Source of the DNA: Maribacter algarum (ex Lu et al. 2025) (nom. illeg.)
GTDB lineage: Bacteria; Bacteroidota; Bacteroidia; Flavobacteriales; Flavobacteriaceae
Direction: 5' to 3'
Length of the DNA: 64,000 nt
Assembly (NCBI GenBank): GCA_947495915.1
Contig: CANMAW010000001.1
Coordinates: 1,054,001 to 1,118,000 of the forward strand
Below, in pieces: positions 1-64,000 of the stretch. The notes under the pieces are model-generated. The model saw nothing but the letters and a program-made list of their open reading frames with translations. It was not told where the DNA came from and searched no databases. The translations under genes and the position numbers were made by a program. Within the stretch, counting starts at the first letter, position 1; every line of letters starts with the position of its first letter.

Positions 1-290
1 ACGATACGCTCAGCACTCACAGAAAGCGGGTAGGTGTTGTTTTTCAGAACATTGCCGAAAATTAAGTACTTCACCACTTTATCATAGAAGGTTTGTACGG
101 CGTCAATGGAAGTATATGATGTAGCACCAAGGCTTATCGATTTCTCTTCAATCGTTTTGATTTCTTCTTTTGTAAAGCCACCAGTATTTACACTTACTGC
201 GTGAACTTCGAATCCTTTTTCTTTTGATAAATACTTTGCGCAGTAACTGGTATCTAGTCCTCCACTATATGCTAAAACTAATTTGCTCAT
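1..290 (-). CDS. argG: Argininosuccinate synthase, N-terminal part (runs off the left edge)
   Basis: Condenses citrulline and aspartate with ATP in the cytoplasm, the penultimate step of arginine synthesis. Only the first 96 codons are in the window. The N-terminus has the PP-loop ATP-pyrophosphatase signature SGGLDTS directly after the first strand, which is diagnostic for this enzyme. The ATG at 290-288 overlaps the TGA of the upstream GNAT gene by four bases (ATGA), so the two are very likely translationally coupled and co-transcribed. An arginine-rich leader frame lies upstream of the pair. Identification is firm for the family; the rest of the gene is not visible. Confidence 0.93.
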   Translation of the reverse strand, partial: MSKLVLAYSGGLDTSYCAKYLSKEKGFEVHAVSVNTGGFTKEEIKTIEEKSISLGATSYTSIDAVQTFYDKVVKYLIFGNVLKNNTYPLSVSAERI

Positions 291-901
291 TTCTTATTTT
301 TTTTGAGAAATAATTGTTCTTTAATACTTTTTAATCTTTTAAAAGCTTTGCCATTTAATTTCTTATCCTTAGTGGTTTGGGTGGCAGGGTCATACAGCAT
401 TCCGGTACATAAACACATCTTTTGATCGGTACGAGTAAGTACATCAAAATTTTTGCAGGTTTGGCAGCCTTTCCAGAATTCAGGATCATCGGTTAGCTCA
501 GAAAAAGTAACCGGTTTATAACCTAATTCATAATTTATCTTCATGACAGGAAGACCCGTGGTTATTCCGAAAATTTTAGCACCAGGAAATTTTTCTTGAG
601 ATAATTCAAAAACCTTTTGCTTAATACTCTTTGCCAACCCTTTACCCCTGTAATTAGGGTGTACTATTAAACCAGAATTAGCGACATATTTTTCATGCCC
701 CCAAATTTCGATATAACAGAAGCCGGCAAAAGTTTCACCATCTAATGCGATTACGGCGTTTCCGTTTTCAAGTTTTTTCTGAATGTATTCTGGAGTTCGC
801 TTGGCGATACCAGTTCCTCTAACCGTTGCAGAATCTGCAATGGTGTCGCAAATAACTTGAGCGTACTTAAAATGAGAGGTGTTAGCAACAATGATTTTCA
901 T
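287..901 (-). CDS. GNAT family acyltransferase, probable N-acylglutamate synthase of the arginine pathway
   Basis: A 204-residue GNAT protein. The acetyl-CoA binding motif A is visible as HPNYRGKGLAKSI at about residues 81-93. A C-terminal cysteine-containing segment (C-x-x-C around residues 145-148, then C-L-C) follows the GNAT fold, and the tail is lysine-rich. It overlaps argG by four bases, which ties it to arginine synthesis. Bacteroidota often keep a GNAT gene next to argG and lack a classical argA, so the inferred role is the first acylation of glutamate. The donor (acetyl or succinyl) cannot be read from sequence. It sits downstream of a candidate arginine attenuator. Confidence 0.8.
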   Translation of the reverse strand: MKIIVANTSHFKYAQVICDTIADSATVRGTGIAKRTPEYIQKKLENGNAVIALDGETFAGFCYIEIWGHEKYVANSGLIVHPNYRGKGLAKSIKQKVFELSQEKFPGAKIFGITTGLPVMKINYELGYKPVTFSELTDDPEFWKGCQTCKNFDVLTRTDQKMCLCTGMLYDPATQTTKDKKLNGKAFKRLKSIKEQLFLKKNKK

Positions 902-947
902 TGCTATTGTCGTTTAATGGATTAAATAAAATGTGAATTGCTTGTGC

Positions 948-969
948 GGAACTGGACTCACCTAGTTCC
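948..969 (-). promoter_or_regulatory. RNA hairpin in the leader upstream of GNAT-argG
   Basis: On the minus strand this reads as a stem of GGAACT plus GG paired with CC plus AGTTCC, with a one-base bulge and a five-base loop. It lies between the stop of the arginine-rich leader frame (988) and the GNAT start (901). No U-run follows directly, so it is not a classical intrinsic terminator. It could be one arm of a switch governed by ribosome position on the leader, or a block to Rho or to initiation. Stem seen in sequence; role inferred. Confidence 0.4.
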
Positions 970-987
970 ATAGAATGTGTAGTACCC

Positions 988-1071
988 TTACGGGCGACGG
1001 CGGCGGGGAGCGAACGTACGTACATCAGCTGTGATGCTAGTAGTAAATAAAATGTTGTTCTGTGCCTTCAT
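988..1071 (-). CDS. Candidate arginine leader peptide (27 aa)
   Basis: ATG at 1071-1069 opens a 27-codon frame ending TAA at 990-988. The peptide has Arg at residue 18 and four consecutive Arg at 23-26, followed by Pro and stop (ending FAPRRRRP). The four codons are CGC CGC CGT CGC, which stand out in an AT-rich genome. It lies 87 bases upstream of a GNAT-argG operon, after a plausible promoter and before a hairpin. Runs of the regulated amino acid next to the stop are the hallmark of attenuator leader peptides in other amino-acid operons. I infer that ribosome stalling at low charged tRNA-Arg controls the operon. Too short to be called by standard gene finders. Confidence 0.72.
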   Translation of the reverse strand: MKAQNNILFTTSITADVRTFAPRRRRP

Positions 1072-1086
1072 TACGGTGTAAATGTA

Positions 1087-1116
1087 CAAATTATCTTTAG
1101 TCCACCTAATTCAAAA
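1087..1116 (-). promoter_or_regulatory. Candidate promoter of the arginine leader / GNAT-argG operon
   Basis: Minus-strand TTTTG at 1116-1112 is followed after 18 bases by TAATTTG at 1093-1087, one base shorter than the TAnnTTTG consensus of Bacteroidota. Transcription would start near 1080, about ten bases before the leader ATG and just after the stop of the upstream glycosyltransferase gene. Confidence 0.45.
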
Positions 1117-1135
1117 GATATTTTTTACAAAAACT

Positions 1136-2479
1136 TCATGTTTTGTTACGATATGCAATTAATTCATAAACTAAGAATGAAATAACGGCCAGGTATTCTA
1201 AAGTAAGAAGCCATAAATTTTCTTTAAAATCAGCTTGAGCATAGGCGTAATAACTTAAAACAATAGCCGAAGACCAAATGAATGCGTAGCGATATTTTGT
1301 AAATGCGGTAAGTACTACTAGAAAAATAATATACCATGGGTGTACGGTGGCAGATATTAAGTAGTACAGGGTGAGCACCCATAGCATAGATGTTATTAAA
1401 ACGGATAGCTTTTCATTTTTTCTTAGAAATGTGAATAGTAGTACCGCTATAATTGTAATGATTGGGGTGATTTTACCGTAGAATTTTATTAATTCCCAGG
1501 GTTTTGCATCAAACTGAATGGCTGTATGTTTTACAGCATTGTATAAGCCAGCATTGAATTCAAAATTCGAAAACCAGAGTCCGATGGTTTGAGAGTAATT
1601 ATTTATGAAATCAGCGGAATAAAAAGGAGCAAAAAGTAATAGTGATGTGCCAGCGATTATAAGGTAAAAAAACACAGTTTTCTTAAACTTAAAATGTTTT
1701 AAGAAAAGCGGTAGAAATAAAAGTGGTACCAATTTAACTGAAATAGAACAGGCATATACCACTGCAGCCCATTGCCATTTGTTCACAGAAAGAAGGTATA
1801 GGGCCCATACGAAAAAGAGAAGCATGACTCCTTCAAAATGAAGGTTTCCGGTTAATTCTATGATAACTAACGGATTTAGAAAATACCAAAAAATAAGGTG
1901 CGGTGATTGGTTGATGTTTTTTAGCAGCTTTCTTCCAAAGAATAAAATACCAATGTCTGCAAAAACGATTATTGTTCGCATTACGACGACTGATCCTAAA
2001 ACAGTCTTCCCTCCGAAATAAGAAGCAATTGCAAATAGTAGTTGATTCAGAGGAGGGTAGTTACTAAAGTGTCTGGCGCTTAAACTTCCCATTCCGTCGT
2101 ATAACTGCTGTGAATTTGCAACGACTAAATCAGGTTGATGTATTAAGTCATTGGGTATATTTAGATAAGGATTTATAAAGTTTCTTACTAATTCACCATC
2201 CCAGATGAAGCGATAAAAATCTTGAGAAAGATTGGGTTCAGCAACGAAAAAAACCACGCGAAATAGAATTCCGATGGCTAGTAAGAACTTAAAATTATAT
2301 TTTTCAAATTGTACAAGCTTAAAGCAAACAACGAAAAGAGCAGCAAAAAGACAGAGTAATTTTATAAAATCAGTACGTTCTAAATGGTATGCAAAAACGT
2401 AATAAAGCACCATGCTTAACAGAGCCAGTAGAATGGATACATGATGTAGTTTCCAAAATGTAATGAAACGGTTGGGCAT
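1136..2479 (-). CDS. Multi-span GT-C type mannosyltransferase-like membrane protein
   Basis: A 447-residue integral membrane protein with about ten to twelve hydrophobic segments. After the second or third span it has an acidic-aromatic loop (QDFYRFIWDGELV) and then NPYLN and FSNYPPLNQ. Together these resemble polyprenyl-phosphate-mannose dependent GT-C transferases (MptA/MptB, GT87-like). Such enzymes transfer a sugar from a lipid-linked donor outside the cytoplasmic membrane. It is the last gene of a run with two GT2 enzymes, one of them like dolichol-phosphate mannose synthase, which could supply the donor. The acceptor is unknown. Specific sugar is inference. Confidence 0.65.
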   Translation of the reverse strand: MPNRFITFWKLHHVSILLALLSMVLYYVFAYHLERTDFIKLLCLFAALFVVCFKLVQFEKYNFKFLLAIGILFRVVFFVAEPNLSQDFYRFIWDGELVRNFINPYLNIPNDLIHQPDLVVANSQQLYDGMGSLSARHFSNYPPLNQLLFAIASYFGGKTVLGSVVVMRTIIVFADIGILFFGRKLLKNINQSPHLIFWYFLNPLVIIELTGNLHFEGVMLLFFVWALYLLSVNKWQWAAVVYACSISVKLVPLLFLPLFLKHFKFKKTVFFYLIIAGTSLLLFAPFYSADFINNYSQTIGLWFSNFEFNAGLYNAVKHTAIQFDAKPWELIKFYGKITPIITIIAVLLFTFLRKNEKLSVLITSMLWVLTLYYLISATVHPWYIIFLVVLTAFTKYRYAFIWSSAIVLSYYAYAQADFKENLWLLTLEYLAVISFLVYELIAYRNKT

Positions 2480-2530
2480 TGGTTAGTCAGGTTTTACTGC
2501 TGACTAAAATAGGGTATTTGAAGGAGATTT

Positions 2531-4015
2531 TTAGGCTCTTGCAGTTAACGACTTAAAGAAAACATAGCCAAAGCCGATAAACAGCATGAAATGAAACGGA
2601 AAGAGACCGAAATCATTTAATGGAATTGCACTATACATTCCGAATAGAAAATAGCCCATCAATCCAAATTCTAAAATCATATTCGGAGATAGTTTTTTGG
2701 CAAGGTATTTATTTCCTTTCCAGCTTTCTTTAAGGCTGTTGATATTGAACTTGGGAGTACGAACGAACTCACTGCGTTTTCCCATATGACCTTCTAAAAC
2801 TGCTAAGGAATTATGAAGGGAAAATCCTAAAGCTACTGAAAAGAAAGTAAAAAATAGTTTGATGTAATCAACGAAATTATCAAAACTACTTCCTTGAATA
2901 CTTTTATAAGTAAACCAATAGCAAACAAATAATATGATGGTGCTTAATACAAAAAAGCTAAGTGTTGTAAATACCCAGTCTAATTGTGGATAAATAGCCT
3001 TAATGTACATTGCGGGAATGCTTAAAAGAGCAACCATAAATACACATAAGAACATAGAGCTATTTAGCAAATGCATGACTCCGTGAAATTTGGTTTTAAA
3101 GTTGATGTTTTTAGCGGTTATCACACTCCAAACGGTCTTCCTAAAATTTTCTGCGCCCCCTTTATTCCATCGAAATTGTTGTGAACGAGCTGCACTAATT
3201 ACGACGGGTAATTCGGCAGGTGTTTCCACATCTTCTAGGTATTTGAACTTCCAATTTCTTAATTGCGCACGATAACTTAAATCTAAGTCTTCTGTAAGGG
3301 TGTCTCCTTCCCAGTTACCTGCATCGAGGATACACTCTTTACGCCAAATTCCTGCGGTACCATTAAAGTTAATAAAATGCCCTTTCGAATTTCTTCCTAC
3401 TTGCTCTAAAGTGAAATGTGCATCAAGAGCAAAGGCTTGTATTTTGGTAAGTGTAGAATAATCTCTATTAATATGCCCCCATCGTGTTTGAACCACACCA
3501 ATTTCTGCATCTTTAAAATAAATCACTGTTTTCTTCAACCAATCGCTATCTGGTAAAAAGTCGGCATCGAAAATAGCAATAAAGTCGCCTTTAGCAATTT
3601 CTAAACCTTCTTTGAGTGCGCCTGCTTTAAATCCTTGGCGATTTGTTCGACGAAGGTGCTTAATATCTAATCCGGTTTCTTGCAATTCTTTGATCCATTT
3701 GGCTGTGTCTATGACTGACTCATCGGTAGAATCATCTAATACCTGAATTTCAAGTTTACTCTTCGGATATTCTATTTTAGCAATATTTTCAAGTAGCCGT
3801 TCCATCACATATTCCTCGTTATAGACCGGAAGCTGAATGGTTACATATGGTATTTCTTTAGGATCTAATAAGTTGAATTTTGGCGCTGTTTGATTGCGAC
3901 GTTTATTGCCAAGATAGTTGATCAATAAGTTCAATTGTGCTAGGCTATAGAAGAAAATCAACAATAGTGCGACACTATAAATTGCCAGAATGATGTAAGC
4001 GATTATTAATGCCAT
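2531..4015 (-). CDS. Processive-type GT2 glycosyltransferase (cellulose synthase-like)
   Basis: A membrane GT2 enzyme with an N-terminal span, a cytoplasmic catalytic domain and about four C-terminal spans. The full D,D,D,Q-x-x-R-W set is present: DDSTDE near residue 95, DADF near 150, TEDLDLSYRA near 245 and QQFRWNKG near 280. It therefore belongs to the cellulose synthase / glucomannan synthase-like superfamily. I chose the ATG at 4015-4013 (494 aa) because it lies one base past the stop of the upstream GT2 gene; an in-frame ATG at 4048 would overlap that gene by 32 bases. No BcsB, PilZ or export genes are nearby, so the product is unknown. Confidence 0.8.
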   Translation of the reverse strand: MALIIAYIILAIYSVALLLIFFYSLAQLNLLINYLGNKRRNQTAPKFNLLDPKEIPYVTIQLPVYNEEYVMERLLENIAKIEYPKSKLEIQVLDDSTDESVIDTAKWIKELQETGLDIKHLRRTNRQGFKAGALKEGLEIAKGDFIAIFDADFLPDSDWLKKTVIYFKDAEIGVVQTRWGHINRDYSTLTKIQAFALDAHFTLEQVGRNSKGHFINFNGTAGIWRKECILDAGNWEGDTLTEDLDLSYRAQLRNWKFKYLEDVETPAELPVVISAARSQQFRWNKGGAENFRKTVWSVITAKNINFKTKFHGVMHLLNSSMFLCVFMVALLSIPAMYIKAIYPQLDWVFTTLSFFVLSTIILFVCYWFTYKSIQGSSFDNFVDYIKLFFTFFSVALGFSLHNSLAVLEGHMGKRSEFVRTPKFNINSLKESWKGNKYLAKKLSPNMILEFGLMGYFLFGMYSAIPLNDFGLFPFHFMLFIGFGYVFFKSLTARA

Positions 4016-4016
4016 A

Positions 4017-4700
4017 TTATTTAAAGCTATATTTAAAAATCCAACCAAGAATTTTCATGCCTGCAAATATACTACCTTTTACCGTTCCTGAAACTTTTGA
4101 CACACCAATTCTTCGCTTGTAATGCACTGGTACTTCGGTGTATGCCAGTTTCTTTTTAAGAGCCTTTAGCTGCATTTCTACAGTCCAGCCGTAGGTTTTA
4201 TCTTCCATTTCAAGTGTTAATAACTTGTCATACCTTATAGCTCTAAACGGACCGAGGTCGGTAAATGTTGCACTAAAAAACAATTTCATTAATGTGGTTG
4301 CCAGCCAATTACCAAAAACTTGTTGTGGAGTCATACTTCCTTCTTCTCTAAGTTTTTTAACACGTGCTCCTACTACAAAATCTTTTCCTTCATGAATTAT
4401 TGGGGCAACTATTTTGGTTAGCTCTTCTGGGTAATCAGAATAGTCTCCGTCAATAAATACGATAATATCTGGATGATTGGATTGTTTTGCGACATAATCC
4501 ATTCCCTTTAAACAGGCATATCCATATCCTCTTCTATTTTCTGTCAGTACTGTAGCACCAGCCTTTTTGGCATTGATAACCGTATCATCAGACGAATTGT
4601 TATTTACTACAATAATCTCATCGACTGTTTGCGGTATTTCTTTAATTACGGCAGCAATTGAATCGGCCTCATTAAAGGCCGGAATGATGACTTTTATCAT
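4017..4700 (-). CDS. GT2 glycosyltransferase, polyprenyl-phosphate mannose/glucose synthase-like
   Basis: A 227-residue soluble GT2 enzyme. It starts with VIIPAFNEADSI, followed by VVNNNSSDDT (nucleotide-sugar binding) and the metal-binding acidic motif FIDGDYSDYPE. GPFRAIRYDKL and the late HYKRRIGVSKVSG segment match dolichol-phosphate mannose synthase-like proteins. These load a sugar from a nucleotide donor onto a polyprenyl phosphate. The start ATG shares one base with the stop of the preceding MORN-repeat gene (TAATG), and the next glycosyltransferase starts one base after its stop. It likely makes the lipid-linked donor for the GT-C protein at the end of the run. Sugar identity is inference. 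Confidence 0.82.
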   Translation of the reverse strand: MIKVIIPAFNEADSIAAVIKEIPQTVDEIIVVNNNSSDDTVINAKKAGATVLTENRRGYGYACLKGMDYVAKQSNHPDIIVFIDGDYSDYPEELTKIVAPIIHEGKDFVVGARVKKLREEGSMTPQQVFGNWLATTLMKLFFSATFTDLGPFRAIRYDKLLTLEMEDKTYGWTVEMQLKALKKKLAYTEVPVHYKRRIGVSKVSGTVKGSIFAGMKILGWIFKYSFK

Positions 4701-5185
4701 TACTTTAAATCGGAAAGGTTGTTTTCGCGCCTAAAACTACTGAAACTATACCACTCTTTAATTTTCTTTCCATTTTTATACTTTTCTGCGGATACTAATT
4801 CGGTGTTTTTATAGCTTAAGCAGTACCCATTTTTTATACCATTACTTAATTGGCATTTATGATTCACACGCCCGAGACTGTCATAAAACAACCACCAATT
4901 AGCTTTTTTTCCATTTTCGTAATGTCCTTCAGCCGTTTTAGTACCTTTTGCATTTAAAAAATACCAGTATTTAATACGTTGCCCTTTTTGATAATATCCT
5001 TTTTCTGAAATGTTTCCGTTGGTGTGATAAAATTTCCAGTATCCGGTTCTTTTACCATTGTAAACCCAGCCTTCTGCTTTGGTTTTTCCCGATTCATAGT
5101 ATTCTTTATGATATATTTCACCTACTTCGGTTGTATTTCCAAAGGTTATGAGAAAGGTGATAAATACACACAATTTGGCAAACAT
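4700..5185 (-). CDS. YwqK/MORN-repeat exported protein
   Basis: A 161-residue protein with an N-terminal hydrophobic signal (about residues 1-20). It carries at least four tandem repeats of roughly 23 residues with the pattern Y-x-(S/N)-G-K-x-x-x-G-x-W-x-x-Y-(repeated NGK, G.W and Y.NG signatures). This is the MORN-like/YwqK family, abundant in Bacteroidota. Some databases label it a toxin-antitoxin antitoxin, but no toxin partner is present here and no function is established. It is first in a minus-strand run with the glycosyltransferases, overlapping the next gene by one base. Confidence 0.72.
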   Translation of the reverse strand: MFAKLCVFITFLITFGNTTEVGEIYHKEYYESGKTKAEGWVYNGKRTGYWKFYHTNGNISEKGYYQKGQRIKYWYFLNAKGTKTAEGHYENGKKANWWLFYDSLGRVNHKCQLSNGIKNGYCLSYKNTELVSAEKYKNGKKIKEWYSFSSFRRENNLSDLK

Positions 5186-5233
5186 AATACGTTTTATAAT
5201 TTTTGTCGCTTCAGCTATGAAATCCTAACGGAC

Positions 5234-6814
5234 TTATTTTTTATTTACTAACTCCATTAAATCTACATCATTACCTAGCAAAACTTCTGTGGGATTAATT
5301 CGCCCTTCTTCAGGTCCGTTTTCTAGTTTTAATACGCCGCGTGGGCATACCGCCGAGCAAACACCGCAACCTACGCAACTCGAACGCACGATGTTTTCAC
5401 CTTTTTGGGCATATGCTCTTACATCGATACCTTGTTCGCAATAGGTAGAACAATTACCACAAGAAATACACTGGCCGCCGTTTGTTGTAATTCTAAAGCG
5501 TGATTTAAAACGCTGTACAAAGCCTAAATAAGCCGCCAAAGGGCATCCAAAACGACACCAAACTCGGTTTCCGAAAATAGGATAAAAACCGGTGCCGATG
5601 ACTCCTGCAAATATAGAGCCTATGGCTAAGCTGTATGTGTTTTGAATACTAGAAGTTTTAATGCCAAGAACGGTACCTGTTTCTGCAAAGAAGCTATACA
5701 AGGTCATTCCAGTCATAACAACAGCAAAAACGAGTACCCCATGAATTAACCATCGCTCTACTTTCCAAGCAAATAATGACTTATTTGAATGCTGGCGGTA
5801 GGGGTCACCCAATGTTTCTGCTAATCCTCCACAACCGCATACCCATGAGCAATACCATCTTTTTCCAAAGAAGTAAACCATAACTGGTACTATTACCACG
5901 GTTAAGACAACGCCCCATACCAAAATGAAAAGTCCGATACCTCCGCTGTTTATGAGTGATTTTAGATTCCATTGAAAAAAGAAATCATAATCTAAGGGAA
6001 ACGCATTTTTGAAATCATAATAAGGCATTTGTAAGCGAACCATTATTTCAGGAATCAAAAAAGCAAATATGATTTGAAAGAATAATACCGATGTAGTACG
6101 CACCATTTGATACATATTATGGCGATATTTTATATACATGCGAACAGCCATAACTGTCATTATTACACAATACATGAAACCGTAAACAAACCAATGACCT
6201 GCAGGGTTTCCGCTTAAGCTTTCACTTATAGGGTCTACTAAAAAGGTCCAATTTACGGCATATTCTGAACCAAAATATAGCACCATATAAAAAGACACAA
6301 GAAATATGAAAACCAACCATGCAATCCAACCTCTATTGGTTGAACTTTGATGATATATACCATCATTTTTAATTCCTTTCTTACCAAGCGTCACAACTTG
6401 TGGTATTATAAACATCAGCGATCCAATAATACCCAGTCCGAAGGTGAGAAACCACATTATACCCTTGTTTTCTGCGATGTATCCTTTGCCAGATCGTTTG
6501 CCAATTAATGAAGCCATGTCACTAACTTTGGTATAAATCTTCTTTTTGTATTCTTTGTTTTTACTGTGAGTTGCATTTGCATTTTCAATCGCCGTGCCTA
6601 TTTTAGAAGACAAATCAATCATGCCCGTAAATTCTTTTCCAACGACTTGCTGTTGCATATCCGCAACAAAAAGCTCGCTTTTAATCTTTTTTTCAGCTAT
6701 TATTTGATCAAATGTGCTTTGGTCTAAATTAAAAGTGCCTAAAAACGGAAGTGCAGTAAAGATGCCCAATCCGACTAGAAATATGGCTATGCCTAAATTT
6801 TGTAATGCTTTCAT
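5234..6814 (-). CDS. Membrane polyferredoxin (NosR/NapH/RdxA-like 4Fe-4S protein)
   Basis: A 526-residue membrane protein with one N-terminal span, a soluble region of about 80 residues, then about seven further spans. A conserved cysteine loop (C-S-W-V-C-G-C) lies at about 323-329, then C-R-F-G-C-P at about 421-426, followed by two classical 4Fe-4S clusters, CISCGNCSTYC near 446 and CVGCGVCSAVCP near 477. This order is that of NapH/NosR/CcoG-like membrane electron-transfer proteins. It is translated eleven bases after the FAD oxidoreductase gene, so the pair probably passes electrons between a soluble flavoprotein and a periplasmic or membrane acceptor. The acceptor is not identifiable. Confidence 0.8.
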   Translation of the reverse strand: MKALQNLGIAIFLVGLGIFTALPFLGTFNLDQSTFDQIIAEKKIKSELFVADMQQQVVGKEFTGMIDLSSKIGTAIENANATHSKNKEYKKKIYTKVSDMASLIGKRSGKGYIAENKGIMWFLTFGLGIIGSLMFIIPQVVTLGKKGIKNDGIYHQSSTNRGWIAWLVFIFLVSFYMVLYFGSEYAVNWTFLVDPISESLSGNPAGHWFVYGFMYCVIMTVMAVRMYIKYRHNMYQMVRTTSVLFFQIIFAFLIPEIMVRLQMPYYDFKNAFPLDYDFFFQWNLKSLINSGGIGLFILVWGVVLTVVIVPVMVYFFGKRWYCSWVCGCGGLAETLGDPYRQHSNKSLFAWKVERWLIHGVLVFAVVMTGMTLYSFFAETGTVLGIKTSSIQNTYSLAIGSIFAGVIGTGFYPIFGNRVWCRFGCPLAAYLGFVQRFKSRFRITTNGGQCISCGNCSTYCEQGIDVRAYAQKGENIVRSSCVGCGVCSAVCPRGVLKLENGPEEGRINPTEVLLGNDVDLMELVNKK

Positions 6815-6825
6815 TTTGATATCGG

Positions 6826-8172
6826 TTAAGCGTTGTTAAAAATTCGTTTCCAACTTTTCTTCTTCGGAGAAATGGTAGTACCATTCTCCGTATTAAATTT
6901 TGTGATAATTTCATCTTCATAAGAAGCATAAAATTCAGGATCAAAGTTGGCGTCTTTTAAAAATTCCATCACATAATTAACATCCCTTTCTTCCGTCAAC
7001 CACCTATCAAATATTTCATGGCGCATGCGAATACCAAATGTATTTATACCCAAAAAGAGATTGGTTTCGTTATTGTAGGCTACTGTAATACATATATTTT
7101 CTTTAGCATGACGCCAATGAAAATGTTTTTCATAGGGTTTCATGCTACGTTCGCTAAATACCCAGCCGTAAGTTTGATATTCAACATCTAGAAATTTTGC
7201 TGAGTTAAACCAATGCCCAGGCTTATATTCTAATTTGTTTCCACAAATTGTTTGAGCAACGGTTTCGCCCATCATACGACCCGTATACCAAACTGCTTCT
7301 ATTGGTCTTCGGTTACCTATACCTTCATGTTGTTCTGCACAATCTCCGATTGCATAAATATCTGGTATGTTGGTTTCTAAATGGCGGTTTACTTTTACCC
7401 CACGACCTAATTCAATTCCAGAATCTTTTAAGAAATCAATATTTGGCGTCACACCAGCCGTAAGGCCTACAACATTGCATTCAATAGTCTCACCTTTGTC
7501 GGTTACCACAGCTTTTGCTCTTCCGTTTTCATCTGCTTTAATTTCTAAAAGATTTGTTTCAAGTCGTAGGTCTATATGATGATTAAGAATATGTTCGTTA
7601 ATTAAAGCTGACTCTCCAGCAGGTAAGACACCATTCCAAAAACTACTTTCACGAACTAAAAAAGTAACGGGAATATCTCTAGTGCGTAGCATTTCTGCCA
7701 TTTCAATTCCTATTAAACCACCACCAACAATCACAGCTCTTTTACAAACTTCATTATTAGGTGCATTAGCCTCTAATTTATCTAAATCTTGTTTTGAATA
7801 TAAGCCTTGTACGCCATCTAAATCTTGCCCTGGCCAACCAAATTTATTTGGTTTAGAACCTGTTGCAATTATTAACTGGTCGTATGAAATCTTTGATCCG
7901 TTAGCTAAGATCACTGTTTTGTTTTGAGGTTCAACCGATTCGACAAAACCTTTTATTAAATCTATTCGGTTCTTTTTCCAAAACCAATTTTCATAAGGTT
8001 GGGTGTGTTCAAACTTCATATGCCCCATATAAACATACATTAAAGCAGTACGCGAGAAGAAATAATCTGTTTCAGCAGAAATTATACTTATCTTTTTATC
8101 TGAGTTTTTACGAATATGCCGAGCGGCAGTTACACCAGCAATTCCGTTACCTATTATTACAATATGATTCAT
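6826..8172 (-). CDS. FAD-dependent pyridine nucleotide-disulphide-type oxidoreductase
   Basis: A 448-residue flavoprotein. The FAD Rossmann motif is GNGIAG at residues 8-13, the NAD(P) motif GGGLIG is near residue 151, and the second FAD contact IYAIGDC is near residue 275. No redox-active CxxxxC disulphide is seen, so it is closer to rubredoxin/ferredoxin reductases and the NirB N-terminal part than to thioredoxin reductase. About 110 C-terminal residues beyond the usual dimerisation domain are unassigned. It heads a two-gene unit with the polyferredoxin and is divergent from a DUF547 gene. Substrate unknown. Confidence 0.8.
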   Translation of the reverse strand: MNHIVIIGNGIAGVTAARHIRKNSDKKISIISAETDYFFSRTALMYVYMGHMKFEHTQPYENWFWKKNRIDLIKGFVESVEPQNKTVILANGSKISYDQLIIATGSKPNKFGWPGQDLDGVQGLYSKQDLDKLEANAPNNEVCKRAVIVGGGLIGIEMAEMLRTRDIPVTFLVRESSFWNGVLPAGESALINEHILNHHIDLRLETNLLEIKADENGRAKAVVTDKGETIECNVVGLTAGVTPNIDFLKDSGIELGRGVKVNRHLETNIPDIYAIGDCAEQHEGIGNRRPIEAVWYTGRMMGETVAQTICGNKLEYKPGHWFNSAKFLDVEYQTYGWVFSERSMKPYEKHFHWRHAKENICITVAYNNETNLFLGINTFGIRMRHEIFDRWLTEERDVNYVMEFLKDANFDPEFYASYEDEIITKFNTENGTTISPKKKSWKRIFNNA

Positions 8173-8409
8173 AGTATTTTTGTTGGTAGTTAAAGGTTAG
8201 GTCGGTTTTAAATGTAATAACTTATTTGAAGCGAATAATTTAGAACCGTTATAAATATAAACTGAGATGTAAGGTTTGTATGGTTCATTCGTACGCCTAA
8301 ATGCTTGGTTTATAAAAGTTTAAAATTTAAATAAAATTTGAAATTTTTTGTAGGGTTCTGAAAAACGCTACGACATAGCTGTCAGATATTAACAATATTA
8401 CCAACAATA

Positions 8410-9132
8410 ATGAAGACATTAAAAAGTAAAAGTTTAGTCATAGCCTTTGTAATCATAGCACATTTTAGTTATGGGCAAGGTACTTCAGAGTTTCTAACAA
8501 AATCTGATGCTTTCTTTAAAGAGAATGTGAAAAATGGTAGAGTAGCTTATAAGGCCATTAAAGAAAATCAAGCAGCACTAGATGAGTTATTAGTTTTGGC
8601 GAAAGACCTTACGGTTTCGAAAAGCGATGCTAGTGAATATCAAGCTTTTTGGATCAACGGTTATAATTTATTAGTAATTAACAGTATTGTCGAAAATTAC
8701 CCGATAAAATCACCTTTAGATAAGCCAGGTTTTTTTGATAAAACAAAGCATGATATTGGAGGAACAAGTATTACCTTAAATGATATTGAAAACAAATTAT
8801 TACGCAAGAACTTTCCAAAAGAAGCAAGGTTTCATTTCGTACTGGTGTGTGGTGGTTTAGGATGCCCACCTATAATAAATGAAGCGTATATGCCATCAAA
8901 TTTAGATGCTCAATTAGAAAGACAAACCAAATTAGCTTTGAATGACCCAAACTTTATTCAGGTAAATAAGAATAAGGTAAAAATTTCTCAAATTTTTGAA
9001 TGGTACAAAGGCGATTTTGAACATGAAGGAAAGGTTACAGATTTTATCAATAAATACAAATCAGAAAAGCTTCCTGAAAAAGTGAAAGTGTCTTATTACC
9101 CATACGACTGGACACTTAACGAAGTCAAATAA
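8410..9132 (+). CDS. DUF547 exported protein
   Basis: A 240-residue protein with a signal peptide ending near YGQ (residue 22-ish). The DUF547 core is visible: AFWINGYNLLVINSIV near residue 75, ITLNDIENKLLRK near 118, the FVLVCGGLGCPP cysteine-containing strand near 143, and IFEWYKGDF near 195. The function of DUF547 is not established. It is divergent from the FAD oxidoreductase/polyferredoxin pair and followed by a beta-barrel gene 97 bases downstream, suggesting a shared envelope redox role. Confidence 0.8.
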   Translation: MKTLKSKSLVIAFVIIAHFSYGQGTSEFLTKSDAFFKENVKNGRVAYKAIKENQAALDELLVLAKDLTVSKSDASEYQAFWINGYNLLVINSIVENYPIKSPLDKPGFFDKTKHDIGGTSITLNDIENKLLRKNFPKEARFHFVLVCGGLGCPPIINEAYMPSNLDAQLERQTKLALNDPNFIQVNKNKVKISQIFEWYKGDFEHEGKVTDFINKYKSEKLPEKVKVSYYPYDWTLNEVK

Positions 9133-9229
9133 ATACCCTTTAATTTAACGGATATTCTTTTCCTAAATTTACGTTTAGGCTAGGATTTCCATTGCAATAA
9201 CTAATCTAATTTTTAAAAAAATATAAGTA

Positions 9230-10198
9230 ATGAAAAATTTTAAAACGTATCTCGCATTAACTGGAATCTTATTTGCCACTTCTACATCTTTCGGACAAGA
9301 AGATATGAAGGAAAAAGAGATGGATGAACCACAACCAGCACAAAGTAATATTCAGCAATACACCCCTTCGAAACTAATTGGTAAAGGGCAGGTTGACCTA
9401 AAGTGGTTTAATAATTTATACACCCAAACGAAAAGCACCTTTTCAGAAGGTACTGAAGATCGTCAAACTTTTTTCACCTCTACAGTAGAAATATATACTG
9501 GAGTTGGAAATAATAACAGATGGAATGTCGGTGCTATTTTAGAATTTAGATCAAATGTTATCGGTGATCGAAGTGCAACTGATGTTTTTAAATTCGATGG
9601 CGAATCAGGAACAGCGCGATCTGGTTTTACCTCTATAGCTCCTTCGGTTAAGTTTGTGCCTTTTAAATCGGTAGGAAATTTTAGTATTCAAAGTTCATTT
9701 TTTATTCCTTTAGTTGATCAAGAAACAGAAGATGGATTGATAAATGACATGGGGCAAACCGTTCAAAATGCGGTTTTTTTAGATCAAAATGGTTTTATCT
9801 GGCAAAACAGATTCTTCTATGATTATACTTTTCCTGGTAATAAATGGCAGTTGTTTACTGAATTAAATTCTGAATATAGTTTCGGAAGCGATGCGCTACG
9901 TGATACCAACGGAAATACTATTGAAGGTAGTTTTGCTAATAATAGTTTAAACTTAACACCAGGGGTGTTTTTAAGCTATTTTCCAAGTTCAAAATTCACT
10001 GTTTTAGCCTTAGCACAACATTCGCAGCGAATTGATTTGGGTAATGATTTTACTCAAGACTTTACAGCAATTGGTGGCGGCGCTAAATATCAATTGACGA
10101 ATGCATTAAACTTAGAATTATTGTATACCAATTTTGTAAGAGGAAGCAACACAGGGCTTGGTCAAACTTTCAATCTAGGTTTAAGAGGTATTTTTTAG
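9230..10198 (+). CDS. Putative outer-membrane beta-barrel protein
   Basis: A 322-residue protein with a signal peptide ending around TSFGQ. The mature part has alternating hydrophobic/polar stretches rich in aromatic and glycine residues and ends with a barrel-like strand finishing in Phe (LGLRGIF). There is a short acidic and Met-containing segment just after the signal. I do not recognise a named family. It follows the DUF547 gene on the same strand and may form an operon with it, with the divergent redox pair as neighbours. Assignment as an outer-membrane barrel is from strand pattern only. Confidence 0.6.
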   Translation: MKNFKTYLALTGILFATSTSFGQEDMKEKEMDEPQPAQSNIQQYTPSKLIGKGQVDLKWFNNLYTQTKSTFSEGTEDRQTFFTSTVEIYTGVGNNNRWNVGAILEFRSNVIGDRSATDVFKFDGESGTARSGFTSIAPSVKFVPFKSVGNFSIQSSFFIPLVDQETEDGLINDMGQTVQNAVFLDQNGFIWQNRFFYDYTFPGNKWQLFTELNSEYSFGSDALRDTNGNTIEGSFANNSLNLTPGVFLSYFPSSKFTVLALAQHSQRIDLGNDFTQDFTAIGGGAKYQLTNALNLELLYTNFVRGSNTGLGQTFNLGLRGIF

Positions 10199-10270
10199 AA
10201 AAAGACTTTATGATTTGATTTTTCTATGATTCATTTAAAAACCTTTTATTTGTGATCTAATCACACTTAA

Positions 10271-11272
10271 ATGAGGGTTTTAGGAATACTGATTATTTGC
10301 TTACTGCAGGGCTCGTGTATGAGTCAAGTGAATCAGAAGATAAACGGAGTTAGTTTTGTTGCCTCACGTGAAGAGGCAACTCAATCACATGTTGATCAGG
10401 TAAAGGAAGTACACGCAAATCATGCTGCAGTAATGCCTTTCGGCTTTATGAGAGATCTAAATTCACCTGAAATTATTCATAACACTGATCGGCAATGGTT
10501 CGGTGAAACTAAATTAGGAGCGAAACAGTACATTGAAATTCTGCATAAGAATGGAATTAAGGTCATGGTCAAACCTCATATTTGGATTAGGCGTGGGGAG
10601 TTTACAGGTACCATGGCTATGAATTCTGAGGAAGATTGGAAAAGCCTAGAGAAATCATATGAAAGTTTTATACTTACCTATGCAGAGCTTGCTCAAGAAA
10701 CAAATGCTGAATTACTATGTATAGGTACTGAGTTAGAGCGATTTGTAGCTCAAAGACCAGTTTTTTGGAAAAAATTAATTCACAAGATTCGAGCTGTTTA
10801 TTCGGGAAAATTAACCTATGCTGCCAATTGGGATGAATATAGTAGAACTAGTTTTTGGGAAGATTTAGATTATATTGGTATTGATGCTTATTTTCCTTTA
10901 GGGGAAGAAAAAACACCAACATTAGCTCAATTAAAAGAAGGCTGGAAACGTTGGAAATCAAAAATTGCTGATTTATCAAAAGAGAAAAATAAACCAGTAC
11001 TTTTTACCGAGTTCGGTTACCGAAGTATGGATTTTACAGCCAAAAAACCATGGGAAGTTGAAAGACATCAAGAAAAAGTAAATCACGACGGACAAGTAAA
11101 TGCCCAAAGGGCCATATTTGAGGAGTTTTGGTCAGAAAAATGGTTTGCCGGAGGATATGTTTGGAAATGGTTTATCAATCATGAAGAAGCCGGCGGTATG
11201 GATGATAATAGATTTACACCTCAGAATAAGCCTGCAGAAAAAGTAATTGCCGAATTTTTCAAAACTCACTAA
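10271..11272 (+). CDS. GH113-like glycoside hydrolase (beta-mannanase type), exported
   Basis: A 333-residue TIM-barrel protein with an N-terminal signal and a Cys at residue 16 that may be lipidated, although the residue at -3 is atypical. Motifs fit GH113: KVMVKPHIWIRRGEF, CIGTELERF (acid/base Glu, residue about 157) and FTEFGYRS (nucleophile Glu, residue about 247), with YIGIDAYFPLG between. GH113 members cleave beta-1,4-mannans or related glycans. The gene is followed after one base by a small lipoprotein gene. No SusC/D pair is nearby, so this is not a canonical polysaccharide locus. Substrate is inference. Confidence 0.78.
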   Translation: MRVLGILIICLLQGSCMSQVNQKINGVSFVASREEATQSHVDQVKEVHANHAAVMPFGFMRDLNSPEIIHNTDRQWFGETKLGAKQYIEILHKNGIKVMVKPHIWIRRGEFTGTMAMNSEEDWKSLEKSYESFILTYAELAQETNAELLCIGTELERFVAQRPVFWKKLIHKIRAVYSGKLTYAANWDEYSRTSFWEDLDYIGIDAYFPLGEEKTPTLAQLKEGWKRWKSKIADLSKEKNKPVLFTEFGYRSMDFTAKKPWEVERHQEKVNHDGQVNAQRAIFEEFWSEKWFAGGYVWKWFINHEEAGGMDDNRFTPQNKPAEKVIAEFFKTH

Positions 11273-11273
11273 G

Positions 11274-12002
11274 ATGTGTAGATACTATTTTTTGTTGATT
11301 ACTGCATTAATCGTTAGTTGTTCAAATGATGCGCTTGATATAGAAGAAACATTGCAAGATAGTTTGACAAGTAAAAAAGTAATAATAGATAATGTTATAG
11401 CTTGTGCGGCAAACAATGAGAATGATGAATTAGTAAGTGTCTTTTTTTATCCAAGATCAGGTGCATCGAACATTCGGTATTATGAAACATTAAATGCTAC
11501 TGTCGATAAAGATGATTTTAAAAACTACACCCAAGTAGAGTTTCCTTTGATTGATGTTTTTAATGGATATTTAAAAAAGTTTGAAGTTTCTGCAGAAACA
11601 GAAAAATGGGTAATCGTCGCGTTTGATGAAATGGGAGAAACCCATTTGTCAAATCCCATTCGATTGAAACATAAAACAAAACCGACAGAATTTCTATCAC
11701 AAATTATCACTGCTAACCTAACAACTAATATGCCTTTATTTTCATGGCAAGAAGGTAAATATCTTGATACGGCAATTTATTTTCAAGTTATTTCAGACAA
11801 CCAAAACAATCTGATTTCAGGTACATATACCTACGAAACTGAATTTCAATACTATCAATTAGATAATGTTGTATTGAACATTACAAAAGGCACGCCACCA
11901 GCTTTACAAAGTGGAGATAAACATTACTTTACTTTAATGGGGGTGAGTGAAGATAATTGGGTAAATCTATTTTCTGAACTTTCTTTTGAAGTTTTAGAGT
12001 AA
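11274..12002 (+). CDS. Small lipoprotein of unknown function
   Basis: A 242-residue protein starting at the ATG at 11274, one base after the glycosidase stop. An upstream in-frame ATG at 11247 lies inside that gene and would spoil the signal peptide. The N-terminus has a short hydrophobic stretch and a lipobox-like IVSCSN, so lipidation at Cys is likely. The rest is strand-rich with no motif I recognise. Tight linkage suggests co-expression with the GH113-like enzyme. Confidence 0.6.
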   Translation: MCRYYFLLITALIVSCSNDALDIEETLQDSLTSKKVIIDNVIACAANNENDELVSVFFYPRSGASNIRYYETLNATVDKDDFKNYTQVEFPLIDVFNGYLKKFEVSAETEKWVIVAFDEMGETHLSNPIRLKHKTKPTEFLSQIITANLTTNMPLFSWQEGKYLDTAIYFQVISDNQNNLISGTYTYETEFQYYQLDNVVLNITKGTPPALQSGDKHYFTLMGVSEDNWVNLFSELSFEVLE

Positions 12003-12084
12003 GCCCATATTATGAATCATTTAAGTGATGTGATTTTTTTGTTATGCCTATAATGTATCTTCGTGTCTTCAATCAATGTAAAAC

Positions 12085-13347
12085 ATGTTGAGGTCGATCC
12101 TTTTTGTTATACTGTTTTTTTTATATGCCGTAACTTTTGGGCAGAGTAGTTTGGTTTCAGAAATCAAAATTGAAGGTGCTAAAAAAACTAAAACCACCTT
12201 TTTAAAAAAATTGATTAAACTGCAACAGGGCATGCAACTTGATTCCGTATTGATAGCTAATGATATAGCTCGACTTAAGCGATTACCGTCAATTTCTCAT
12301 GCTTATTTTAAAGTAGAATCTGCTATTGAAGACCAGTATAAGGTTTTTTACTATATAGAAGAGAACTTTACCTTAATACCCTATGCCAATCTTTTTTCTT
12401 CATCGAATGATGATTTTGCCTTTCGAATTGGACTACAAGAGTTTAATTTTTTAGGAAGGAATATTACCCTTGGAGGTTTTTATCAATATGATATTTTTCA
12501 TTCTTATGGCTTAAGTGTTCGCGCGCCTTATTTGTTTAGTAGCAAAATAGGTATTGCTTTGAACTACCAAGATTTTACAACCCAAGAACCTGTCTTTTTT
12601 AATAACACTACGGCTGATTATAAATACAATAACCAAGGAGTAGAGTTATTAGGTTTGTACGAGTTTAATTTTAGAAACAGAATAGAATTAGGGGGAAGCC
12701 TTTTTACAGAAAAATATGAGTACTTGTTTGGTGCAACAAGTCCTCAAGTTCCTCAAACATTAAACGTTAGTAAACACTTGTTTAAACTAATTTATGAATA
12801 TAACGCTATAGATTATTATTACCATTATTTAGAGGGTTTTAGAAGTGCTCTTAATTTTCAATATGTTGGTAGTTCAGATGCTACTTTACCCGAATTTCTT
12901 ATAGGGTTTAATGATTTTACCTATTTTCATCGCATTGGCGAACGAGGCAATTGGGCAAGTAGATTACGATTGGGTTTAGCGAGTAATGTCGAAACACCTT
13001 TTGCACCTTTTACGGTCGACAATAATTTGAATATTCGAGGCGTAGGAAATACGATCGATAGAGGTACCGGTGCCATTGTTTTAAATACCGAATATCGTCA
13101 TACTATAGTTGATAAGAATTGGTTTGTACTGCAAGGTAATTTTTTTATAGATGGAGGTTCATGGCGTAATCCTGGAGGTGATTTTGGCGATTTTGCAGAT
13201 AGTCAAAATATAAGAATTTACCCAGGTGTAGGACTACGCTTTATGCACAAAAAGATATTTAATGCCATCTTTAGAATTGATTATGGCTATGGAATTACAG
13301 AGGAAGCTTCTAGCGGACTTGTTTTTGGCATTGGTCAATATTTTTAG
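12085..13347 (+). CDS. Omp85-family outer-membrane protein with a single POTRA-like domain
   Basis: A 420-residue protein with a signal peptide ending at TFGQ. Residues of about 22-95 look like one POTRA domain (SEIKIEGAKKT start, then LKRLPSISHAYFKV). The remainder is a 16-strand-type barrel with IRGVGN near residue 313, the position of the conserved VRGY/F motif of Omp85 proteins, and a C-terminal strand ending in Phe (FGIGQYF). BamA has five POTRAs and TamA three, so this short form is distinct. Function could be protein or lipid insertion. It follows the glycosidase and lipoprotein genes after an 82-base gap. Confidence 0.72.
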   Translation: MLRSILFVILFFLYAVTFGQSSLVSEIKIEGAKKTKTTFLKKLIKLQQGMQLDSVLIANDIARLKRLPSISHAYFKVESAIEDQYKVFYYIEENFTLIPYANLFSSSNDDFAFRIGLQEFNFLGRNITLGGFYQYDIFHSYGLSVRAPYLFSSKIGIALNYQDFTTQEPVFFNNTTADYKYNNQGVELLGLYEFNFRNRIELGGSLFTEKYEYLFGATSPQVPQTLNVSKHLFKLIYEYNAIDYYYHYLEGFRSALNFQYVGSSDATLPEFLIGFNDFTYFHRIGERGNWASRLRLGLASNVETPFAPFTVDNNLNIRGVGNTIDRGTGAIVLNTEYRHTIVDKNWFVLQGNFFIDGGSWRNPGGDFGDFADSQNIRIYPGVGLRFMHKKIFNAIFRIDYGYGITEEASSGLVFGIGQYF

Positions 13348-13416
13348 TCTTCTTTATTGTTGAATAAATCGTTAACTAATTTTTTAAAATTTTAAATCCA
13401 TTTCATTTGGGTTTGA

Positions 13417-13424
13417 TAATTTTG
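13417..13424 (+). promoter_or_regulatory. Candidate -7 element upstream of the amidase
   Basis: TAATTTTG matches TAnnTTTG exactly. It lies about 77 bases before the chosen ATG of the amidase. A clear -33 TTG at the right distance is not seen, so this is tentative. Confidence 0.35.
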
Positions 13425-13500
13425 TACTCGATTTAAAAAAGTTTTAGGCATTGTTTTTGAAGTTCAGATTGAACACTGAACGGTATTGAAGAATATAAAT

Positions 13501-14550
13501 ATGAAAGGTAGGTTTTTGGTTGTTCTTATATTTCTCACACAAATGGTGGTTTGTGCTCAAGATTCTTTAACAGTAGTAACTGCTGAGAAAGGAGACGGCA
13601 TTCTTTCTTTATTGCGTAAACAAGGCATGAACCCTTATGATGCTTATGATGATTTCATAGCGATGAATATTTCCAATTTAAGAGATAGTGTTCATTTATA
13701 TGAAGGTCGAGACTATGTTATACCCAAAGTACAATTAGATACTGTTGCTATCGTAGATTCCATTCAGCAAAAGTCTACAAAAATTAAAAAAATTATAGGA
13801 GATGAATTTGCGATTTTTGGTGAAAAACATGCATCTGTTCTTTCAAAAAGTGAAAAACTAAAGGGGGCAGTTTATTATTTGGTATCTGGTCATGGTGGTC
13901 CTGACCCTGGGGCGATGGCTGTATATGGGGGTAAGTCTATTGCTGAAGATGAATATGCTTATGATATTACATTACGATTGGCAAAAGAGTTGTTATCGCA
14001 TGGGGCTATTGTTTATGTGATTATCCGTGATCCGAATGACGGTATTAGAGATGCTCGAATACTCGAAATTGATCATGATGAAGTTGCTTATGGTGATAAA
14101 GTAATTCCTCTAAATCATAGTGCAAGACTTCGACAACGTGTTGATATCGTGAATCAATTACACGCCAAGAATAGGGGTAAGTTTCAGCGCTTAATAGTAA
14201 CCCATGTTGATAGTCGAAGCAAGGGGCAAAATATTGATGTCTTTTTTTATCATCATAAAGACAGTAAGAATGGTAAAAAACTAGCAGAAAGCATTCACAA
14301 AACCTTTCGCAAAAAGTATAAAAAATATCAGCCCAACAGAACTTATACAGGCACCTTCGGAGATAGAACGGGTTTGTATTTGGTGAAGCGTACGCACCCA
14401 GCAATGGCCTATATTGAAATAGGAAATATTCGAAATGTTAAGGATCAACGACGTATTTTAGATCCCGAAAATCGACAGGCACTTGCCAAGTGGATTTCAG
14501 AAGGTGTTATCTTAGATTTTGAAAGTGGAGAAATAGGACGAATTCGATAG
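13501..14550 (+). CDS. N-acetylmuramoyl-L-alanine amidase (Amidase_3 type)
   Basis: Cleaves the amide bond between muramic acid and the stem peptide in peptidoglycan. 349 residues from the ATG at 13501; a TTG five codons earlier is less likely. A signal peptide ends near VCAQ, followed by about 90 residues that may include a degenerate LysM-like region. The zinc ligands are visible in SGHGGPDPG, then DEYAYD (Glu), VTHVDSR (His) and a late IEIGNI with the catalytic Glu. A long insertion between the second and third ligands is typical of Bacteroidota members. Acts in the periplasm, probably in wall turnover or daughter-cell separation. Confidence 0.85.
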   Translation: MKGRFLVVLIFLTQMVVCAQDSLTVVTAEKGDGILSLLRKQGMNPYDAYDDFIAMNISNLRDSVHLYEGRDYVIPKVQLDTVAIVDSIQQKSTKIKKIIGDEFAIFGEKHASVLSKSEKLKGAVYYLVSGHGGPDPGAMAVYGGKSIAEDEYAYDITLRLAKELLSHGAIVYVIIRDPNDGIRDARILEIDHDEVAYGDKVIPLNHSARLRQRVDIVNQLHAKNRGKFQRLIVTHVDSRSKGQNIDVFFYHHKDSKNGKKLAESIHKTFRKKYKKYQPNRTYTGTFGDRTGLYLVKRTHPAMAYIEIGNIRNVKDQRRILDPENRQALAKWISEGVILDFESGEIGRIR

Positions 14551-14569
14551 TGTGTTGGGTATTGTAAAA

Positions 14570-14611
14570 AACCCATACCTACTTCTTCAATACAACGAAG
14601 TGATACGGGTT
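14570..14611. terminator. Imperfect hairpin between convergent genes
   Basis: AACCC-TA-C-ACTTC arm pairs with GAAGT-TA-GGGTT after an eleven-base loop, with one bulge and one mismatch. It sits between the convergent amidase and kelch genes, so it may end transcription from either side. There is an A-run on the left flank but only a short T-run on the right. Confidence 0.4.
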
Positions 14612-14641
14612 TAGAACTACTCAAATACTAACAAACTAGGT

Positions 14642-16213
14642 CTAGTTTAAATCTGCAACAAGAACATCCCAATTTTGAAATTCTCCCTCAGCAATCTCCT
14701 CTGACTGGCCATAGAGTACGTACATTTTTCCATTAATAATCGCCATGGAATGTATAGTCTCAAACTCAGGACTATTCAAATCGGTCTGTAATTCAGTAAA
14801 CGTGTTGGTGTTGGTATCATAAACTCCAACATAGGGTTCAATATCAGATTGTGTTATAAATTCATCGATAATGCCATCTCCATCAGCATCATCGGTGAAT
14901 GATTTAATCTGACCTGCAACGAAAATGAGATTTTCTTGTTTACCGGTATAAGTAAAGTGTAGACCTACAGGTAATTCTTCTATAGTTAAGGTTGTGGTTT
15001 CAAAATCATAAATGTAAATGGTATTTTTAGCTTGTTGACCAACAAACTCTTCTGTGCCACCAAAAACATAAATTTTATTTTGAACAATTTCTGCTCTGGC
15101 ACCACTTCTAGTTTCAGGCATGGTAGCAGAGGTACTTAAATTAGCATTAATATCATCCCATTTGAAAATTTCATCTCCCATTGTTTGAGTTCCGTCTAGA
15201 GAGCCACCCACAATATAAATTTCATCGTTTAAAACAGCAGAACCGTGTCTAGATAAAAATATTTCACCGTCATAAGATTCTGTTGTTGGTTCTAACACTA
15301 AGTTTTGATCGTAGGTGTTAATATACTGACCTCCTACTACTTTGAGTTTGTTGTCAATGATATGCAGTTGTTTTGAAACAAAATCAGATTGAAAAAATAA
15401 TTTATCAGTTTGATTAGAACTATTGATGTCAAATCTTGTGACTCGTTCTGGATTGATGCCGGTTTCACCACGCATATCACCTTCTCGCGTTACAATGAAA
15501 ATACTGTTGCTACTATTAGAGCCTACCATACCTGGCGCAAAACCAGCAACAGCATTTGAAGCATATGTAAATGCATGTGTAAAGTTAAGGGGAGCTGTTG
15601 GTATTTGAACATAGTCTGAAGCAGTCTTGGGCGCTAATGAAATAGCTATAGTTGCCGTTTCTTCACCAGTTAGGGTACCGGTAATTGTATTTTCATCAAC
15701 ATAGGTAAAAGTAAAGCCAGCAGATGCACTTTCTAAATCTACGCTACTATCGCCGACGAAATCAAATGCAAATTTGGCCGGAGACTCATAATAATCAAGT
15801 AAAGTTTCTTCTAAGGTGCTACCAAGGGTGTTAATAATATTTCCCGTTCGCCATTCTAAAGTGCCATTAAAATCTGTTTTTGAACTTTCAAATACGCTAT
15901 TTATAAAGATGATTTCATCATCTATAACATTAAAGTTTGTTGAAATGTCGATCGTGCCTTTTGAATTAGTTAAAATTGCTTCTGTTATTTTCCAAACTTT
16001 TTTGTCGGTATTGGTCAATTGATCTAATGTGTTTTGACGTTCAGCGGCTAGTTCTTCCGCTGGGTCAGGAGTTGGTTCTTCAACCGGATCTTCTTTCTGC
16101 TCTTGTTCTTGCTGAGGGTCAACATCAGTGATTACATTGTCATCACTACCGCAATTAGTAAGTAATAAGGCTAATACAATTAATAAAAGTAGTTGAATGG
16201 GTTTGGTGTGCAT
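14642..16213 (-). CDS. Kelch-repeat lipoprotein
   Basis: A 523-residue lipoprotein: signal LLLLIVLALLLTNCGSDD with lipidated Cys near residue 21, then an acidic, proline- and glutamate-rich linker (about 25-58). Residues of about 60-200 form a strand-rich domain resembling lipocalin-like domains of Bacteroidota lipoproteins. From about 210 to the end there are kelch-type repeats, visible as IYIVGGSLDG, IYVFGGTEEF and MYVLYGQ. The repeats should form a beta-propeller. No enzyme residues are recognised; a binding role at the cell surface is inference. Confidence 0.72.
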   Translation of the reverse strand: MHTKPIQLLLLIVLALLLTNCGSDDNVITDVDPQQEQEQKEDPVEEPTPDPAEELAAERQNTLDQLTNTDKKVWKITEAILTNSKGTIDISTNFNVIDDEIIFINSVFESSKTDFNGTLEWRTGNIINTLGSTLEETLLDYYESPAKFAFDFVGDSSVDLESASAGFTFTYVDENTITGTLTGEETATIAISLAPKTASDYVQIPTAPLNFTHAFTYASNAVAGFAPGMVGSNSSNSIFIVTREGDMRGETGINPERVTRFDINSSNQTDKLFFQSDFVSKQLHIIDNKLKVVGGQYINTYDQNLVLEPTTESYDGEIFLSRHGSAVLNDEIYIVGGSLDGTQTMGDEIFKWDDINANLSTSATMPETRSGARAEIVQNKIYVFGGTEEFVGQQAKNTIYIYDFETTTLTIEELPVGLHFTYTGKQENLIFVAGQIKSFTDDADGDGIIDEFITQSDIEPYVGVYDTNTNTFTELQTDLNSPEFETIHSMAIINGKMYVLYGQSEEIAEGEFQNWDVLVADLN

Positions 16214-16243
16214 AGAGCTATGGTTTTAAGGATTATTTTATCT

Positions 16244-16271
16244 CAAAACTATATTTTGAATTAAATGCAAA
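16244..16271 (-). promoter_or_regulatory. Candidate promoter of the kelch lipoprotein
   Basis: Minus-strand TTTG at 16271-16268 is followed after 16 bases by TAGTTTTG at 16251-16244, an exact match to TAnnTTTG. Spacing is slightly short. Transcription would begin near 16237, about 24 bases before the ATG. Confidence 0.45.
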
Positions 16272-16333
16272 CCATACCTATTGAAGGGTATTTTAATGTA
16301 AAATAAAGAACTTAGTGTTTCTATTAGTGAAAA

Positions 16334-17047
16334 TTAATAACTAATATTTCGTGAATAGTAATCATGCAATTGCTTCGGACTGGCACCTAAGAAATTCTTT
16401 AAATGTATCATTCCGAAATGGTATTGAAGTTTAATTACGCCGTATTTCTCATATTTTCTTGCCGAAGTCACCACGTGCGAAGAGAGAACAGTAAATGATG
16501 TTATTTCATATAATCGAGCAATGAATTTATAATCTTCATAAATGATATAGTTTTCATCATAACCGCCTGTTTTATGAAACAATTTTTTGGTTATAAATAA
16601 AGATTGATCGCCTCCTCGACAAATTTTCAGATTGATTTTAGTTAACCAAGCAAAAAAGTTTAAAAAATGGCTATTATTGTCAAATTTCATTTGAAAACAA
16701 CCCGCTTCGGTTCCCCCTTGAACGGCATCAATTATTTGCTGGTCAAAATTTAAAGGTGTTAAAGTATCAACATGCAAAAAGTAAAGGATGTCACCAGTAG
16801 CAAAACGAGCTCCATAGTTCATTTGTTTAGCACGACCTTTAGTGGTATATAAAACGCTAGCACCTTGTTTTATGGCTAATTCAACTGTTTTATCTGTGCT
16901 ACCACCATCAACGACCAAAACTTCTTTGATAAGTTTTCGCGAGCTCGATGCTTTTAAATGTTCAAGTGTTTTAGAAATTGTTTGTGCTTCATTGAGTACA
17001 GGAATTATAACACTTATTTTCGAATCGCTTGGTTTCATTAAAATCAC
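16334..17047 (-). CDS. GT2 glycosyltransferase, TIGR04283-like (arsenosugar-linked family)
   Basis: A 237-residue GT2 enzyme: ISVIIPVLNEAQTI, VVDGGSTDKT, the TTKGRAKQMNYGA segment, FLHVDT (acidic motif) and the late ICRGGDQSLFI block. The GRAxQMNxGA and GGDQ signatures are typical of the TIGR04283 family, annotated as arsenosugar biosynthesis or rSAM/selenodomain-associated transferase 2. It lies 101 bases beyond the purine nucleoside phosphorylase gene on the same strand. Start could also be the ATG at 17038. Function in arsenic or selenium chemistry is family-level inference and no arsM or arsS is visible here. Confidence 0.8.
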   Translation of the reverse strand: MILMKPSDSKISVIIPVLNEAQTISKTLEHLKASSSRKLIKEVLVVDGGSTDKTVELAIKQGASVLYTTKGRAKQMNYGARFATGDILYFLHVDTLTPLNFDQQIIDAVQGGTEAGCFQMKFDNNSHFLNFFAWLTKINLKICRGGDQSLFITKKLFHKTGGYDENYIIYEDYKFIARLYEITSFTVLSSHVVTSARKYEKYGVIKLQYHFGMIHLKNFLGASPKQLHDYYSRNISY

Positions 17048-17062
17048 GGCATTAAAAGACTA

Positions 17063-17070
17063 CAAATCTA
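17063..17070 (-). promoter_or_regulatory. Candidate -7 element for the TIGR04283-like gene
   Basis: Minus-strand TAGATTTG matches TAnnTTTG. It would start transcription near 17056, only about nine bases before the ATG at 17047. It suggests this gene can be transcribed apart from the upstream phosphorylase. No -33 TTG at the usual spacing. Confidence 0.35.
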
Positions 17071-17148
17071 TAAAGATGAATATTCGGTGTTAATATAATA
17101 CGACGTGAATTATAATCGATACTTACGTTAAATCAGGTGAAATGTAAT

Positions 17149-17970
17149 TTAAATCTGCTTTATTAATTCTCTGAATAGCTTCACCATTTTGGGTTCTGTT
17201 TTGCCAGCTATGGCAATTATCTCTTGAATATCTACAGGTTGTAAATTTTCTGGATCACACTCATCAGTTAAGACAGAAACCGCAACAACTGGTAACTGTA
17301 AATGGTTAGCGACAATCACCTCTGGCACGGTACTCATACCAACTGCATCTGCACCCAAAATTTTTAACATACGATATTCTGCGCGTGTTTCTAATTGTGG
17401 TCCTACTACCGAGACATAAACTCCTTCTTTTAAAGAGATATTTTCTTTTTTAGCTACAGATAGAAGTTTAGTACGCATGTCTGCGTCATAAGGTGCGGCC
17501 ATATCAACAAAACGATCTCCGAATTGAGAAACATTTTTAAAAGCTAATGGAGAGCCTCCTTGTAGATTAATATGATCTTCAACGAGCATGATATCTCCTT
17601 TTTTGAAATTAAGATTGATGGCTCCCGCTGCATTAGAAATAAACAGTTTTTTAATACCTAACTGGTGCATTACGCGAATAGGATAGGTAATATCCATAAG
17701 GTCGTAACCTTCATATAAATGAAATCGACCTTGCATTACCACGGTTTTTTTTCCTTCAAAAGTTCCGTAAATCAATTTGCCGGTGTGAAATTCTACTGTG
17801 GCTAAGGGAAAAAATGGAATGTGATTGTAATGTGCTACAATCGGGTTTTCAATTTCATCAACTAATTTACCTAAACCAGTACCTAAAACTATTCCGATTT
17901 CTGGTTGGTCAAAGCCTTTGCTTTGTAAGTATGCAGTAGATTCTTGTAATTGCTTGTCTGTTAGTATCAT
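17149..17970 (-). CDS. punA: Purine-nucleoside phosphorylase
   Basis: Splits purine (deoxy)ribonucleosides with phosphate to base and ribose-1-phosphate in the cytoplasm. 273 residues, usual for the trimeric class. Phosphate-site and base-site motifs are visible: LGTGLGKL near residue 30, GRFHLYEGYD near 81, SNAAGAINLNFKKGD near 113 and GMSTVPEVIVANH near 213. Its ATG overlaps the TGA of the upstream glycosyltransferase-like gene by four bases. In arsenosugar clusters a phosphorylase of this kind accompanies the two transferases, so a role on an unusual nucleoside (for example 5'-modified adenosine) is possible. Confidence 0.9.
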   Translation of the reverse strand: MILTDKQLQESTAYLQSKGFDQPEIGIVLGTGLGKLVDEIENPIVAHYNHIPFFPLATVEFHTGKLIYGTFEGKKTVVMQGRFHLYEGYDLMDITYPIRVMHQLGIKKLFISNAAGAINLNFKKGDIMLVEDHINLQGGSPLAFKNVSQFGDRFVDMAAPYDADMRTKLLSVAKKENISLKEGVYVSVVGPQLETRAEYRMLKILGADAVGMSTVPEVIVANHLQLPVVAVSVLTDECDPENLQPVDIQEIIAIAGKTEPKMVKLFRELIKQI

Positions 17971-18638
17971 ATATTTTTTAAATATGGATGAAACGCTTCT
18001 ATGTCTTTAACGTCTTCGTATAAATCAATGTCATTTTTAGCCTCAAAAAGCTGTATGTTTTCATCTATTAAATCTGCCAAGGTATCTTTTAGTACAGTTT
18101 CGTTACCCCAAGATTTATTTTGAAAAATTTCTGCCTTAAATTTAGTCATCCCCAGAAAATAGTATCCACCATCTTCAGCAGGGCCAATTACGAAGTCTTT
18201 TTGTTTAAGTGCTTCAAAAGCCTTGTCTAAATCATTTGAATTTAGGTCGTACATATCGCTTCCAATAACTATAATACGTTCAAAACCTTTTTCAAAACCT
18301 TCTTGAAAGGCATTGGCCATACGAATACCCAAATCTATACCTGCTTGTAATTTTTTATCAAAAATAGTGTTATCCCAAATATCATCTTTCCAAATTTGTT
18401 CAGAATACCAAACTTGTTTTGCAGCGTTTACTGATGCGGTCAATTGTGCAGTATGTTGCAACAAATACTTATATATTTCTAAAGCACTTTCATCACCTAT
18501 GGTAGCAGCTAATCTTGTTTTGCATTTTCCTAACTTTGGGTTTCGTGTGAAAATCAGTAAGAGGTTTTTAGAAGACACGTTATGATAATTCACAGTAGTG
18601 AGTTCTTTTCTATTTTTTTGGGGAAGTATTATACTCAT
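17967..18638 (-). CDS. TIGR04282-like glycosyltransferase (DUF2064, arsenosugar-linked family)
   Basis: A nucleotidyl/glycosyl-transferase-fold protein. Key motifs: LLLIFTRNPKLGKCKTRLA (family signature), VIGSDMYDL, and GPAEDGGYYFLG. These match TIGR04282, annotated as rSAM/selenodomain-associated transferase 1 or arsenosugar biosynthesis glycosyltransferase. I chose the ATG at 18638 (223 aa) because longer in-frame starts up to 18833 would overlap the rhodanese gene by about 150 bases. The family is about 200-230 residues. It overlaps the phosphorylase start by four bases. Confidence 0.8.
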   Translation of the reverse strand: MSIILPQKNRKELTTVNYHNVSSKNLLLIFTRNPKLGKCKTRLAATIGDESALEIYKYLLQHTAQLTASVNAAKQVWYSEQIWKDDIWDNTIFDKKLQAGIDLGIRMANAFQEGFEKGFERIIVIGSDMYDLNSNDLDKAFEALKQKDFVIGPAEDGGYYFLGMTKFKAEIFQNKSWGNETVLKDTLADLIDENIQLFEAKNDIDLYEDVKDIEAFHPYLKNI

Positions 18639-18681
18639 TAAGTCTATTAAGGTGAAGTAGTTTAAATGTATTGTTATTTTT

Positions 18682-19179
18682 CTAGTGAACCGAATGAACT
18701 TTTGTGCCTTTATTGAGAAGTTTGCCCCATTGTTTGTTAAAAGTGTGAACACTATCAGTTTCGGTATCATTTTTATAAACCAATTTCCCCTGGTTTTTCC
18801 ACTCAAAAATTCCTCCATAAAGATTTTTAACATTGGTATAGCCTGCCTTTAACAATTTTTCGCCAATATCTTCAGAGCGAACTCCTATAGAGCAGTATAC
18901 CATAATAGGGGCTTGTTTATTTGGAAAATTTTTAAGAATAGAATCTTTTTCAAATGTTTTATAGCCAACCCACACTGCATTTTTAATATGGCTAACCTCA
19001 TACTCCTCTTTTTTTCGAGTATCAAAAACTATAATTTCTTCAGTAGTATTCACTTCATTAACATAAATGTAAGGTACACTTTCAGCGTTTAGTTGTTGAA
19101 GCGTTCTATCCAAATTTTTCTGTGAAAAAAGTGAAATACTGAACATTAAAAAAGCAAGGAACAACAGATGTTTTTGCAT
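18682..19179 (-). CDS. Exported rhodanese-domain protein
   Basis: A 165-residue protein with a signal peptide ending near LFSQ, so it acts in the periplasm or envelope. The rhodanese fold is clear: FDTRKKEEYEVSHIKNA near residue 52 and the active loop YCSIGVRSE near 96 with catalytic Cys, then LLKAGYTNVKNLYGG. It may carry persulphide sulphur. It is upstream of the two glycosyltransferase-like genes and the phosphorylase on the same strand with a gap of 43 bases, so co-transcription is likely. Confidence 0.85.
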   Translation of the reverse strand: MQKHLLFLAFLMFSISLFSQKNLDRTLQQLNAESVPYIYVNEVNTTEEIIVFDTRKKEEYEVSHIKNAVWVGYKTFEKDSILKNFPNKQAPIMVYCSIGVRSEDIGEKLLKAGYTNVKNLYGGIFEWKNQGKLVYKNDTETDSVHTFNKQWGKLLNKGTKVHSVH

Positions 19180-19534
19180 ACTATTTAAGTTTATAATGGT
19201 AAAGATACTATTTTGAGTGTTTTTAGAATTAGCTCAAATGTTTAGAAAAGATTATTTTCATACTAGTAGTTTTTGAGTTTTTCGTGTGTTACAAACTACA
19301 AATAATTTTAAAAGAATATATTCAGATAATTGTTTGACGCGATATTTCGTTGAACCTTACTTAATGGGGTGTGTGATCTAAATTGGTAATCGTTTACTTT
19401 AAGTGAAAATACTGTAAAAGTTACGAACAGGTTTTTTGTTTAATACCTAAGTAAGGCCGATCAACACATTTAGATATAAAAAAACCACGACTTTAATTTA
19501 GTCGTGGTTTTGAATTTTATTCTAAATAATTGTT
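19180..19534. other. Gene-free stretch before the DUF6747 gene
   Basis: I see no open frame of note here. The minus strand just upstream of the rhodanese start has TATCTTTA at about 19211-19204, one base off the -7 consensus. The right end holds a perfect bidirectional terminator hairpin (19481-19511). Confidence 0.5.
19481..19511. terminator. Perfect bidirectional terminator hairpin
   Basis: An 11-base perfect inverted repeat (AAAACCACGAC and its complement) with a nine-base AT loop, flanked by an A-run on the left and T-run on the right. It lies 24 bases past the DUF6747 stop and would end minus-strand transcription of that gene. Confidence 0.85.
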
Positions 19535-19705
19535 TTAGTCAAAGGCAAATCCTGTGGAAACTCTAAAAACAAAAGCGTATAAGACTACAAGAAGCATAAC
19601 AAAACTAAACCATGCAAAAAACTTAAAGTAGCGCTTTACGATAAAGCTTCCGATATTTCTAAATCCCTCGGCATAGATTTCTTTAAGAAGTAAAATTGTT
19701 TTCAT
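19535..19705 (-). CDS. DUF6747 small membrane protein (56 aa)
   Basis: ATG at 19705-19703, TAA at 19537-19535. The peptide begins MKTILLLKEIYAEGFRNI, has an amphipathic basic helix with FIVKRYFKFFAW, one hydrophobic span (about residues 29-48) and ends STGFAFD. I recall this pattern as the flavobacterial DUF6747 family; function unknown. A perfect terminator follows its stop, which supports it as an independent transcription unit. It is too short for usual length filters. Confidence 0.78.
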   Translation of the reverse strand: MKTILLLKEIYAEGFRNIGSFIVKRYFKFFAWFSFVMLLVVLYAFVFRVSTGFAFD

Positions 19706-20015
19706 AGATAATTAATTTTCGGGGTTAACACCTCAAAGGTCTGTTATCTTTTAGGTCAGGGCTATTATTTTTGGTGAACGGTTGTTAACTCTGTTAAATA
19801 ACAGGGGCATGGGATGAACGGCTATATTGTTTGGGTCAACTGTTTTGAGCTAAAATATGAGATGAAGAGCATTGTTTTTTTTGGTTAAAAAAACCGAAAA
19901 AGTGCTTTAGTTTACCAAATAGAACAATAGTCTGTTGTGATACCAATGAAGAAATAGTGAAGTTGCAAAGAAAATATATGAGAACAAAAAACCCTGCAAA
20001 TGCAGGGTTTTATTG
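19706..20015. other. Gene-free stretch between DUF6747 and tRNA-Phe
   Basis: No convincing coding frame. It contains a short palindrome CTGTTA-AA-TAACAG at 19791-19804 and GTTAAC elements nearby, which might be a regulatory site for the small DUF6747 gene, and a weak GGTT/AACC hairpin flanked by T- and A-runs at about 19873-19902. Confidence 0.4.
19985..20011 (-). terminator. Terminator downstream of tRNA-Phe
   Basis: ACCCTGCA and TGCAGGGT form a strong stem around AA, flanked by an A-run and T-run. It lies a few bases past the tRNA 3' end on the minus strand. Confidence 0.8.
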
Positions 20016-20088
20016 TGGTGCCTCCAGGAATCGAACCAGGGACACATGGATTTTCAGTCCATTGCTCTACCAACTGAGCTAAGGCACC
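20016..20088 (-). tRNA. tRNA-Phe (GAA)
   Basis: A 73-base cloverleaf on the minus strand. The acceptor arms GGTGCCT and AGGCACC pair, with discriminator A. The D arm (GCTC..GAGC), the anticodon arm ATGGA-CTGAAAA-TCCAT with anticodon GAA, and the T arm CCTGG-TTCGATT-CCTGG are all intact. CCA is not encoded. A hairpin terminator follows directly. Confidence 0.96.
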
Positions 20089-20191
20089 ATACCTCGTTAA
20101 AGGGCTGCAAATATAAATTCAAATTTATGATATACAAACAAAATCGTAAAAAAAGGTTAGTGATTCTTTCACATTTTATAATCTTTGCAAT

Positions 20192-20920
20192 ATGAAACTA
20201 ATTATAGATGCAGGAAATACCGCTGTAAAGCTTGCTGTTTTTGATAAAGAAAACCTGCTTTTCGACCAAATTGTAGATCGCGGCCAATTTATATCAGAGG
20301 TTAAAAGTATTTTTAACTTCTATCCAAAAATTACTTGGGCGATAGTTTCTGCAGTTGGTTTTTTAGATAAGAAAGATATAATTGCTTTATCTGTTTTTTG
20401 TAAAGTGCATGTTTTGACACACGCATCAAAAATTCCATTTAAGAATTCATATGCTACTCCTCAAACCTTAGGTGTTGACCGAATTGCATTAGCTACTGCA
20501 GCATTCTATATAAATGCTCAGGCAAACACCTTAGTAATAGATGCCGGCACTTGTATTACCTATGATATGGTAAATGATTATGGAGAATATTTAGGTGGTG
20601 CAATTTCTCCTGGTATACAGATGCGATATAAAGCATTGAATGACTATACTGACAAATTACCATTGCTAGAACGAAATGATCCAATTGATATAATTGGTAA
20701 TTCAACTCAAACAAGTATTCATAGTGGAGTGGTGAAAGGTATTTTATTAGAAATTGAAGGTGTCATTGATCAATACAAAATGCGTTTTAAAGATTTAACA
20801 GTTATTTTAACAGGGGGTGATGCTCAATTTTTGTCAAAACGATTAAAAAATACCATATTTGCGGATTCCAAATTTCTCTTGAAAGGCTTAAACTTTCTGT
20901 TGGAATACAACAAGCGCTAA
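20192..20920 (+). CDS. coaX: Type III pantothenate kinase
   Basis: Phosphorylates pantothenate, the first step of coenzyme A synthesis, in the cytoplasm. 242 residues. Family motifs are visible: phosphate-1 IDAGNTAVK at residues 4-12, TLGVDRIAL near 92-100, IDAGTCITYD near 118-127 and GGAISPGIQMR near 137-147. The ATG is only six bases after AATCTTTG, one base off the -7 consensus, so the mRNA is probably nearly leaderless. The stop is followed without a gap by the next gene. Confidence 0.93.
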   Translation: MKLIIDAGNTAVKLAVFDKENLLFDQIVDRGQFISEVKSIFNFYPKITWAIVSAVGFLDKKDIIALSVFCKVHVLTHASKIPFKNSYATPQTLGVDRIALATAAFYINAQANTLVIDAGTCITYDMVNDYGEYLGGAISPGIQMRYKALNDYTDKLPLLERNDPIDIIGNSTQTSIHSGVVKGILLEIEGVIDQYKMRFKDLTVILTGGDAQFLSKRLKNTIFADSKFLLKGLNFLLEYNKR

Positions 20921-22195
20921 ATGATCAAAAAAATTGTAATTGTAATAGCATGCATTTTTGCTATAGCTTCAAACGCTCAAGACGGTACTGGATCTCCATA
21001 TTCTTATTTTGGCCTCGGCGAACTTAGTAGTTCAAGTTCAATTGAAAATCAAATGATGGGTGGTATAGGAATGTATGCCGATAGTATTCATATCAATCTG
21101 CAAAACCCAGCGGCTTACGGAAATTTAAGGTTAACCGCCTATACCGCCGGAATTTCTTATAAACAACTTACACTTAAAAGTGCAACTGCGGAAGAGGATA
21201 ATAGCCTTACTACGCTAGATTATTTGTCGCTTGGTTTTCCTGTTGGAAAAGGGTTTGGTGTTGGTTTAGGGCTTCAGCCATATTCGGCTGTTGGCTACAA
21301 TCTATTGGCTAACTCTATTAATGGAAACAATGCTGAAGTAACCAATCAATATTCTGGTACAGGAGGAATAAATAGAGTCTACCTTTCTATAGGTTACCAA
21401 ATTACTAAAAACTTAAGCATAGGGGTTACTGCAAATTACAATTTTGGAGAAATAGAAAATCTAAGAACTCAAATTGTAGAAGGTGTGCAATTTGGAACGT
21501 TAGATAACAGAATATCTAGAATTGGAGGAATTGATTTTAACTACGCTTTAAATTATACACCAAAAATCACTGATAATTTGACCTTATATTCTAATGTTAG
21601 AATTAATACGCAAGCTAATTTGTCGGCTCGAAATACTCAAGAAGTTGGGTCTTTTAGTTTAAGCTCTGGTGAAGATATTGAGGTTTTTAACGTAAATCTC
21701 GCGGCTCGAGGTTTAGAAAAGCAAGGATTAACAATTCCTACCAAAACCACATTAGGCATAGGTATAGGTGAGGAAAGAAAATGGTTCATTGGTGGAGAAT
21801 ATAGTTTTCAAAAACTAAGCTCTTTTAGTAATGATTTTGTTGTAGTTGATACTTTTGATTATCAAGACGCTAGTAGTTTTGCTTTAGGAGGTTTCTATAT
21901 TCCTGATTATACGTCATTTACAAGCTTTTTTAAGCGAGTGACTTATCGAGCAGGAATGCGCTCAGTTAGAACGGGGATGGTAGTTAACAACCAAGAGATA
22001 GATGACTTTGGCATAACTTTTGGAGTTGGTCTACCACTTGCATCAGGTACCAGTGGTTTTTCTAATATCAACCTAGGTTTCGAAGTTGGAAAAAGAGGAA
22101 CAACAGATGCAAACTTAATTAAGGAAAATTATTTCAAATTAAGTGTTGGATTATCTTTAAATGATAGATGGTTCAGAAAGAGAAAAATTAACTAA
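20921..22195 (+). CDS. Putative outer-membrane beta-barrel protein
   Basis: A 424-residue protein with a signal peptide ending near SNAQ. The start DGTGSPYSYFGLGEL and the glycine- and aromatic-rich strands recall OmpP1/FadL-like barrels, but I cannot assign a named family. Its ATG directly follows the coaX stop, so translation is coupled. Together with the TPR and LptC genes downstream it suggests an envelope operon. Confidence 0.68.
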   Translation: MIKKIVIVIACIFAIASNAQDGTGSPYSYFGLGELSSSSSIENQMMGGIGMYADSIHINLQNPAAYGNLRLTAYTAGISYKQLTLKSATAEEDNSLTTLDYLSLGFPVGKGFGVGLGLQPYSAVGYNLLANSINGNNAEVTNQYSGTGGINRVYLSIGYQITKNLSIGVTANYNFGEIENLRTQIVEGVQFGTLDNRISRIGGIDFNYALNYTPKITDNLTLYSNVRINTQANLSARNTQEVGSFSLSSGEDIEVFNVNLAARGLEKQGLTIPTKTTLGIGIGEERKWFIGGEYSFQKLSSFSNDFVVVDTFDYQDASSFALGGFYIPDYTSFTSFFKRVTYRAGMRSVRTGMVVNNQEIDDFGITFGVGLPLASGTSGFSNINLGFEVGKRGTTDANLIKENYFKLSVGLSLNDRWFRKRKIN

Positions 22196-22233
22196 AAATT
22201 TAGTACATTAACCACTTTAAACAATATTATAAT

Positions 22234-23607
22234 ATGAAAACGAAACTCTACTTTACAGCAATAATGTTTTTAGGGTGTATGGCGATAAGTAATGCGCAAG
22301 CTCAAAACACGGAGTGTGTGACTAATCTTTCTATTTACGTTGAGCACGCTAAAGTTAAAAATTACGAAGCAGCATACACACCATGGAAAATGGTATATGA
22401 AACTTGCCCAGCAATTAATCTGGCAAATTTCTCTGTAGGTGAAAAAATTCTTGCAGATAAAATTAAAAAGTCTTCAGGCGCTGAAAAAGAAGGTTTTATT
22501 AGCGATATGTTGAAACTTCATGATGATCGAATGACTCATTTTCCGAATAAAACGAAAAAAGCAGATGTTATCATTGACAAGGTGTTATTGAAGTATGATA
22601 ATAAAATGATTTCTGATGATGAAATTTATTCTAATTTGAGTACTGCTTTTACAGAAGATGAGAAAAACTTTAAAAACCCAAAAGCACTTTATCTTTATTT
22701 TTCAAGTTTAGTAGATTTGTATAAAGCAGGGTCAAAAGATTTACAAGAGGTTTTTGATGTTTATGATAATGTGACAGAAAAAGTTGAAGTTGAAAATGCG
22801 AAATTAACAGATGCCATCGCTAAGCTTTTACCTAAAGAAGAAGATGAGACTATTACTTCTAAAGAAAAAAGACGCTTAAGAGTATACAGTAAAAATTCAG
22901 AATCTTACGGTAAAATTGCTGGTAGTATTGATGCTAAACTAGGTCCTTTAGCTGATTGTGATAACTTAATTCCTTTATATCAAAAATCTTATGATGAGAA
23001 AAAAGGAGATGTTGTTTGGGTAAAGAGAGCTGTTGGTCTTATGTTTAACAAAGAGTGTACTGATGACCCAATGTTTCAAAAATTGTTTGAAGCACAGTTA
23101 GCACTTGATCCTTCAGCTGACGCTTATGTATATGGAGGTACGTTAAAAATGAAAAACGGAGATTCTCAAGGTGCACTTGCTGATTTTGATAAAGCATTAA
23201 GCTTAGAAACCGATTCTAAGAAAAGATCTAATATTGCTTACAAAGTTGCATTGATTAATAAAAGAAAAGGTAGTAAATCAACAGCTAGAAAATATGCTCA
23301 GAAAGCTATCGACTTTAACTCAGCTAATGGAAAAGCCTATTTACTGATAGCTAATCTATACGCAACTAGCGCGAACCAATGTGGTAATACAACTTTTGAA
23401 AAAAGAGCAATTTACTGGAAAGCGGCAGATATGGCTAGAAAAGCAGGTAGAGTCGATCCTTCTTTAAGTTCAAGAGCAAACAAGTCAGCTGCTAGTTACT
23501 CAGCGAAAGCACCGAATAAAGAAATGATTTTCTCAGAAGGTATGGCTGGTAAAACCGTAACATTTAGTTGTTGGGTTGGTGGTAGCGTAAAGGTGCCTAA
23601 TTTGTAA
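22234..23607 (+). CDS. Exported TPR-repeat protein
   Basis: A 457-residue protein with a signal peptide ending near SNAQAQ. Helical repeats run through the protein; clear TPR-type units lie at about 290-390 (for example QGALADFDKALSLETDS and KSTARKYAQKAIDF). Two cysteines near the start and others near the C-terminus could form disulphides. TPR proteins serve as scaffolds; the partner is unknown. It sits between the barrel gene and lptC with one base to the latter. Confidence 0.75.
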   Translation: MKTKLYFTAIMFLGCMAISNAQAQNTECVTNLSIYVEHAKVKNYEAAYTPWKMVYETCPAINLANFSVGEKILADKIKKSSGAEKEGFISDMLKLHDDRMTHFPNKTKKADVIIDKVLLKYDNKMISDDEIYSNLSTAFTEDEKNFKNPKALYLYFSSLVDLYKAGSKDLQEVFDVYDNVTEKVEVENAKLTDAIAKLLPKEEDETITSKEKRRLRVYSKNSESYGKIAGSIDAKLGPLADCDNLIPLYQKSYDEKKGDVVWVKRAVGLMFNKECTDDPMFQKLFEAQLALDPSADAYVYGGTLKMKNGDSQGALADFDKALSLETDSKKRSNIAYKVALINKRKGSKSTARKYAQKAIDFNSANGKAYLLIANLYATSANQCGNTTFEKRAIYWKAADMARKAGRVDPSLSSRANKSAASYSAKAPNKEMIFSEGMAGKTVTFSCWVGGSVKVPNL

Positions 23608-23608
23608 A

Positions 23609-24223
23609 ATGATAAAATCACAAAACAATATTTTTGTAAGCATTGCCATAGTTTCTATGGCAATGCTTTTTTTTTCCTGTGGAGATAATTATAAAAGGGT
23701 AGGTGATGAAGCTAAAAAACCTATATTTCCAATAGGTGTAGCAGAGAATTTTGTATTTACATATACTGAAACGAAGAATACGATGTCTATTGACACCAGT
23801 GAAACATCAAGAGTGATATCAGTATTAACAAGTCCAATTCGTGAAGATTTTACTAACCTTGAATTTCCATATCAAAAATTTCCAAATGGTTTGGTGGTTG
23901 ATTTTTTTGATGATGATAATAAAAAGAGTATCATCAGGGCAGATTATGGTATTATTTATTCTGCTACTAATTTGATAGATTTACAAGGTAATGTAGTTTT
24001 AGAAAGTCATGATGGTAAGAAACTAGAAACTTCACAGTTGTTTTTAGATCAAGACAATGAATGGGTTTTTACTCATGAGAAATTCAAATATACAAATCCG
24101 GATGACGGAACCATTATGGATGGAGAAGGAATGGATTTTAGTAAAGATCAGAATTTCTTATTTGCGCATAAAACCTACGGACTAATGCTTATTCCGGAAG
24201 AAAAAGAAACAATAGATGATTAA
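23609..24223 (+). CDS. lptC: LPS export protein LptC
   Basis: Periplasmic, membrane-anchored component that receives lipopolysaccharide from the LptBFG transporter and passes it to LptA. 204 residues with an N-terminal lipoprotein-type signal (LFFSCGDN), as is usual in Bacteroidota. The beta-jellyroll pattern is visible in YQKFPNGLVVDFFDD, GIIYSATNLIDLQGNV and SQLFLDQ. It overlaps the following small gene by eight bases. Confidence 0.82.
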   Translation: MIKSQNNIFVSIAIVSMAMLFFSCGDNYKRVGDEAKKPIFPIGVAENFVFTYTETKNTMSIDTSETSRVISVLTSPIREDFTNLEFPYQKFPNGLVVDFFDDDNKKSIIRADYGIIYSATNLIDLQGNVVLESHDGKKLETSQLFLDQDNEWVFTHEKFKYTNPDDGTIMDGEGMDFSKDQNFLFAHKTYGLMLIPEEKETIDD

Positions 24224-24416
24224 AATTTTAAGATATACAGAATACCTATATTTATTTATAGCAATAGGGTCAGTTTACAAAGCGTTTGAGCAATGGAGCA
24301 TAGATAGAAACTACGCCTATTTGTTTGTATTTTTTACCGTAGCTGCTTTAGGTATGTTCTTGTTTAGAAGAACGTATCGTAAAAAGTTTGAGAAAAGACA
24401 ACGAGATAATCAATAG
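24216..24416 (+). CDS. Small two-span membrane protein
   Basis: A 66-residue protein with two hydrophobic segments (about 8-22 and 32-50) and a basic C-terminal tail (RRTYRKKFEKRQR). It overlaps lptC by eight bases and precedes the CNNM gene, so it is part of the operon. Similar small proteins occur at this place in flavobacteria; function unknown. Confidence 0.68.
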   Translation: MIKILRYTEYLYLFIAIGSVYKAFEQWSIDRNYAYLFVFFTVAALGMFLFRRTYRKKFEKRQRDNQ

Positions 24417-24418
24417 TA

Positions 24419-25708
24419 TTGGATACCTCCATCATCATTATTATTTTATCACTGCTGTTTTCCGCCTTTTTTTCAGGGATGGAAATTGCCTTTATCTCTT
24501 CGAATAAAATTCATATTGAAATAGAGAAAAAGCAAGAGGGTTTTTTGGCTAAAATTCTTACACGATTAACTAAGAAGCCGTCCAAATTTATAGCTACCAT
24601 GTTGATAGGCAACAACATTGCCTTGGTAGTATATGGTATTTTTATGGGTGACGTGTTAACGGCATGGTTACTTGAACTTTCAGAAGCTAACAATAGTCAA
24701 TTTTTTAATTATCTCAATGAGTTTAGTCTGATAACTCAAACCATTGTATCTACCATTATTATTCTACTTACGGCTGAATTTCTGCCCAAAGTTTTATTTC
24801 AAATTTATTCGAATAAGTTGTTGAAAATATTGGCTTTACCCGCTTATTTATTCTACATCCTGTTTTCTTTTATTTCAGATTTTATAATTACTATTTCAGA
24901 TTTTATACTCAAAGCGTTTTTTAAAACAGATGGAGATGAAGTTCAACTAGCTTTTAGTAAAATTGAATTAGGAGATTATATTACTGAGCAAATGGAGGCT
25001 GTTGAAGAAGAAGATGAGGTTGATTCTGAAATTCAAATTTTTCAAAATGCTCTTGAGTTTACTGGGGTAAAAGCACGTGAAGTAATGGTGCCTCGAACCG
25101 AAATAACAGCTGTAGAATTACATGAAACTCCTAAAAACTTAACCAAATTATTTACCGAAACTGGCTATTCTAAAATATTGATTTATAAAGATACAATCGA
25201 TGATATCATAGGTTATGTACATTCATACGAATTGTTTAAAAAGCCAAAAACTATAAAAAGTATTTTAAGACCAGTTGAATTAGTGCCTGAAACTATGCTA
25301 GTTCATGACATACTTAAAGTGCTTATAAAGAAACGAAAAAGTTTGGCAGTAGTCTTAGATGAATACGGGGGTACCTCAGGTATCATGACTATGGAAGATA
25401 TTGTTGAAGAGCTTTTTGGTGAAATTGAAGATGAGCATGACTCTACAGATCTTATTGAAGAGCAAATTACTGAAAACTCGTTTAAATTTTCTGCAAGACT
25501 TGAGGTTGATTATTTGAATGAGAATTACAAGCTTGAATTACCCGAAGGTGATGAATATGAAACTTTAGGCGGTTTAATAGTTAATGAAACAGGCGAAATA
25601 CCTGAACAAAAAACTGAAATTTCCATCGATAATTTTCGCTTTACAATTTTAGAAGTTTCGAATACAAAAATTGACTTAGTACTTTTAGAAATTGTAGACG
25701 TTGATTAA
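24419..25708 (+). CDS. CNNM/CBS-domain membrane protein (hemolysin C/CorC family)
   Basis: A 429-residue protein with a CNNM (DUF21) membrane domain at about 1-175, a CBS pair at about 205-325 (VMVPRTEITAV, VVLDEYGGTSGIMT) and a C-terminal CorC_HlyC domain with GDEYETLGG. Relatives are implicated in magnesium or cobalt efflux; the hemolysin name is historical. The start is a TTG at 24419, three bases past the preceding stop; the first ATG (24479) would remove half of the first span including SAFFSG. Confidence 0.88.
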   Translation: MDTSIIIIILSLLFSAFFSGMEIAFISSNKIHIEIEKKQEGFLAKILTRLTKKPSKFIATMLIGNNIALVVYGIFMGDVLTAWLLELSEANNSQFFNYLNEFSLITQTIVSTIIILLTAEFLPKVLFQIYSNKLLKILALPAYLFYILFSFISDFIITISDFILKAFFKTDGDEVQLAFSKIELGDYITEQMEAVEEEDEVDSEIQIFQNALEFTGVKAREVMVPRTEITAVELHETPKNLTKLFTETGYSKILIYKDTIDDIIGYVHSYELFKKPKTIKSILRPVELVPETMLVHDILKVLIKKRKSLAVVLDEYGGTSGIMTMEDIVEELFGEIEDEHDSTDLIEEQITENSFKFSARLEVDYLNENYKLELPEGDEYETLGGLIVNETGEIPEQKTEISIDNFRFTILEVSNTKIDLVLLEIVDVD

Positions 25709-25868
25709 AGTATGATCATATTTCTCAATTTGATTTATTTGCAAGCTATTTTAAATTGTTAATTGAACTTTGAGAATTCATAAAGAGTTTGAAAATTTTC
25801 ACCCAAAACATAAATTTACTTCAACTCCTATTTTTTGTACAGTCAACAAGCTACTGGTATAGCTGTAA

Positions 25869-25876
25869 TAAATTTG
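25869..25876 (+). promoter_or_regulatory. Candidate -7 element upstream of the PpiD-like gene
   Basis: TAAATTTG matches the TAnnTTTG consensus 64 bases before the ATG. No -33 TTG is seen at the usual distance. It could give this gene its own transcript apart from the upstream operon. Confidence 0.35.
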
Positions 25877-25940
25877 AACAGGTGAAAAGAAAATAGTAAA
25901 TTCGCCACCCAATAACAAACTTGAAAATAAATACGCTAAC

Positions 25941-28058
25941 ATGGCAATTTTAGAAAATATTAGAAAGCGAACTACCGTCTTAATCTTGGTGATCGCCTTA
26001 GCTCTTTTTGCATTCATTATCTCAGGTATTTTTACTGCTGATAATTTTGGTGGAGGTAAAGTTGGTTCTTCTGTAGCCGAAGTAAATGGTGAAGATATTT
26101 CTGTAGATGCCTTTAGAAGCAAAATGGATATTGCTACCAGAAATAATTCAGGGAATATATCTTCTATGCAATTGGTAAATAACGTTTACGATCAAGAGGT
26201 GCGTAACGCTATCTTATCACAACAATTTGATGATTTAGGAATCAATATTGAAGAGGATCAAATCATGAACTATATTAAGAATATTCCTGGGTATGCTCAA
26301 AGTCCTCAATTTTTGAATGAGAATGGCATTTTTGATGAAGGAAAATTTCGTGATTTCATTTTAGATATGAAAGATAGAAATGATGGTTCGTATCAATTAT
26401 GGTTGCAAGATGAAAAAAACATCATCCAAAGTAATAAAGAGCAAACATATTACAACTTGATAAAAGCAGGTGTTGGTGCAACATTAAAAGAAGGTGAATT
26501 AGATTATAAATTAGCGAATGATAAAATGGATTTACGTTACGTGAGAATTCCGTTTTCAAGTATCGCTGATAGTTCAATTACGGTAAGTAAAAGTGAAATT
26601 GAGAGTTATATTAATTCTCATAAGGAAGACTTCAAGCAAGAGAAGTCTAGAGATATTCAATTTGTATATTTTGAAGAAAAACCTTCTGCAGCAGATGAAG
26701 CTTCGGCTAAGTCGGCTGTTGTAAACTTGATGTCAGATAGACCAGAGTACAATGAATCAACAAAACAAACTGATACTATCATCGGTTTTAAAAATACAGC
26801 TAATACAGGTGACTTTTTAGATCGTTATTCTGATATCAAATTCGATACCATTTTTAAGGCTAAAAATGAATTACCAGCATTGTTTGCAGATTCATTAATG
26901 AGTTTGAAAGTTGGAGAAACCTATGGTCCATATCGTGATGGTGACTATTTTAAAATTTCTAAAATGGTGGCGCGTAAGAAAGAGGGCTCTGTAAAGGCAA
27001 GTCATATTCTTGTTGCTTACGAAGGAGCGCAAAGAGCAAATCCAGATGTAACTAGAACAAAAGAAGAAGCTGAAGCTAGAGCTAAAGAGTTATTACGTGA
27101 TGCGAAAAAATCAGGTGCTGATTTTGCAGAACTTGCCAAAACAAATTCTGATGGAGGTTCAGCTCCTCAGGGGGGTGATTTAGGCTTTTTTAGAAAAGAA
27201 AGAATGGTACCTGCATTTAGTGATTTTGCATTTGGCAATAGAATTGGAACCATCGGTATGGTTGAAACTGAATTCGGATTCCATGTAATTAAAGTTGATG
27301 ATAAACAAGATTTAGTTCAAATAGGTCATTTAGCTCGTTTAATTGAAGCCTCTGAAGAAACCATGAATACATTGTTTACTGATGCAACTAAATTTGAAAT
27401 GGCCACACTCTCAGGAGACAAAAATTTTCCTGATGTAGCTAAAGAAGGTAATTATGCAGTAAGAACTTATAAGGCTAGAGTTTTAGATGAAAATATTCCT
27501 GGCCTAGGCGCCCAGCGTTCTATAGTGCAGTGGATATTTAATGAGGATACTGATCTTGGTGATATCAAACGTTTTAATGTAAATAACGGTTATGCAATAG
27601 CACAACTAACTGCTGTTTACAGAGAGGGAACAATGTCAGTTGAAGATGCATCTCCTATGGTATTACCTTTAATACGAAAGGAAAGAAAAGCTGCACAAAT
27701 CATAGCTGCAAATCAAGGTAAAACATTAGAAGAGATTGCAAGCGCACCGAATCTTTCTATTGCAAATGCAAGTTCTATGACTGTGAAATCACCAACTATT
27801 CCAGGGGCCGGTAATGAGCCAGTAGTAGTGGGTACGGCTTACGCTATGAATGAAGGAGATACCTCGGGTCTTATAGAGGGCGAAACCGGTATTTTTATTA
27901 TTAATGTTACTAAAAAAGAACCGGCTGCACAGTTAGATAATTATAGTACCTACGCCAATACATTAACGACTGCAAGAACTTCAAGAGTTACTTCAGCAGT
28001 ATACAATGCCTTAAAAGAAGCTTCAGATATAGAAGATAACAGAGCTACTTTTTACTAA
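25941..28058 (+). CDS. PpiD/SurA-like periplasmic peptidyl-prolyl isomerase
   Basis: A 705-residue chaperone anchored by one N-terminal span (VLILVIALALFAFIISGIF) with the rest periplasmic. An N-terminal SurA-like chaperone segment is followed by a parvulin domain at about 350-450 (KASHILVAY, FAELAKTNSDGGSAPQGGDLG, FGFHVIKVDD), then a second, degenerate parvulin-like region. It helps fold exported and outer-membrane proteins. It is the last gene of the plus-strand run and a strong terminator follows. Confidence 0.88.
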   Translation: MAILENIRKRTTVLILVIALALFAFIISGIFTADNFGGGKVGSSVAEVNGEDISVDAFRSKMDIATRNNSGNISSMQLVNNVYDQEVRNAILSQQFDDLGINIEEDQIMNYIKNIPGYAQSPQFLNENGIFDEGKFRDFILDMKDRNDGSYQLWLQDEKNIIQSNKEQTYYNLIKAGVGATLKEGELDYKLANDKMDLRYVRIPFSSIADSSITVSKSEIESYINSHKEDFKQEKSRDIQFVYFEEKPSAADEASAKSAVVNLMSDRPEYNESTKQTDTIIGFKNTANTGDFLDRYSDIKFDTIFKAKNELPALFADSLMSLKVGETYGPYRDGDYFKISKMVARKKEGSVKASHILVAYEGAQRANPDVTRTKEEAEARAKELLRDAKKSGADFAELAKTNSDGGSAPQGGDLGFFRKERMVPAFSDFAFGNRIGTIGMVETEFGFHVIKVDDKQDLVQIGHLARLIEASEETMNTLFTDATKFEMATLSGDKNFPDVAKEGNYAVRTYKARVLDENIPGLGAQRSIVQWIFNEDTDLGDIKRFNVNNGYAIAQLTAVYREGTMSVEDASPMVLPLIRKERKAAQIIAANQGKTLEEIASAPNLSIANASSMTVKSPTIPGAGNEPVVVGTAYAMNEGDTSGLIEGETGIFIINVTKKEPAAQLDNYSTYANTLTTARTSRVTSAVYNALKEASDIEDNRATFY

Positions 28059-28077
28059 GAATGTAAAACTTATAGTT

Positions 28078-28110
28078 AAAAAAGCCTTCTGATTTCAGAA
28101 GGCTTTTTTT
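28078..28110. terminator. Bidirectional terminator between PpiD-like and GYDIA kinase genes
   Basis: A perfect stem AAGCCTTCTGA / TCAGAAGGCTT around TT with A- and T-runs outside. It ends the plus-strand operon, and the last bases overlap the stop of the convergent GYDIA kinase gene, which it could also serve. Confidence 0.88.
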
Positions 28111-29017
28111 ATAATATCATTGATTTAAAAGGAATTACGGTTTCATAGCCTCTATTTTTAAAATATTCAGAAGTGTCTGAATTTCCTGTGGCTAAAATAA
28201 AATCACCACCCCAGCCTCCCAAGCTTTTTATTTCGCCTTTGAAGTCTGAAAATAAGTCAGCTTTCACCGTGGGTATTTGTAGTGCATTAGAAATAACGGA
28301 CTCATGTTCTTGTATTGTTTTTTCAAACTCAGATAGCGTTGCTGAATAAACAAAATTTCGAGTTAGTTCTGTAATTTTTAAAACCAGCTGATTTTTATCA
28401 AAGTTTGCTTTTCTATAAGAAGAAATAGCATCTCTACTGTTTTTCTTTTTATTTAAATATATGAAGAAAAGGTGCTCAGCAAATGAGAATTGATAAGGTA
28501 GTGTGGTTACTTGCGGAGAATTATCTTGAAGTTGGTAAAGTATGGGAGTATTATGTGATGCACAAGCGATGTCATATCCACTACCTTTAAAAGTAAGCTC
28601 AAGTAACTTATACGGATTGACTGCAGCCCAAAGGGCAATATTATTAATTAGTGTAGATGAAGTTCCTAATCCCCAATTTCTAGGAAACGTGAGTGTAGTA
28701 TTAACCTTTACTCCTTTAGAATTAGATAAAAAATTAGGATTGAGTTTTTTAATTTGTTGCAGTATGTTTTGCAAGGTTTTTGAAGTTTCTTGATCTGTAG
28801 TTTTAAGAATTTCGAAACTTTCTAAAAGGTAAGTACATTCAAACCAAACCTTACCTCTTTCATCAAAACTTTTCCAATAAATTTGGTTGTTATCGTCATC
28901 GGCAACCTCTAAATACTGACCAAATCTTGTAGGAATAGCCCAGGAAAGCGCCCCATCTAAAACTGCATACTCTCCTGAGAGCAATAGCTTTCCGTTGCTA
29001 TAGTACTTATGAATCAT
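28109..29017 (-). CDS. GYDIA-family GHMP kinase
   Basis: A 302-residue GHMP-fold kinase. N-terminal GKLLLSGEYAVLDGA is the typical first motif. The ATP-binding P-GLGTSS loop appears as WGLGTSST near residue 116 and the family-naming GYDIACASH is near residue 147. A late GGWGGDFILAT is the third GHMP motif. It overlaps the HMG-CoA reductase gene by four bases (ATGA), so a role in the mevalonate pathway (mevalonate or phosphomevalonate kinase type) is likely but not proven for this family. Confidence 0.85.
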   Translation of the reverse strand: MIHKYYSNGKLLLSGEYAVLDGALSWAIPTRFGQYLEVADDDNNQIYWKSFDERGKVWFECTYLLESFEILKTTDQETSKTLQNILQQIKKLNPNFLSNSKGVKVNTTLTFPRNWGLGTSSTLINNIALWAAVNPYKLLELTFKGSGYDIACASHNTPILYQLQDNSPQVTTLPYQFSFAEHLFFIYLNKKKNSRDAISSYRKANFDKNQLVLKITELTRNFVYSATLSEFEKTIQEHESVISNALQIPTVKADLFSDFKGEIKSLGGWGGDFILATGNSDTSEYFKNRGYETVIPFKSMIL

Positions 29018-30330
29018 TGGTTTCGTAAATTTTCAAAAGCCGCTACAACCGAACTGTGTGTTGCCGTATGTTTTTTAAAATGTTGGGTCAATGTAGTTTT
29101 CTCTTGATCCGTAGCGCCTAATTGATTTAAGATGTTCAACAAATGCATTTTCATATGCCCTTCTTGAATACCTGTGGTCACTAGTGATCGTAAGGCCGCA
29201 AAATTTTGTGCCAGGCCAGCAACAGCGACAATTTGCATCAATTCTTTAGCGGAAGGGTTTTGTAAAACCTCTAAGGCAAGCTTAACCAAAGGGTGCAGCT
29301 TTGTTAAACCTCCAACGGTGCCAAGCGCAAGGGGCAAATCAATCCAAAATTTAAAAATACCATTCTCTAAACTGGCATCCGTTAAGCTGGTGTAATTTCC
29401 ATCTTTAGCCGCATAAGCATGTACCCCCGCTTCAACTGCTCTGAAATCATTTCCAGTAGCTAATATCACAGCATCTACACCATTCATGATGCCTTTATTA
29501 TGGGTAACAGCTCTATGAGGTTCTATTTTAGCAATGGCAACTGCTTGAATCATCTTTTGAGCAAATTCTACCGCACTTTTTGGGTCTTTTGATAGCTTTT
29601 CAACAGGGCAACTGACTTCTGCGCGAACTAAGCAATTAGGTACATAATTGCTAAGAATACTCATTACAACTTCAATATTTTTTTCGTCTTCATTAAAGGC
29701 CGAATAGTTTAATGCTTCTCTTTTGAAGGTACTAGCAAATTGTTCTAAACAAGAATTGATAAAATTAGCCCCCATTGCATCTAAAGTTTCAAAAGTGCAA
29801 TGTAATTGAAAGTAGTTTGGTAATTTTTCAGTTTTGTTTCTCAGTTCAATTTTTAATACGCCACCACCACGCTTTTCCATATTTTTGGTGATGTCAGAGG
29901 CTTCCTTTAATAATTTTTCTTGAACTTCATTAAAAAATTTCTCCAGCTTTTCAGGGTCGCCATGGTACATAAAATGAACTTGACCAATTTTTTCTGTCCC
30001 TATAATTGATGTTTTAAAGCCGCCAAGTTTAAACCAAAATTTCGCTGCTTTACTAGCAGCAGCAACAACAGAACTTTCCTCGATGGCCATGGGTATGGCG
30101 AACAATTGATCATTTATTAAAAAATTCGGAGCTATTCCTAACGGTAAGTAAAAATTGGTAATGGTATTCTCTATAAACTCATCATGAAGTTTTTGCAACT
30201 CCTGATCAGTATTTAAGTAATTGTTAAGTATGTTTTTTGAAGTAACGGGGTTGTGGGTATAATTGGTGACAATCCAGTCAATTTTTTCCTCTTTCGTAAG
30301 TTTAGAAAATCCCTCAATAGGCGTGATCAT
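29014..30330 (-). CDS. Hydroxymethylglutaryl-CoA reductase (class II type)
   Basis: Interconverts HMG-CoA and mevalonate; in Bacteroidota it serves isoprenoid synthesis although the sequence class is called degradative. 438 residues from the ATG at 30330; an earlier ATG at 30381 adds a 17-residue extension without family support. Conserved motifs: EESSVVAAASKAA, the catalytic region LDAMGANFINSC, GTVGGLTKLHP and the C-terminal GHMKMHL with the catalytic His. Four-base overlap with the GYDIA kinase gene downstream. Confidence 0.92.
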   Translation of the reverse strand: MITPIEGFSKLTKEEKIDWIVTNYTHNPVTSKNILNNYLNTDQELQKLHDEFIENTITNFYLPLGIAPNFLINDQLFAIPMAIEESSVVAAASKAAKFWFKLGGFKTSIIGTEKIGQVHFMYHGDPEKLEKFFNEVQEKLLKEASDITKNMEKRGGGVLKIELRNKTEKLPNYFQLHCTFETLDAMGANFINSCLEQFASTFKREALNYSAFNEDEKNIEVVMSILSNYVPNCLVRAEVSCPVEKLSKDPKSAVEFAQKMIQAVAIAKIEPHRAVTHNKGIMNGVDAVILATGNDFRAVEAGVHAYAAKDGNYTSLTDASLENGIFKFWIDLPLALGTVGGLTKLHPLVKLALEVLQNPSAKELMQIVAVAGLAQNFAALRSLVTTGIQEGHMKMHLLNILNQLGATDQEKTTLTQHFKKHTATHSSVVAAFENLRNQ

Positions 30331-30494
30331 AAAGTTATTGGTTTGTTGGGTAAAGATAGCGATAAAGGCATATTGACTCAAAAATAGAGTTGAAATACAT
30401 TTAGCATTTAAAAAGGCATCATTTTTCGCCTTAAAGCGTGGTTTTTACTCTAATTATTAGTAAACTTGACAGATTTAACTGATTTTGAATATTT

Positions 30495-32660
30495 ATGAAG
30501 AAATTAAACATTTTGTTGCTATTGTCACTGTTTTTAGTGATCGTAGGTTATGCGCAAACTCATCAAATTACGGTGGAAGAAATTTACCAAGGTGCCTTCA
30601 GAACACAAGGTTTAGAAGCTTTACGTTCCATGAACAACGGTCAACAGTATACGGTTTTGCATAAAAACCGAATTACTGGATCAACGAGTATTGATGCTTA
30701 TGACTATAAAACCTTAGAAAAAGTGAATACTATAGTTTCTTCGGTTGATTTAGCAGATGTACATAGTTTTTCAAAGTACGCGTTTACAAAAGATGAAAAG
30801 AAAATTCTTTTAGCAACGGAAGTTGAGCCTATTTTTAGAAGGTCTACCTTAGGTATTTATTATGTGTATGATGTTGGTTCTAAGTCCGTTATTAAAATTT
30901 CGGAAAATAAAATTCAAGAGCCTAGTGTTTCACCTAGTGGAAAAGAAGTAGCCTACGTCTTTGAAAATAACATATATATTTTTGATTTGGCTTCGAAAAA
31001 AACCCGTCAAATAACTGATGATGGTCAAAAAAATAAAATTATTAATGGGGTTACTGACTGGGTTTATGAGGAAGAATTCAGTTTTGTTAAGGCCTTCGAA
31101 TGGAATGCAGATGGCAGTAAAATAGCATTTCTTAGATTCGATGAAACAAACGTTCCTGAATTTTCGATGGATGTGTATGGTACCGATTTGTATCCTAAAC
31201 CACACGTTTTTAAATATCCAAAGGCAGGTGAAGATAATGCCATAGTAACACTTCATGTTTTCGATGTTGAAAAAGATGAGATTTCTGCAATAGATTTAGG
31301 TGAAGCCTATTATATTCCAAGAATAAAATGGATGAACGATAAGAACACTTTAAGTGTACAAACAATTAACAGGCATCAAAACCATTTAAAATTACTAGCG
31401 GTAAATACTAGCGATAATTCTGTTGATGTATTGCTTGAAGAAACAGATAAAGCTTATGTAGATATCACTGATGAATTAACTTTTTTAGGTGACGATAGTT
31501 TTATTTGGTCTAGTGAAAGAGATGGATACAATCACTTATATCTATATGCGGCTGACGGCGCCTTACTAAGCCAAATAACTAAAGGTGCTTGGGAGGTTAC
31601 CAGTTATTATGGTTACGATCAAAACGAAGATCGTATTTACTATCAATCTACCGAAAACGGATCTATTAACCGTGGTATTTATAGTGTTGATAGCAGTGGT
31701 TCAAATAAGAAAGAATTGGCAACGAAGAAAGGAAATAATAAGGCCGACTTTAGTTCAAATTTCACATATTTCATAAATACATTTTCTAGTGCAACAGTGC
31801 CAAATACGTATACCTTACATAAGGCTTTAAATGGCAAAAAAATTAAGGATATTAAAGATAACAATGGCTTGTTAACCAAGTTAGAAGGGTACGCTTTAAG
31901 TGAAAAAGAGTTTTCTACTATTGCTATTAATGGTAATGATCTAAATATGTACATGATCAAACCTAAAGACTTTGATCCTTCTAAAAAATATCCATTATTG
32001 ATGTATCAATATAGTGGCCCGGGTTCACAGAATGTTTCAAACAGTTGGAATTCGGCTAATGATTATTGGCATCAAATGTTGGTTGCTGAGGGCTATATTG
32101 TAGCTTGTGTTGATGGACGAGGCACCGGTTTTAAAGGCAGAGATTTCAAGAAGGTAACTTATATGAATTTGGTGAAATATGAAACTGAAGATCAAATTGC
32201 CGCTGCTGCTAAACTAAGTGAATTACCATATATTGATGAAGAAAGAACAGGAATATGGGGGTGGAGTTTTGGCGGTCATATGTCTACAAACTGTTTGCTT
32301 AAAGGAAACGAAGTTTTTGAAACTGCAATAGCTGTAGCTCCAGTAACTTCTTGGCGTTTTTATGATACTATCTATACCGAGCGATTTATGAGAACGCCAG
32401 CTGAAAACCCAGGAGGTTACGATGATAACTCACCGTTCAACTACCCAGAATTACTAAAGGGCAATTACCTGTTAATTCATGGTTCTGGTGATGATAATGT
32501 ACACGTTCAAAATAGTATGCGAATGATTGAAGCCTTAATTCAAGCGAATAAGCAGTTTGATTGGGCGATTTATCCTGATAAAAATCACGGTATTTACGGC
32601 GGTAATACCCGTATTCAATTATTCAATAAAATGACCAATTTTTTAAAATCAAACTTATAA
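30495..32660 (+). CDS. Dipeptidyl peptidase IV-like S9 serine peptidase
   Basis: Exported enzyme that removes X-Pro type dipeptides from peptides. 721 residues, signal peptide ending near GYAQ. An N-terminal beta-propeller (about 40-480) contains the DPP IV motif DWVYEEEF near residue 189 with the two Glu that bind the substrate N-terminus. The alpha/beta hydrolase domain has catalytic Ser in GWSFGG near 590, Asp in GSGDDNVH near 664 and His in KNHGIYGG near 696. A POT peptide transporter gene follows after 16 bases, which suggests a dipeptide-scavenging pair. Confidence 0.92.
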   Translation: MKKLNILLLLSLFLVIVGYAQTHQITVEEIYQGAFRTQGLEALRSMNNGQQYTVLHKNRITGSTSIDAYDYKTLEKVNTIVSSVDLADVHSFSKYAFTKDEKKILLATEVEPIFRRSTLGIYYVYDVGSKSVIKISENKIQEPSVSPSGKEVAYVFENNIYIFDLASKKTRQITDDGQKNKIINGVTDWVYEEEFSFVKAFEWNADGSKIAFLRFDETNVPEFSMDVYGTDLYPKPHVFKYPKAGEDNAIVTLHVFDVEKDEISAIDLGEAYYIPRIKWMNDKNTLSVQTINRHQNHLKLLAVNTSDNSVDVLLEETDKAYVDITDELTFLGDDSFIWSSERDGYNHLYLYAADGALLSQITKGAWEVTSYYGYDQNEDRIYYQSTENGSINRGIYSVDSSGSNKKELATKKGNNKADFSSNFTYFINTFSSATVPNTYTLHKALNGKKIKDIKDNNGLLTKLEGYALSEKEFSTIAINGNDLNMYMIKPKDFDPSKKYPLLMYQYSGPGSQNVSNSWNSANDYWHQMLVAEGYIVACVDGRGTGFKGRDFKKVTYMNLVKYETEDQIAAAAKLSELPYIDEERTGIWGWSFGGHMSTNCLLKGNEVFETAIAVAPVTSWRFYDTIYTERFMRTPAENPGGYDDNSPFNYPELLKGNYLLIHGSGDDNVHVQNSMRMIEALIQANKQFDWAIYPDKNHGIYGGNTRIQLFNKMTNFLKSNL

Positions 32661-32676
32661 ATAATTGTAATTGACT

Positions 32677-34209
32677 ATGACGGATAATTCAGAATTTACA
32701 GATCAAAAACAGCTATTAGGTCACCCCCAAGGTTTGTTCTATCTATTTTTTGCAGAATTGTGGGAGCGCTTTAGCTTTTATGGAATGAGGGCTTTGCTAA
32801 CCCTATACATGATAGATGTAATATTTTCTGCCCTTGCGGAACGAGATTTCGCAACTGCTGCGGTATATGCGTCTTATGGCTCTTTAGTTTATGCATCGAC
32901 AGTAATTGGAGGCAAAATCTCTGATCAAATATTAGGAATGCGTAACTCTATATTTCTGGGTGGTATACTAATGTCAATTGGTCATTTTGTTCTGGCAATT
33001 GAAGATAATATGGCATTTTTTCTTGCCTTATCATTGATCATAGTTGGCAATGGTTTTTTTAAACCAAACATATCAACTTTTGTGGGTACTTTATATGAGA
33101 AAGGAGATCCTAAAAAAGACTCGGGCTTTACCATTTTCTATATGGGAATTAATATCGGTGGTTGGGTTGCTCCCCTTCTTTGTGGATGGTTAGCTGCTAA
33201 ATATGGCTGGCACTATGGTTTTGGCCTTGCCGGAATAGGAATGTTAACCGGTTTAATTGTCTTTTGGAATGGTATTCAAAAAAATGTGTTTGGTAATAGA
33301 GGGCTTCCTCCTAACGAACATGTAATGAAGAAGAAAGTTATTGGGGTGCCTCAGGGTGTGTTAGTTCCAGTATTAGCAGTTTTAGCTGCTCCTTTAATCG
33401 CATGGTTATTATCATCTTATAAATCGATTGCTACAGAGGGTATGTTAGCTGACCAGAATATAGTTAATGTTATTTTTAAAGGTATTGGAATTGCGGTTCT
33501 TGTTTATCTGGCTTATGAAATGTTTAAAGCGAATTTAGATGAACGTAAAAAACTTTTTGTAGCTGTTTTAATTACTTTTTTCATGACTATTTTCTGGGGT
33601 TTTCATGAGCTTTCGGGTAGTGTAATTACGTTATTCGCAGCAAGAAATGTTGACCTAGATGGTATTATGACAGCAGCACAAACCAATTCATTGAACTCGA
33701 TGTGGATTATCATATTGGCCATTCCGATTTCAATGATGTGGACATGGTTGAGTAAGAAAAATAAGAATCCAAGAACCCCTTACAAATTTGGATTAGGTTT
33801 ACTCTTTGCTGGTATAAGCTTTTATGTGCTTGCCATAAGTGGAGCAAGTGCAAGTGAAAATGGTTTAGTACCATTTGCTTATCTACTATTAATGTATTTT
33901 TTATTATCTGTTGGCGAACTTTTTATGTCTCCTGTTGGCCTATCAAAAATCACTGATCTTTCTCCTACGCGTATTGTAGCCTTTATGATGGGTGTTTGGT
34001 TTTTGTCCTCTGCCTTTGCATTTCAGATTGTAGGTTTTATTGGAAAACAATTGGCTATAGAAAGTACAGATAAAAATGTAGGTGGTTTGGAAACTCTTAC
34101 CGTTTATACCGATGGATTTATGCTAATCGCTAAATACTCTTTGGTTGCAGGTTTAGTCGTACTTGTTGCTTCGCCTTTAATTAAAAAATTAATGGGCAAT
34201 GTTCATTAA
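32677..34209 (+). CDS. Proton-dependent di/tripeptide transporter (POT/PTR family)
   Basis: A 510-residue major-facilitator protein with about 14 membrane spans. POT signatures are present: the ELWERFSFYGMRALL motif in helix 1 (ExxER type), the FYMGINIGGW motif (FYxxINxG) near residue 150 and a late FHELSGS segment. Imports di- and tripeptides with protons across the inner membrane. I chose the ATG at 32677; a TTG two codons upstream is less likely. It follows the DPP IV gene closely. Its terminator lies inside the 3' end of the convergent comEC gene. Confidence 0.92.
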   Translation: MTDNSEFTDQKQLLGHPQGLFYLFFAELWERFSFYGMRALLTLYMIDVIFSALAERDFATAAVYASYGSLVYASTVIGGKISDQILGMRNSIFLGGILMSIGHFVLAIEDNMAFFLALSLIIVGNGFFKPNISTFVGTLYEKGDPKKDSGFTIFYMGINIGGWVAPLLCGWLAAKYGWHYGFGLAGIGMLTGLIVFWNGIQKNVFGNRGLPPNEHVMKKKVIGVPQGVLVPVLAVLAAPLIAWLLSSYKSIATEGMLADQNIVNVIFKGIGIAVLVYLAYEMFKANLDERKKLFVAVLITFFMTIFWGFHELSGSVITLFAARNVDLDGIMTAAQTNSLNSMWIIILAIPISMMWTWLSKKNKNPRTPYKFGLGLLFAGISFYVLAISGASASENGLVPFAYLLLMYFLLSVGELFMSPVGLSKITDLSPTRIVAFMMGVWFLSSAFAFQIVGFIGKQLAIESTDKNVGGLETLTVYTDGFMLIAKYSLVAGLVVLVASPLIKKLMGNVH

Positions 34210-34211
34210 TC

Positions 34212-36227
34212 TTAATCTTTAATATAATATGCTCCCTTTTCACCTGTATAGTGAAAAGGGAGTTTTCTTTTTAAACAGGTAGCTTTCCAACGCTTTATAT
34301 AACTGCTGTAGTTGCTGCCGTCTGCAATGATTTGCTGAGGTTGCATACTGTCAATCAGCCGTTCTAAGTTTATTTTTGGTGATTGTGTTAGCAATATCAA
34401 ATTGGCTCTAGTTGAAGAATATATTCCTAAGCTATCAATGATTATTAATTTTCTTCCTTCCAAGGTGTATGCGCTTTTTAGCGAATCAGAAGTAAATTTC
34501 CTGATTCTTTCACCAATCATATAGCTTAAGACATTATGGGAGGTGTCCTTATAATTTGAAAATAATTTTAAGTGCTTGCCTGTTCTGTTTGCGATGATTG
34601 TGTTTTTGGTTTGGTGCATAACAAGTAAAGCTTCTTTTTTTCTACTTTGATATTCGGTATATAGGGTATAGCCTTGAAAGCTTATTATAATTACAATAAC
34701 AAAAGCTACATTCTTAAACGAGGTTTTGATTTTTGTTACTGCAAATCCTATTAAAAATAAATAAGCTAGTGTCAGTTGTATTGCATCGAAAGAGATGTTT
34801 TTGAATATAAAGGCATCGTACTGTGCGATCGTAGCGATTATCTTATTCATTGTTGCTATTAAAGTAGTATAAAAGCTCGCTAGAAATTGGGGGAGGGTTT
34901 GAAATATAGCCAGAATGATTACCAGTATTCCCAATCCTAAAATGATTCCAAGAAAGGGTACAATTAAAAGATTAGAAATAAAAAATAAACCTGGAAATTG
35001 ATGAAAATAAAAAAGACTTATGGGTAATACACCGATTTGAGCAGCAAGGCTAACCGATAATAGTTGCCAGATATTTTTTAAAATGAATTGTTTTGGTGTC
35101 CATAGCTTTTGCAATATGGGGTACAACCATACAATGGCAAAAACGGCCGCATAGCTCATTTGAAAACCTGCTTGAAAAAGAAGGGAAGGGTTGACGATTA
35201 GAAGAATAAAAAACATTGACAGCGCAAGTATGTTGTACGTATTATTTGGTCTGTTCAAGTACATCGCATAAGCCACAAAAGAAAACATGGTTACTGCTCG
35301 AATAATTGAGGCTGATAACCCTGCAAGAAAAGCAAAGCACCATAACAACAAAACAGAAGCTATAAGTTTAATAGTTTTACCTTTTGGCAAATATTCTAAG
35401 GGTTTTAAAATAAATTGTAGTAAGAGTAATAAAATACCAATATGTAAACCAGAGAGTGCTAAAATATGAACTGCGCCAGCGTTTTTATAATTGGAGTAAG
35501 TGACTTCTGAAATGTCATTTTTATCCCCTAAAAGTAGTGCTTGAATAATACTTAATTCTTCTTTTCCGAAGTTGGCAATTTGCAGACTATGTATAATTTG
35601 TGAGCGTAGCTTAGCAGCTACACCGTAGATTGTGGTTGTATTATTCGATAGTAAGGTGTAATTATGATTTTGAATATTGATCTGTTTGTGTATGCCTAAA
35701 TTTGAGAGGTAATTTTTATAATTAAATTGATGAGGATTTAGCGGCGATTTTATTTCAGAAAACCTTCCGTAAACTAAAATTTCTTGATCAATAAAGAACG
35801 CATTGTGATCTGAATTTTTCGGTACTGATAATACCACTTTTCCTGAAACAGTTGTTCTATCAATACTTTTAACTTTTGCAGTATACCGATTAGAATAGTT
35901 GTTTTGTTTTAAAACATCAATTATTTTCAGGTGAATAAGTGCGGTTTCTGGTTTTTCTAAGTGAGAATAATGATTCGTTTGGTTTTTTGGTTTCCATAAA
36001 GTTATGGCAAGTATGCCAATGGAAATAGTAGTAGCAAGTACCGTTACTCCAAAATAGTTCAGATTTTCTCTAGTGCTTTTAAATAAAAAGTACCCTAGAA
36101 TGAAGAGTAGTAAAAGTGTGATACTCATTGAAATTGATAAACTAATATCAATATGAAAACCAGCAATAATACCTACAATTAGATATAAGGTAAGTTTTAT
36201 AGGTACAAATTTCAATAGATTCATCAA
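34212..36227 (-). CDS. comEC: ComEC/Rec2-family DNA uptake channel
   Basis: Forms the inner-membrane channel for single-stranded DNA in natural transformation. 671 residues: N-terminal spans, a DUF4131 OB-fold-like region (about 95-195), then the Competence domain with LLLGDKNDIS, ALSGLHIGILL near residue 255 and AGLSASIIRAVTMF near 305. After the last span only about 150 residues remain, so the metallo-beta-lactamase domain of longer ComEC proteins appears reduced, as is common in Bacteroidota. The stop is two bases from the convergent transporter stop. Start is ATG-ATG at 36227/36224. Confidence 0.88.
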   Translation of the reverse strand: MMNLLKFVPIKLTLYLIVGIIAGFHIDISLSISMSITLLLLFILGYFLFKSTRENLNYFGVTVLATTISIGILAITLWKPKNQTNHYSHLEKPETALIHLKIIDVLKQNNYSNRYTAKVKSIDRTTVSGKVVLSVPKNSDHNAFFIDQEILVYGRFSEIKSPLNPHQFNYKNYLSNLGIHKQINIQNHNYTLLSNNTTTIYGVAAKLRSQIIHSLQIANFGKEELSIIQALLLGDKNDISEVTYSNYKNAGAVHILALSGLHIGILLLLLQFILKPLEYLPKGKTIKLIASVLLLWCFAFLAGLSASIIRAVTMFSFVAYAMYLNRPNNTYNILALSMFFILLIVNPSLLFQAGFQMSYAAVFAIVWLYPILQKLWTPKQFILKNIWQLLSVSLAAQIGVLPISLFYFHQFPGLFFISNLLIVPFLGIILGLGILVIILAIFQTLPQFLASFYTTLIATMNKIIATIAQYDAFIFKNISFDAIQLTLAYLFLIGFAVTKIKTSFKNVAFVIVIIISFQGYTLYTEYQSRKKEALLVMHQTKNTIIANRTGKHLKLFSNYKDTSHNVLSYMIGERIRKFTSDSLKSAYTLEGRKLIIIDSLGIYSSTRANLILLTQSPKINLERLIDSMQPQQIIADGSNYSSYIKRWKATCLKRKLPFHYTGEKGAYYIKD
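34232..34266 (+). terminator. Intrinsic terminator embedded in the comEC coding end
   Basis: A perfect 12-base stem (CTCCCTTTTCAC and its complement) with a seven-base loop followed by TTTT and more T on the plus strand. It terminates the POT transporter transcript 23 bases past its stop. The same bases encode the last 20 or so residues of ComEC on the minus strand. Confidence 0.85.
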
Positions 36228-36269
36228 CGTAAATTCTTACGTTAAATGTAGTAAAAGTAAAATTATGGT

Positions 36270-36848
36270 TTAGAGAACTCGTGTAGCTTTTACAAAGGCA
36301 GAGTTCCAATAACCTTCTCGAAGTGATGAAACAATTACGCCTCTAGATGATGAGGCATGTATAAAACGAATTTCATTATTGTCAACAGCAACCACCATAC
36401 CAACGTGATTGATTCGTCTGCTTCTTTTTCTAGTTTTAAAGAACAACAAATCACCCTTTGCTACTTTGTTGATTTTTATACGTTTTCCTTTTTCGGCCAT
36501 ATGATACGAAACACGTGGTAGTTGTATATCATGTTCACCAAAAGAAACATAAAGAAGACCAGAACAATCCATACCTTTTTTTGTAGTACCTCCATACTTG
36601 TATTTAGTTCCAGAAAAGGTTAACGCGGTATTAATAATATTATCAGCTACTGAAAGGTGAACTCTTTTTCTAAGGTTATTAATTTGAGGTTTCTCAACTT
36701 TAGATTCTGAAGGTGCTACAGTAACAGTTCTACGTTTTGAAGAGCTACTATAAGTGGTTTTCTTTTTAACTGCACCACAACTAATCATGGTTAGTGTCAA
36801 AAATAACCCAGCAATCTTGCGATATTGTATAGCGTTCTTACTGCCCAT
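36270..36848 (-). CDS. NlpC/P60 (C40) lipoprotein peptidase
   Basis: A 192-residue cell-wall endopeptidase, probably cleaving D-gamma-Glu-diaminopimelate bonds. N-terminal lipoprotein signal (LFLTLTMISCG), then a basic Ser/Lys-rich linker. The C40 domain shows the catalytic Cys in MDCSGLLYVSF, His in RINHVGMVV and a late FIHASSSRGV. I chose the ATG at 36848 over one at 36866 because a consensus -7 element lies at 36854-36861, which would place the longer start upstream of the promoter. Confidence 0.87.
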   Translation of the reverse strand: MGSKNAIQYRKIAGLFLTLTMISCGAVKKKTTYSSSSKRRTVTVAPSESKVEKPQINNLRKRVHLSVADNIINTALTFSGTKYKYGGTTKKGMDCSGLLYVSFGEHDIQLPRVSYHMAEKGKRIKINKVAKGDLLFFKTRKRSRRINHVGMVVAVDNNEIRFIHASSSRGVIVSSLREGYWNSAFVKATRVL

Positions 36849-36853
36849 ACCTT

Positions 36854-36861
36854 CAAAATTA
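36854..36861 (-). promoter_or_regulatory. Candidate -7 element of the NlpC/P60 gene
   Basis: Minus-strand TAATTTTG is an exact TAnnTTTG match, six bases before the ATG at 36848. Transcription would begin at or next to the start codon, giving a leaderless or near-leaderless mRNA. It also settles which ATG is used. Confidence 0.45.
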
Positions 36862-36975
36862 ATCAAATATTATATAGTTTGAGCTAATGTTTTTTATGAA
36901 TTGGAAATACCCACCATTTGAAAGAACGGTGTTTTTTAAGATTCTATTGTTTAACACATTACATGTGTGCTACAT

Positions 36976-38094
36976 TTACTTTGTGTGAATTCCGTTATAG
37001 ATAAGTGAAGCAACATTTTGACTTGCGCCAGCCCCGCCTAATTTTTCTTCTAGTTGTTCGTAAGCTTCTAGTTGTTTTTCTCTTTCAGATCCTTTAATTA
37101 CTTGCTGCAGAGAATGGCTTAGGTTCGTACTAGTTAATTCATCTTGTATAAGTTCTTTTACAATCTCTTTTTTCATAATTAAATTAACCAAAGAAATGAA
37201 TTCAAGGGTGATAATTCGTTTGGCAATTTGATAAGAGAACCAATTTGCTTTATAGCATACCACCTGTGGTACCTTAAACAAAGCGGTCTCTAAAGTGGCT
37301 GTACCACTGGTAACCAAAGCTGCATTAGCAATACTTAACAAGTCATATGTTTGGTTTGTAACAAACTTGATATTTTTATTGGTTAAGTATGGCTTATAGA
37401 ACTCATTTTCTAAACTAGGAGCACCAGCAATTACAAACTCGTATTCCTGAAAGTTTTTTACAACAGAAGTCATTATCGACAACATTTTCTGTACCTCTTG
37501 TTTGCGACTTCCGGGCAATAAGGCAATGACTGGTTTATTAGGTGAAATGTTGTTAGTTTTTCGAAAATCAGTTTCTAATACGGCCTCACGTTTTTCAATT
37601 GCATCAATCAGTGGGTGCCCTACAAAGTGAACTTTATAATTATGTTTTGCATAGAATTCTTTTTCAAAAGGAAGGATGACATACATGGCATCTATATCAT
37701 GTTTTATTTTAGTAATTCTACCTTCGCGAGAGGCCCATATTTGTGGAGAGATATAATAATTGGTTTTGTATTTTTTTTCTTTGGCCCATTTGGCAATGCG
37801 CAAATTAAATCCGGAATAATCTATAAAAATGATAACATCAGGTTGAAATTTAGCAATATCATCTTTGCAAAATCGTATGTTTTTAAAAATGGTAAATAGG
37901 TTAAGAATCACCTCAATGAAACCCATAAAAGCCATTTCTTTGTAATGCTTTACTAGCGTTCCGCCAGCTTCTTGCATAAGATCTCCGCCCCAACACCGAA
38001 TGTCAGCGTGGTGATCAATCGATTTGAGTTCTTTAATCAGGTTTGACCCATGAAGATCACCTGATGCTTCTCCCGCTATGATATAGTATTTCAT
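36976..38094 (-). CDS. lpxB: Lipid-A-disaccharide synthase
   Basis: Joins UDP-2,3-diacylglucosamine and lipid X to make the lipid A disaccharide at the inner face of the inner membrane. 372 residues from ATG 38094; a GTG seven codons upstream is less likely because family members begin at MKYYIIAGEASGD. Motifs: GEASGDLHGSNL at the start, FIDYSGFNLRIAKW near 95, LPGSRKQEVQKM near 200 and TSGTATLETALF near 270. It follows surE and a small membrane gene, a common arrangement in Bacteroidota. Confidence 0.93.
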   Translation of the reverse strand: MKYYIIAGEASGDLHGSNLIKELKSIDHHADIRCWGGDLMQEAGGTLVKHYKEMAFMGFIEVILNLFTIFKNIRFCKDDIAKFQPDVIIFIDYSGFNLRIAKWAKEKKYKTNYYISPQIWASREGRITKIKHDIDAMYVILPFEKEFYAKHNYKVHFVGHPLIDAIEKREAVLETDFRKTNNISPNKPVIALLPGSRKQEVQKMLSIMTSVVKNFQEYEFVIAGAPSLENEFYKPYLTNKNIKFVTNQTYDLLSIANAALVTSGTATLETALFKVPQVVCYKANWFSYQIAKRIITLEFISLVNLIMKKEIVKELIQDELTSTNLSHSLQQVIKGSEREKQLEAYEQLEEKLGGAGASQNVASLIYNGIHTK

Positions 38095-38128
38095 TGGCTT
38101 TTTGCTATCATGCACTTTGGGCCAATCA

Positions 38129-38410
38129 CTAAAAGACCTTGTAGTATAATATTACTAAAGCCGTCATTATGGTCGCTATTAAAACACCTTTTGCTCTATT
38201 ATCGCGTCTAATTCTCAAAAAAAGAAAAAAAGCGATCAGATTTAAAATTGCCCCTAGGGCAAGTAAACTACCTATATGCCCTTGTTGAATTGCAGCTGCA
38301 AATGTGTCAGAAATAGATAAATCAGAAAACATTAGAATGTATAAAAGTGTACCTATGGTGTTAGCAATGATGCCTACTAGAAAGCCAATGGCCAAATCTT
38401 TTTTATGCAT
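38129..38410 (-). CDS. Small membrane protein (three spans), unknown
   Basis: A 93-residue protein with three hydrophobic segments (about 7-29, 46-68 and 78-92) and a basic loop RIRRDNRAKG. Its ATG overlaps the surE stop by eight bases and lpxB begins 34 bases later, so it belongs to the surE-lpxB operon. Similar small proteins occur at this locus in flavobacteria. I do not know a function. Confidence 0.72.
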   Translation of the reverse strand: MHKKDLAIGFLVGIIANTIGTLLYILMFSDLSISDTFAAAIQQGHIGSLLALGAILNLIAFFLFLRIRRDNRAKGVLIATIMTALVILYYKVF

Positions 38411-39182
38411 GTAAATTCCAGTTATTTATAGTTTGTATAGCATGGTGTGCTGTCAGGTCAAATTGAGTTGGCACAACCGAAATGTAATCGTTAGCCAAAG
38501 CCCATTCATCGGTATCTTCTCCTTTGTCAAGCAATTCAAACTCTCCTGTTAACCAGTAATAATCTTTACCCATTGGGTTGGTTCGCTTGTCAAATTTTTC
38601 TTTATAATTTCCTTTAGCTTGTCTACAAATTTTGATTCCTTTTATTTCAGATTCACTAGCCTTAGGAATATTGACATTTAACACAACGCCCTGCGGAATA
38701 CCATTAGTAAGTGCTTCGTTTACAATCTTTTTAACAAATTTTTCTGCATGGCTAAAATCTGCATTCCAACTATAATCACATAATGATAATCCGATAGCAG
38801 GTATACCTTCTATACCGGCTTCGATAGCAGCACTCATCGTACCAGAATAAATTACGTTGATTGATGAATTTGCTCCATGATTTATACCGCTTACGCAAAT
38901 GTCTGGTTTACGACCTAATAATTCTTGAAGCGCCATTTTTACACAGTCGGCAGGGGTGCCACTACAACTATATTCTTCATTTGCACCATTCTCAAGATCA
39001 ATTTTCATCTTCTTTGAATATAATGCAATATCGAGGGTAATTGCATGCCCTTTTCCCGATTGAGGACTATCAGGTGCTACAACAACAACATCTCCAATGT
39101 CTTTCATATAACGTACCAAAGCTCGTAAGCCTGGTGCAGTTATTCCATCATCATTGGTTACTAGAATTAAAGGTTTCGCCAC
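38403..39182 (-). CDS. surE: 5'/3'-nucleotidase SurE
   Basis: Metal-dependent nucleoside monophosphate phosphatase, linked to stationary-phase survival. 259 residues. Conserved motifs: LVTNDDGITAPGLRAL with metal-binding Asp-Asp at the start, PQSGKGHAITL (Ser ligand) near 40, SGTPADCVKMAL near 74 and SGINHGANSS near 97 (Asn ligand). First gene of the surE-lpxB unit and divergent from the processing-protease gene. Confidence 0.94.
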   Translation of the reverse strand: MAKPLILVTNDDGITAPGLRALVRYMKDIGDVVVVAPDSPQSGKGHAITLDIALYSKKMKIDLENGANEEYSCSGTPADCVKMALQELLGRKPDICVSGINHGANSSINVIYSGTMSAAIEAGIEGIPAIGLSLCDYSWNADFSHAEKFVKKIVNEALTNGIPQGVVLNVNIPKASESEIKGIKICRQAKGNYKEKFDKRTNPMGKDYYWLTGEFELLDKGEDTDEWALANDYISVVPTQFDLTAHHAIQTINNWNLHA

Positions 39183-39380
39183 ATTGTATAATTTAAGTTG
39201 TAAAAATACGTTTTTAAAAAAAGAATATGATACCTGTTGTCATTAACAAAAAATTAAACCTTCTGCCATATACTGGCATGGTTTTTTCAGTATCTTAGAG
39301 AATCTGACTAAAATCAGTGTTTATTGTCGCAGAGCGAAAAGTTTGTCGCTAAAAATTGAGTACGAAAATAAAATAGAAAA

Positions 39381-41516
39381 ATGAAAAAGAATTTTGCTTA
39401 CGGTTTATTTACCTTGCTTATAGCCGTTGCTTCTTGCAGCTTTACCAATAAGACTTTTGAAAATGATGATAAAGACAAGTTATTGATTGATATCATTACA
39501 TACGTATTATCAAAAGGCCATTATGAGCCCAAAGACATTGACGATGATTTTTCTGCCAATGTGTTTGAAGATTTTATTGATCTAATCGACCCAACCAAGA
39601 GGTATTTTTTAGATTCAGATATTTTAGAATTTGAAACTCAAAAATTTCAAATTGACGATCAGATAAAAAATACGGATATCACCTTTTTTAATATGGTTCA
39701 TGAACGTTTGGTTCAAAGAATGAGCGAAGCTGAAAAGATTTATCAAGAAGTGCTTGATAAGCCATTTGATTATACTTTAGATGAAACCATAAATATTGAA
39801 TATGATAAAATGGATTTTGCATCTTCAAGAGAAGAACTTAAAGAACGTTGGAGACAACAACTAAAGTATGCTACTTTAAATACCTATGATTCTAAAATTA
39901 CTCATGCGACTGAAGATGCTAAAACATCAGAAAGTAGCGAAGAAAAGGTTTTAACACCTGAAGAAGCTGAAATTTCGGCAAGAGAATCAAGCAGAAAAAC
40001 GTTGTCTGAATTTTTCGATTTCGTTGGTGATTTACAACGAAAAGATTGGTTTGTTCAATATATCAATACCATTGTTGATGAATTTGATCCGCATACGTTT
40101 TACTTCGCTCCCGAAGATAAAGAGAAGTTTGATACCAGTATGTCTGGTAAGTTTGAAGGAATTGGTGCACGTTTACAGAAGAAACCAGAGGGTGCGAAAA
40201 TTACTGATATTATTTCAGGAGGACCAGTTTGGAGAGATGCTCGATTGGAAGTTGGAGATTTAATTGTAAAGGTTGGTCAAAAAGGGGAAGAACCAATCGA
40301 TATTGTGGGAATGCGTTTAGAAGATGCAATTAAAATGATAAAAGGCCCAGAAGGTACTGTGGTTGATTTAACCGTTCGTAGAATTGATGGCTCATTAGAA
40401 GTAATTTCATTAACTAGAGATGTTGTAGAGTTGGAAGAATCTTTCGCTAAATCAGCAAATATTATTAAAGAAGACCAACGCTTCGGTCTTATTAATCTAC
40501 CTAAATTTTATGTCGATTTTGATGATTATAGTGAACGTAATGCAGCTACTGATGTAGCCAAAGAAGTTGAACGACTGAAAGAAGAAGGTGCAGAAGGTTT
40601 GATTCTTGATTTACGTGATAATGGGGGTGGGTCATTAAAAACAGTGGTTGAAATGGCAGGCTTATTTATCAAAGATGGTCCGATAGTACAGGTACAGTCA
40701 TCAGATAAAGGAAAAGATGTTTACGATGATAAAGATGAACGTATTCAATGGGATGGTCCGTTGGTAATTTTAGTAAATGAACTTTCAGCTTCCGCCTCTG
40801 AAATATTGGCTGCTGCTATGCAAGACTATAAGAGAGCTATTGTGATTGGCAGCAAGCAGACATTTGGTAAAGGAACTGTTCAAAATGTAATTGACCTCAA
40901 TAATATAGTACGAAGTAATGAGAATGGTGATTTAGGAGCTTTAAAGCTAACCACTCAGAAATTTTACCGTATAAATGGAGGTTCAACACAGCTTGAAGGA
41001 GTTAAAAGCGATGTAGTAGTACCAGACAAGTATAGTTATATAGATATTGGAGAGCGTGATCAATCAAATCCTTTAAAATGGGATAAAATAACTCCTGCAG
41101 ATTATGAAATTTGGAAGGGTTATATCGATTATGATGAAACGGTAGCTAATAGTAAAAAAAGATTGTCAGAGAACCCTCAGGTTAAATTGATAGAAGAGAA
41201 TGCCAAATGGTTGCAGGCTCAGCAAGACGAACATGAAATTTCTCTGAACTATGATACGTATAAGAATGAAGTAAAACAAGATCGTGAAAAATCAGAATAC
41301 TTTAAGAAATTGAATGAGTATGATTCTCGATTAACTTTTGAATCATTAAAATACGAACAAGAATTATTTACTCAAGATTCTGTTTTAAGAGAAAAACGAG
41401 ATCGTTGGCACAAGAGTTTGGCGAAAGATGTTTATGTTGAAGAAGCGATTAATGTACTTCAAGATTTACAAATGAACAATTTGAAGCATACTAAATTAGC
41501 CAGTGTAAAAGGGTAG
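39381..41516 (+). CDS. Carboxy-terminal processing protease (Prc/Tsp-like, S41)
   Basis: Periplasmic protease that degrades or trims proteins from nonpolar C-termini. 711 residues with a lipoprotein-type signal (LLIAVASCSF). An N-terminal Prc-type domain (about 30-250) precedes a PDZ domain (about 255-345, with GIGARLQ and GPEGTVVDLTV). The S41 core has the catalytic Ser in ELSASASEILAAA near 470 and Lys in GSKQTFGKGTVQ near 495. The C-terminal DUF3340-like helical part follows. Length fits Tsp/Prc rather than the shorter CtpA. A strong terminator follows. Confidence 0.92.
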   Translation: MKKNFAYGLFTLLIAVASCSFTNKTFENDDKDKLLIDIITYVLSKGHYEPKDIDDDFSANVFEDFIDLIDPTKRYFLDSDILEFETQKFQIDDQIKNTDITFFNMVHERLVQRMSEAEKIYQEVLDKPFDYTLDETINIEYDKMDFASSREELKERWRQQLKYATLNTYDSKITHATEDAKTSESSEEKVLTPEEAEISARESSRKTLSEFFDFVGDLQRKDWFVQYINTIVDEFDPHTFYFAPEDKEKFDTSMSGKFEGIGARLQKKPEGAKITDIISGGPVWRDARLEVGDLIVKVGQKGEEPIDIVGMRLEDAIKMIKGPEGTVVDLTVRRIDGSLEVISLTRDVVELEESFAKSANIIKEDQRFGLINLPKFYVDFDDYSERNAATDVAKEVERLKEEGAEGLILDLRDNGGGSLKTVVEMAGLFIKDGPIVQVQSSDKGKDVYDDKDERIQWDGPLVILVNELSASASEILAAAMQDYKRAIVIGSKQTFGKGTVQNVIDLNNIVRSNENGDLGALKLTTQKFYRINGGSTQLEGVKSDVVVPDKYSYIDIGERDQSNPLKWDKITPADYEIWKGYIDYDETVANSKKRLSENPQVKLIEENAKWLQAQQDEHEISLNYDTYKNEVKQDREKSEYFKKLNEYDSRLTFESLKYEQELFTQDSVLREKRDRWHKSLAKDVYVEEAINVLQDLQMNNLKHTKLASVKG

Positions 41517-41540
41517 TTTCAGCAGTATACACATAATTAG

Positions 41541-41570
41541 AGCCTTGCTAAATAATAGCAAGGCTTTTTG
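41541..41570 (+). terminator. Terminator after the processing protease
   Basis: Perfect ten-base stem AGCCTTGCTA / TAGCAAGGCT with loop AATAA, followed by TTTTTG. It ends 24-54 bases past the protease stop and also separates the convergent methyltransferase gene. Confidence 0.88.
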
Positions 41571-41624
41571 TTTTTTAATTTTGAAATTAAGTTTTTAAAA
41601 AGAAATGCTAAACTGTTTCATTTC

Positions 41625-42470
41625 TTAAGTAGTATCGTTCGATTTTTTGCGATATAATGCCCAAAAAAGATCTTCGGAAGGATAAGGAAAATTAAATTTT
41701 TCTGGAATTAGGTTCAATAAAAAATTATTTCCTATCGTATGTTTTAGTAATGATTTTGCATGTTTTCCTGATATTTTTTTTGATGGTCTTCCATCAGCAA
41801 TTTTTTCGAAACCAAACTGTTTTAAAAAATCAGTCAACCCAGCTAAAGAAAACCAATGTAATACACTAGGAGGAGAATATTCGTGCCAGTTTTTTTCAAA
41901 AAATTTTGCTGAAATACTATCTCTGTTCCAGGTTTCAATAAGTAATAGGCCATTATCATTAAGTAAAAAGGCTGCGTTTTCGAATGAAGTTCGTTGATCA
42001 TATAAATGTGCTACCACTTGAATCATTGAAATCAAATCAAATTTTTCATCTACTTTGAATTTTTCGAATGAGTTTTGTCTAATATCTAAACCTAAAGTAT
42101 CTTTTCCTATTTGCCCAATAGACTTATTGGGCTCAAGCCCTATACCTTTCCAGCCTTCATCCTGATATCCTTTTAAAACAAATCCAGCAGCTGCACCTAC
42201 ATCTAAAATTCGACCTTTACTATTTCTATATTTAGCAATTTTTTTCGCATACATTTGACCCCGTTTACGAAGTAAATCTGCTTCTAAAGAGTAATCTGAA
42301 TAGCCAGCACCACCACCATTGAAGTATGTGTTATCATATACTTTATTTACATGGGTTTCACCAGCTTCAATTTCTGCAAAACGATGCGCACAGTTTTGAC
42401 AATCTAGTATATTGACACCTTTTGATTTAAAGGCTAATTTTGAATTGGAATCGCAGAGTGGACATTTCAT
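41625..42470 (-). CDS. Class I SAM-dependent methyltransferase with N-terminal zinc ribbon
   Basis: A 281-residue protein. The first 30 residues hold two C-x2-C knuckles (CPLC and CQNC), a zinc-ribbon. A Methyltransf_23-like Rossmann core follows: ILDVGAAAGFVLKGY (motif I, SAM binding) near residue 88, LISMIQVVAHL near 150 and LLLIETWNRDS near 182. The layout resembles methyltransferases acting on sugars, lipids or quinone-like small molecules. It stands alone on its strand; substrate unknown. Confidence 0.82.
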   Translation of the reverse strand: MKCPLCDSNSKLAFKSKGVNILDCQNCAHRFAEIEAGETHVNKVYDNTYFNGGGAGYSDYSLEADLLRKRGQMYAKKIAKYRNSKGRILDVGAAAGFVLKGYQDEGWKGIGLEPNKSIGQIGKDTLGLDIRQNSFEKFKVDEKFDLISMIQVVAHLYDQRTSFENAAFLLNDNGLLLIETWNRDSISAKFFEKNWHEYSPPSVLHWFSLAGLTDFLKQFGFEKIADGRPSKKISGKHAKSLLKHTIGNNFLLNLIPEKFNFPYPSEDLFWALYRKKSNDTT

Positions 42471-42862
42471 AACCCTATAGTTGAAAAAGTTTTAATTTTT
42501 GTTCAGCGAGGGAAAATTTTAAAGCATTCTAGCTATTCGATTTTAAGTTTAAATAGTTATTGCTGATGTACCAAATATAGTTTTTTTAAGTATATAAAAA
42601 TCAGTTAGTTAATTATTTAAACATAATGTAATTGAAGAATTTAGATAGTGATGATTGCATGTTTCAACGTTAAATCAAATTTGTAAAAACTTATAATGCT
42701 TTAAAATGAAGATTAAATTAACTGGGATACCCCATCAAAGGGGATTAACGTATAGTACATTTATTCACATGAATATATTTTTATGTTTTTTACAAAAGTC
42801 AGCTAATTACCATACTATTTTTCTTTGTCGGTTTAGCAATATTTTTAATATAACTTTGAAGT
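42471..42862. other. Gene-free divergent intergenic region
   Basis: This AT-rich gap separates the divergent methyltransferase and endonuclease genes. I see no coding frame. There is a weak CCCC/GGGG hairpin at 42730-42743 and a consensus -7 element for the endonuclease at its right end. The length beyond promoter needs is unexplained; a small RNA cannot be excluded or supported. Confidence 0.4.
42851..42858 (+). promoter_or_regulatory. Candidate -7 element of the endonuclease gene
   Basis: TAACTTTG is an exact TAnnTTTG match ending four bases before the ATG at 42863, which predicts a leaderless or near-leaderless transcript. CTTTG further upstream (about 42830) is a possible -33 with rather long spacing. 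Confidence 0.45.
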
Positions 42863-43681
42863 ATGATTAAATCGAAATTATTTCAGAATAATAAACTAAC
42901 GTATTCTGTTTTATTACTTATTTGTGTTGTAGGCTTCTGGCTTTTTGAAAATTTTTATACACCAGACACCTATTCAAAAGGTACCAATAATAGTGAACAA
43001 ACCATTATTCCTAAAGAATTAAGACCTACTACAACGGGTGAAATAGTGAGCCATGAGCATTATCAATTATCTTACAAAGAGGCTTTTGAGCAAGCAGAAT
43101 GGGTTGCTTATATGTTAGAAAAAGAACATTTAACTTATGATGATCGAAAAAGACCATATTTTATTGAAGACCCCAAAGTAAAATCTAAATCTGCCGATTG
43201 GCGAAACTACAAAGGTTCGGGGTATGATAGAGGACATTTATGCCCGGCAGGAGATCGAAGGTTTTCAAAACAAGCCTACAATGAGACCTTTTATACGAGT
43301 AATATAAGTCCTCAAAATAGAGCTTTTAATGCTGGTGTTTGGAATGAACTGGAAAAGCAAATTAGACAATGGGTTAAAAAAAATGGTACGCATTTCGTTG
43401 TTACAGGCGGCGTTTTGACAAACGGTTTGACTGAAATTGGAGACGAAGATGTAGACGTACCTGACTACTATTATAAAATAGTTGCAAAAGGTATTAATGA
43501 AGATTTAAAAGTGCTAGCATTTTTGATGCCGAATAAACCTAGTACTAAAAAGATTAATGAATTTATTGTTTCGGTTGATTCAATTGAAGAATTAACGGGA
43601 ATTGATTTTTTTCAGGAATTGCCTGCTAATGCAGAAAACGAGTTAGAACGTAAAATCGATCAAAATAGTTGGCATTTTTAA
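42863..43681 (+). CDS. Membrane-anchored DNA/RNA non-specific endonuclease
   Basis: A 272-residue protein with an N-terminal membrane anchor (about 12-28). The beta-beta-alpha metal nuclease core of the NUC1/Serratia type is clear: YDRGHLCPAGD near residue 120 with catalytic His, then FYTSNISPQNRAFNAGVW with the Asn metal ligand, and FVVTGGVL. It probably degrades DNA and RNA outside the cytoplasmic membrane for nutrient use. It is monocistronic and convergent with rodA (one base between stops). No inhibitor gene is seen nearby. Confidence 0.9.
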   Translation: MIKSKLFQNNKLTYSVLLLICVVGFWLFENFYTPDTYSKGTNNSEQTIIPKELRPTTTGEIVSHEHYQLSYKEAFEQAEWVAYMLEKEHLTYDDRKRPYFIEDPKVKSKSADWRNYKGSGYDRGHLCPAGDRRFSKQAYNETFYTSNISPQNRAFNAGVWNELEKQIRQWVKKNGTHFVVTGGVLTNGLTEIGDEDVDVPDYYYKIVAKGINEDLKVLAFLMPNKPSTKKINEFIVSVDSIEELTGIDFFQELPANAENELERKIDQNSWHF

Positions 43682-43682
43682 T

Positions 43683-44966
43683 TTAAATACCTTCCTTCAA
43701 ACGGTTTGAGTCTAGTTTTAAGAAAATAAACAATAGAATAGTAAATGAGAGTAATCCTGAACCGCCATAACTAAAAAAGGGTAGAGGAATACCAACGGTA
43801 GGTAAAATACCTATTACCATTCCGATATTTATAAAGTAATGTATAAAAAGAATAGAAATTACCCCATAACCATACATTCTACTAAAGGGGTTTTTTTGCC
43901 GTTCGGCAAGGTAAACCAAGCGTAATAAAATTAATGTAAATAGTAATACCACTGTTGTGGTACCAACAAAACCCCATTCTTCACCAACAGTACTAAAGAT
44001 GTAGTCTGAATGTTGTTCTGGCACGAAATCACCTTTGGTTCTAGTTCCCTCCAAAAACCCTTTTCCGTAGAACCCACCTGATTCTATTGCCTTCTCAGAT
44101 TGATAGGTGTTGTAACCAATTGTTTTTCTAATTTGTTCAAGCTTTGCGGGATCTTTTTCAAGCCTTAGCCATAAACTGAATCGGTCACGATGACGTTGTT
44201 CAAATACATTGTTAAAAACAAAATTTACTGAAAGCGAAAAGAGAATTGCTACAACCGCGATCGACACCACCGGTATAATAGGTACCTTAAAAGTTTTTTT
44301 CTTCAATAGAATGAATAAAACGACCATTAGCGTAACAAAAATGCTGACCCAAATGGTTCCAAACATCAACGTTGCAACGAAAATTAAGGCTGCTAGTATG
44401 GCCATGCCCAAATAATACATAGGTAAGCCTTCTCTAAAAATCACAAATACCATTGCGAAAAATACCAAAGCACTACCAGGGTCGGGTTGCGGTATGATAA
44501 GTACTGCAGGTATGAATATTACTAAAAAAGCATAGAGCTGATCTTTTTTTCTTTTGATGTCAGTTTGTATATCACTTAGATATTTAGCCAGTGCCAATGC
44601 GGTAGCCACTTTTGCAAATTCAGAAGGTTGAAGATTAAAAAAACCTAGATCATACCATGAGGTAGCACCAGCGATGGTTTTACCAAATACAAAAAGCCCA
44701 AGTAGCAATACCATGGCAATAATGTATAGCAGGCTTGAAAAACGTTCGTAGAAACTGGCTTCTAAGGCTAATACTAAAACTATTGAGGCTAAACTAGCTC
44801 CGATGAAAAAGAATTGTTTTCCATGCAAGGTTCCAAAATCAAAAATTGATATATCGGTTTCTGAAAAAGTACTTGAATAAATATTCACCCAACCAATGGC
44901 AAGCAGAGCCAAATAGATCAGAACCGTAAGCCAGTCAACACGCTTAAGTAAACTTTTACCAGCCAT
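43683..44966 (-). CDS. rodA: Rod shape-determining glycosyltransferase RodA
   Basis: SEDS-family peptidoglycan polymerase of the elongation complex, partner of PBP2. 427 residues with about ten spans. Signatures: LQPSEFAKVATALALA near residue 110, PQPDPGSALVF near 158 (catalytic Asp region) and the C-terminal GIPLPFFSYGGSGLL. It lies six bases past mrdA, last in the mreBCD-mrdA-rodA unit. Confidence 0.95.
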   Translation of the reverse strand: MAGKSLLKRVDWLTVLIYLALLAIGWVNIYSSTFSETDISIFDFGTLHGKQFFFIGASLASIVLVLALEASFYERFSSLLYIIAMVLLLGLFVFGKTIAGATSWYDLGFFNLQPSEFAKVATALALAKYLSDIQTDIKRKKDQLYAFLVIFIPAVLIIPQPDPGSALVFFAMVFVIFREGLPMYYLGMAILAALIFVATLMFGTIWVSIFVTLMVVLFILLKKKTFKVPIIPVVSIAVVAILFSLSVNFVFNNVFEQRHRDRFSLWLRLEKDPAKLEQIRKTIGYNTYQSEKAIESGGFYGKGFLEGTRTKGDFVPEQHSDYIFSTVGEEWGFVGTTTVVLLFTLILLRLVYLAERQKNPFSRMYGYGVISILFIHYFINIGMVIGILPTVGIPLPFFSYGGSGLLSFTILLFIFLKLDSNRLKEGI

Positions 44967-44972
44967 AAGCGC

Positions 44973-46895
44973 TTATATTGAAGGGGGTGCTTCCTCCGTT
45001 TTTGGTTTTAATGCATGTTTGCTCCAATCGTATTCATTAATCTTGAATTCCTCTCCACTATAAGGTTTGGCATATTCAGATTCTAAAGTGCGTTCGAGCA
45101 TTCGCTTTTCGAGATCTTTTCTGGTGATTTCTCCTTTAATATATTTTTCTATTAACAGCGAAGCAATATGACCTGCATAACGCGCACCATAATAACCATT
45201 CTGAATATAAACCGCAATAGCAATTTTAGGGTTGTCAACAGGAGCAAAAGCTACGAAAACCGAGTTATCGGTTAATTGCGTTCGAACACTATCAATGACC
45301 ATGAAGTTTTCTACGGTACCGGTTTTACCTGCAATTTCAATATCAGGTATTTGAACATATTTGGCAGTTCCCTTTTTATATACATCAGCCATACCTTGAA
45401 TAACCGGTTCAAAATGCTTTTTGTCTATGGTGGTATGTTTAGCTTTAGTAAATGCTGGGTTCGTTATATCTTTACCTTCAATTTTTTTCAAAATGTGGGG
45501 CGTATAAAAATGACCGCGATTGGCAATTGCAGCAGTCATATTCGCTAATTGAATAGGAGTTACATTTACTTCACCCTGCCCGATGGCATTAGAATATGTG
45601 GTTACCGCAGACCATCGTTTATCTCCGGTACCATACCATTTATTGTATAAGTCTGTAGTCGGTACACTACCAGGTCTACCTGTATGAAGGTCAGAACCTA
45701 AATAAGACCCTAAACCAAAACTTCTTACGTGATTTTCCCAACTATCCATGGCTTCGGCATTAGAAGGAAATTTTTCAAATAACTTTTTATACGCTCCAAC
45801 GAAATAGGCATTACAAGACTTGTAAATTCCTACATTTAAATTTCTACTTCCACCACCGCAATGACATCCTTTTTTGCTACGACCAATATAAAAACCATGG
45901 TGACAAGTGAAGGTAGTTGAAGGTGTTATAACCCCTTCTTGTAAAGCGATTAACGCATTTATTGCTTTAAAGGGAGAACCCGGACTTTTCTCAAAGGAAA
46001 TAGATCTATCGAAAGTGGGCTTTGAAATAGAATCGTAGTGTAGCTTACTATAATTTGCCGATCGCTTTCTACCTACTAACAGTGATGGGTCATAAGTTGG
46101 GCCAGAAATCATTGTCAAAATTTCACCAGATGAGGGTTCTATAGCAACTATTCCTCCCCATTTACCATGCATTAACTTTTCTCCGTATTCTTGAAGATCT
46201 TTGTCGATAGTCAGACTGATTTCTTTTCCTTGTTCAGGTTGTACATCTAAATCACCGTCTTTGTATTTTCCAATATCTCTATTAAAGCGATCTTTCTGAA
46301 TATATTGTACGCCTTTTTTACCTCGTAAACTATCTTCATAAACTTTTTCAACTCCTGTTCTACCTGTAAGTTCTCCTTGAACATAGTAGGGGTTTTTTCT
46401 TAAGTCTCGTTCATTAACTTCACTGATGTAGCCAAGAACATTTGCGCCTGCTGAAGTGTCATAATAGCGAAGAGATCGTTTTTGAATATAAAATCCCGGA
46501 AAACGTCTCATCTTTTCTTGAAGGCGGGCATAATCTTCTTTAGAAAGTTGGTGTACCAGTACTGAAGGAAGTCTAGGTGAATATACTCGGGCTCGCTTTA
46601 ATCGTTTTACAAACCTTTCTTTAGTCATGTCTAACAACTTGCAAAACTCTAAAGTGTCAAGTGGTTTTACCTCTCTAGGAATAACCATAACATCATACGC
46701 CGGGTCATTACCTACTAGTAATTTTCCATTTCTATCATAAATATAGCCACGTTCAGGATAATCATAAATCGCTTTAATTGCAGGATCTTCTAATACCTGA
46801 TCTGGTGAAAAACTAAAAATCTGCAAATACGATAACCTTCCGATAAAGGTGATACCTATCAGTACGATAATTGATGAAAGCAGTAATTTTTTCAT
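44973..46895 (-). CDS. mrdA: Penicillin-binding protein 2 (elongasome transpeptidase)
   Basis: Cross-links peptidoglycan during lateral growth. 640 residues: one N-terminal span, a PBP dimerisation domain (RGYIYDRNGKLL near 55) and a transpeptidase domain. The three active-site motifs are SPFK (SxxK) near residue 305 within SPGSPFKA, SCN (SxN) near 360, and KTGT near 524. Its first base overlaps mreD's neighbouring stop, so it is tightly coupled to mreD. Confidence 0.95.
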   Translation of the reverse strand: MKKLLLSSIIVLIGITFIGRLSYLQIFSFSPDQVLEDPAIKAIYDYPERGYIYDRNGKLLVGNDPAYDVMVIPREVKPLDTLEFCKLLDMTKERFVKRLKRARVYSPRLPSVLVHQLSKEDYARLQEKMRRFPGFYIQKRSLRYYDTSAGANVLGYISEVNERDLRKNPYYVQGELTGRTGVEKVYEDSLRGKKGVQYIQKDRFNRDIGKYKDGDLDVQPEQGKEISLTIDKDLQEYGEKLMHGKWGGIVAIEPSSGEILTMISGPTYDPSLLVGRKRSANYSKLHYDSISKPTFDRSISFEKSPGSPFKAINALIALQEGVITPSTTFTCHHGFYIGRSKKGCHCGGGSRNLNVGIYKSCNAYFVGAYKKLFEKFPSNAEAMDSWENHVRSFGLGSYLGSDLHTGRPGSVPTTDLYNKWYGTGDKRWSAVTTYSNAIGQGEVNVTPIQLANMTAAIANRGHFYTPHILKKIEGKDITNPAFTKAKHTTIDKKHFEPVIQGMADVYKKGTAKYVQIPDIEIAGKTGTVENFMVIDSVRTQLTDNSVFVAFAPVDNPKIAIAVYIQNGYYGARYAGHIASLLIEKYIKGEITRKDLEKRMLERTLESEYAKPYSGEEFKINEYDWSKHALKPKTEEAPPSI

Positions 46896-47404
46896 TATTC
46901 CTTTTTAACGCTAAAAAGTGACCCAAAAAGTAAGCATAGTATTAGTGTTGCAAGGCTAATTGCAAATACCTTCTTCAAAATCAATAAGAAATTGGCAAAA
47001 CTAAATATCTCTAATGTAAAGAATACAAAGTGGTGCACTACAATTAATAACGCTAAAAAAGTGAATTGTTGTACACGAGTTGCATTACCTAATTTAAAGC
47101 TTTGAAATTCGTAATTCACACCAAATACAAAGCGCATAATTGCAGGTCTTAAGTAGGCAATGGTAACGGTTGCCGCTGCATTGATTGCCATAGTGTCTGA
47201 AAAGAAATCGATACAAAGCCCCAATAAAAAACTTAAAGCGATAAATGCTGCTCTATTTTGTTTAATAGGATACCAATACAGAAATAGAATATAAACCATC
47301 GGATTAATAAACCCGAAAAAATTTAATCTATTAAACACCAAAACCTGCACTAAAATCAATAGTGAAAAGCGAATAACGTTAATAAAGTAATAATTACTAA
47401 TCAT
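46895..47404 (-). CDS. mreD: Rod shape-determining protein MreD
   Basis: A 169-residue integral membrane protein with about five spans and the typical MreD layout (FGFINPMVYILFLYWYP, LGLCIDFFSDT). It overlaps mreC by eight bases and mrdA by one base. Assignment rests on pattern and strict gene order, since MreD sequence is weakly conserved. Confidence 0.9.
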   Translation of the reverse strand: MISNYYFINVIRFSLLILVQVLVFNRLNFFGFINPMVYILFLYWYPIKQNRAAFIALSFLLGLCIDFFSDTMAINAAATVTIAYLRPAIMRFVFGVNYEFQSFKLGNATRVQQFTFLALLIVVHHFVFFTLEIFSFANFLLILKKVFAISLATLILCLLFGSLFSVKKE

Positions 47405-48215
47405 TCTTCTCAGTCTCTATTTGCAGGTCTAAAATTTCCTTTTTATTTACGTTATTAACGATGTATACATTTTTGATATTCGTCATATCGTTAAATAAGG
47501 CTATTTCAATGTTCCAAAAACTTTTAGAATCATTCAAATCGAATTTTTTGATGGTACCAATAGGAATGTTTTCCGGAAAAATACTACTCATTCCACCGGT
47601 TACTATAGTATCACCGATTACCAACGGCACCAACCGAGGAATATCAACCAATTGAACGGTATTGAATGTTCTAGTATTCCAAACTAAAGAGCCAAAATGG
47701 TTTGTGTTTTTAAGCTTGGCATTAATGTTCGACTTTTCGTTCAATATACTTTGAACCGTTGCAAAATTATTAGAGGTGTTTTCAACGATACCCAAAATTC
47801 CTTTACTGGTAATTACACCCATATCAGGTTTTATACTGTCATTTTCTCCCTTGTTTATGGTGATGTAGTTTCGTGGGTAGGCGTAGTTGTTTTTGATAAC
47901 TTCCCCTGAATTAACAGTGTATCTCAACTGAACAGAATCTAATTCAATACTATCTTTTTCAATTTTGTTGAATAAAGCTAAACGCAATTGTTTATTTTCT
48001 TCAACCAATTTTTCATTTTCTTGTCCTAACTTAAAATAGGAAGTAATTCCATATGAAGTTTGGTAAATATTACCAGCAACCCAACTAGAAGAATTGAAGA
48101 AGCTGCTTTGATGATAAGAGTGCGACTGAATGGTAAAACCCAAAGACAAGATCATCAAAAATAGATATAGAATGAAATTCTTATATCGTAAGACAAAATT
48201 GATAATCTGCTGCAT
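47397..48215 (-). CDS. mreC: Rod shape-determining protein MreC
   Basis: Bitopic elongasome scaffold that contacts PBP2 in the periplasm. 272 residues: short cytoplasmic tail, one span (about 13-28), a coiled coil (about 62-85, EKLVEENKQLRLAL), then the double beta-barrel with the MreC signature NYITINKGENDSIKPDMGV and GDTIVTGGMSSIFPENIPIG. It lies 85 bases past mreB. Confidence 0.94.
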   Translation of the reverse strand: MQQIINFVLRYKNFILYLFLMILSLGFTIQSHSYHQSSFFNSSSWVAGNIYQTSYGITSYFKLGQENEKLVEENKQLRLALFNKIEKDSIELDSVQLRYTVNSGEVIKNNYAYPRNYITINKGENDSIKPDMGVITSKGILGIVENTSNNFATVQSILNEKSNINAKLKNTNHFGSLVWNTRTFNTVQLVDIPRLVPLVIGDTIVTGGMSSIFPENIPIGTIKKFDLNDSKSFWNIEIALFNDMTNIKNVYIVNNVNKKEILDLQIETEKND

Positions 48216-48300
48216 TCATTTGTATTTTATGGGAGCCTACTGATACAGAAGTCTTCAAAAAAGGCAAGTGAAACCGAATGACGAATTCACTACTGAGTAA

Positions 48301-49329
48301 TTATTTTATAAGTATACTTTTATACCGTTCTAGGTTTTTTAACGCAATACCTGTTCCCCTAACTACTGCTCTTAATGGATCTTCAGCAATATATACGGGC
48401 AAATCAGTCTTTTGCGATAGTCTTCGGTCAAGACCTCTTAACATTGAACCACCACCGGCAAGGTAAATACCAGTATTATAAATATCAGCTGCCAATTCAG
48501 GTGGTGTTTGAGAAAGAGTTTCCATTACTGCATCTTCGACACGGAGAATTGATTTGTCTAACGCTTTTGCTATTTCTCGATAAGATATTTGCACCTGTTT
48601 AGGCTTACCCGTTAATAGATCACGCCCTTGAACCGATTTTTCATCTGGTGGAGTTTGAAGATCTTCGGTAGCTGAACCAATTTCAATTTTTATATTCTCC
48701 GCAGTACTTTCGCCAACATAAAGGTTGTGTTGCGTACGCATATAATAGATTATATCATTGGTAAAGACATCACCTGCAATTTTTACTGATTTATCACAAA
48801 CAATACCACCTAAAGCTATAACGGCAATTTCAGTGGTACCACCACCGATGTCAACAATCATATTTCCTTTTGGTTGCATGATGTCTAAGCCGATACCGAT
48901 AGCTGCGGCCATAGGTTCATGAATTAAGTATACTTCTTTTCCATTCACACGTTCAGCAGATTCTTTTACTGCTCGCATTTCAACTTCTGTGATTCCTGAA
49001 GGAATACAGATAACCATACGCAATGCTGGTGGAAACCATTTTTTCTTTAACGCAGGAATATTTTTGATAAACATATTGATCATCTTTTCAGATGCATCAA
49101 AGTCAGCAATTACACCGTCTTTCAGAGGTCGAATTGTTTTTATGTTTTCATGAGTTTTACCTTGCATCATGTTGGCCTCTTTGCCAACAGCAATGATTTT
49201 ACCCGAAATTCGGTCTCTAGCAACTATCGATGGACTGTCGACAACTACTTTGTCCATGTGGATGATGAGGGTGTTCGCAGTACCTAGATCGATAGCGATT
49301 TCCTCAGTTAAGAAATCAAAAAATCCCAT
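48301..49329 (-). CDS. mreB: Actin-like cell shape protein MreB
   Basis: Forms filaments under the membrane that guide wall synthesis. 342 residues. Actin-fold nucleotide motifs are all present: AIDLGTANTLI (phosphate 1) at residues 12-22, VDIGGGTTEIAVI (phosphate 2) near 164 and YLAGGGSMLRGLD (adenosine) near 295. HEPMAAAIGIGLD is also typical. First gene of the shape operon, with a consensus -7 element about 50 bases upstream. Confidence 0.97.
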   Translation of the reverse strand: MGFFDFLTEEIAIDLGTANTLIIHMDKVVVDSPSIVARDRISGKIIAVGKEANMMQGKTHENIKTIRPLKDGVIADFDASEKMINMFIKNIPALKKKWFPPALRMVICIPSGITEVEMRAVKESAERVNGKEVYLIHEPMAAAIGIGLDIMQPKGNMIVDIGGGTTEIAVIALGGIVCDKSVKIAGDVFTNDIIYYMRTQHNLYVGESTAENIKIEIGSATEDLQTPPDEKSVQGRDLLTGKPKQVQISYREIAKALDKSILRVEDAVMETLSQTPPELAADIYNTGIYLAGGGSMLRGLDRRLSQKTDLPVYIAEDPLRAVVRGTGIALKNLERYKSILIK

Positions 49330-49380
49330 TATTTGTTCGTTTGGTTATGTTACATGTATGCGTGGGGTGCATTTCATCGA

Positions 49381-49388
49381 CAAAAGTA
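49381..49388 (-). promoter_or_regulatory. Candidate -7 element of the mreB operon
   Basis: Minus-strand TACTTTTG matches TAnnTTTG. Transcription would begin near 49375, about 45 bases before the mreB ATG. No clear -33 TTG. Confidence 0.4.
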
Positions 49389-49497
49389 GTAAAATATGCT
49401 ACTATTTGTTGCTTTATGTTGTGAATTTACATCTAATCGTTATCAAATAGTCAACTCTTGAAGTATAACCACCGAAAAATAAATATTATGAACCGCT

Positions 49498-51027
49498 TTA
49501 GTGTTTAAAATGACGGGTTCCTGTCATGACCATAGCAACGCCATTTTCATTGCAATAATCAATGCTTAATTGATCTTTTATTGATCCCCCAGGTTGAATT
49601 ACAGATGAAATGCCACTCTTGTGAGCGATTTCGACACAATCAGGAAAAGGGAAAAAAGCATCACTCGCCATAACGGCACCATTCAAATCAAAGTTGAACG
49701 AATTCGCTTTGTGTATTGCCTGGTTTAAGGCATCGACTCTTGAAGTTTGCCCTGTTCCACTAGCACAAAGTTGTTTGTTTTTAGCTAATACAATAGTGTT
49801 AGACTTGGTGTGCTTACATAGTTTAGACGCAAAAATTAAATCTTCTAACTCACTATCAGTTGGCTTTTTGGTGGTTGCATTGGCAAGATCAGTGATAGCA
49901 TCAGTTTTATGGTCTTTTTCTTGAAGTAAAACACCGTTTAAGCAAGTGCGAACGGTCATTTTAGGCAGGTCTACTTCATTTTGAATAAGAATAATGCGGT
50001 TTTTCTTTCCTTTTAATATTTCCAAAGCCTTTTCGTCATAGCTTGGTGCAATAACTACCTCACAGAATAATTTGTGTATTTCTTCAGCGGTAGCAACATC
50101 AATTTTCTTATTACTAATCAGTACACCACCAAAAGCGGAGACCGGGTCGCCGGCTAAAGCATCAACATAAGCCTGATGTAAATTGTCTCGTTGGGCCAAC
50201 CCACAAGCATTATTATGTTTTAAAATGGCAAAAGTAGGAGCGTCATTTTTAAATTCTAACATTAAATTTACAGCAGCATCAACATCAAGTAAATTGTTGT
50301 ATGATAATTCTTTACCGTGTAATTTAGAAAACATAGCATCAAAGTCTCCAAAGAAAAAGCCTTTTTGATGAGGGTTTTCACCATAGCGAAGTACTTTGCC
50401 GTTGGTTTCACTAATTTTTAGAGCTGCTAAATCGTGATTATGATTAAAGTAGTTAAAAATAGCGGTGTCATAGTGAGACGATACATTGAATGATTTTGCA
50501 GCAAAACGTTTGCGATCTTCCAAAGTAGTTGTTCCGTTTCCTGCTGTTATTAAGTCTAATACTTCACTATAATCTTCCATAGAAGAAACACAAAGTACAT
50601 CTTTATAGTTTTTAGCAGCAGCACGAATAAGAGAAATTCCGCCAATATCGATTTTTTCGATAATATCTTGTTCAGAAGCACCACTAGCAACAGTTTTTTC
50701 AAAAGGGTAAAGATCAACAATAACAATGTCTAGTTGAGGAATTTCAAATTCTTCAAGCTGAGCAATATCACTATCGTTGTCTTGGCGGTTCAAAATTCCA
50801 CCAAAAACCTTTGGGTGAAGCGTCTTAACACGGCCACCTAAAATAGAAGGGTAGCTTGTTACGTCTTCAACTGGCACCACCGCAATACCCAGATCTTTTA
50901 TGAATTTTTCCGTTCCTCCTGTGGAATAAATGGTGATTCCTAATTCATCAAATTTTCGAACAATTGGTTCTAATCCATCTTTATGGAAAACAGAAATTAG
51001 GGCTGAGGTTGCTTTTTTGGTGCTCAT
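49498..51027 (-). CDS. purH: Bifunctional AICAR transformylase / IMP cyclohydrolase
   Basis: Performs the last two steps of IMP synthesis in the cytoplasm. 509 residues, the normal length. The N-terminal MGS-like cyclohydrolase domain (about 1-150) has IYSTGGTEKFI and LGGRVKTLHPKVFGGIL. The transformylase domain has RYGENPHQKG, LKHNNACGLA and DPVSAFGG, then ASDAFFPFPD and IQPGGS near the C-terminus. It stands alone between the mre operon and the GAF gene with its own promoter. Confidence 0.96.
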   Translation of the reverse strand: MSTKKATSALISVFHKDGLEPIVRKFDELGITIYSTGGTEKFIKDLGIAVVPVEDVTSYPSILGGRVKTLHPKVFGGILNRQDNDSDIAQLEEFEIPQLDIVIVDLYPFEKTVASGASEQDIIEKIDIGGISLIRAAAKNYKDVLCVSSMEDYSEVLDLITAGNGTTTLEDRKRFAAKSFNVSSHYDTAIFNYFNHNHDLAALKISETNGKVLRYGENPHQKGFFFGDFDAMFSKLHGKELSYNNLLDVDAAVNLMLEFKNDAPTFAILKHNNACGLAQRDNLHQAYVDALAGDPVSAFGGVLISNKKIDVATAEEIHKLFCEVVIAPSYDEKALEILKGKKNRIILIQNEVDLPKMTVRTCLNGVLLQEKDHKTDAITDLANATTKKPTDSELEDLIFASKLCKHTKSNTIVLAKNKQLCASGTGQTSRVDALNQAIHKANSFNFDLNGAVMASDAFFPFPDCVEIAHKSGISSVIQPGGSIKDQLSIDYCNENGVAMVMTGTRHFKH

Positions 51028-51062
51028 TTTTATGAATACTAATAGTTAGAATGATAAGCATG

Positions 51063-51070
51063 CAAAAATA
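51063..51070 (-). promoter_or_regulatory. Candidate -7 element of purH
   Basis: Minus-strand TATTTTTG matches TAnnTTTG exactly. It lies about 35 bases before the purH ATG. A TTTTTTG twelve bases further upstream is closer than the usual -33 distance. Confidence 0.42.
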
Positions 51071-51131
51071 CCTTTTTTGATTCAAAAAATATCTTCAGGT
51101 TATCAACAAAACCGGGAAAGTTTTGAACGGT

Positions 51132-51587
51132 TTAAGACAGAATTTCAGCTACCTTTTCATTAACATATTCTAGAAATCGTTCATCTTCTTCAGTAAACGG
51201 ATCAGTTGTATTTGAATCTATATCTATTTGACCAATGTTTTCACCGTTTACAAATAATGGAACTACAATTTCTGATTTCACTGTAATGCTACAAGCAATA
51301 TAATTGTCTTGTGCTTTCACATCTGGTACAACAAAATTTTCATTCGAAACGGCTACTTGCCCACAGATGCCTTTACCAAACGGAATTATCGTATGATCTG
51401 TTGGTGCACCTGCGTAAGGGCCTAACTTCAATTCTTCTTTATTTCCATTTTTAAAATAGAAACCTACCCAATCATAATATGGAATAGTTTCTTTAAGCAG
51501 TTCGCAAACGGCTTGAAGTTTCTCGTCAGCAGTGCGATTAGAATTTTGAATAATAGAAGCGACTTGTGGTCGTAATGCGTCAAACAT
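51132..51587 (-). CDS. GAF-domain protein, free methionine-(R)-sulfoxide reductase-like
   Basis: A 151-residue single GAF domain similar to fRMsr (YebR/MsrC type). The YDWVGFYF start, GKGICGQV and NYIACSITVKSEIVVPLF blocks are characteristic, followed by IGQIDIDSNT. The two cysteines at about 80 and 104 match the second and third conserved cysteines; the first position (where family members have a Cys near GP) reads YAGAP here. It may therefore be an active enzyme with altered recycling or a binding-only relative. Cytoplasmic, monocistronic. Confidence 0.82.
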   Translation of the reverse strand: MFDALRPQVASIIQNSNRTADEKLQAVCELLKETIPYYDWVGFYFKNGNKEELKLGPYAGAPTDHTIIPFGKGICGQVAVSNENFVVPDVKAQDNYIACSITVKSEIVVPLFVNGENIGQIDIDSNTTDPFTEEDERFLEYVNEKVAEILS

Positions 51588-51599
51588 ATTATTTTTTTA

Positions 51600-51607
51600 C
51601 AAAAATA
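51600..51607 (-). promoter_or_regulatory. Candidate -7 element of the GAF gene
   Basis: Minus-strand TATTTTTG, an exact consensus match, 13 bases before the ATG; transcription would start about six bases before the start codon. Confidence 0.42.
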
Positions 51608-51644
51608 ATATATTGATTGTTGGTAATTTAAAAATTTTGAAAAC

Positions 51645-51674
51645 AAAAAAAGGAGCTTATTAGCTCCTTTTTTT
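51645..51674 (-). terminator. Terminator after the 365-residue lipoprotein gene
   Basis: AGGAGCT / AGCTCCT stem with loop TATT, extended by A-T pairs and flanked by an A-run and a T-run. It lies just past the stop of the minus-strand lipoprotein gene. Confidence 0.85.
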
Positions 51675-51692
51675 ATAAAGTTTTGAAATGGA

Positions 51693-52790
51693 TTAGGGCT
51701 GAATTTTCACATCAAACCTAATAAAGTCATTATTATTAAAACCAGCCTCGATTTCTGTTATTTTAATAATTCCTTTCTTACCATAATTATCTACAAATTC
51801 AATTACATCACCAACTTGTAAATTGGTAATTTTTTGATTGGTTGATTTTACAATGATATCAAGTTCTCCTGAAAGTGAAAGGGCATCAAATTCTGCCGCC
51901 ACAAAGGTAGAAGTAGAAAAATACATTTCGTTTAAGGTTTCATTTGCTGCATCGTCTTCTTCTGCATCTGGTTTCAAGCCTTCTACTTCAAAGCCAAACG
52001 ATTCATCGAAAGTAGCAGTTGAAGCGAATGACGATTCTTGACCGTTAGATACTCCTGATGCTCCAAAGTAGTATCCAAAATCCCAAAATGCTCTGAATTC
52101 AGGGCCTTCATTTATTCTGTATACTTCTTCATTCAATAAGGAGAAGAAAGATTCTGTAGTGCCGTCTGCTGCAGGGGCAAATAATTGAATGTCTGTATAT
52201 GAACGAACTTCCGCAGCTGGATTGGTACCCGTGCCAACGGTAACGGTAATAGTACCAGCGCCTAATGCTAATCTTTTAGTTACATCTCTAAAGTCACCTT
52301 TTCCTTTGGTTGTCCAGAAAGTATAAACTATTTGACCATTGTCAATGTCCGGTACTGGTAGTTCAAAAGTGAAATCAATTTCTTTTTTTGTAGCTCCGTC
52401 TAAGTCAATAGATCCGTCAGCTTTAAGTGCTTTGTCTAAATCATCACTGTCTAACGCAAAATCATTGAATGGCATATCTCCTTGACCTGAAATATTTTGG
52501 GTAATATACAGTCTTCTTTGTGTAGTAGCATCAGAGGTGAATATAACTCTACCAGGCACGGTAGTACCTACTTCACCACTAGCGCTCGCTGAAGCAATAT
52601 CACCTGAAGGGTCTGCTTCGTTAAAAACTATGGTAGCAACCTCTACTTCTTCATCGTCATCTCCGTCTTCTCCATTGTCTATTGGAGTATCAAATATTGA
52701 GGTGTCATCAGAACTACAGCTAGTAACAAAAAATGTTAGAGCTAGGATTACGAACCCAAATTTAAAAGTGGTTTTTAATGTTTTTTTCAT
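51693..52790 (-). CDS. Lipoprotein of unknown function
   Basis: A 365-residue lipoprotein. The signal ends in LTFFVTSCSSDD with a lipidated Cys near residue 25, followed by an acidic Asp/Glu/Gly-rich linker (about 30-50). The rest is strand-rich without catalytic motifs I recognise. The pattern SCSSDD after a hydrophobic stretch is very common in flavobacterial surface lipoproteins. Monocistronic, with a terminator directly behind. Function unknown. Confidence 0.65.
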   Translation of the reverse strand: MKKTLKTTFKFGFVILALTFFVTSCSSDDTSIFDTPIDNGEDGDDDEEVEVATIVFNEADPSGDIASASASGEVGTTVPGRVIFTSDATTQRRLYITQNISGQGDMPFNDFALDSDDLDKALKADGSIDLDGATKKEIDFTFELPVPDIDNGQIVYTFWTTKGKGDFRDVTKRLALGAGTITVTVGTGTNPAAEVRSYTDIQLFAPAADGTTESFFSLLNEEVYRINEGPEFRAFWDFGYYFGASGVSNGQESSFASTATFDESFGFEVEGLKPDAEEDDAANETLNEMYFSTSTFVAAEFDALSLSGELDIIVKSTNQKITNLQVGDVIEFVDNYGKKGIIKITEIEAGFNNNDFIRFDVKIQP

Positions 52791-53023
52791 GATTGTGTTT
52801 TACTTTTTATAGTTGAACTGTTAATGTTCGTTTGAAATAATTAAAATCTTCATCAGACACAACTGAAAAAAAAAGATTAAAGTATGTGATTGATGTTATT
52901 TTTTAAAAAAGCTAAGGCGTGTGCAAAGTAAAACATTGATTAGATGTAAATACAATTCATGTAGGAATAAAGGTTAACTTTCTTTTATGATAAATTCTGA
53001 CCCCCGAACATTACAATAATTCT

Positions 53024-53031
53024 TATTTTTG
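53024..53031 (+). promoter_or_regulatory. Candidate -7 element of the HYC_CC_PP gene
   Basis: TATTTTTG matches the consensus and ends six bases before the ATG at 53037. It predicts a transcript starting at or next to the start codon. Confidence 0.42.
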
Positions 53032-53036
53032 CTTTT

Positions 53037-53459
53037 ATGAAAACCATGTGTCAAAAAATAGTTTCTATTACCATGGCTATTTTGCTTTTGCTCTCCACAG
53101 TATCATGGAAAGTTGAAAAGCACTATTGCATGGGTCGATTGATGGATGTTGCCTTGTTTTCTAATGTGGAAACCTGTGGAATGGGTGTAGATTCATTAGA
53201 TGTTTCTAAAAAGAATAATTTTAGTGAAACCGAAAAAAGCTGTTGTGAAGAACAAGTGGCTTATGTAGAAGGTCAAAATGATTTAAAGGTCACTATAGAT
53301 GATCTTGATAATAGCACTTCAATTTTTTTAATTGCTTATACTTATTCTTCAATACTTCAGTATGAGAACTTATTCAAACTTCCAGGCAGTTTTGACTCTT
53401 ATCCGCCTCCGGAAATAGTCAAAAATATTCACTTGTTAGACGAAGTTTTTCTCATATAA
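53037..53459 (+). CDS. HYC_CC_PP family exported protein
   Basis: A 140-residue protein with an N-terminal signal (about 5-24). The three name-giving motifs are present: HYC at about residues 29-31, CC at about 80-81 and PPP near 124-126. Seven cysteines in total are unusual for an exported protein and suggest metal binding. The function of the family is unproven. It sits 260 bases before a TonB receptor gene, itself followed by a heavy-metal-associated domain gene, so a role in copper or similar metal handling is a reasonable inference. Confidence 0.82.
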   Translation: MKTMCQKIVSITMAILLLLSTVSWKVEKHYCMGRLMDVALFSNVETCGMGVDSLDVSKKNNFSETEKSCCEEQVAYVEGQNDLKVTIDDLDNSTSIFLIAYTYSSILQYENLFKLPGSFDSYPPPEIVKNIHLLDEVFLI

Positions 53460-53490
53460 TTTATTTTCAATTTCTAAATGCACTTTAGTT

Positions 53491-53515
53491 TAATTGCTTT
53501 TTTTGATAGCAATTA
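53491..53515 (+). promoter_or_regulatory. Hairpin upstream of the 41-codon frame and TonB receptor
   Basis: TAATTGCT pairs with AGCAATTA around a nine-base T-rich loop, and an outer CTTTAG/CTAAAG pair (53483-53488 and about 53526-53531) could extend it. It lies between the HYC_CC_PP stop and the small frame. It could be an attenuator or a processing site; no long T-run follows, so it is not a clear terminator. Confidence 0.35.
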
Positions 53516-53597
53516 GAGCATCTAGGCTAAAGAGTTTAGTGGTAAGCTAATTACTGCTTATCGCTATTATTAAATAATTGAAAATAAATTTAAATTC

Positions 53598-53723
53598 ATG
53601 AAACAAACATATAAAAAGTCCTTCAAGATTCTTGTAAGGCCATTACATTTGGAAGCCACAGGTTGTATCCTAAATAAGCATTCCATATTCTTTCAGCAAC
53701 GGTTAACACATCGATCATCATGA
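53598..53723 (+). CDS. Short frame (41 codons) overlapping the TonB receptor start
   Basis: ATG at 53598 and TGA at 53721-53723; the receptor ATG at 53720 overlaps the stop as ATGA. The peptide is basic (starts MKQTYKKSFKILVRP) with one Cys and several His, and has no signal peptide. ATGA overlap is typical of translational coupling, so this may be a regulatory upstream frame or a small gene. Codon use and lack of known relatives leave it uncertain; it could also be chance. Confidence 0.38.
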   Translation: MKQTYKKSFKILVRPLHLEATGCILNKHSIFFQQRLTHRSS

Positions 53724-55984
53724 GAAATTACTTTTTAATTTTTTTGCTGGCCCCATTGCTAGGTTTTTCTCAAGAAATCATAGAAGGTCAGGTTATTGAT
53801 GGTAGTACCGAAAACGAAGGTTTAGTTGGTGCTAATGTGTATTGGATGGATTCACAAATAGGAACTATAACTACTCATGAGGGTCGATTTACTATACCGG
53901 CATCTGAGACATTTAATAGATTGATAATTAGTTATGTAGGGTTTCAGTCAGACACGCTTTCTGTACAGGATTTGAAAGCTATTAAACATGTTTTGAGACC
54001 TAATAATGAACTCGATGAAGTGGTTGTTCAGCAAGAAAGGGAAGCTGTACAAAAAACATATTTCAGCGCTCAAAATGTAGTTAATATTAATAGCGCCGAA
54101 TTGTTAAAGGCGGCATGCTGTAACTTGTCAGAGAGTTTCGAAACTAACCCTGCTATTGATGTCAATTTCTCAGATGCTCTAACGGGAACAAAGCAAATTC
54201 AGATGCTTGGTTTAACTAGTCCTTATTTGTTAATTACCCAGGAAAATATACCCATGGTAAGGGGCGCTTCTCAAGCGTTCGGACTAACATTTACCCCTGG
54301 CACTTGGGTTGAAAGTATTCAAATAACCAAAGGCGCGGGTAGTGTTGTAAATGGGTATGAAAGCATTTCTGGTCAAATAAATGCCGAGTTGGTAAAACCT
54401 TTAACTGACAAGTCTTTGTTTGTAAACGGATATTTTAACAGAAATGGTAGAATGGAATTAAACACGCATCTTAATCATAAAATCAATGATAAATGGAGTA
54501 GTGGTTTGTACATTCATGGAAATGCTAGAACTCAAAAAGAGGATAACAATGATGATGGTTTTTTAGATGCGCCGTTAGCAAATCAGATTAATATTATGAA
54601 CCGTTGGCAATATCAAAATGCTGAAACTGGGTGGGTTAGTTTTTTGAATTTTAGATTTTTAAATGATGAAAAACAAGTAGGTCAAGTTGCTTTCGACCCT
54701 GATGATGCCAATGCCATTCGAGGCTTTGGAGATACAACTGCGTTCAACGGAAATGAGATTTGGGGCAGTGAAATAGCAACGCGAAGATTTGATGCCTCTT
54801 TGAAATTGGGTTATGTATTTCCAGAACTGCCTTATCAGAGTATGGGTTTTCAAACTTCGTATAGTACACATGATCAAGAGTCATATTTCGGAATTAGAAG
54901 ATATGATATCAATCATGAAAGTGTATATTCTAACCTGATTTTTAACTCCATCATTGGCGATACCCAAAATAAATTTAAAACCGGACTAACTTTTGCTTTT
55001 GATGGATATGAAGAATTAGTAAATACAACAGATTTCTCAAGAGACGATGCTTCTATAGGTGCTTTTTTTGAATATAGCTTTGAAGATTTAGAAAAGTTAA
55101 GTCTAACAGCTGGCTTGCGTGTAGATAGCCATAATAGATTAGGTACATTTGTTACTCCAAGATTTCATATGCGATATACTCCATGGGAACGAGGAAGTTT
55201 AAGGGCTTCGTTTGGACGAGGTAAACGAGCAGCAAATATTTTTGCCGAAAATCAACAATTGTTTGCAACAGCTCGACAAATTCAAATATTAGATGGTGAT
55301 GGTAGTGTTTATGGATTGGACCCTGAAGATGCCTGGAATTACGGAGTTAGTTTTCTTCAAGGGTTTACTTTTTTAAATAGACCCGGTAATCTTTCAGTTG
55401 ATTTTTATAAAACAAACTTTAAGAATCAAATTGTAGTAGATTGGGAAAACCCCAGAGCTATTTCATTTTATAATTTAGATGGAAACAGTGCTGCGAGTAG
55501 TTTTCAAATTGAAGTGAACCACCAAGTAATGCCTCGTCTCGAATTGCGAATGGCATATAAGTATTACGATGTACACACCGATTACAGATCAGGTAGTTTG
55601 CAGAAACCTTTAAACGCTCAAAATCGATTTTTTGCTAATTTAGGATATTCAACTACGGTTACTGAAAAAGGAGGTCAATGGAAGTTCGACTATACTATTC
55701 ATAATTTGGGGAAACAACGATTGCCAAATACTGAGGTTAATCCGCCTGAATTTCGTTTAGGAGAATACGCAAATGGTTACAGCTTAATGAATGCTCAAGT
55801 AACTAAGGTGTTTTCGGAGAAATTTGAAATCTACGTTGGAGGTGAAAATTTGAGTAATTACAGACAAAATTCTCCAGTTTTAGGAGCAAATGATCCGTTT
55901 GGTTCAAATTTTGATACTAGTATAGTATTTGCTCCCATTATGGGCCGAATGTATTATGCTGGATTTCGATATAAATTAAATTAA
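53720..55984 (+). CDS. TonB-dependent outer-membrane receptor, probable metal-related type
   Basis: A 754-residue receptor. Signal peptide ends near LGFSQ, then a carboxypeptidase-like regulatory domain (about 20-95, IEGQVIDG to FISYVGFQSDTL pattern), a plug domain (about 110-225) and a beta-barrel ending in FRYKLN. An unusual KAACCNLSESFETNP lies at the plug start near residue 132; I recall the CC here in a subgroup of Bacteroidota receptors. With HYC_CC_PP and heavy-metal-domain genes on both sides, a metal or metal-chelate substrate is inferred. Confidence 0.85.
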   Translation: MRNYFLIFLLAPLLGFSQEIIEGQVIDGSTENEGLVGANVYWMDSQIGTITTHEGRFTIPASETFNRLIISYVGFQSDTLSVQDLKAIKHVLRPNNELDEVVVQQEREAVQKTYFSAQNVVNINSAELLKAACCNLSESFETNPAIDVNFSDALTGTKQIQMLGLTSPYLLITQENIPMVRGASQAFGLTFTPGTWVESIQITKGAGSVVNGYESISGQINAELVKPLTDKSLFVNGYFNRNGRMELNTHLNHKINDKWSSGLYIHGNARTQKEDNNDDGFLDAPLANQINIMNRWQYQNAETGWVSFLNFRFLNDEKQVGQVAFDPDDANAIRGFGDTTAFNGNEIWGSEIATRRFDASLKLGYVFPELPYQSMGFQTSYSTHDQESYFGIRRYDINHESVYSNLIFNSIIGDTQNKFKTGLTFAFDGYEELVNTTDFSRDDASIGAFFEYSFEDLEKLSLTAGLRVDSHNRLGTFVTPRFHMRYTPWERGSLRASFGRGKRAANIFAENQQLFATARQIQILDGDGSVYGLDPEDAWNYGVSFLQGFTFLNRPGNLSVDFYKTNFKNQIVVDWENPRAISFYNLDGNSAASSFQIEVNHQVMPRLELRMAYKYYDVHTDYRSGSLQKPLNAQNRFFANLGYSTTVTEKGGQWKFDYTIHNLGKQRLPNTEVNPPEFRLGEYANGYSLMNAQVTKVFSEKFEIYVGGENLSNYRQNSPVLGANDPFGSNFDTSIVFAPIMGRMYYAGFRYKLN

Positions 55985-56009
55985 AAAATAACGCTTAACA
56001 TATAGAATC

Positions 56010-56366
56010 ATGAAAAATAAAATAATAGTATTGCTCTTCACTCTTTTTGCTACCATCACTTTTGCACAAGAAAAAAATAAAAAAATCACCATGGAAGTTG
56101 ATGGTAAGTGTGACATGTGTAAAGAACGTATTGAAAAAGCTGCTTTAGGAGTAAAAGGAGTTAAGTATGCCCTATGGGATATTCCTTCACATCAATTGTC
56201 TTTGATTATGGATGAGCGAAAAACAGATGTCATGATAGTAAAAACTGCCTTGGTAGAAGCTGGTCATGACACTAAAGAGTTAAAAGCTACAGAAGAGGCT
56301 TATACTGCTGTTCATCCTTGTTGTAAGTATCGAGAAGATAATACTGATGATAGTATTAAGCATTAA
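56010..56366 (+). CDS. Exported heavy-metal-associated (HMA) domain protein
   Basis: A 118-residue protein with a signal peptide ending near TFAQ. The HMA ferredoxin-like fold (about 25-95) has the metal site as CDMC in VDGKCDMCKERI, where C-x2-C is the usual Cu(I)/heavy-metal ligand pair. A second Cys pair HPCCKY sits near the C-terminus. It likely carries metal in the periplasm. It follows the TonB receptor by 25 bases and is probably in the same transcript. Confidence 0.85.
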   Translation: MKNKIIVLLFTLFATITFAQEKNKKITMEVDGKCDMCKERIEKAALGVKGVKYALWDIPSHQLSLIMDERKTDVMIVKTALVEAGHDTKELKATEEAYTAVHPCCKYREDNTDDSIKH

Positions 56367-56390
56367 ATTGTAAAACAAGTGAAATAGAAA

Positions 56391-56421
56391 AAGCCGCACT
56401 TGAATTTCAAGTGCGGCTTTC
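56391..56421. terminator. Bidirectional terminator between HMA and groL genes
   Basis: A 14-base perfect stem (AAGCCGCACTTGAA and its complement) with A-run before and T-run after. Serves the convergent HMA and groL transcripts. Confidence 0.88.
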
Positions 56422-56443
56422 TTATGAATAAAAAGCAAGTGTC

Positions 56444-58102
<1,659 letters not shown>

Positions 58103-58174
58103 TTAGCGTTTAACTTTTGGCTTTTAAGAATTAATTGAATAGACTAATAGTTCGAACTAATAGTACGTTTCGAT

Positions 58175-58453
58175 TTAAATAATTGCAAGTATATCGCTTT
58201 CACGCATCATTAAATAGTCGGTACCTTCAAGCTTTAACTCTGTGCCAGCATACTTTCCGTAAAGAACGGTATCACCAACTTTTACAGTTACTTGCTCATC
58301 TTTGGTTCCAGGACCAACGGCAACAACTTTTCCTTTTTGAGGTTTCTCTTTTGCGGTATCTGGAATGTATATACCAGATGCAGTTTTGGTCTCAGCAGCC
58401 ATAGGCTCAATAAGAACTCTATCTGCCAATGGTTTAATGCTAACTTTAGCCAT
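58175..58453 (-). CDS. groES: Co-chaperonin GroES
   Basis: Lid of the GroEL chamber. 92 residues, full length. Motifs: [12 protein letters not shown] at the start, the mobile-loop segment [27 protein letters not shown], and [13 protein letters not shown] near the end. First gene of groES-groL. An inverted repeat lies upstream between it and the secG terminator. Confidence 0.97.
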
Positions 58454-58494
58454 AGTATTTTAGTTTTTATTTGATTTAATATTTCGTTTCTATT

Positions 58495-58526
58495 AGTCAG
58501 AAATTATGCCATTAGTTAGAAACTGA
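58495..58526 (-). promoter_or_regulatory. Inverted repeat upstream of groES-groL
   Basis: On the plus strand GTCAGAAAT and GAAACTGAC stand about 14 bases apart; GTCAG/CTGAC is a perfect five-base palindromic pair. It lies 42-73 bases before groES, so it could be an operator for heat-shock control. It could also be chance. Confidence 0.28.
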
Positions 58527-58539
58527 CATATTGTAAAAC

Positions 58540-58576
58540 AAAAAATGCCAGCTTGTCATTCAGGCTGGCATTTTTT
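58540..58576 (-). terminator. Terminator after secG
   Basis: AAAAAATGCCAGC and GCTGGCATTTTTT form a 13-base stem with an eleven-base loop. It ends the miaB-to-secG unit before groES. Confidence 0.86.
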
Positions 58577-58596
58577 ATATATATATTCTATGTGTT

Positions 58597-58968
58597 TTAT
58601 TCTGTACCGTCACTACTATCATTCGTGTCAGTTGCTGGAACTGGAAGTGCATCTGCCGGAGCTGCAGGAAGCGTATCATCTATTTGCTGTGTTCCGTCGC
58701 TATCCAGTAATTTCGAATCTGCATTTCCAAATCCTTTTAGTGCAACATTTGAAGCAAGTATTAAAACAACCAATAAGGTAGCTAAGGTCCAAGTGCTTTT
58801 GTCTAAAAAATCTCCTGTTTTTTTAACACCGCCAACTACTTGACTTCCACCGCCACCAAATGATGAAGATAACCCTCCACCCTTAGGATTTTGTACCATC
58901 ACGACCAATACCAATAATAGGCATACGATTACGATTAGAACTAAAAATATTAAAAACTGTGTAGTCAT
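58597..58968 (-). CDS. secG: Preprotein translocase subunit SecG
   Basis: Accessory channel subunit of SecYEG. 123 residues with two spans (about 4-24 and 61-76) joined by the signature QNPKGGGLSSSFGGGGSQ, as in SecG everywhere. The Thr/Asp/Ala-rich C-terminal tail (about 90-123) is longer than in E. coli. It starts two bases past the TPR gene stop. Confidence 0.93.
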   Translation of the reverse strand: MTTQFLIFLVLIVIVCLLLVLVVMVQNPKGGGLSSSFGGGGSQVVGGVKKTGDFLDKSTWTLATLLVVLILASNVALKGFGNADSKLLDSDGTQQIDDTLPAAPADALPVPATDTNDSSDGTE

Positions 58969-58970
58969 TA

Positions 58971-59894
58971 TTATGTATTTTCTTTTTGTATTTTCTGTAC
59001 CGCTTTAATTCGGTCTGCAAAGAAACCACTTTTTTCTGGATATTTCAAACTTAAAATACGGTACGACTGAATTGCCTTTTTATACTTTTTCTGTTCTAAA
59101 TAGACCTTGGCTAAAGTCTCTGTCATCAATTCTTTATCATCAAATTTAGAAGCTTGTTTTGTGTCTATTTTCAATGAGGTATTTTCATTCGGAATGATCT
59201 TCGGACTCTCAGCGATAAACTTATCAATCAGGTCAAACTTTTTCTGCTTTAGAACTTCATTTTCTAATTTAAAATCTGAATTTTCTTTCGCAGTTTTTGA
59301 TGCTTCATCAATGGGTTCTCGTTCAACGGTTTTCTTAGAGGTTAGTTGTAACCATTGTGCAAAAGAATATTTTTCTTGTTTTGTGAAATCTAAAGGTTGG
59401 CCAATTTCTAATGACTTTTCTGCCGCTTCTTTCGCCTTTTGTATGGCAACATCAATTTCTGGATCTTTCGATTTAAACAACTGTGGATCTAAAATTTGCT
59501 CTGCGTCATCTTCATTTTGCGGCAAAGGCTGATCTGCCGAATGTACAATTATGCTATTCTTGTTTTCTTCTGATGAAATTTCTTCTGAAACAATCTCAGT
59601 ATCGATTAAGGCAGTGGTTTTACCTGAAATGGTATCAGCAATCGAATTTTGCAAAAACTCTTTTGAAGTAATGAAATCAAAAAGAATATCTCTATCAGTG
59701 GTGTAGGCAGCTGCAATTTTTAATGCGTTGTTATACTTATAGCTATTTTGATTTTTTAGTCCTTTTAAATGTATAGCTCTTGCTGCTTGAAAATATGGAA
59801 ATTCAGCAAGTACATCTTCTAAATGTTGGGTTTGTTTTGCTGAAACAACTTCACTAGGGTTTTGTAATAGATATGTAAAATCTTGAACATTCAT
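58971..59894 (-). CDS. TPR-like protein of the lptE-secG operon
   Basis: A 307-residue, highly charged protein without signal peptide. The N-terminal part (about 1-95) has a helical motif (LAEFPYFQAARAIHLKGLK) and a hydrophilic, Glu/Lys-rich middle. A single TPR pair lies near 265-305 (MTETLAKVYLEQKKYKKAIQSY). Similar proteins lie between lptE and secG in flavobacteria; function unknown. It lies four bases from lptE and two from secG, so it is firmly in the operon. Confidence 0.75.
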   Translation of the reverse strand: MNVQDFTYLLQNPSEVVSAKQTQHLEDVLAEFPYFQAARAIHLKGLKNQNSYKYNNALKIAAAYTTDRDILFDFITSKEFLQNSIADTISGKTTALIDTEIVSEEISSEENKNSIIVHSADQPLPQNEDDAEQILDPQLFKSKDPEIDVAIQKAKEAAEKSLEIGQPLDFTKQEKYSFAQWLQLTSKKTVEREPIDEASKTAKENSDFKLENEVLKQKKFDLIDKFIAESPKIIPNENTSLKIDTKQASKFDDKELMTETLAKVYLEQKKYKKAIQSYRILSLKYPEKSGFFADRIKAVQKIQKENT

Positions 59895-59898
59895 AAAC

Positions 59899-60444
59899 TT
59901 ACCAATCTGCTAAAGATGCATTAAAAATATCTTGGGTGATACGTTCAAAAATAATTTCGTGTGCCTCTGATTTAACAGCAGATAATTGTGAAGTGGCGTC
60001 ATAGTCATAGAAAAAAGAGAAACGTTGTTCAAAGTCACTTGACCCGTCTTCAATAGTATTATTGGTAAACCGCACTTGTACGGCCACCGATAATCTGTTT
60101 TGTGCTGCCGTCTGTTGTGCTGTAGCACTCATCGGAGAAATTCTATATTCCACAATTTCTCCTTCATATACTAAATCACCACTTGACCCTACCAAGCCTA
60201 AGCTAGACTGATTTAAAATTCGATCTTGCAATGCTAAAGTGAAATCTCTATCCATGCCAGGTTCAAAAATGGACCCCGGACTTTGAGTAGCGAAGTTTTG
60301 AAAATAATTAACCTGAAAATTTTTTGCCAACCCAGGATTGCCTCCAGTGAAATTATAAATTCCGCATGATGCTAGCGACAAGCTGCAAATGAATAATAAA
60401 ATGATTTTTTTCAAATTAATCACAATAGTATGTTTGATATTCAA
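59899..60444 (-). CDS. lptE: LPS-assembly lipoprotein LptE-family
   Basis: Plugs the LptD barrel that inserts lipopolysaccharide into the outer membrane. 181 residues with a lipoprotein signal (SLSLASCGIYNFTGG). The family pattern (C-G-I-Y-x-F-x-G after the lipid Cys and a late VQVRFTN, RFSFFYDY) fits Bacteroidota LptE. It follows the sigma-54 activator gene by 81 bases. Assignment is from pattern since LptE is weakly conserved. Confidence 0.83.
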   Translation of the reverse strand: MNIKHTIVINLKKIILLFICSLSLASCGIYNFTGGNPGLAKNFQVNYFQNFATQSPGSIFEPGMDRDFTLALQDRILNQSSLGLVGSSGDLVYEGEIVEYRISPMSATAQQTAAQNRLSVAVQVRFTNNTIEDGSSDFEQRFSFFYDYDATSQLSAVKSEAHEIIFERITQDIFNASLADW

Positions 60445-60525
60445 AGAAAATAGAATTCATTATAACGTACAAGTAAATTGATTTAAGCTTAACATTTATA
60501 ATATTAAAATTAAACTCAATTGTTT

Positions 60526-61794
60526 CTAAAGGTCATATTGCTTTATTTTTCGATATAATGTACGTTCAGAAATACCAAGCTCGGTAGCTGCTGCTTTTCT
60601 TTTGCCTCTATTGCGTTCTAATGACTTTTTTATCAATTCAATTTCTTTCTCTTGTAAAGATAGGGTTTCCTCTTCTTGAATTTCTTCAGCAAAATGATAT
60701 TTATCTTCTTGAGGGCTGTGTTGCACTATAGGCTCTTCTTTAACTTCAGGAAGTTGAAGAACTTCTAACGAACTTGTTGGCTCATCATCAACTTCCTCGC
60801 TGTTTGAGCCATAAATTTTTCGAATTAGGTTTTCGTTTTCTTCTTGAACTTTTTCGGTATCATTGTTTTTTAATAATTCAAGAGTTAGTTTTTTAAGATC
60901 GTTTAAATCACCTTTCATATCGAAAAGTACCTTATAAAGAATCTCTCTTTCGTTACTAAAATCACCTTCTTTTTTTGCACCACCAACCACTGCTGGTAAA
61001 TTCGTTGAGCTTGTGGTAGGTAAATATCCATTTAAGGTAAAACCGCTAATGCTGCGTTTTTCTTCTAAAACAGAAACTTGTTCTGCTATGTTTCTTAGCT
61101 GACGAATATTACCCGGCCATCTATATTTTAATAAAAGGTCAACCGCGTCATCATTTAAACGAATAGTTGGCATTTTATATTTTTGGCCAAAATCTGAAGC
61201 AAATTTTCGAAATAATAAGTGAATATCATCTTGTCGTTCTCGTAAAGGCGGAATGTTTATTTCAACAGTGCTTAAACGATAATATAAATCTTCTCTAAAT
61301 TTTTCTTTCTCAATTGCTTCAAACATTTTAATATTTGTTGCCGCAACAATACGAACATTGGTTTTTTGAACCTGTGAAGAGCCAACTTTTAAAAATTCAC
61401 CATTTTCTAAAACACGCAGTAACCTTACTTGAGTGGTTAGCGGTAGTTCGCCAACTTCATCTAAAAAAATAGTACCTCCGTCGGCTACTTCGAAATATCC
61501 GCTTCGGGTAGAAGTTGCACCAGTAAAGGCTCCTTTTTCATGACCGAAAAGTTCGCTATCAATAGTTCCTTCTGGTATCGCTCCACAATTGACTGCAATA
61601 TATTTAGCATGTTTTCTATGCGATAAAGAATGTATAATTTTGGGAATTGACTCCTTACCGACTCCACTTTCACCAGTTACTAAAACAGAAATATCGGTAG
61701 GCGCTACTTGTATTGCTTTTTCAATTGCACGATTTAGTTTTTGATCGTTACCTATGATTTCAAAACGTTGTTTTATTGATTGAATGCCTTCCAT
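60526..61794 (-). CDS. Sigma-54-dependent transcriptional activator without receiver domain
   Basis: A 422-residue bacterial enhancer-binding protein. The AAA+ domain starts almost at the N-terminus with Walker A GESGVGKE near residue 42, the sigma-54 loop GAFTGA near 86, Walker B IFLDEVGELP near 110 and R-finger-type RLSTVEINIPPLRERQDD. The linker (about 260-380) is acidic. A Fis-type HTH (RKAAATELGISERTLYRK) is at the C-terminus. No receiver, GAF or PAS domain is present, so control must come from elsewhere. It lies 21 bases from miaB and upstream of lptE. Confidence 0.9.
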   Translation of the reverse strand: MEGIQSIKQRFEIIGNDQKLNRAIEKAIQVAPTDISVLVTGESGVGKESIPKIIHSLSHRKHAKYIAVNCGAIPEGTIDSELFGHEKGAFTGATSTRSGYFEVADGGTIFLDEVGELPLTTQVRLLRVLENGEFLKVGSSQVQKTNVRIVAATNIKMFEAIEKEKFREDLYYRLSTVEINIPPLRERQDDIHLLFRKFASDFGQKYKMPTIRLNDDAVDLLLKYRWPGNIRQLRNIAEQVSVLEEKRSISGFTLNGYLPTTSSTNLPAVVGGAKKEGDFSNEREILYKVLFDMKGDLNDLKKLTLELLKNNDTEKVQEENENLIRKIYGSNSEEVDDEPTSSLEVLQLPEVKEEPIVQHSPQEDKYHFAEEIQEEETLSLQEKEIELIKKSLERNRGKRKAAATELGISERTLYRKIKQYDL

Positions 61795-61815
61795 TATTAA
61801 TTGAATTAATTCATT

Positions 61816-63258
61816 TTAAAGTATGCTGTAATCTAATGGTGTTCCTAACAATGTTGCAGAGGTGCAATCTTCAATTTTTACATCTACAAAATCACCAACT
61901 TGATATTTTTCCTTTGGAAATACAACTACCGTGTTTTGTGAGTTTCTACCCATCCAATGGGCATCAGATTTTTTAGAAGACCCTTCTATTAAAACTTGTT
62001 CTACATTACCTAAATGCTCTTCAGTTCTAAACATACAATGCTCACGTTGCAAAGCGATGATTTCGGCCAAACGCTTTTGTTTCACCTCCATCGGCACATC
62101 ATCTTCTAACTTTCTAGCAGCCATAGTGCCCGGTCGCTCAGAATAGAGATACATATAACCAAAGTCATATTTGACATATTCTAGCGCTGCTAAAGTTGCC
62201 TGGTGATCTTCGTCAGTTTCCGTTGGAAAACCTGAAATCATATCTTGTGAAATAGCACAATTAGGTAATATTTCACGAATATCATCAATGAGTTTGAAAT
62301 ATTCTTCAATGGAATGTAGTCGATTCATTTCCTTTAAAATACGATTACTACCACTTTGTACCGGTAAATGAATGTGGTTACAAATATTATCGTGCCTGGC
62401 CATGGTGCGAATCACATCTAATGTCATGTCTTGCGGATTTGAGGTTGAAAACCGAATTCGCATTTTAGGTTGAGCTTCAGCAACCATGCTCAAAAGATTA
62501 CTGAAACCAACAGCTGTTGCTTTTTGCATCGCTGTGGCTTTTTCGAAATCCTTTTTTAACCCGCCACCATACCAGAGGTAACTATCTACATTTTGCCCTA
62601 GTAAAGTAATTTCTTTAAATCCTTTTTTAGATAAATCATTGACTTCTTCTAAAATTGATTGCGGATTTCTACTTCTTTCTCTACCCCTAGTAAAAGGTAC
62701 TACACAAAAGGTACACATGTTATCACAACCTCTAGTTATAGAAACTAGCGCACTTACGCCATTTGATTGTAAACGAACAGGTGCAATGTCACCATAAGTT
62801 TCCTCTTTAGACAGAATTACATTTACAGCGTCTCGACCAGCGTCAACTTCCTTAATTAAATTCGGAAGATCTTTATATGCATCGGGCCCCACAACCATAT
62901 CAACAATCTTTTCTTCTTCAAGTAATTGGCTTTTCAAGCGTTCGGCCATGCAACCCAAAACACCAACCTTAAGCTGTGGTCTATTTTTTTTTATGGCATT
63001 AAATTTTTCCAACCGTTTACGTACAGTGAGTTCTGCCTTTTCACGTATAGAGCATGTATTTACCAAAACAAGATCTGCCTCCTCTAAATTTTGAGTGGTA
63101 TTAAAACCTTCATTGGCTAATATAGAAGCAACAATTTCACTATCAGAGAAATTCATGGCGCAGCCATAACTTTCTAAATAGAGCTTTCTTGAATTTTTGG
63201 ATTTATCCTCTAGGGTTACCGCAGTACCTTGAAGGTTTTCATCGATATTTTTTTCCAT
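61816..63258 (-). CDS. miaB: tRNA-2-methylthio-N6-dimethylallyladenosine synthase MiaB
   Basis: Radical-SAM enzyme that methylthiolates i6A37 in tRNA. 480 residues. The UPF0004 domain has three cluster Cys (YGCAMNFSDSE, NTCSIRE, LGCMAER). The radical-SAM C-x3-C-x2-C motif reads RGCDNMCTFCVVPFTRGRERSR, which is diagnostic of MiaB-type enzymes. A C-terminal TRAM domain covers about 415-478. Heads a unit through secG. Confidence 0.96.
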   Translation of the reverse strand: MEKNIDENLQGTAVTLEDKSKNSRKLYLESYGCAMNFSDSEIVASILANEGFNTTQNLEEADLVLVNTCSIREKAELTVRKRLEKFNAIKKNRPQLKVGVLGCMAERLKSQLLEEEKIVDMVVGPDAYKDLPNLIKEVDAGRDAVNVILSKEETYGDIAPVRLQSNGVSALVSITRGCDNMCTFCVVPFTRGRERSRNPQSILEEVNDLSKKGFKEITLLGQNVDSYLWYGGGLKKDFEKATAMQKATAVGFSNLLSMVAEAQPKMRIRFSTSNPQDMTLDVIRTMARHDNICNHIHLPVQSGSNRILKEMNRLHSIEEYFKLIDDIREILPNCAISQDMISGFPTETDEDHQATLAALEYVKYDFGYMYLYSERPGTMAARKLEDDVPMEVKQKRLAEIIALQREHCMFRTEEHLGNVEQVLIEGSSKKSDAHWMGRNSQNTVVVFPKEKYQVGDFVDVKIEDCTSATLLGTPLDYSIL

Positions 63259-63288
63259 CTAAAAATGTAGCTTGGTAATTGTGGATGG

Positions 63289-63321
63289 CAAAGATAGGGC
63301 TAAATACAAAATAGTGACAAA
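63289..63321 (-). promoter_or_regulatory. Candidate promoter of the miaB operon
   Basis: Minus-strand TTTG at 63321-63318, a 21-base spacer and TATCTTTG at 63296-63289, an exact consensus. Transcription would begin near 63282, about 24 bases before the miaB ATG. Confidence 0.55.
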
Positions 63322-63480
63322 TTGACAGTATTAAAAAATAACTAAATCTGGCGCAACGTTATCGAGAACATCACATCTATTAGTTGCAATAAATTATAAA
63401 ACAGGTGGTTTTATGAAATAGGACGCTATTGCAAATTCTACTGTTTATAATGTTTTTTTGTTTTTAATATTAACCCACAG

Positions 63481-63499
63481 CTGGTATTTATTTTACCAG
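63481..63499 (+). promoter_or_regulatory. Short inverted repeat before the right-edge lipoprotein
   Basis: CTGGTA and TACCAG flank seven bases, 19-37 bases before the ATG at 63518. It might be an operator or a stable 5' stem; no direct evidence. Confidence 0.3.
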
Positions 63500-63517
63500 A
63501 AACTAAAGTATAAACAA

Positions 63518-64000
63518 ATGAAAAGATTAAGCATACTAATAATGGTTTTGATTGGAGTGTATTCTTGTGATTTAGATGATGATGTGTCGTCTGAAAATTT
63601 ACAAACTTATATTGTCGCTACACCCATAAAAACAGATTTAATTACATTAAAGGCTGAGGCAATTGCTGTTACCGAACCAGTTGCAATAGAGAATTCGGGC
63701 AAAATTTATGCTTATAAGAATTACATCTTTGTTAATGATATAAATAGAGGTTTTCATATTCTGGATAATACCAATGCTGAAGCCCCAACTAATATTGGTT
63801 TTATCAAATTAGAGGGTAATAATGATATTTCTATTAAAGATGATCGTCTTTTTGCTGATAGTTATGGCGATTTGGTGGTAATGGATATCTCTGATATTAA
63901 TAATATTACCGAGGCCAACCGGATGGAAAATGCCATATATCAAGAATTTTGGTGTACAGTTGGTTTTGATGTTGAATGGCCAGAGGGGCAAATTGATGTT
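63518..64000 (+). CDS. LVIVD-repeat-like lipoprotein, N-terminal part (runs off the right edge)
   Basis: The ATG at 63518 opens a frame still open at the window end (161 codons seen). A lipoprotein signal ends in LIGVYSCDLDDD. The following strands, IYAYKNYIFVNDINRGFHILDN and RLFADSYGDLVVMDISD, repeat at about 45 residues and fit the LVIVD beta-propeller pattern. Function unknown; surface location is likely. Confidence 0.72.
   Translation, partial: MKRLSILIMVLIGVYSCDLDDDVSSENLQTYIVATPIKTDLITLKAEAIAVTEPVAIENSGKIYAYKNYIFVNDINRGFHILDNTNAEAPTNIGFIKLEGNNDISIKDDRLFADSYGDLVVMDISDINNITEANRMENAIYQEFWCTVGFDVEWPEGQIDV

Follow-up and report, generated by a model that had tools for sequence, protein, structure and literature searches.

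A widespread candidate leader-peptide regulator for arginine(-proline) biosynthesis in Flavobacteriaceae

Ribosome-mediated attenuators (his, trp, leu, thr, ilv) share a short leader ORF that precedes the biosynthetic operon and contains consecutive codons for the operon's end product, and end-product-codon leader peptides are textbook examples for his, trp, leu and thr. In fungi, the arginine attenuator peptide (AAP), encoded by the arg-2/CPA1 uORF, is a conserved peptide that, at high arginine, halts ribosomes on the stop codon. The speF leader of Salmonella contains a short upstream ORF, orf34, in which adjacent Arg codons are described as sensing arginine, and Rho-dependent termination is involved (PMC6386406). 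The uORFC-8-2 motif described before cysS in Rhodobacterales joins a leader ORF to a conserved RNA in front of the matching amino-acid gene (PMC8632094). For F. psychrophilum, clues for leader-peptide attenuation before amino-acid operons have been reported, the pheA and hisG elements being conserved in the family (PMC9723704). No leader peptide for bacterial arginine biosynthesis, including in Bacteroidota, was found in the literature searched, a scope outside which most subscription journals fall. The locus considered here lies in a 64,000-nucleotide stretch of Maribacter algarum DNA (the window) and, with a probability of about 0.8, carries a putative leader-peptide regulator of the arginine(-proline) biosynthesis operon that is widespread in Flavobacteriaceae.

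The first gene of this operon, on the minus strand at 287-901 (ATG at 901), encodes a GNAT-family acetyltransferase (PF00583) and overlaps argG (argininosuccinate synthase, minus strand, 3-290), which is cut by the window end. The genes argC through argH lie outside the window, and the order GNAT-argG-argC-proC-argD-proA-proB-argF-argB-argE-argH, all on one strand, is taken from locus L287 of the same genome. Matches over the curated cut-off identify argG, argC, proC, proA, proB, argB and argH, and argD, the argF-type carbamoyltransferase gene and argE are named by best matches below it. The GNAT protein matches NCBIfam PRK07757 weakly (24 bits, cut-off 154); by its position it may, at a guess, be a glutamate N-acyltransferase of the arginine pathway. 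An earlier note on this DNA had claimed that the operon makes arginine, which agrees with the arg genes from GNAT-argG-argC to argH; with the proline genes proC, proA and proB, also outside the window, the gene content predicts that arginine and proline are the products. In all 20 operons fetched, GNAT-argG-argC head the arg genes; 18 of these operons include proC, six proB and four proA. Of the two operons lacking proC, one (L319, genome G020) has a leader ending in FRRTFVRA-stop, without Pro, and the other (L331, G182) retains the RRP of the leader.

The leader ORF occupies 988-1071 of the minus strand, between an ORF at 1136-2479 with the same reading direction and the GNAT gene. Its 27 codons encode MKAQNNILFTTSITADVRTFAPRRRRP, and the frame was examined both in the sequence itself and by comparison with relatives. 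It starts with an ATG at 1071-1069 and ends in four Arg codons (CGC CGC CGT CGC, 1005-994), a Pro codon (CCG, 993-991) and TAA (990-988), exactly the Arg4-Pro-stop frame that the earlier note had read. Among the 1681 short ORFs (8-60 aa) on both strands of the window this is the sole one with RRR within its last seven residues, and RRR is absent from the window's 41 long ORFs, which comprise 17,009 codons (3.4% Arg); the Arg run is therefore not due to chance. The commonest Arg codon in these long ORFs is AGA (228 of 581).

Ahead of the leader lies a promoter-like -7 region, TAATTTGTACATTTA (1079-1093, minus strand), with two overlapping candidate boxes, which was compared with 148 distinct relatives having an ATG-started RRP frame. 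The -7 box of Bacteroidota has the consensus TAnnTTTG. The promoter pair proposed earlier is present, with TTTTG at 1116-1112, an 18-base spacer and TAATTTG at 1093-1087 (minus strand), and TACATTTA at 1086-1079 provides a second match to TAnnTTTG. TAnnTTT(G/A) stands 15 bases 5' of the ATG in 87 of the 148 relatives and TAATTTG 22 bases 5' of it in 57. Since TTTG or TTGG occurs at -44, the place of TTTTG in the window, in 2 of the 148, the candidate -33 element (TTTTG) is not conserved in sequence. The box counts suggest that transcripts may start within a few bases of the leader ATG, and with the alternative box TACATTTA the start would fall nearer to it than the approximately ten bases given in the earlier note.

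A search with the GNAT protein gave 58 hits in 98 related genomes, and a search of genome contigs gave 504 relatives, of which the best 80 were kept. Together with the 30 best of the 58 hits, these 80 form a GNAT-selected sample of 110 loci with 102 distinct upstream sequences; as the best 80 of the 504 are close kin (76-89% GNAT identity), broader samples weigh more. The earlier note had made its reading depend on an Arg-rich short frame before argG-linked GNAT genes of relatives, and an Arg-Arg-Pro-stop frame, open over at least 18 codons, precedes the gene in 106 of the 110 loci and in 98 of the 102 distinct sequences. The exceptions are L019, L028 and L029, which have an Arg run with a different end, and L030, which ends in RPRP-stop. 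An in-frame ATG is found in 102 of the 110 loci, and ATG, GTG or TTG in 106.

The transcript can form three conserved hairpins on the minus strand. The earlier note had placed a hairpin before the GNAT start; it is indeed present (P2, 969-948), though not alone, being accompanied by P1 and P0. P0 (1022-1037, GCAUCA CAGC UGAUGU) lies within the leader ORF and keeps its position in relatives, where its sequence shows compensatory changes. P1 (983-996) has the last Arg and Pro codons as its 5' arm, a GUAA loop containing the stop codon and GGGU as its 3' arm, with 4 pairs here (995-984). P2 (948-969) consists of GGAACU, a bulged A, GG, the loop UGAGU, CC and AGUUCC; its lower stem covaries and its top is near-invariant. 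In an RNA alignment of 67 sequences with a hand-written 13-pair structure, 95.5% of the cells are paired and seven pairs have changed on both sides. The covariation of this structure is 0.132 vs 0.050 in shuffles, 0 of 500 of which reach 0.132, in a comparison that, like all shuffle tests and p-values reported here, overstates significance because the sequences are related. RNAalifold, unaided, returns the same two hairpins, P1 and P2. P1 is near-invariant, with one pair changed on both sides and the outermost pair missing in 26 of the 67 sequences. In a pair-permutation test the strongly covarying helices are P0 (z 8.9) and P2 (z 10.2) only. The folding of P0 has a mean z of -1.24 (165 sequences), and the leader of the window as a whole folds no better than shuffles (z -0.02). 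The P2 core AGGTGNGTCC occurs in 110 of the 110 GNAT-selected loci; the genome has nine AGGTGNGTCC sites, the full stem being formed at the arg site only. A search of the whole window with Rfam release 15 at gathering level gave no match other than a tRNA, and at E up to 5 region 850-1160 gave one chance match, on the opposite strand. The tRNA gene, the single gathering-level match, lies at 20016-20088 on the minus strand.

A covariance model built from the 67-sequence alignment was used in both genome surveys, with stricter many-genome filters. It matches 181 of 299 Flavobacteriaceae genomes, at least one of them falsely, and 149 of 236 genera, with one site per genome save for one genome with two; phylum-wide it matches 17 of 395 genomes, 16 of them Flavobacteriaceae. 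The GNAT gene is present in 197 of the 299 genomes: motif and GNAT occur together in 178, the motif only in 3, GNAT only in 19 and neither in 99. When 172 hit loci were read, 165 had the GNAT start 0-120 nt 3' of the motif on the same strand, two had it at 159 and 234 nt, and five lacked this gene. Three matches, L155 (in another family, E 0.0098), L281 (the second in G229) and L282 (G305), adjoin neither GNAT nor argG and are false. In L123 and L193 a different gene stands in the place of GNAT and is followed by argG, that of L123 encoding another GNAT-family protein and that of L193 a product without a Pfam match. The distance from the P2 loop to the GNAT start has a median of 63 nt and a 5-95% range of 58-76 (275 loci). 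Four of the 19 GNAT-only genomes were read, and all four have an Arg-rich short ORF, two with recognisable P1/P2: L283 ends in YPRRP-stop and L286 in RRFTRRPLRA-stop, both with a diverged hairpin pair, L284 has only an upstream ORF ending in RFRRRL-stop, and in L285 an ORF ending in PRRRIRE-stop is followed by a hairpin of another sequence. The model therefore undercounts the motif.

Some genera appear from their sequences to have tandem leaders. By a strict pattern, 22 of 277 loci have a second conserved Arg-rich short ORF (e.g. MKNLKNKIRCSVPGLPARNYRRCF) 5' of the first. It is found approximately 300 nt before GNAT in L020, L021, L022, L025, L030 and others, and also in L283, and L284 has the second only.

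The codon composition of the leader was counted on the model hits, the GNAT-selected loci being counted apart because the covariance model itself favours CG at neighbouring codons. The 172 aligned hits give 169 after removal of the 3 false ones and 167 (166 distinct) after removal of L181 and L267, whose loop is not UGNG. Choosing the Arg-richest frame missed the leader frame in several loci (L146, L209, L216, L221, L228), and fixed-frame counts were used instead. Codon 0 is Arg by construction of the anchor and is excluded as evidence. The leader frame is stop-free over 17 codons in 164 of the 166 distinct loci vs 63 and 62 for the other two frames. Arg makes up 23% of leader codons -1 to -14 vs 3.8% in downstream genes (6.0x), most commonly at codons -6/-5 and -2 to 0; Pro is the second most enriched residue (9.7% vs 3.0%, 3.3x), and all remaining residues are enriched less than two-fold (Phe 1.95). 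Codon -1 is Arg in 153 of the 169 loci; in three of the 16 where it is not (L169, L172, L177) the anchor took the wrong frame. Synonymous choice differs as well, CGC and CGT accounting for 455 of 529 Arg codons in the leaders (86%) vs 318 of 1295 downstream (25%; Fisher p ~5e-135, uncorrected for relatedness). The leader frame is thus conserved and looks translated, as judged from sequence. The earlier interpretation, a regulator that acts through arginine codons in a leader, gains support from the recurrence of the frame (106/110 loci), its openness, the six-fold excess of Arg and the synonymous-codon bias.

With respect to output, the earlier note was right that no U-run follows P2, and no terminator-like site was found in 250-1300 of the window. 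A scan for hairpins followed by T in 167 arg leaders gave 58 sites under loose settings (P1 42, P0 13, P2 3) vs 21.9 in shuffles, and 24 under strict settings (P1 15, P0 8, P2 1) vs 2.9. In some members of the family, P1 with its pyrimidine tract may thus serve as a weak terminator or a signal for pausing. P2 as a canonical terminator is ruled out by its 3 of 167 loose and 1 of 167 strict sites. Leaders of hisG served as a control: 30 relatives were searched, 21 gave a hit, 20 were over the cut-off and 19 were anchored. All 19 anchored hisG leaders have a strong intrinsic terminator (shuffles 0.8), 18 of the 19 have a His-rich short ORF upstream, and none of the 19 contains the P2 core. In the genome of the window itself, the His leader MRNTNTHHHLLTGYQAR precedes hisG (L303, G000:C6), with a strong intrinsic terminator after it; amino-acid leaders are thus used in this genome. 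Strong terminators are found in the hisG leaders of relatives and not in the arg leaders, as expected from the earlier suggestion of an output other than plain intrinsic termination; the same cell seems to control histidine by ordinary attenuation and arginine in some other way.

The effect of a ribosome on these structures was computed by folding with a footprint assumed to reach 18 nt upstream and 12 nt downstream of the A-site codon. P1 is lost with the A site at the stop codon, -1 or -2 and mostly present at -4 or -6, and P2 is little changed. As P1 is removed at the stop and at -1/-2 alike, P1 alone cannot separate the two ribosome states. In this model a ribosome stalled early would mask part of P0 and spare P1, and the opposite would hold for one at the stop codon, which would amount to the geometry of a switch. 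Ribosome-blocked folding and the pair-permutation test found no competitor helix covarying with P1 or P2, and the switch itself is therefore not seen. The freed 3' arm of P1 has no consistent partner among the 166 loci: the partner lies upstream in 82, beyond P2 in 31, between P1 and P2 in 30 and within P2 in 23. The 5' arm CGCC of P1 is complementary to GGUG of P2 in 94% of the 166, both being near-invariant and without covariation, and base -1 and the loop base show no association (p 0.46). A pairing between the Arg codons and the top of P2, attractive as it looks, is disfavoured: five GA/UC loci keep the P2 stem by a double change, which favours the stem over this pairing, and L152 would break the alternative pairing.

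In the proposed mechanism, transcription from a promoter just upstream would yield an mRNA with the short leader as its first ORF, which in sequence ends in a CGC/CGU Arg run and a Pro codon. A shortage of charged tRNA-Arg, and perhaps of tRNA-Pro, would stall the ribosome on these codons; with plenty of charged tRNA, it would reach the stop codon in the P1 loop. Its position would set whether P0 and P1 form, an effect suggested by the computed geometry. The least certain step is the last, in which the state of the ribosome would act on GNAT-argG and the later genes either via premature termination that needs no strong intrinsic terminator (Rho and the weak signal of P1 and its pyrimidine tract being candidate routes) or via a factor that recognises P2. 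Rho- or P1-dependent termination is regarded as more likely than a P2-binding factor. A tentative and rather doubtful extension is that Arg and Pro are both sensed and read out through the P2 hairpin (bulged A, UGNGU loop), recognised by a putative factor or by the transcription machinery and not as an intrinsic terminator. To our knowledge, no output stage of this hairpin type exists among known amino-acid leaders. The match between the Pro codon of the leader and the proline genes of the operon is suggestive only, and since this codon is also part of the P1 stem, its conservation is no proof of Pro sensing.

A first rival explanation is a nascent-peptide sensor of the TnaC, SpeFL or fungal AAP type, in which free arginine and the peptide in the tunnel would stall the ribosome at Pro-stop, and the signal would be excess arginine and not starvation. 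Pro-stop is a slow context, and most leaders do end in Arg-Pro-stop (of 169 loci, 160 have Pro at codon +1 and 138 a stop at codon +2), but such a sensor is unlikely on several grounds. Across genera the N-terminal part of the leader varies in sequence and length, with similarity within groups of genera, and only the C-terminal Arg run is common; conserved residues beyond the Arg run, a trait of SpeFL, TnaC and AAP, are absent from the arg leaders across genera. The usual stop codon is absent in 31 of the 169 loci, and 24 of these retain Arg at -1 (as in RRPLG-stop, RRPVGRYIL-stop, RRRRPIWA-stop and FRRTFVRA-stop), which speaks for the sensing of codons rather than for an effect of the peptide itself. 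The CGC/CGT bias likewise points to codons and tRNA rather than residues. The same peptide variation makes it highly improbable that the leader is a small functional protein and not a sensor: its frame is conserved and looks translated, yet what is common across genera is the C-terminal Arg run alone, and the ORF keeps a near-fixed spacing before the arg operon (P2 loop to GNAT, median 63 nt).

If P1 and P2 formed a structured cis-regulatory RNA, either a riboswitch or a protein-binding element, the ORF would be incidental and CGYCGC would be kept for pairing. The near-invariant arms of P1 would fit, as would P2, whose stem covaries beneath a top that hardly changes: apart from the core in 110/110 loci, the 167 loci fitting a UGNG-requiring pattern have the loop UGAGU in 113, UGUGU in 36, UGCGU in 14 and another in 4, with closing pairs GG/CC in 162 and GA/UC in 5. 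Pairing would leave codons -1 to -14 unexplained, however, as these lie outside P1 and there one frame is open and rich in Arg (on average 3.2 Arg back to the first stop vs 0.6 and 0.4 in the other frames). The third bases of the codons also vary (codon -1, over all 169: T 114, C 46, A 6, G 3), and this explanation is judged quite improbable. Finally, P2 is an inverted repeat upstream of arg genes, and a transcription factor, for instance ArgR, might bind it as a DNA operator. Its dyad symmetry is broken by the bulged A or UA, several pairs change via G-U, which fits RNA, and P2 lies downstream of the promoter-like sequence and the ORF, so that an operator is scarcely to be expected. A leader whose Arg codons are sensed by the ribosome is thus preferred.

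With a his leader that has a terminator and an arg leader without one, a single cell offers a built-in comparison, which allows a direct test of how a stalled ribosome can signal where no strong intrinsic terminator is present. The preference for CGC/CGU, against AGA as the commonest Arg codon in the genes of the window, provides a natural test of selective tRNA charging. Among the described systems, the fungal AAP is likewise an arginine-responsive upstream ORF before an arginine gene, but it is eukaryotic, with a conserved peptide and no run of Arg codons. The orf34 of speF shares consecutive Arg codons in a short upstream ORF; as described, it differs in controlling ornithine decarboxylase, in its peptide domain (DUF2618), in having two Arg codons, at positions 12 and 13, in acting also via RNase G and RBS structures, and in belonging to gammaproteobacteria (PMC6386406). 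In the account given of uORFC-8-2, the differences are Cys codons, a terminator stem and an alphaproteobacterial host (PMC8632094). The leaders of F. psychrophilum come from the same family as the arg leader, and the main-text section on them names pheA and hisG but not arg (PMC9723704). Like the his, trp, leu, thr and ilv attenuators, the arg leader ORF carries a run of codons for the end product and stands before the operon for its synthesis. Unlike them, it lacks both a strong intrinsic terminator and a demonstrable antiterminator pair, and its stop codon lies in a hairpin loop that is followed by a second hairpin with a near-invariant top.
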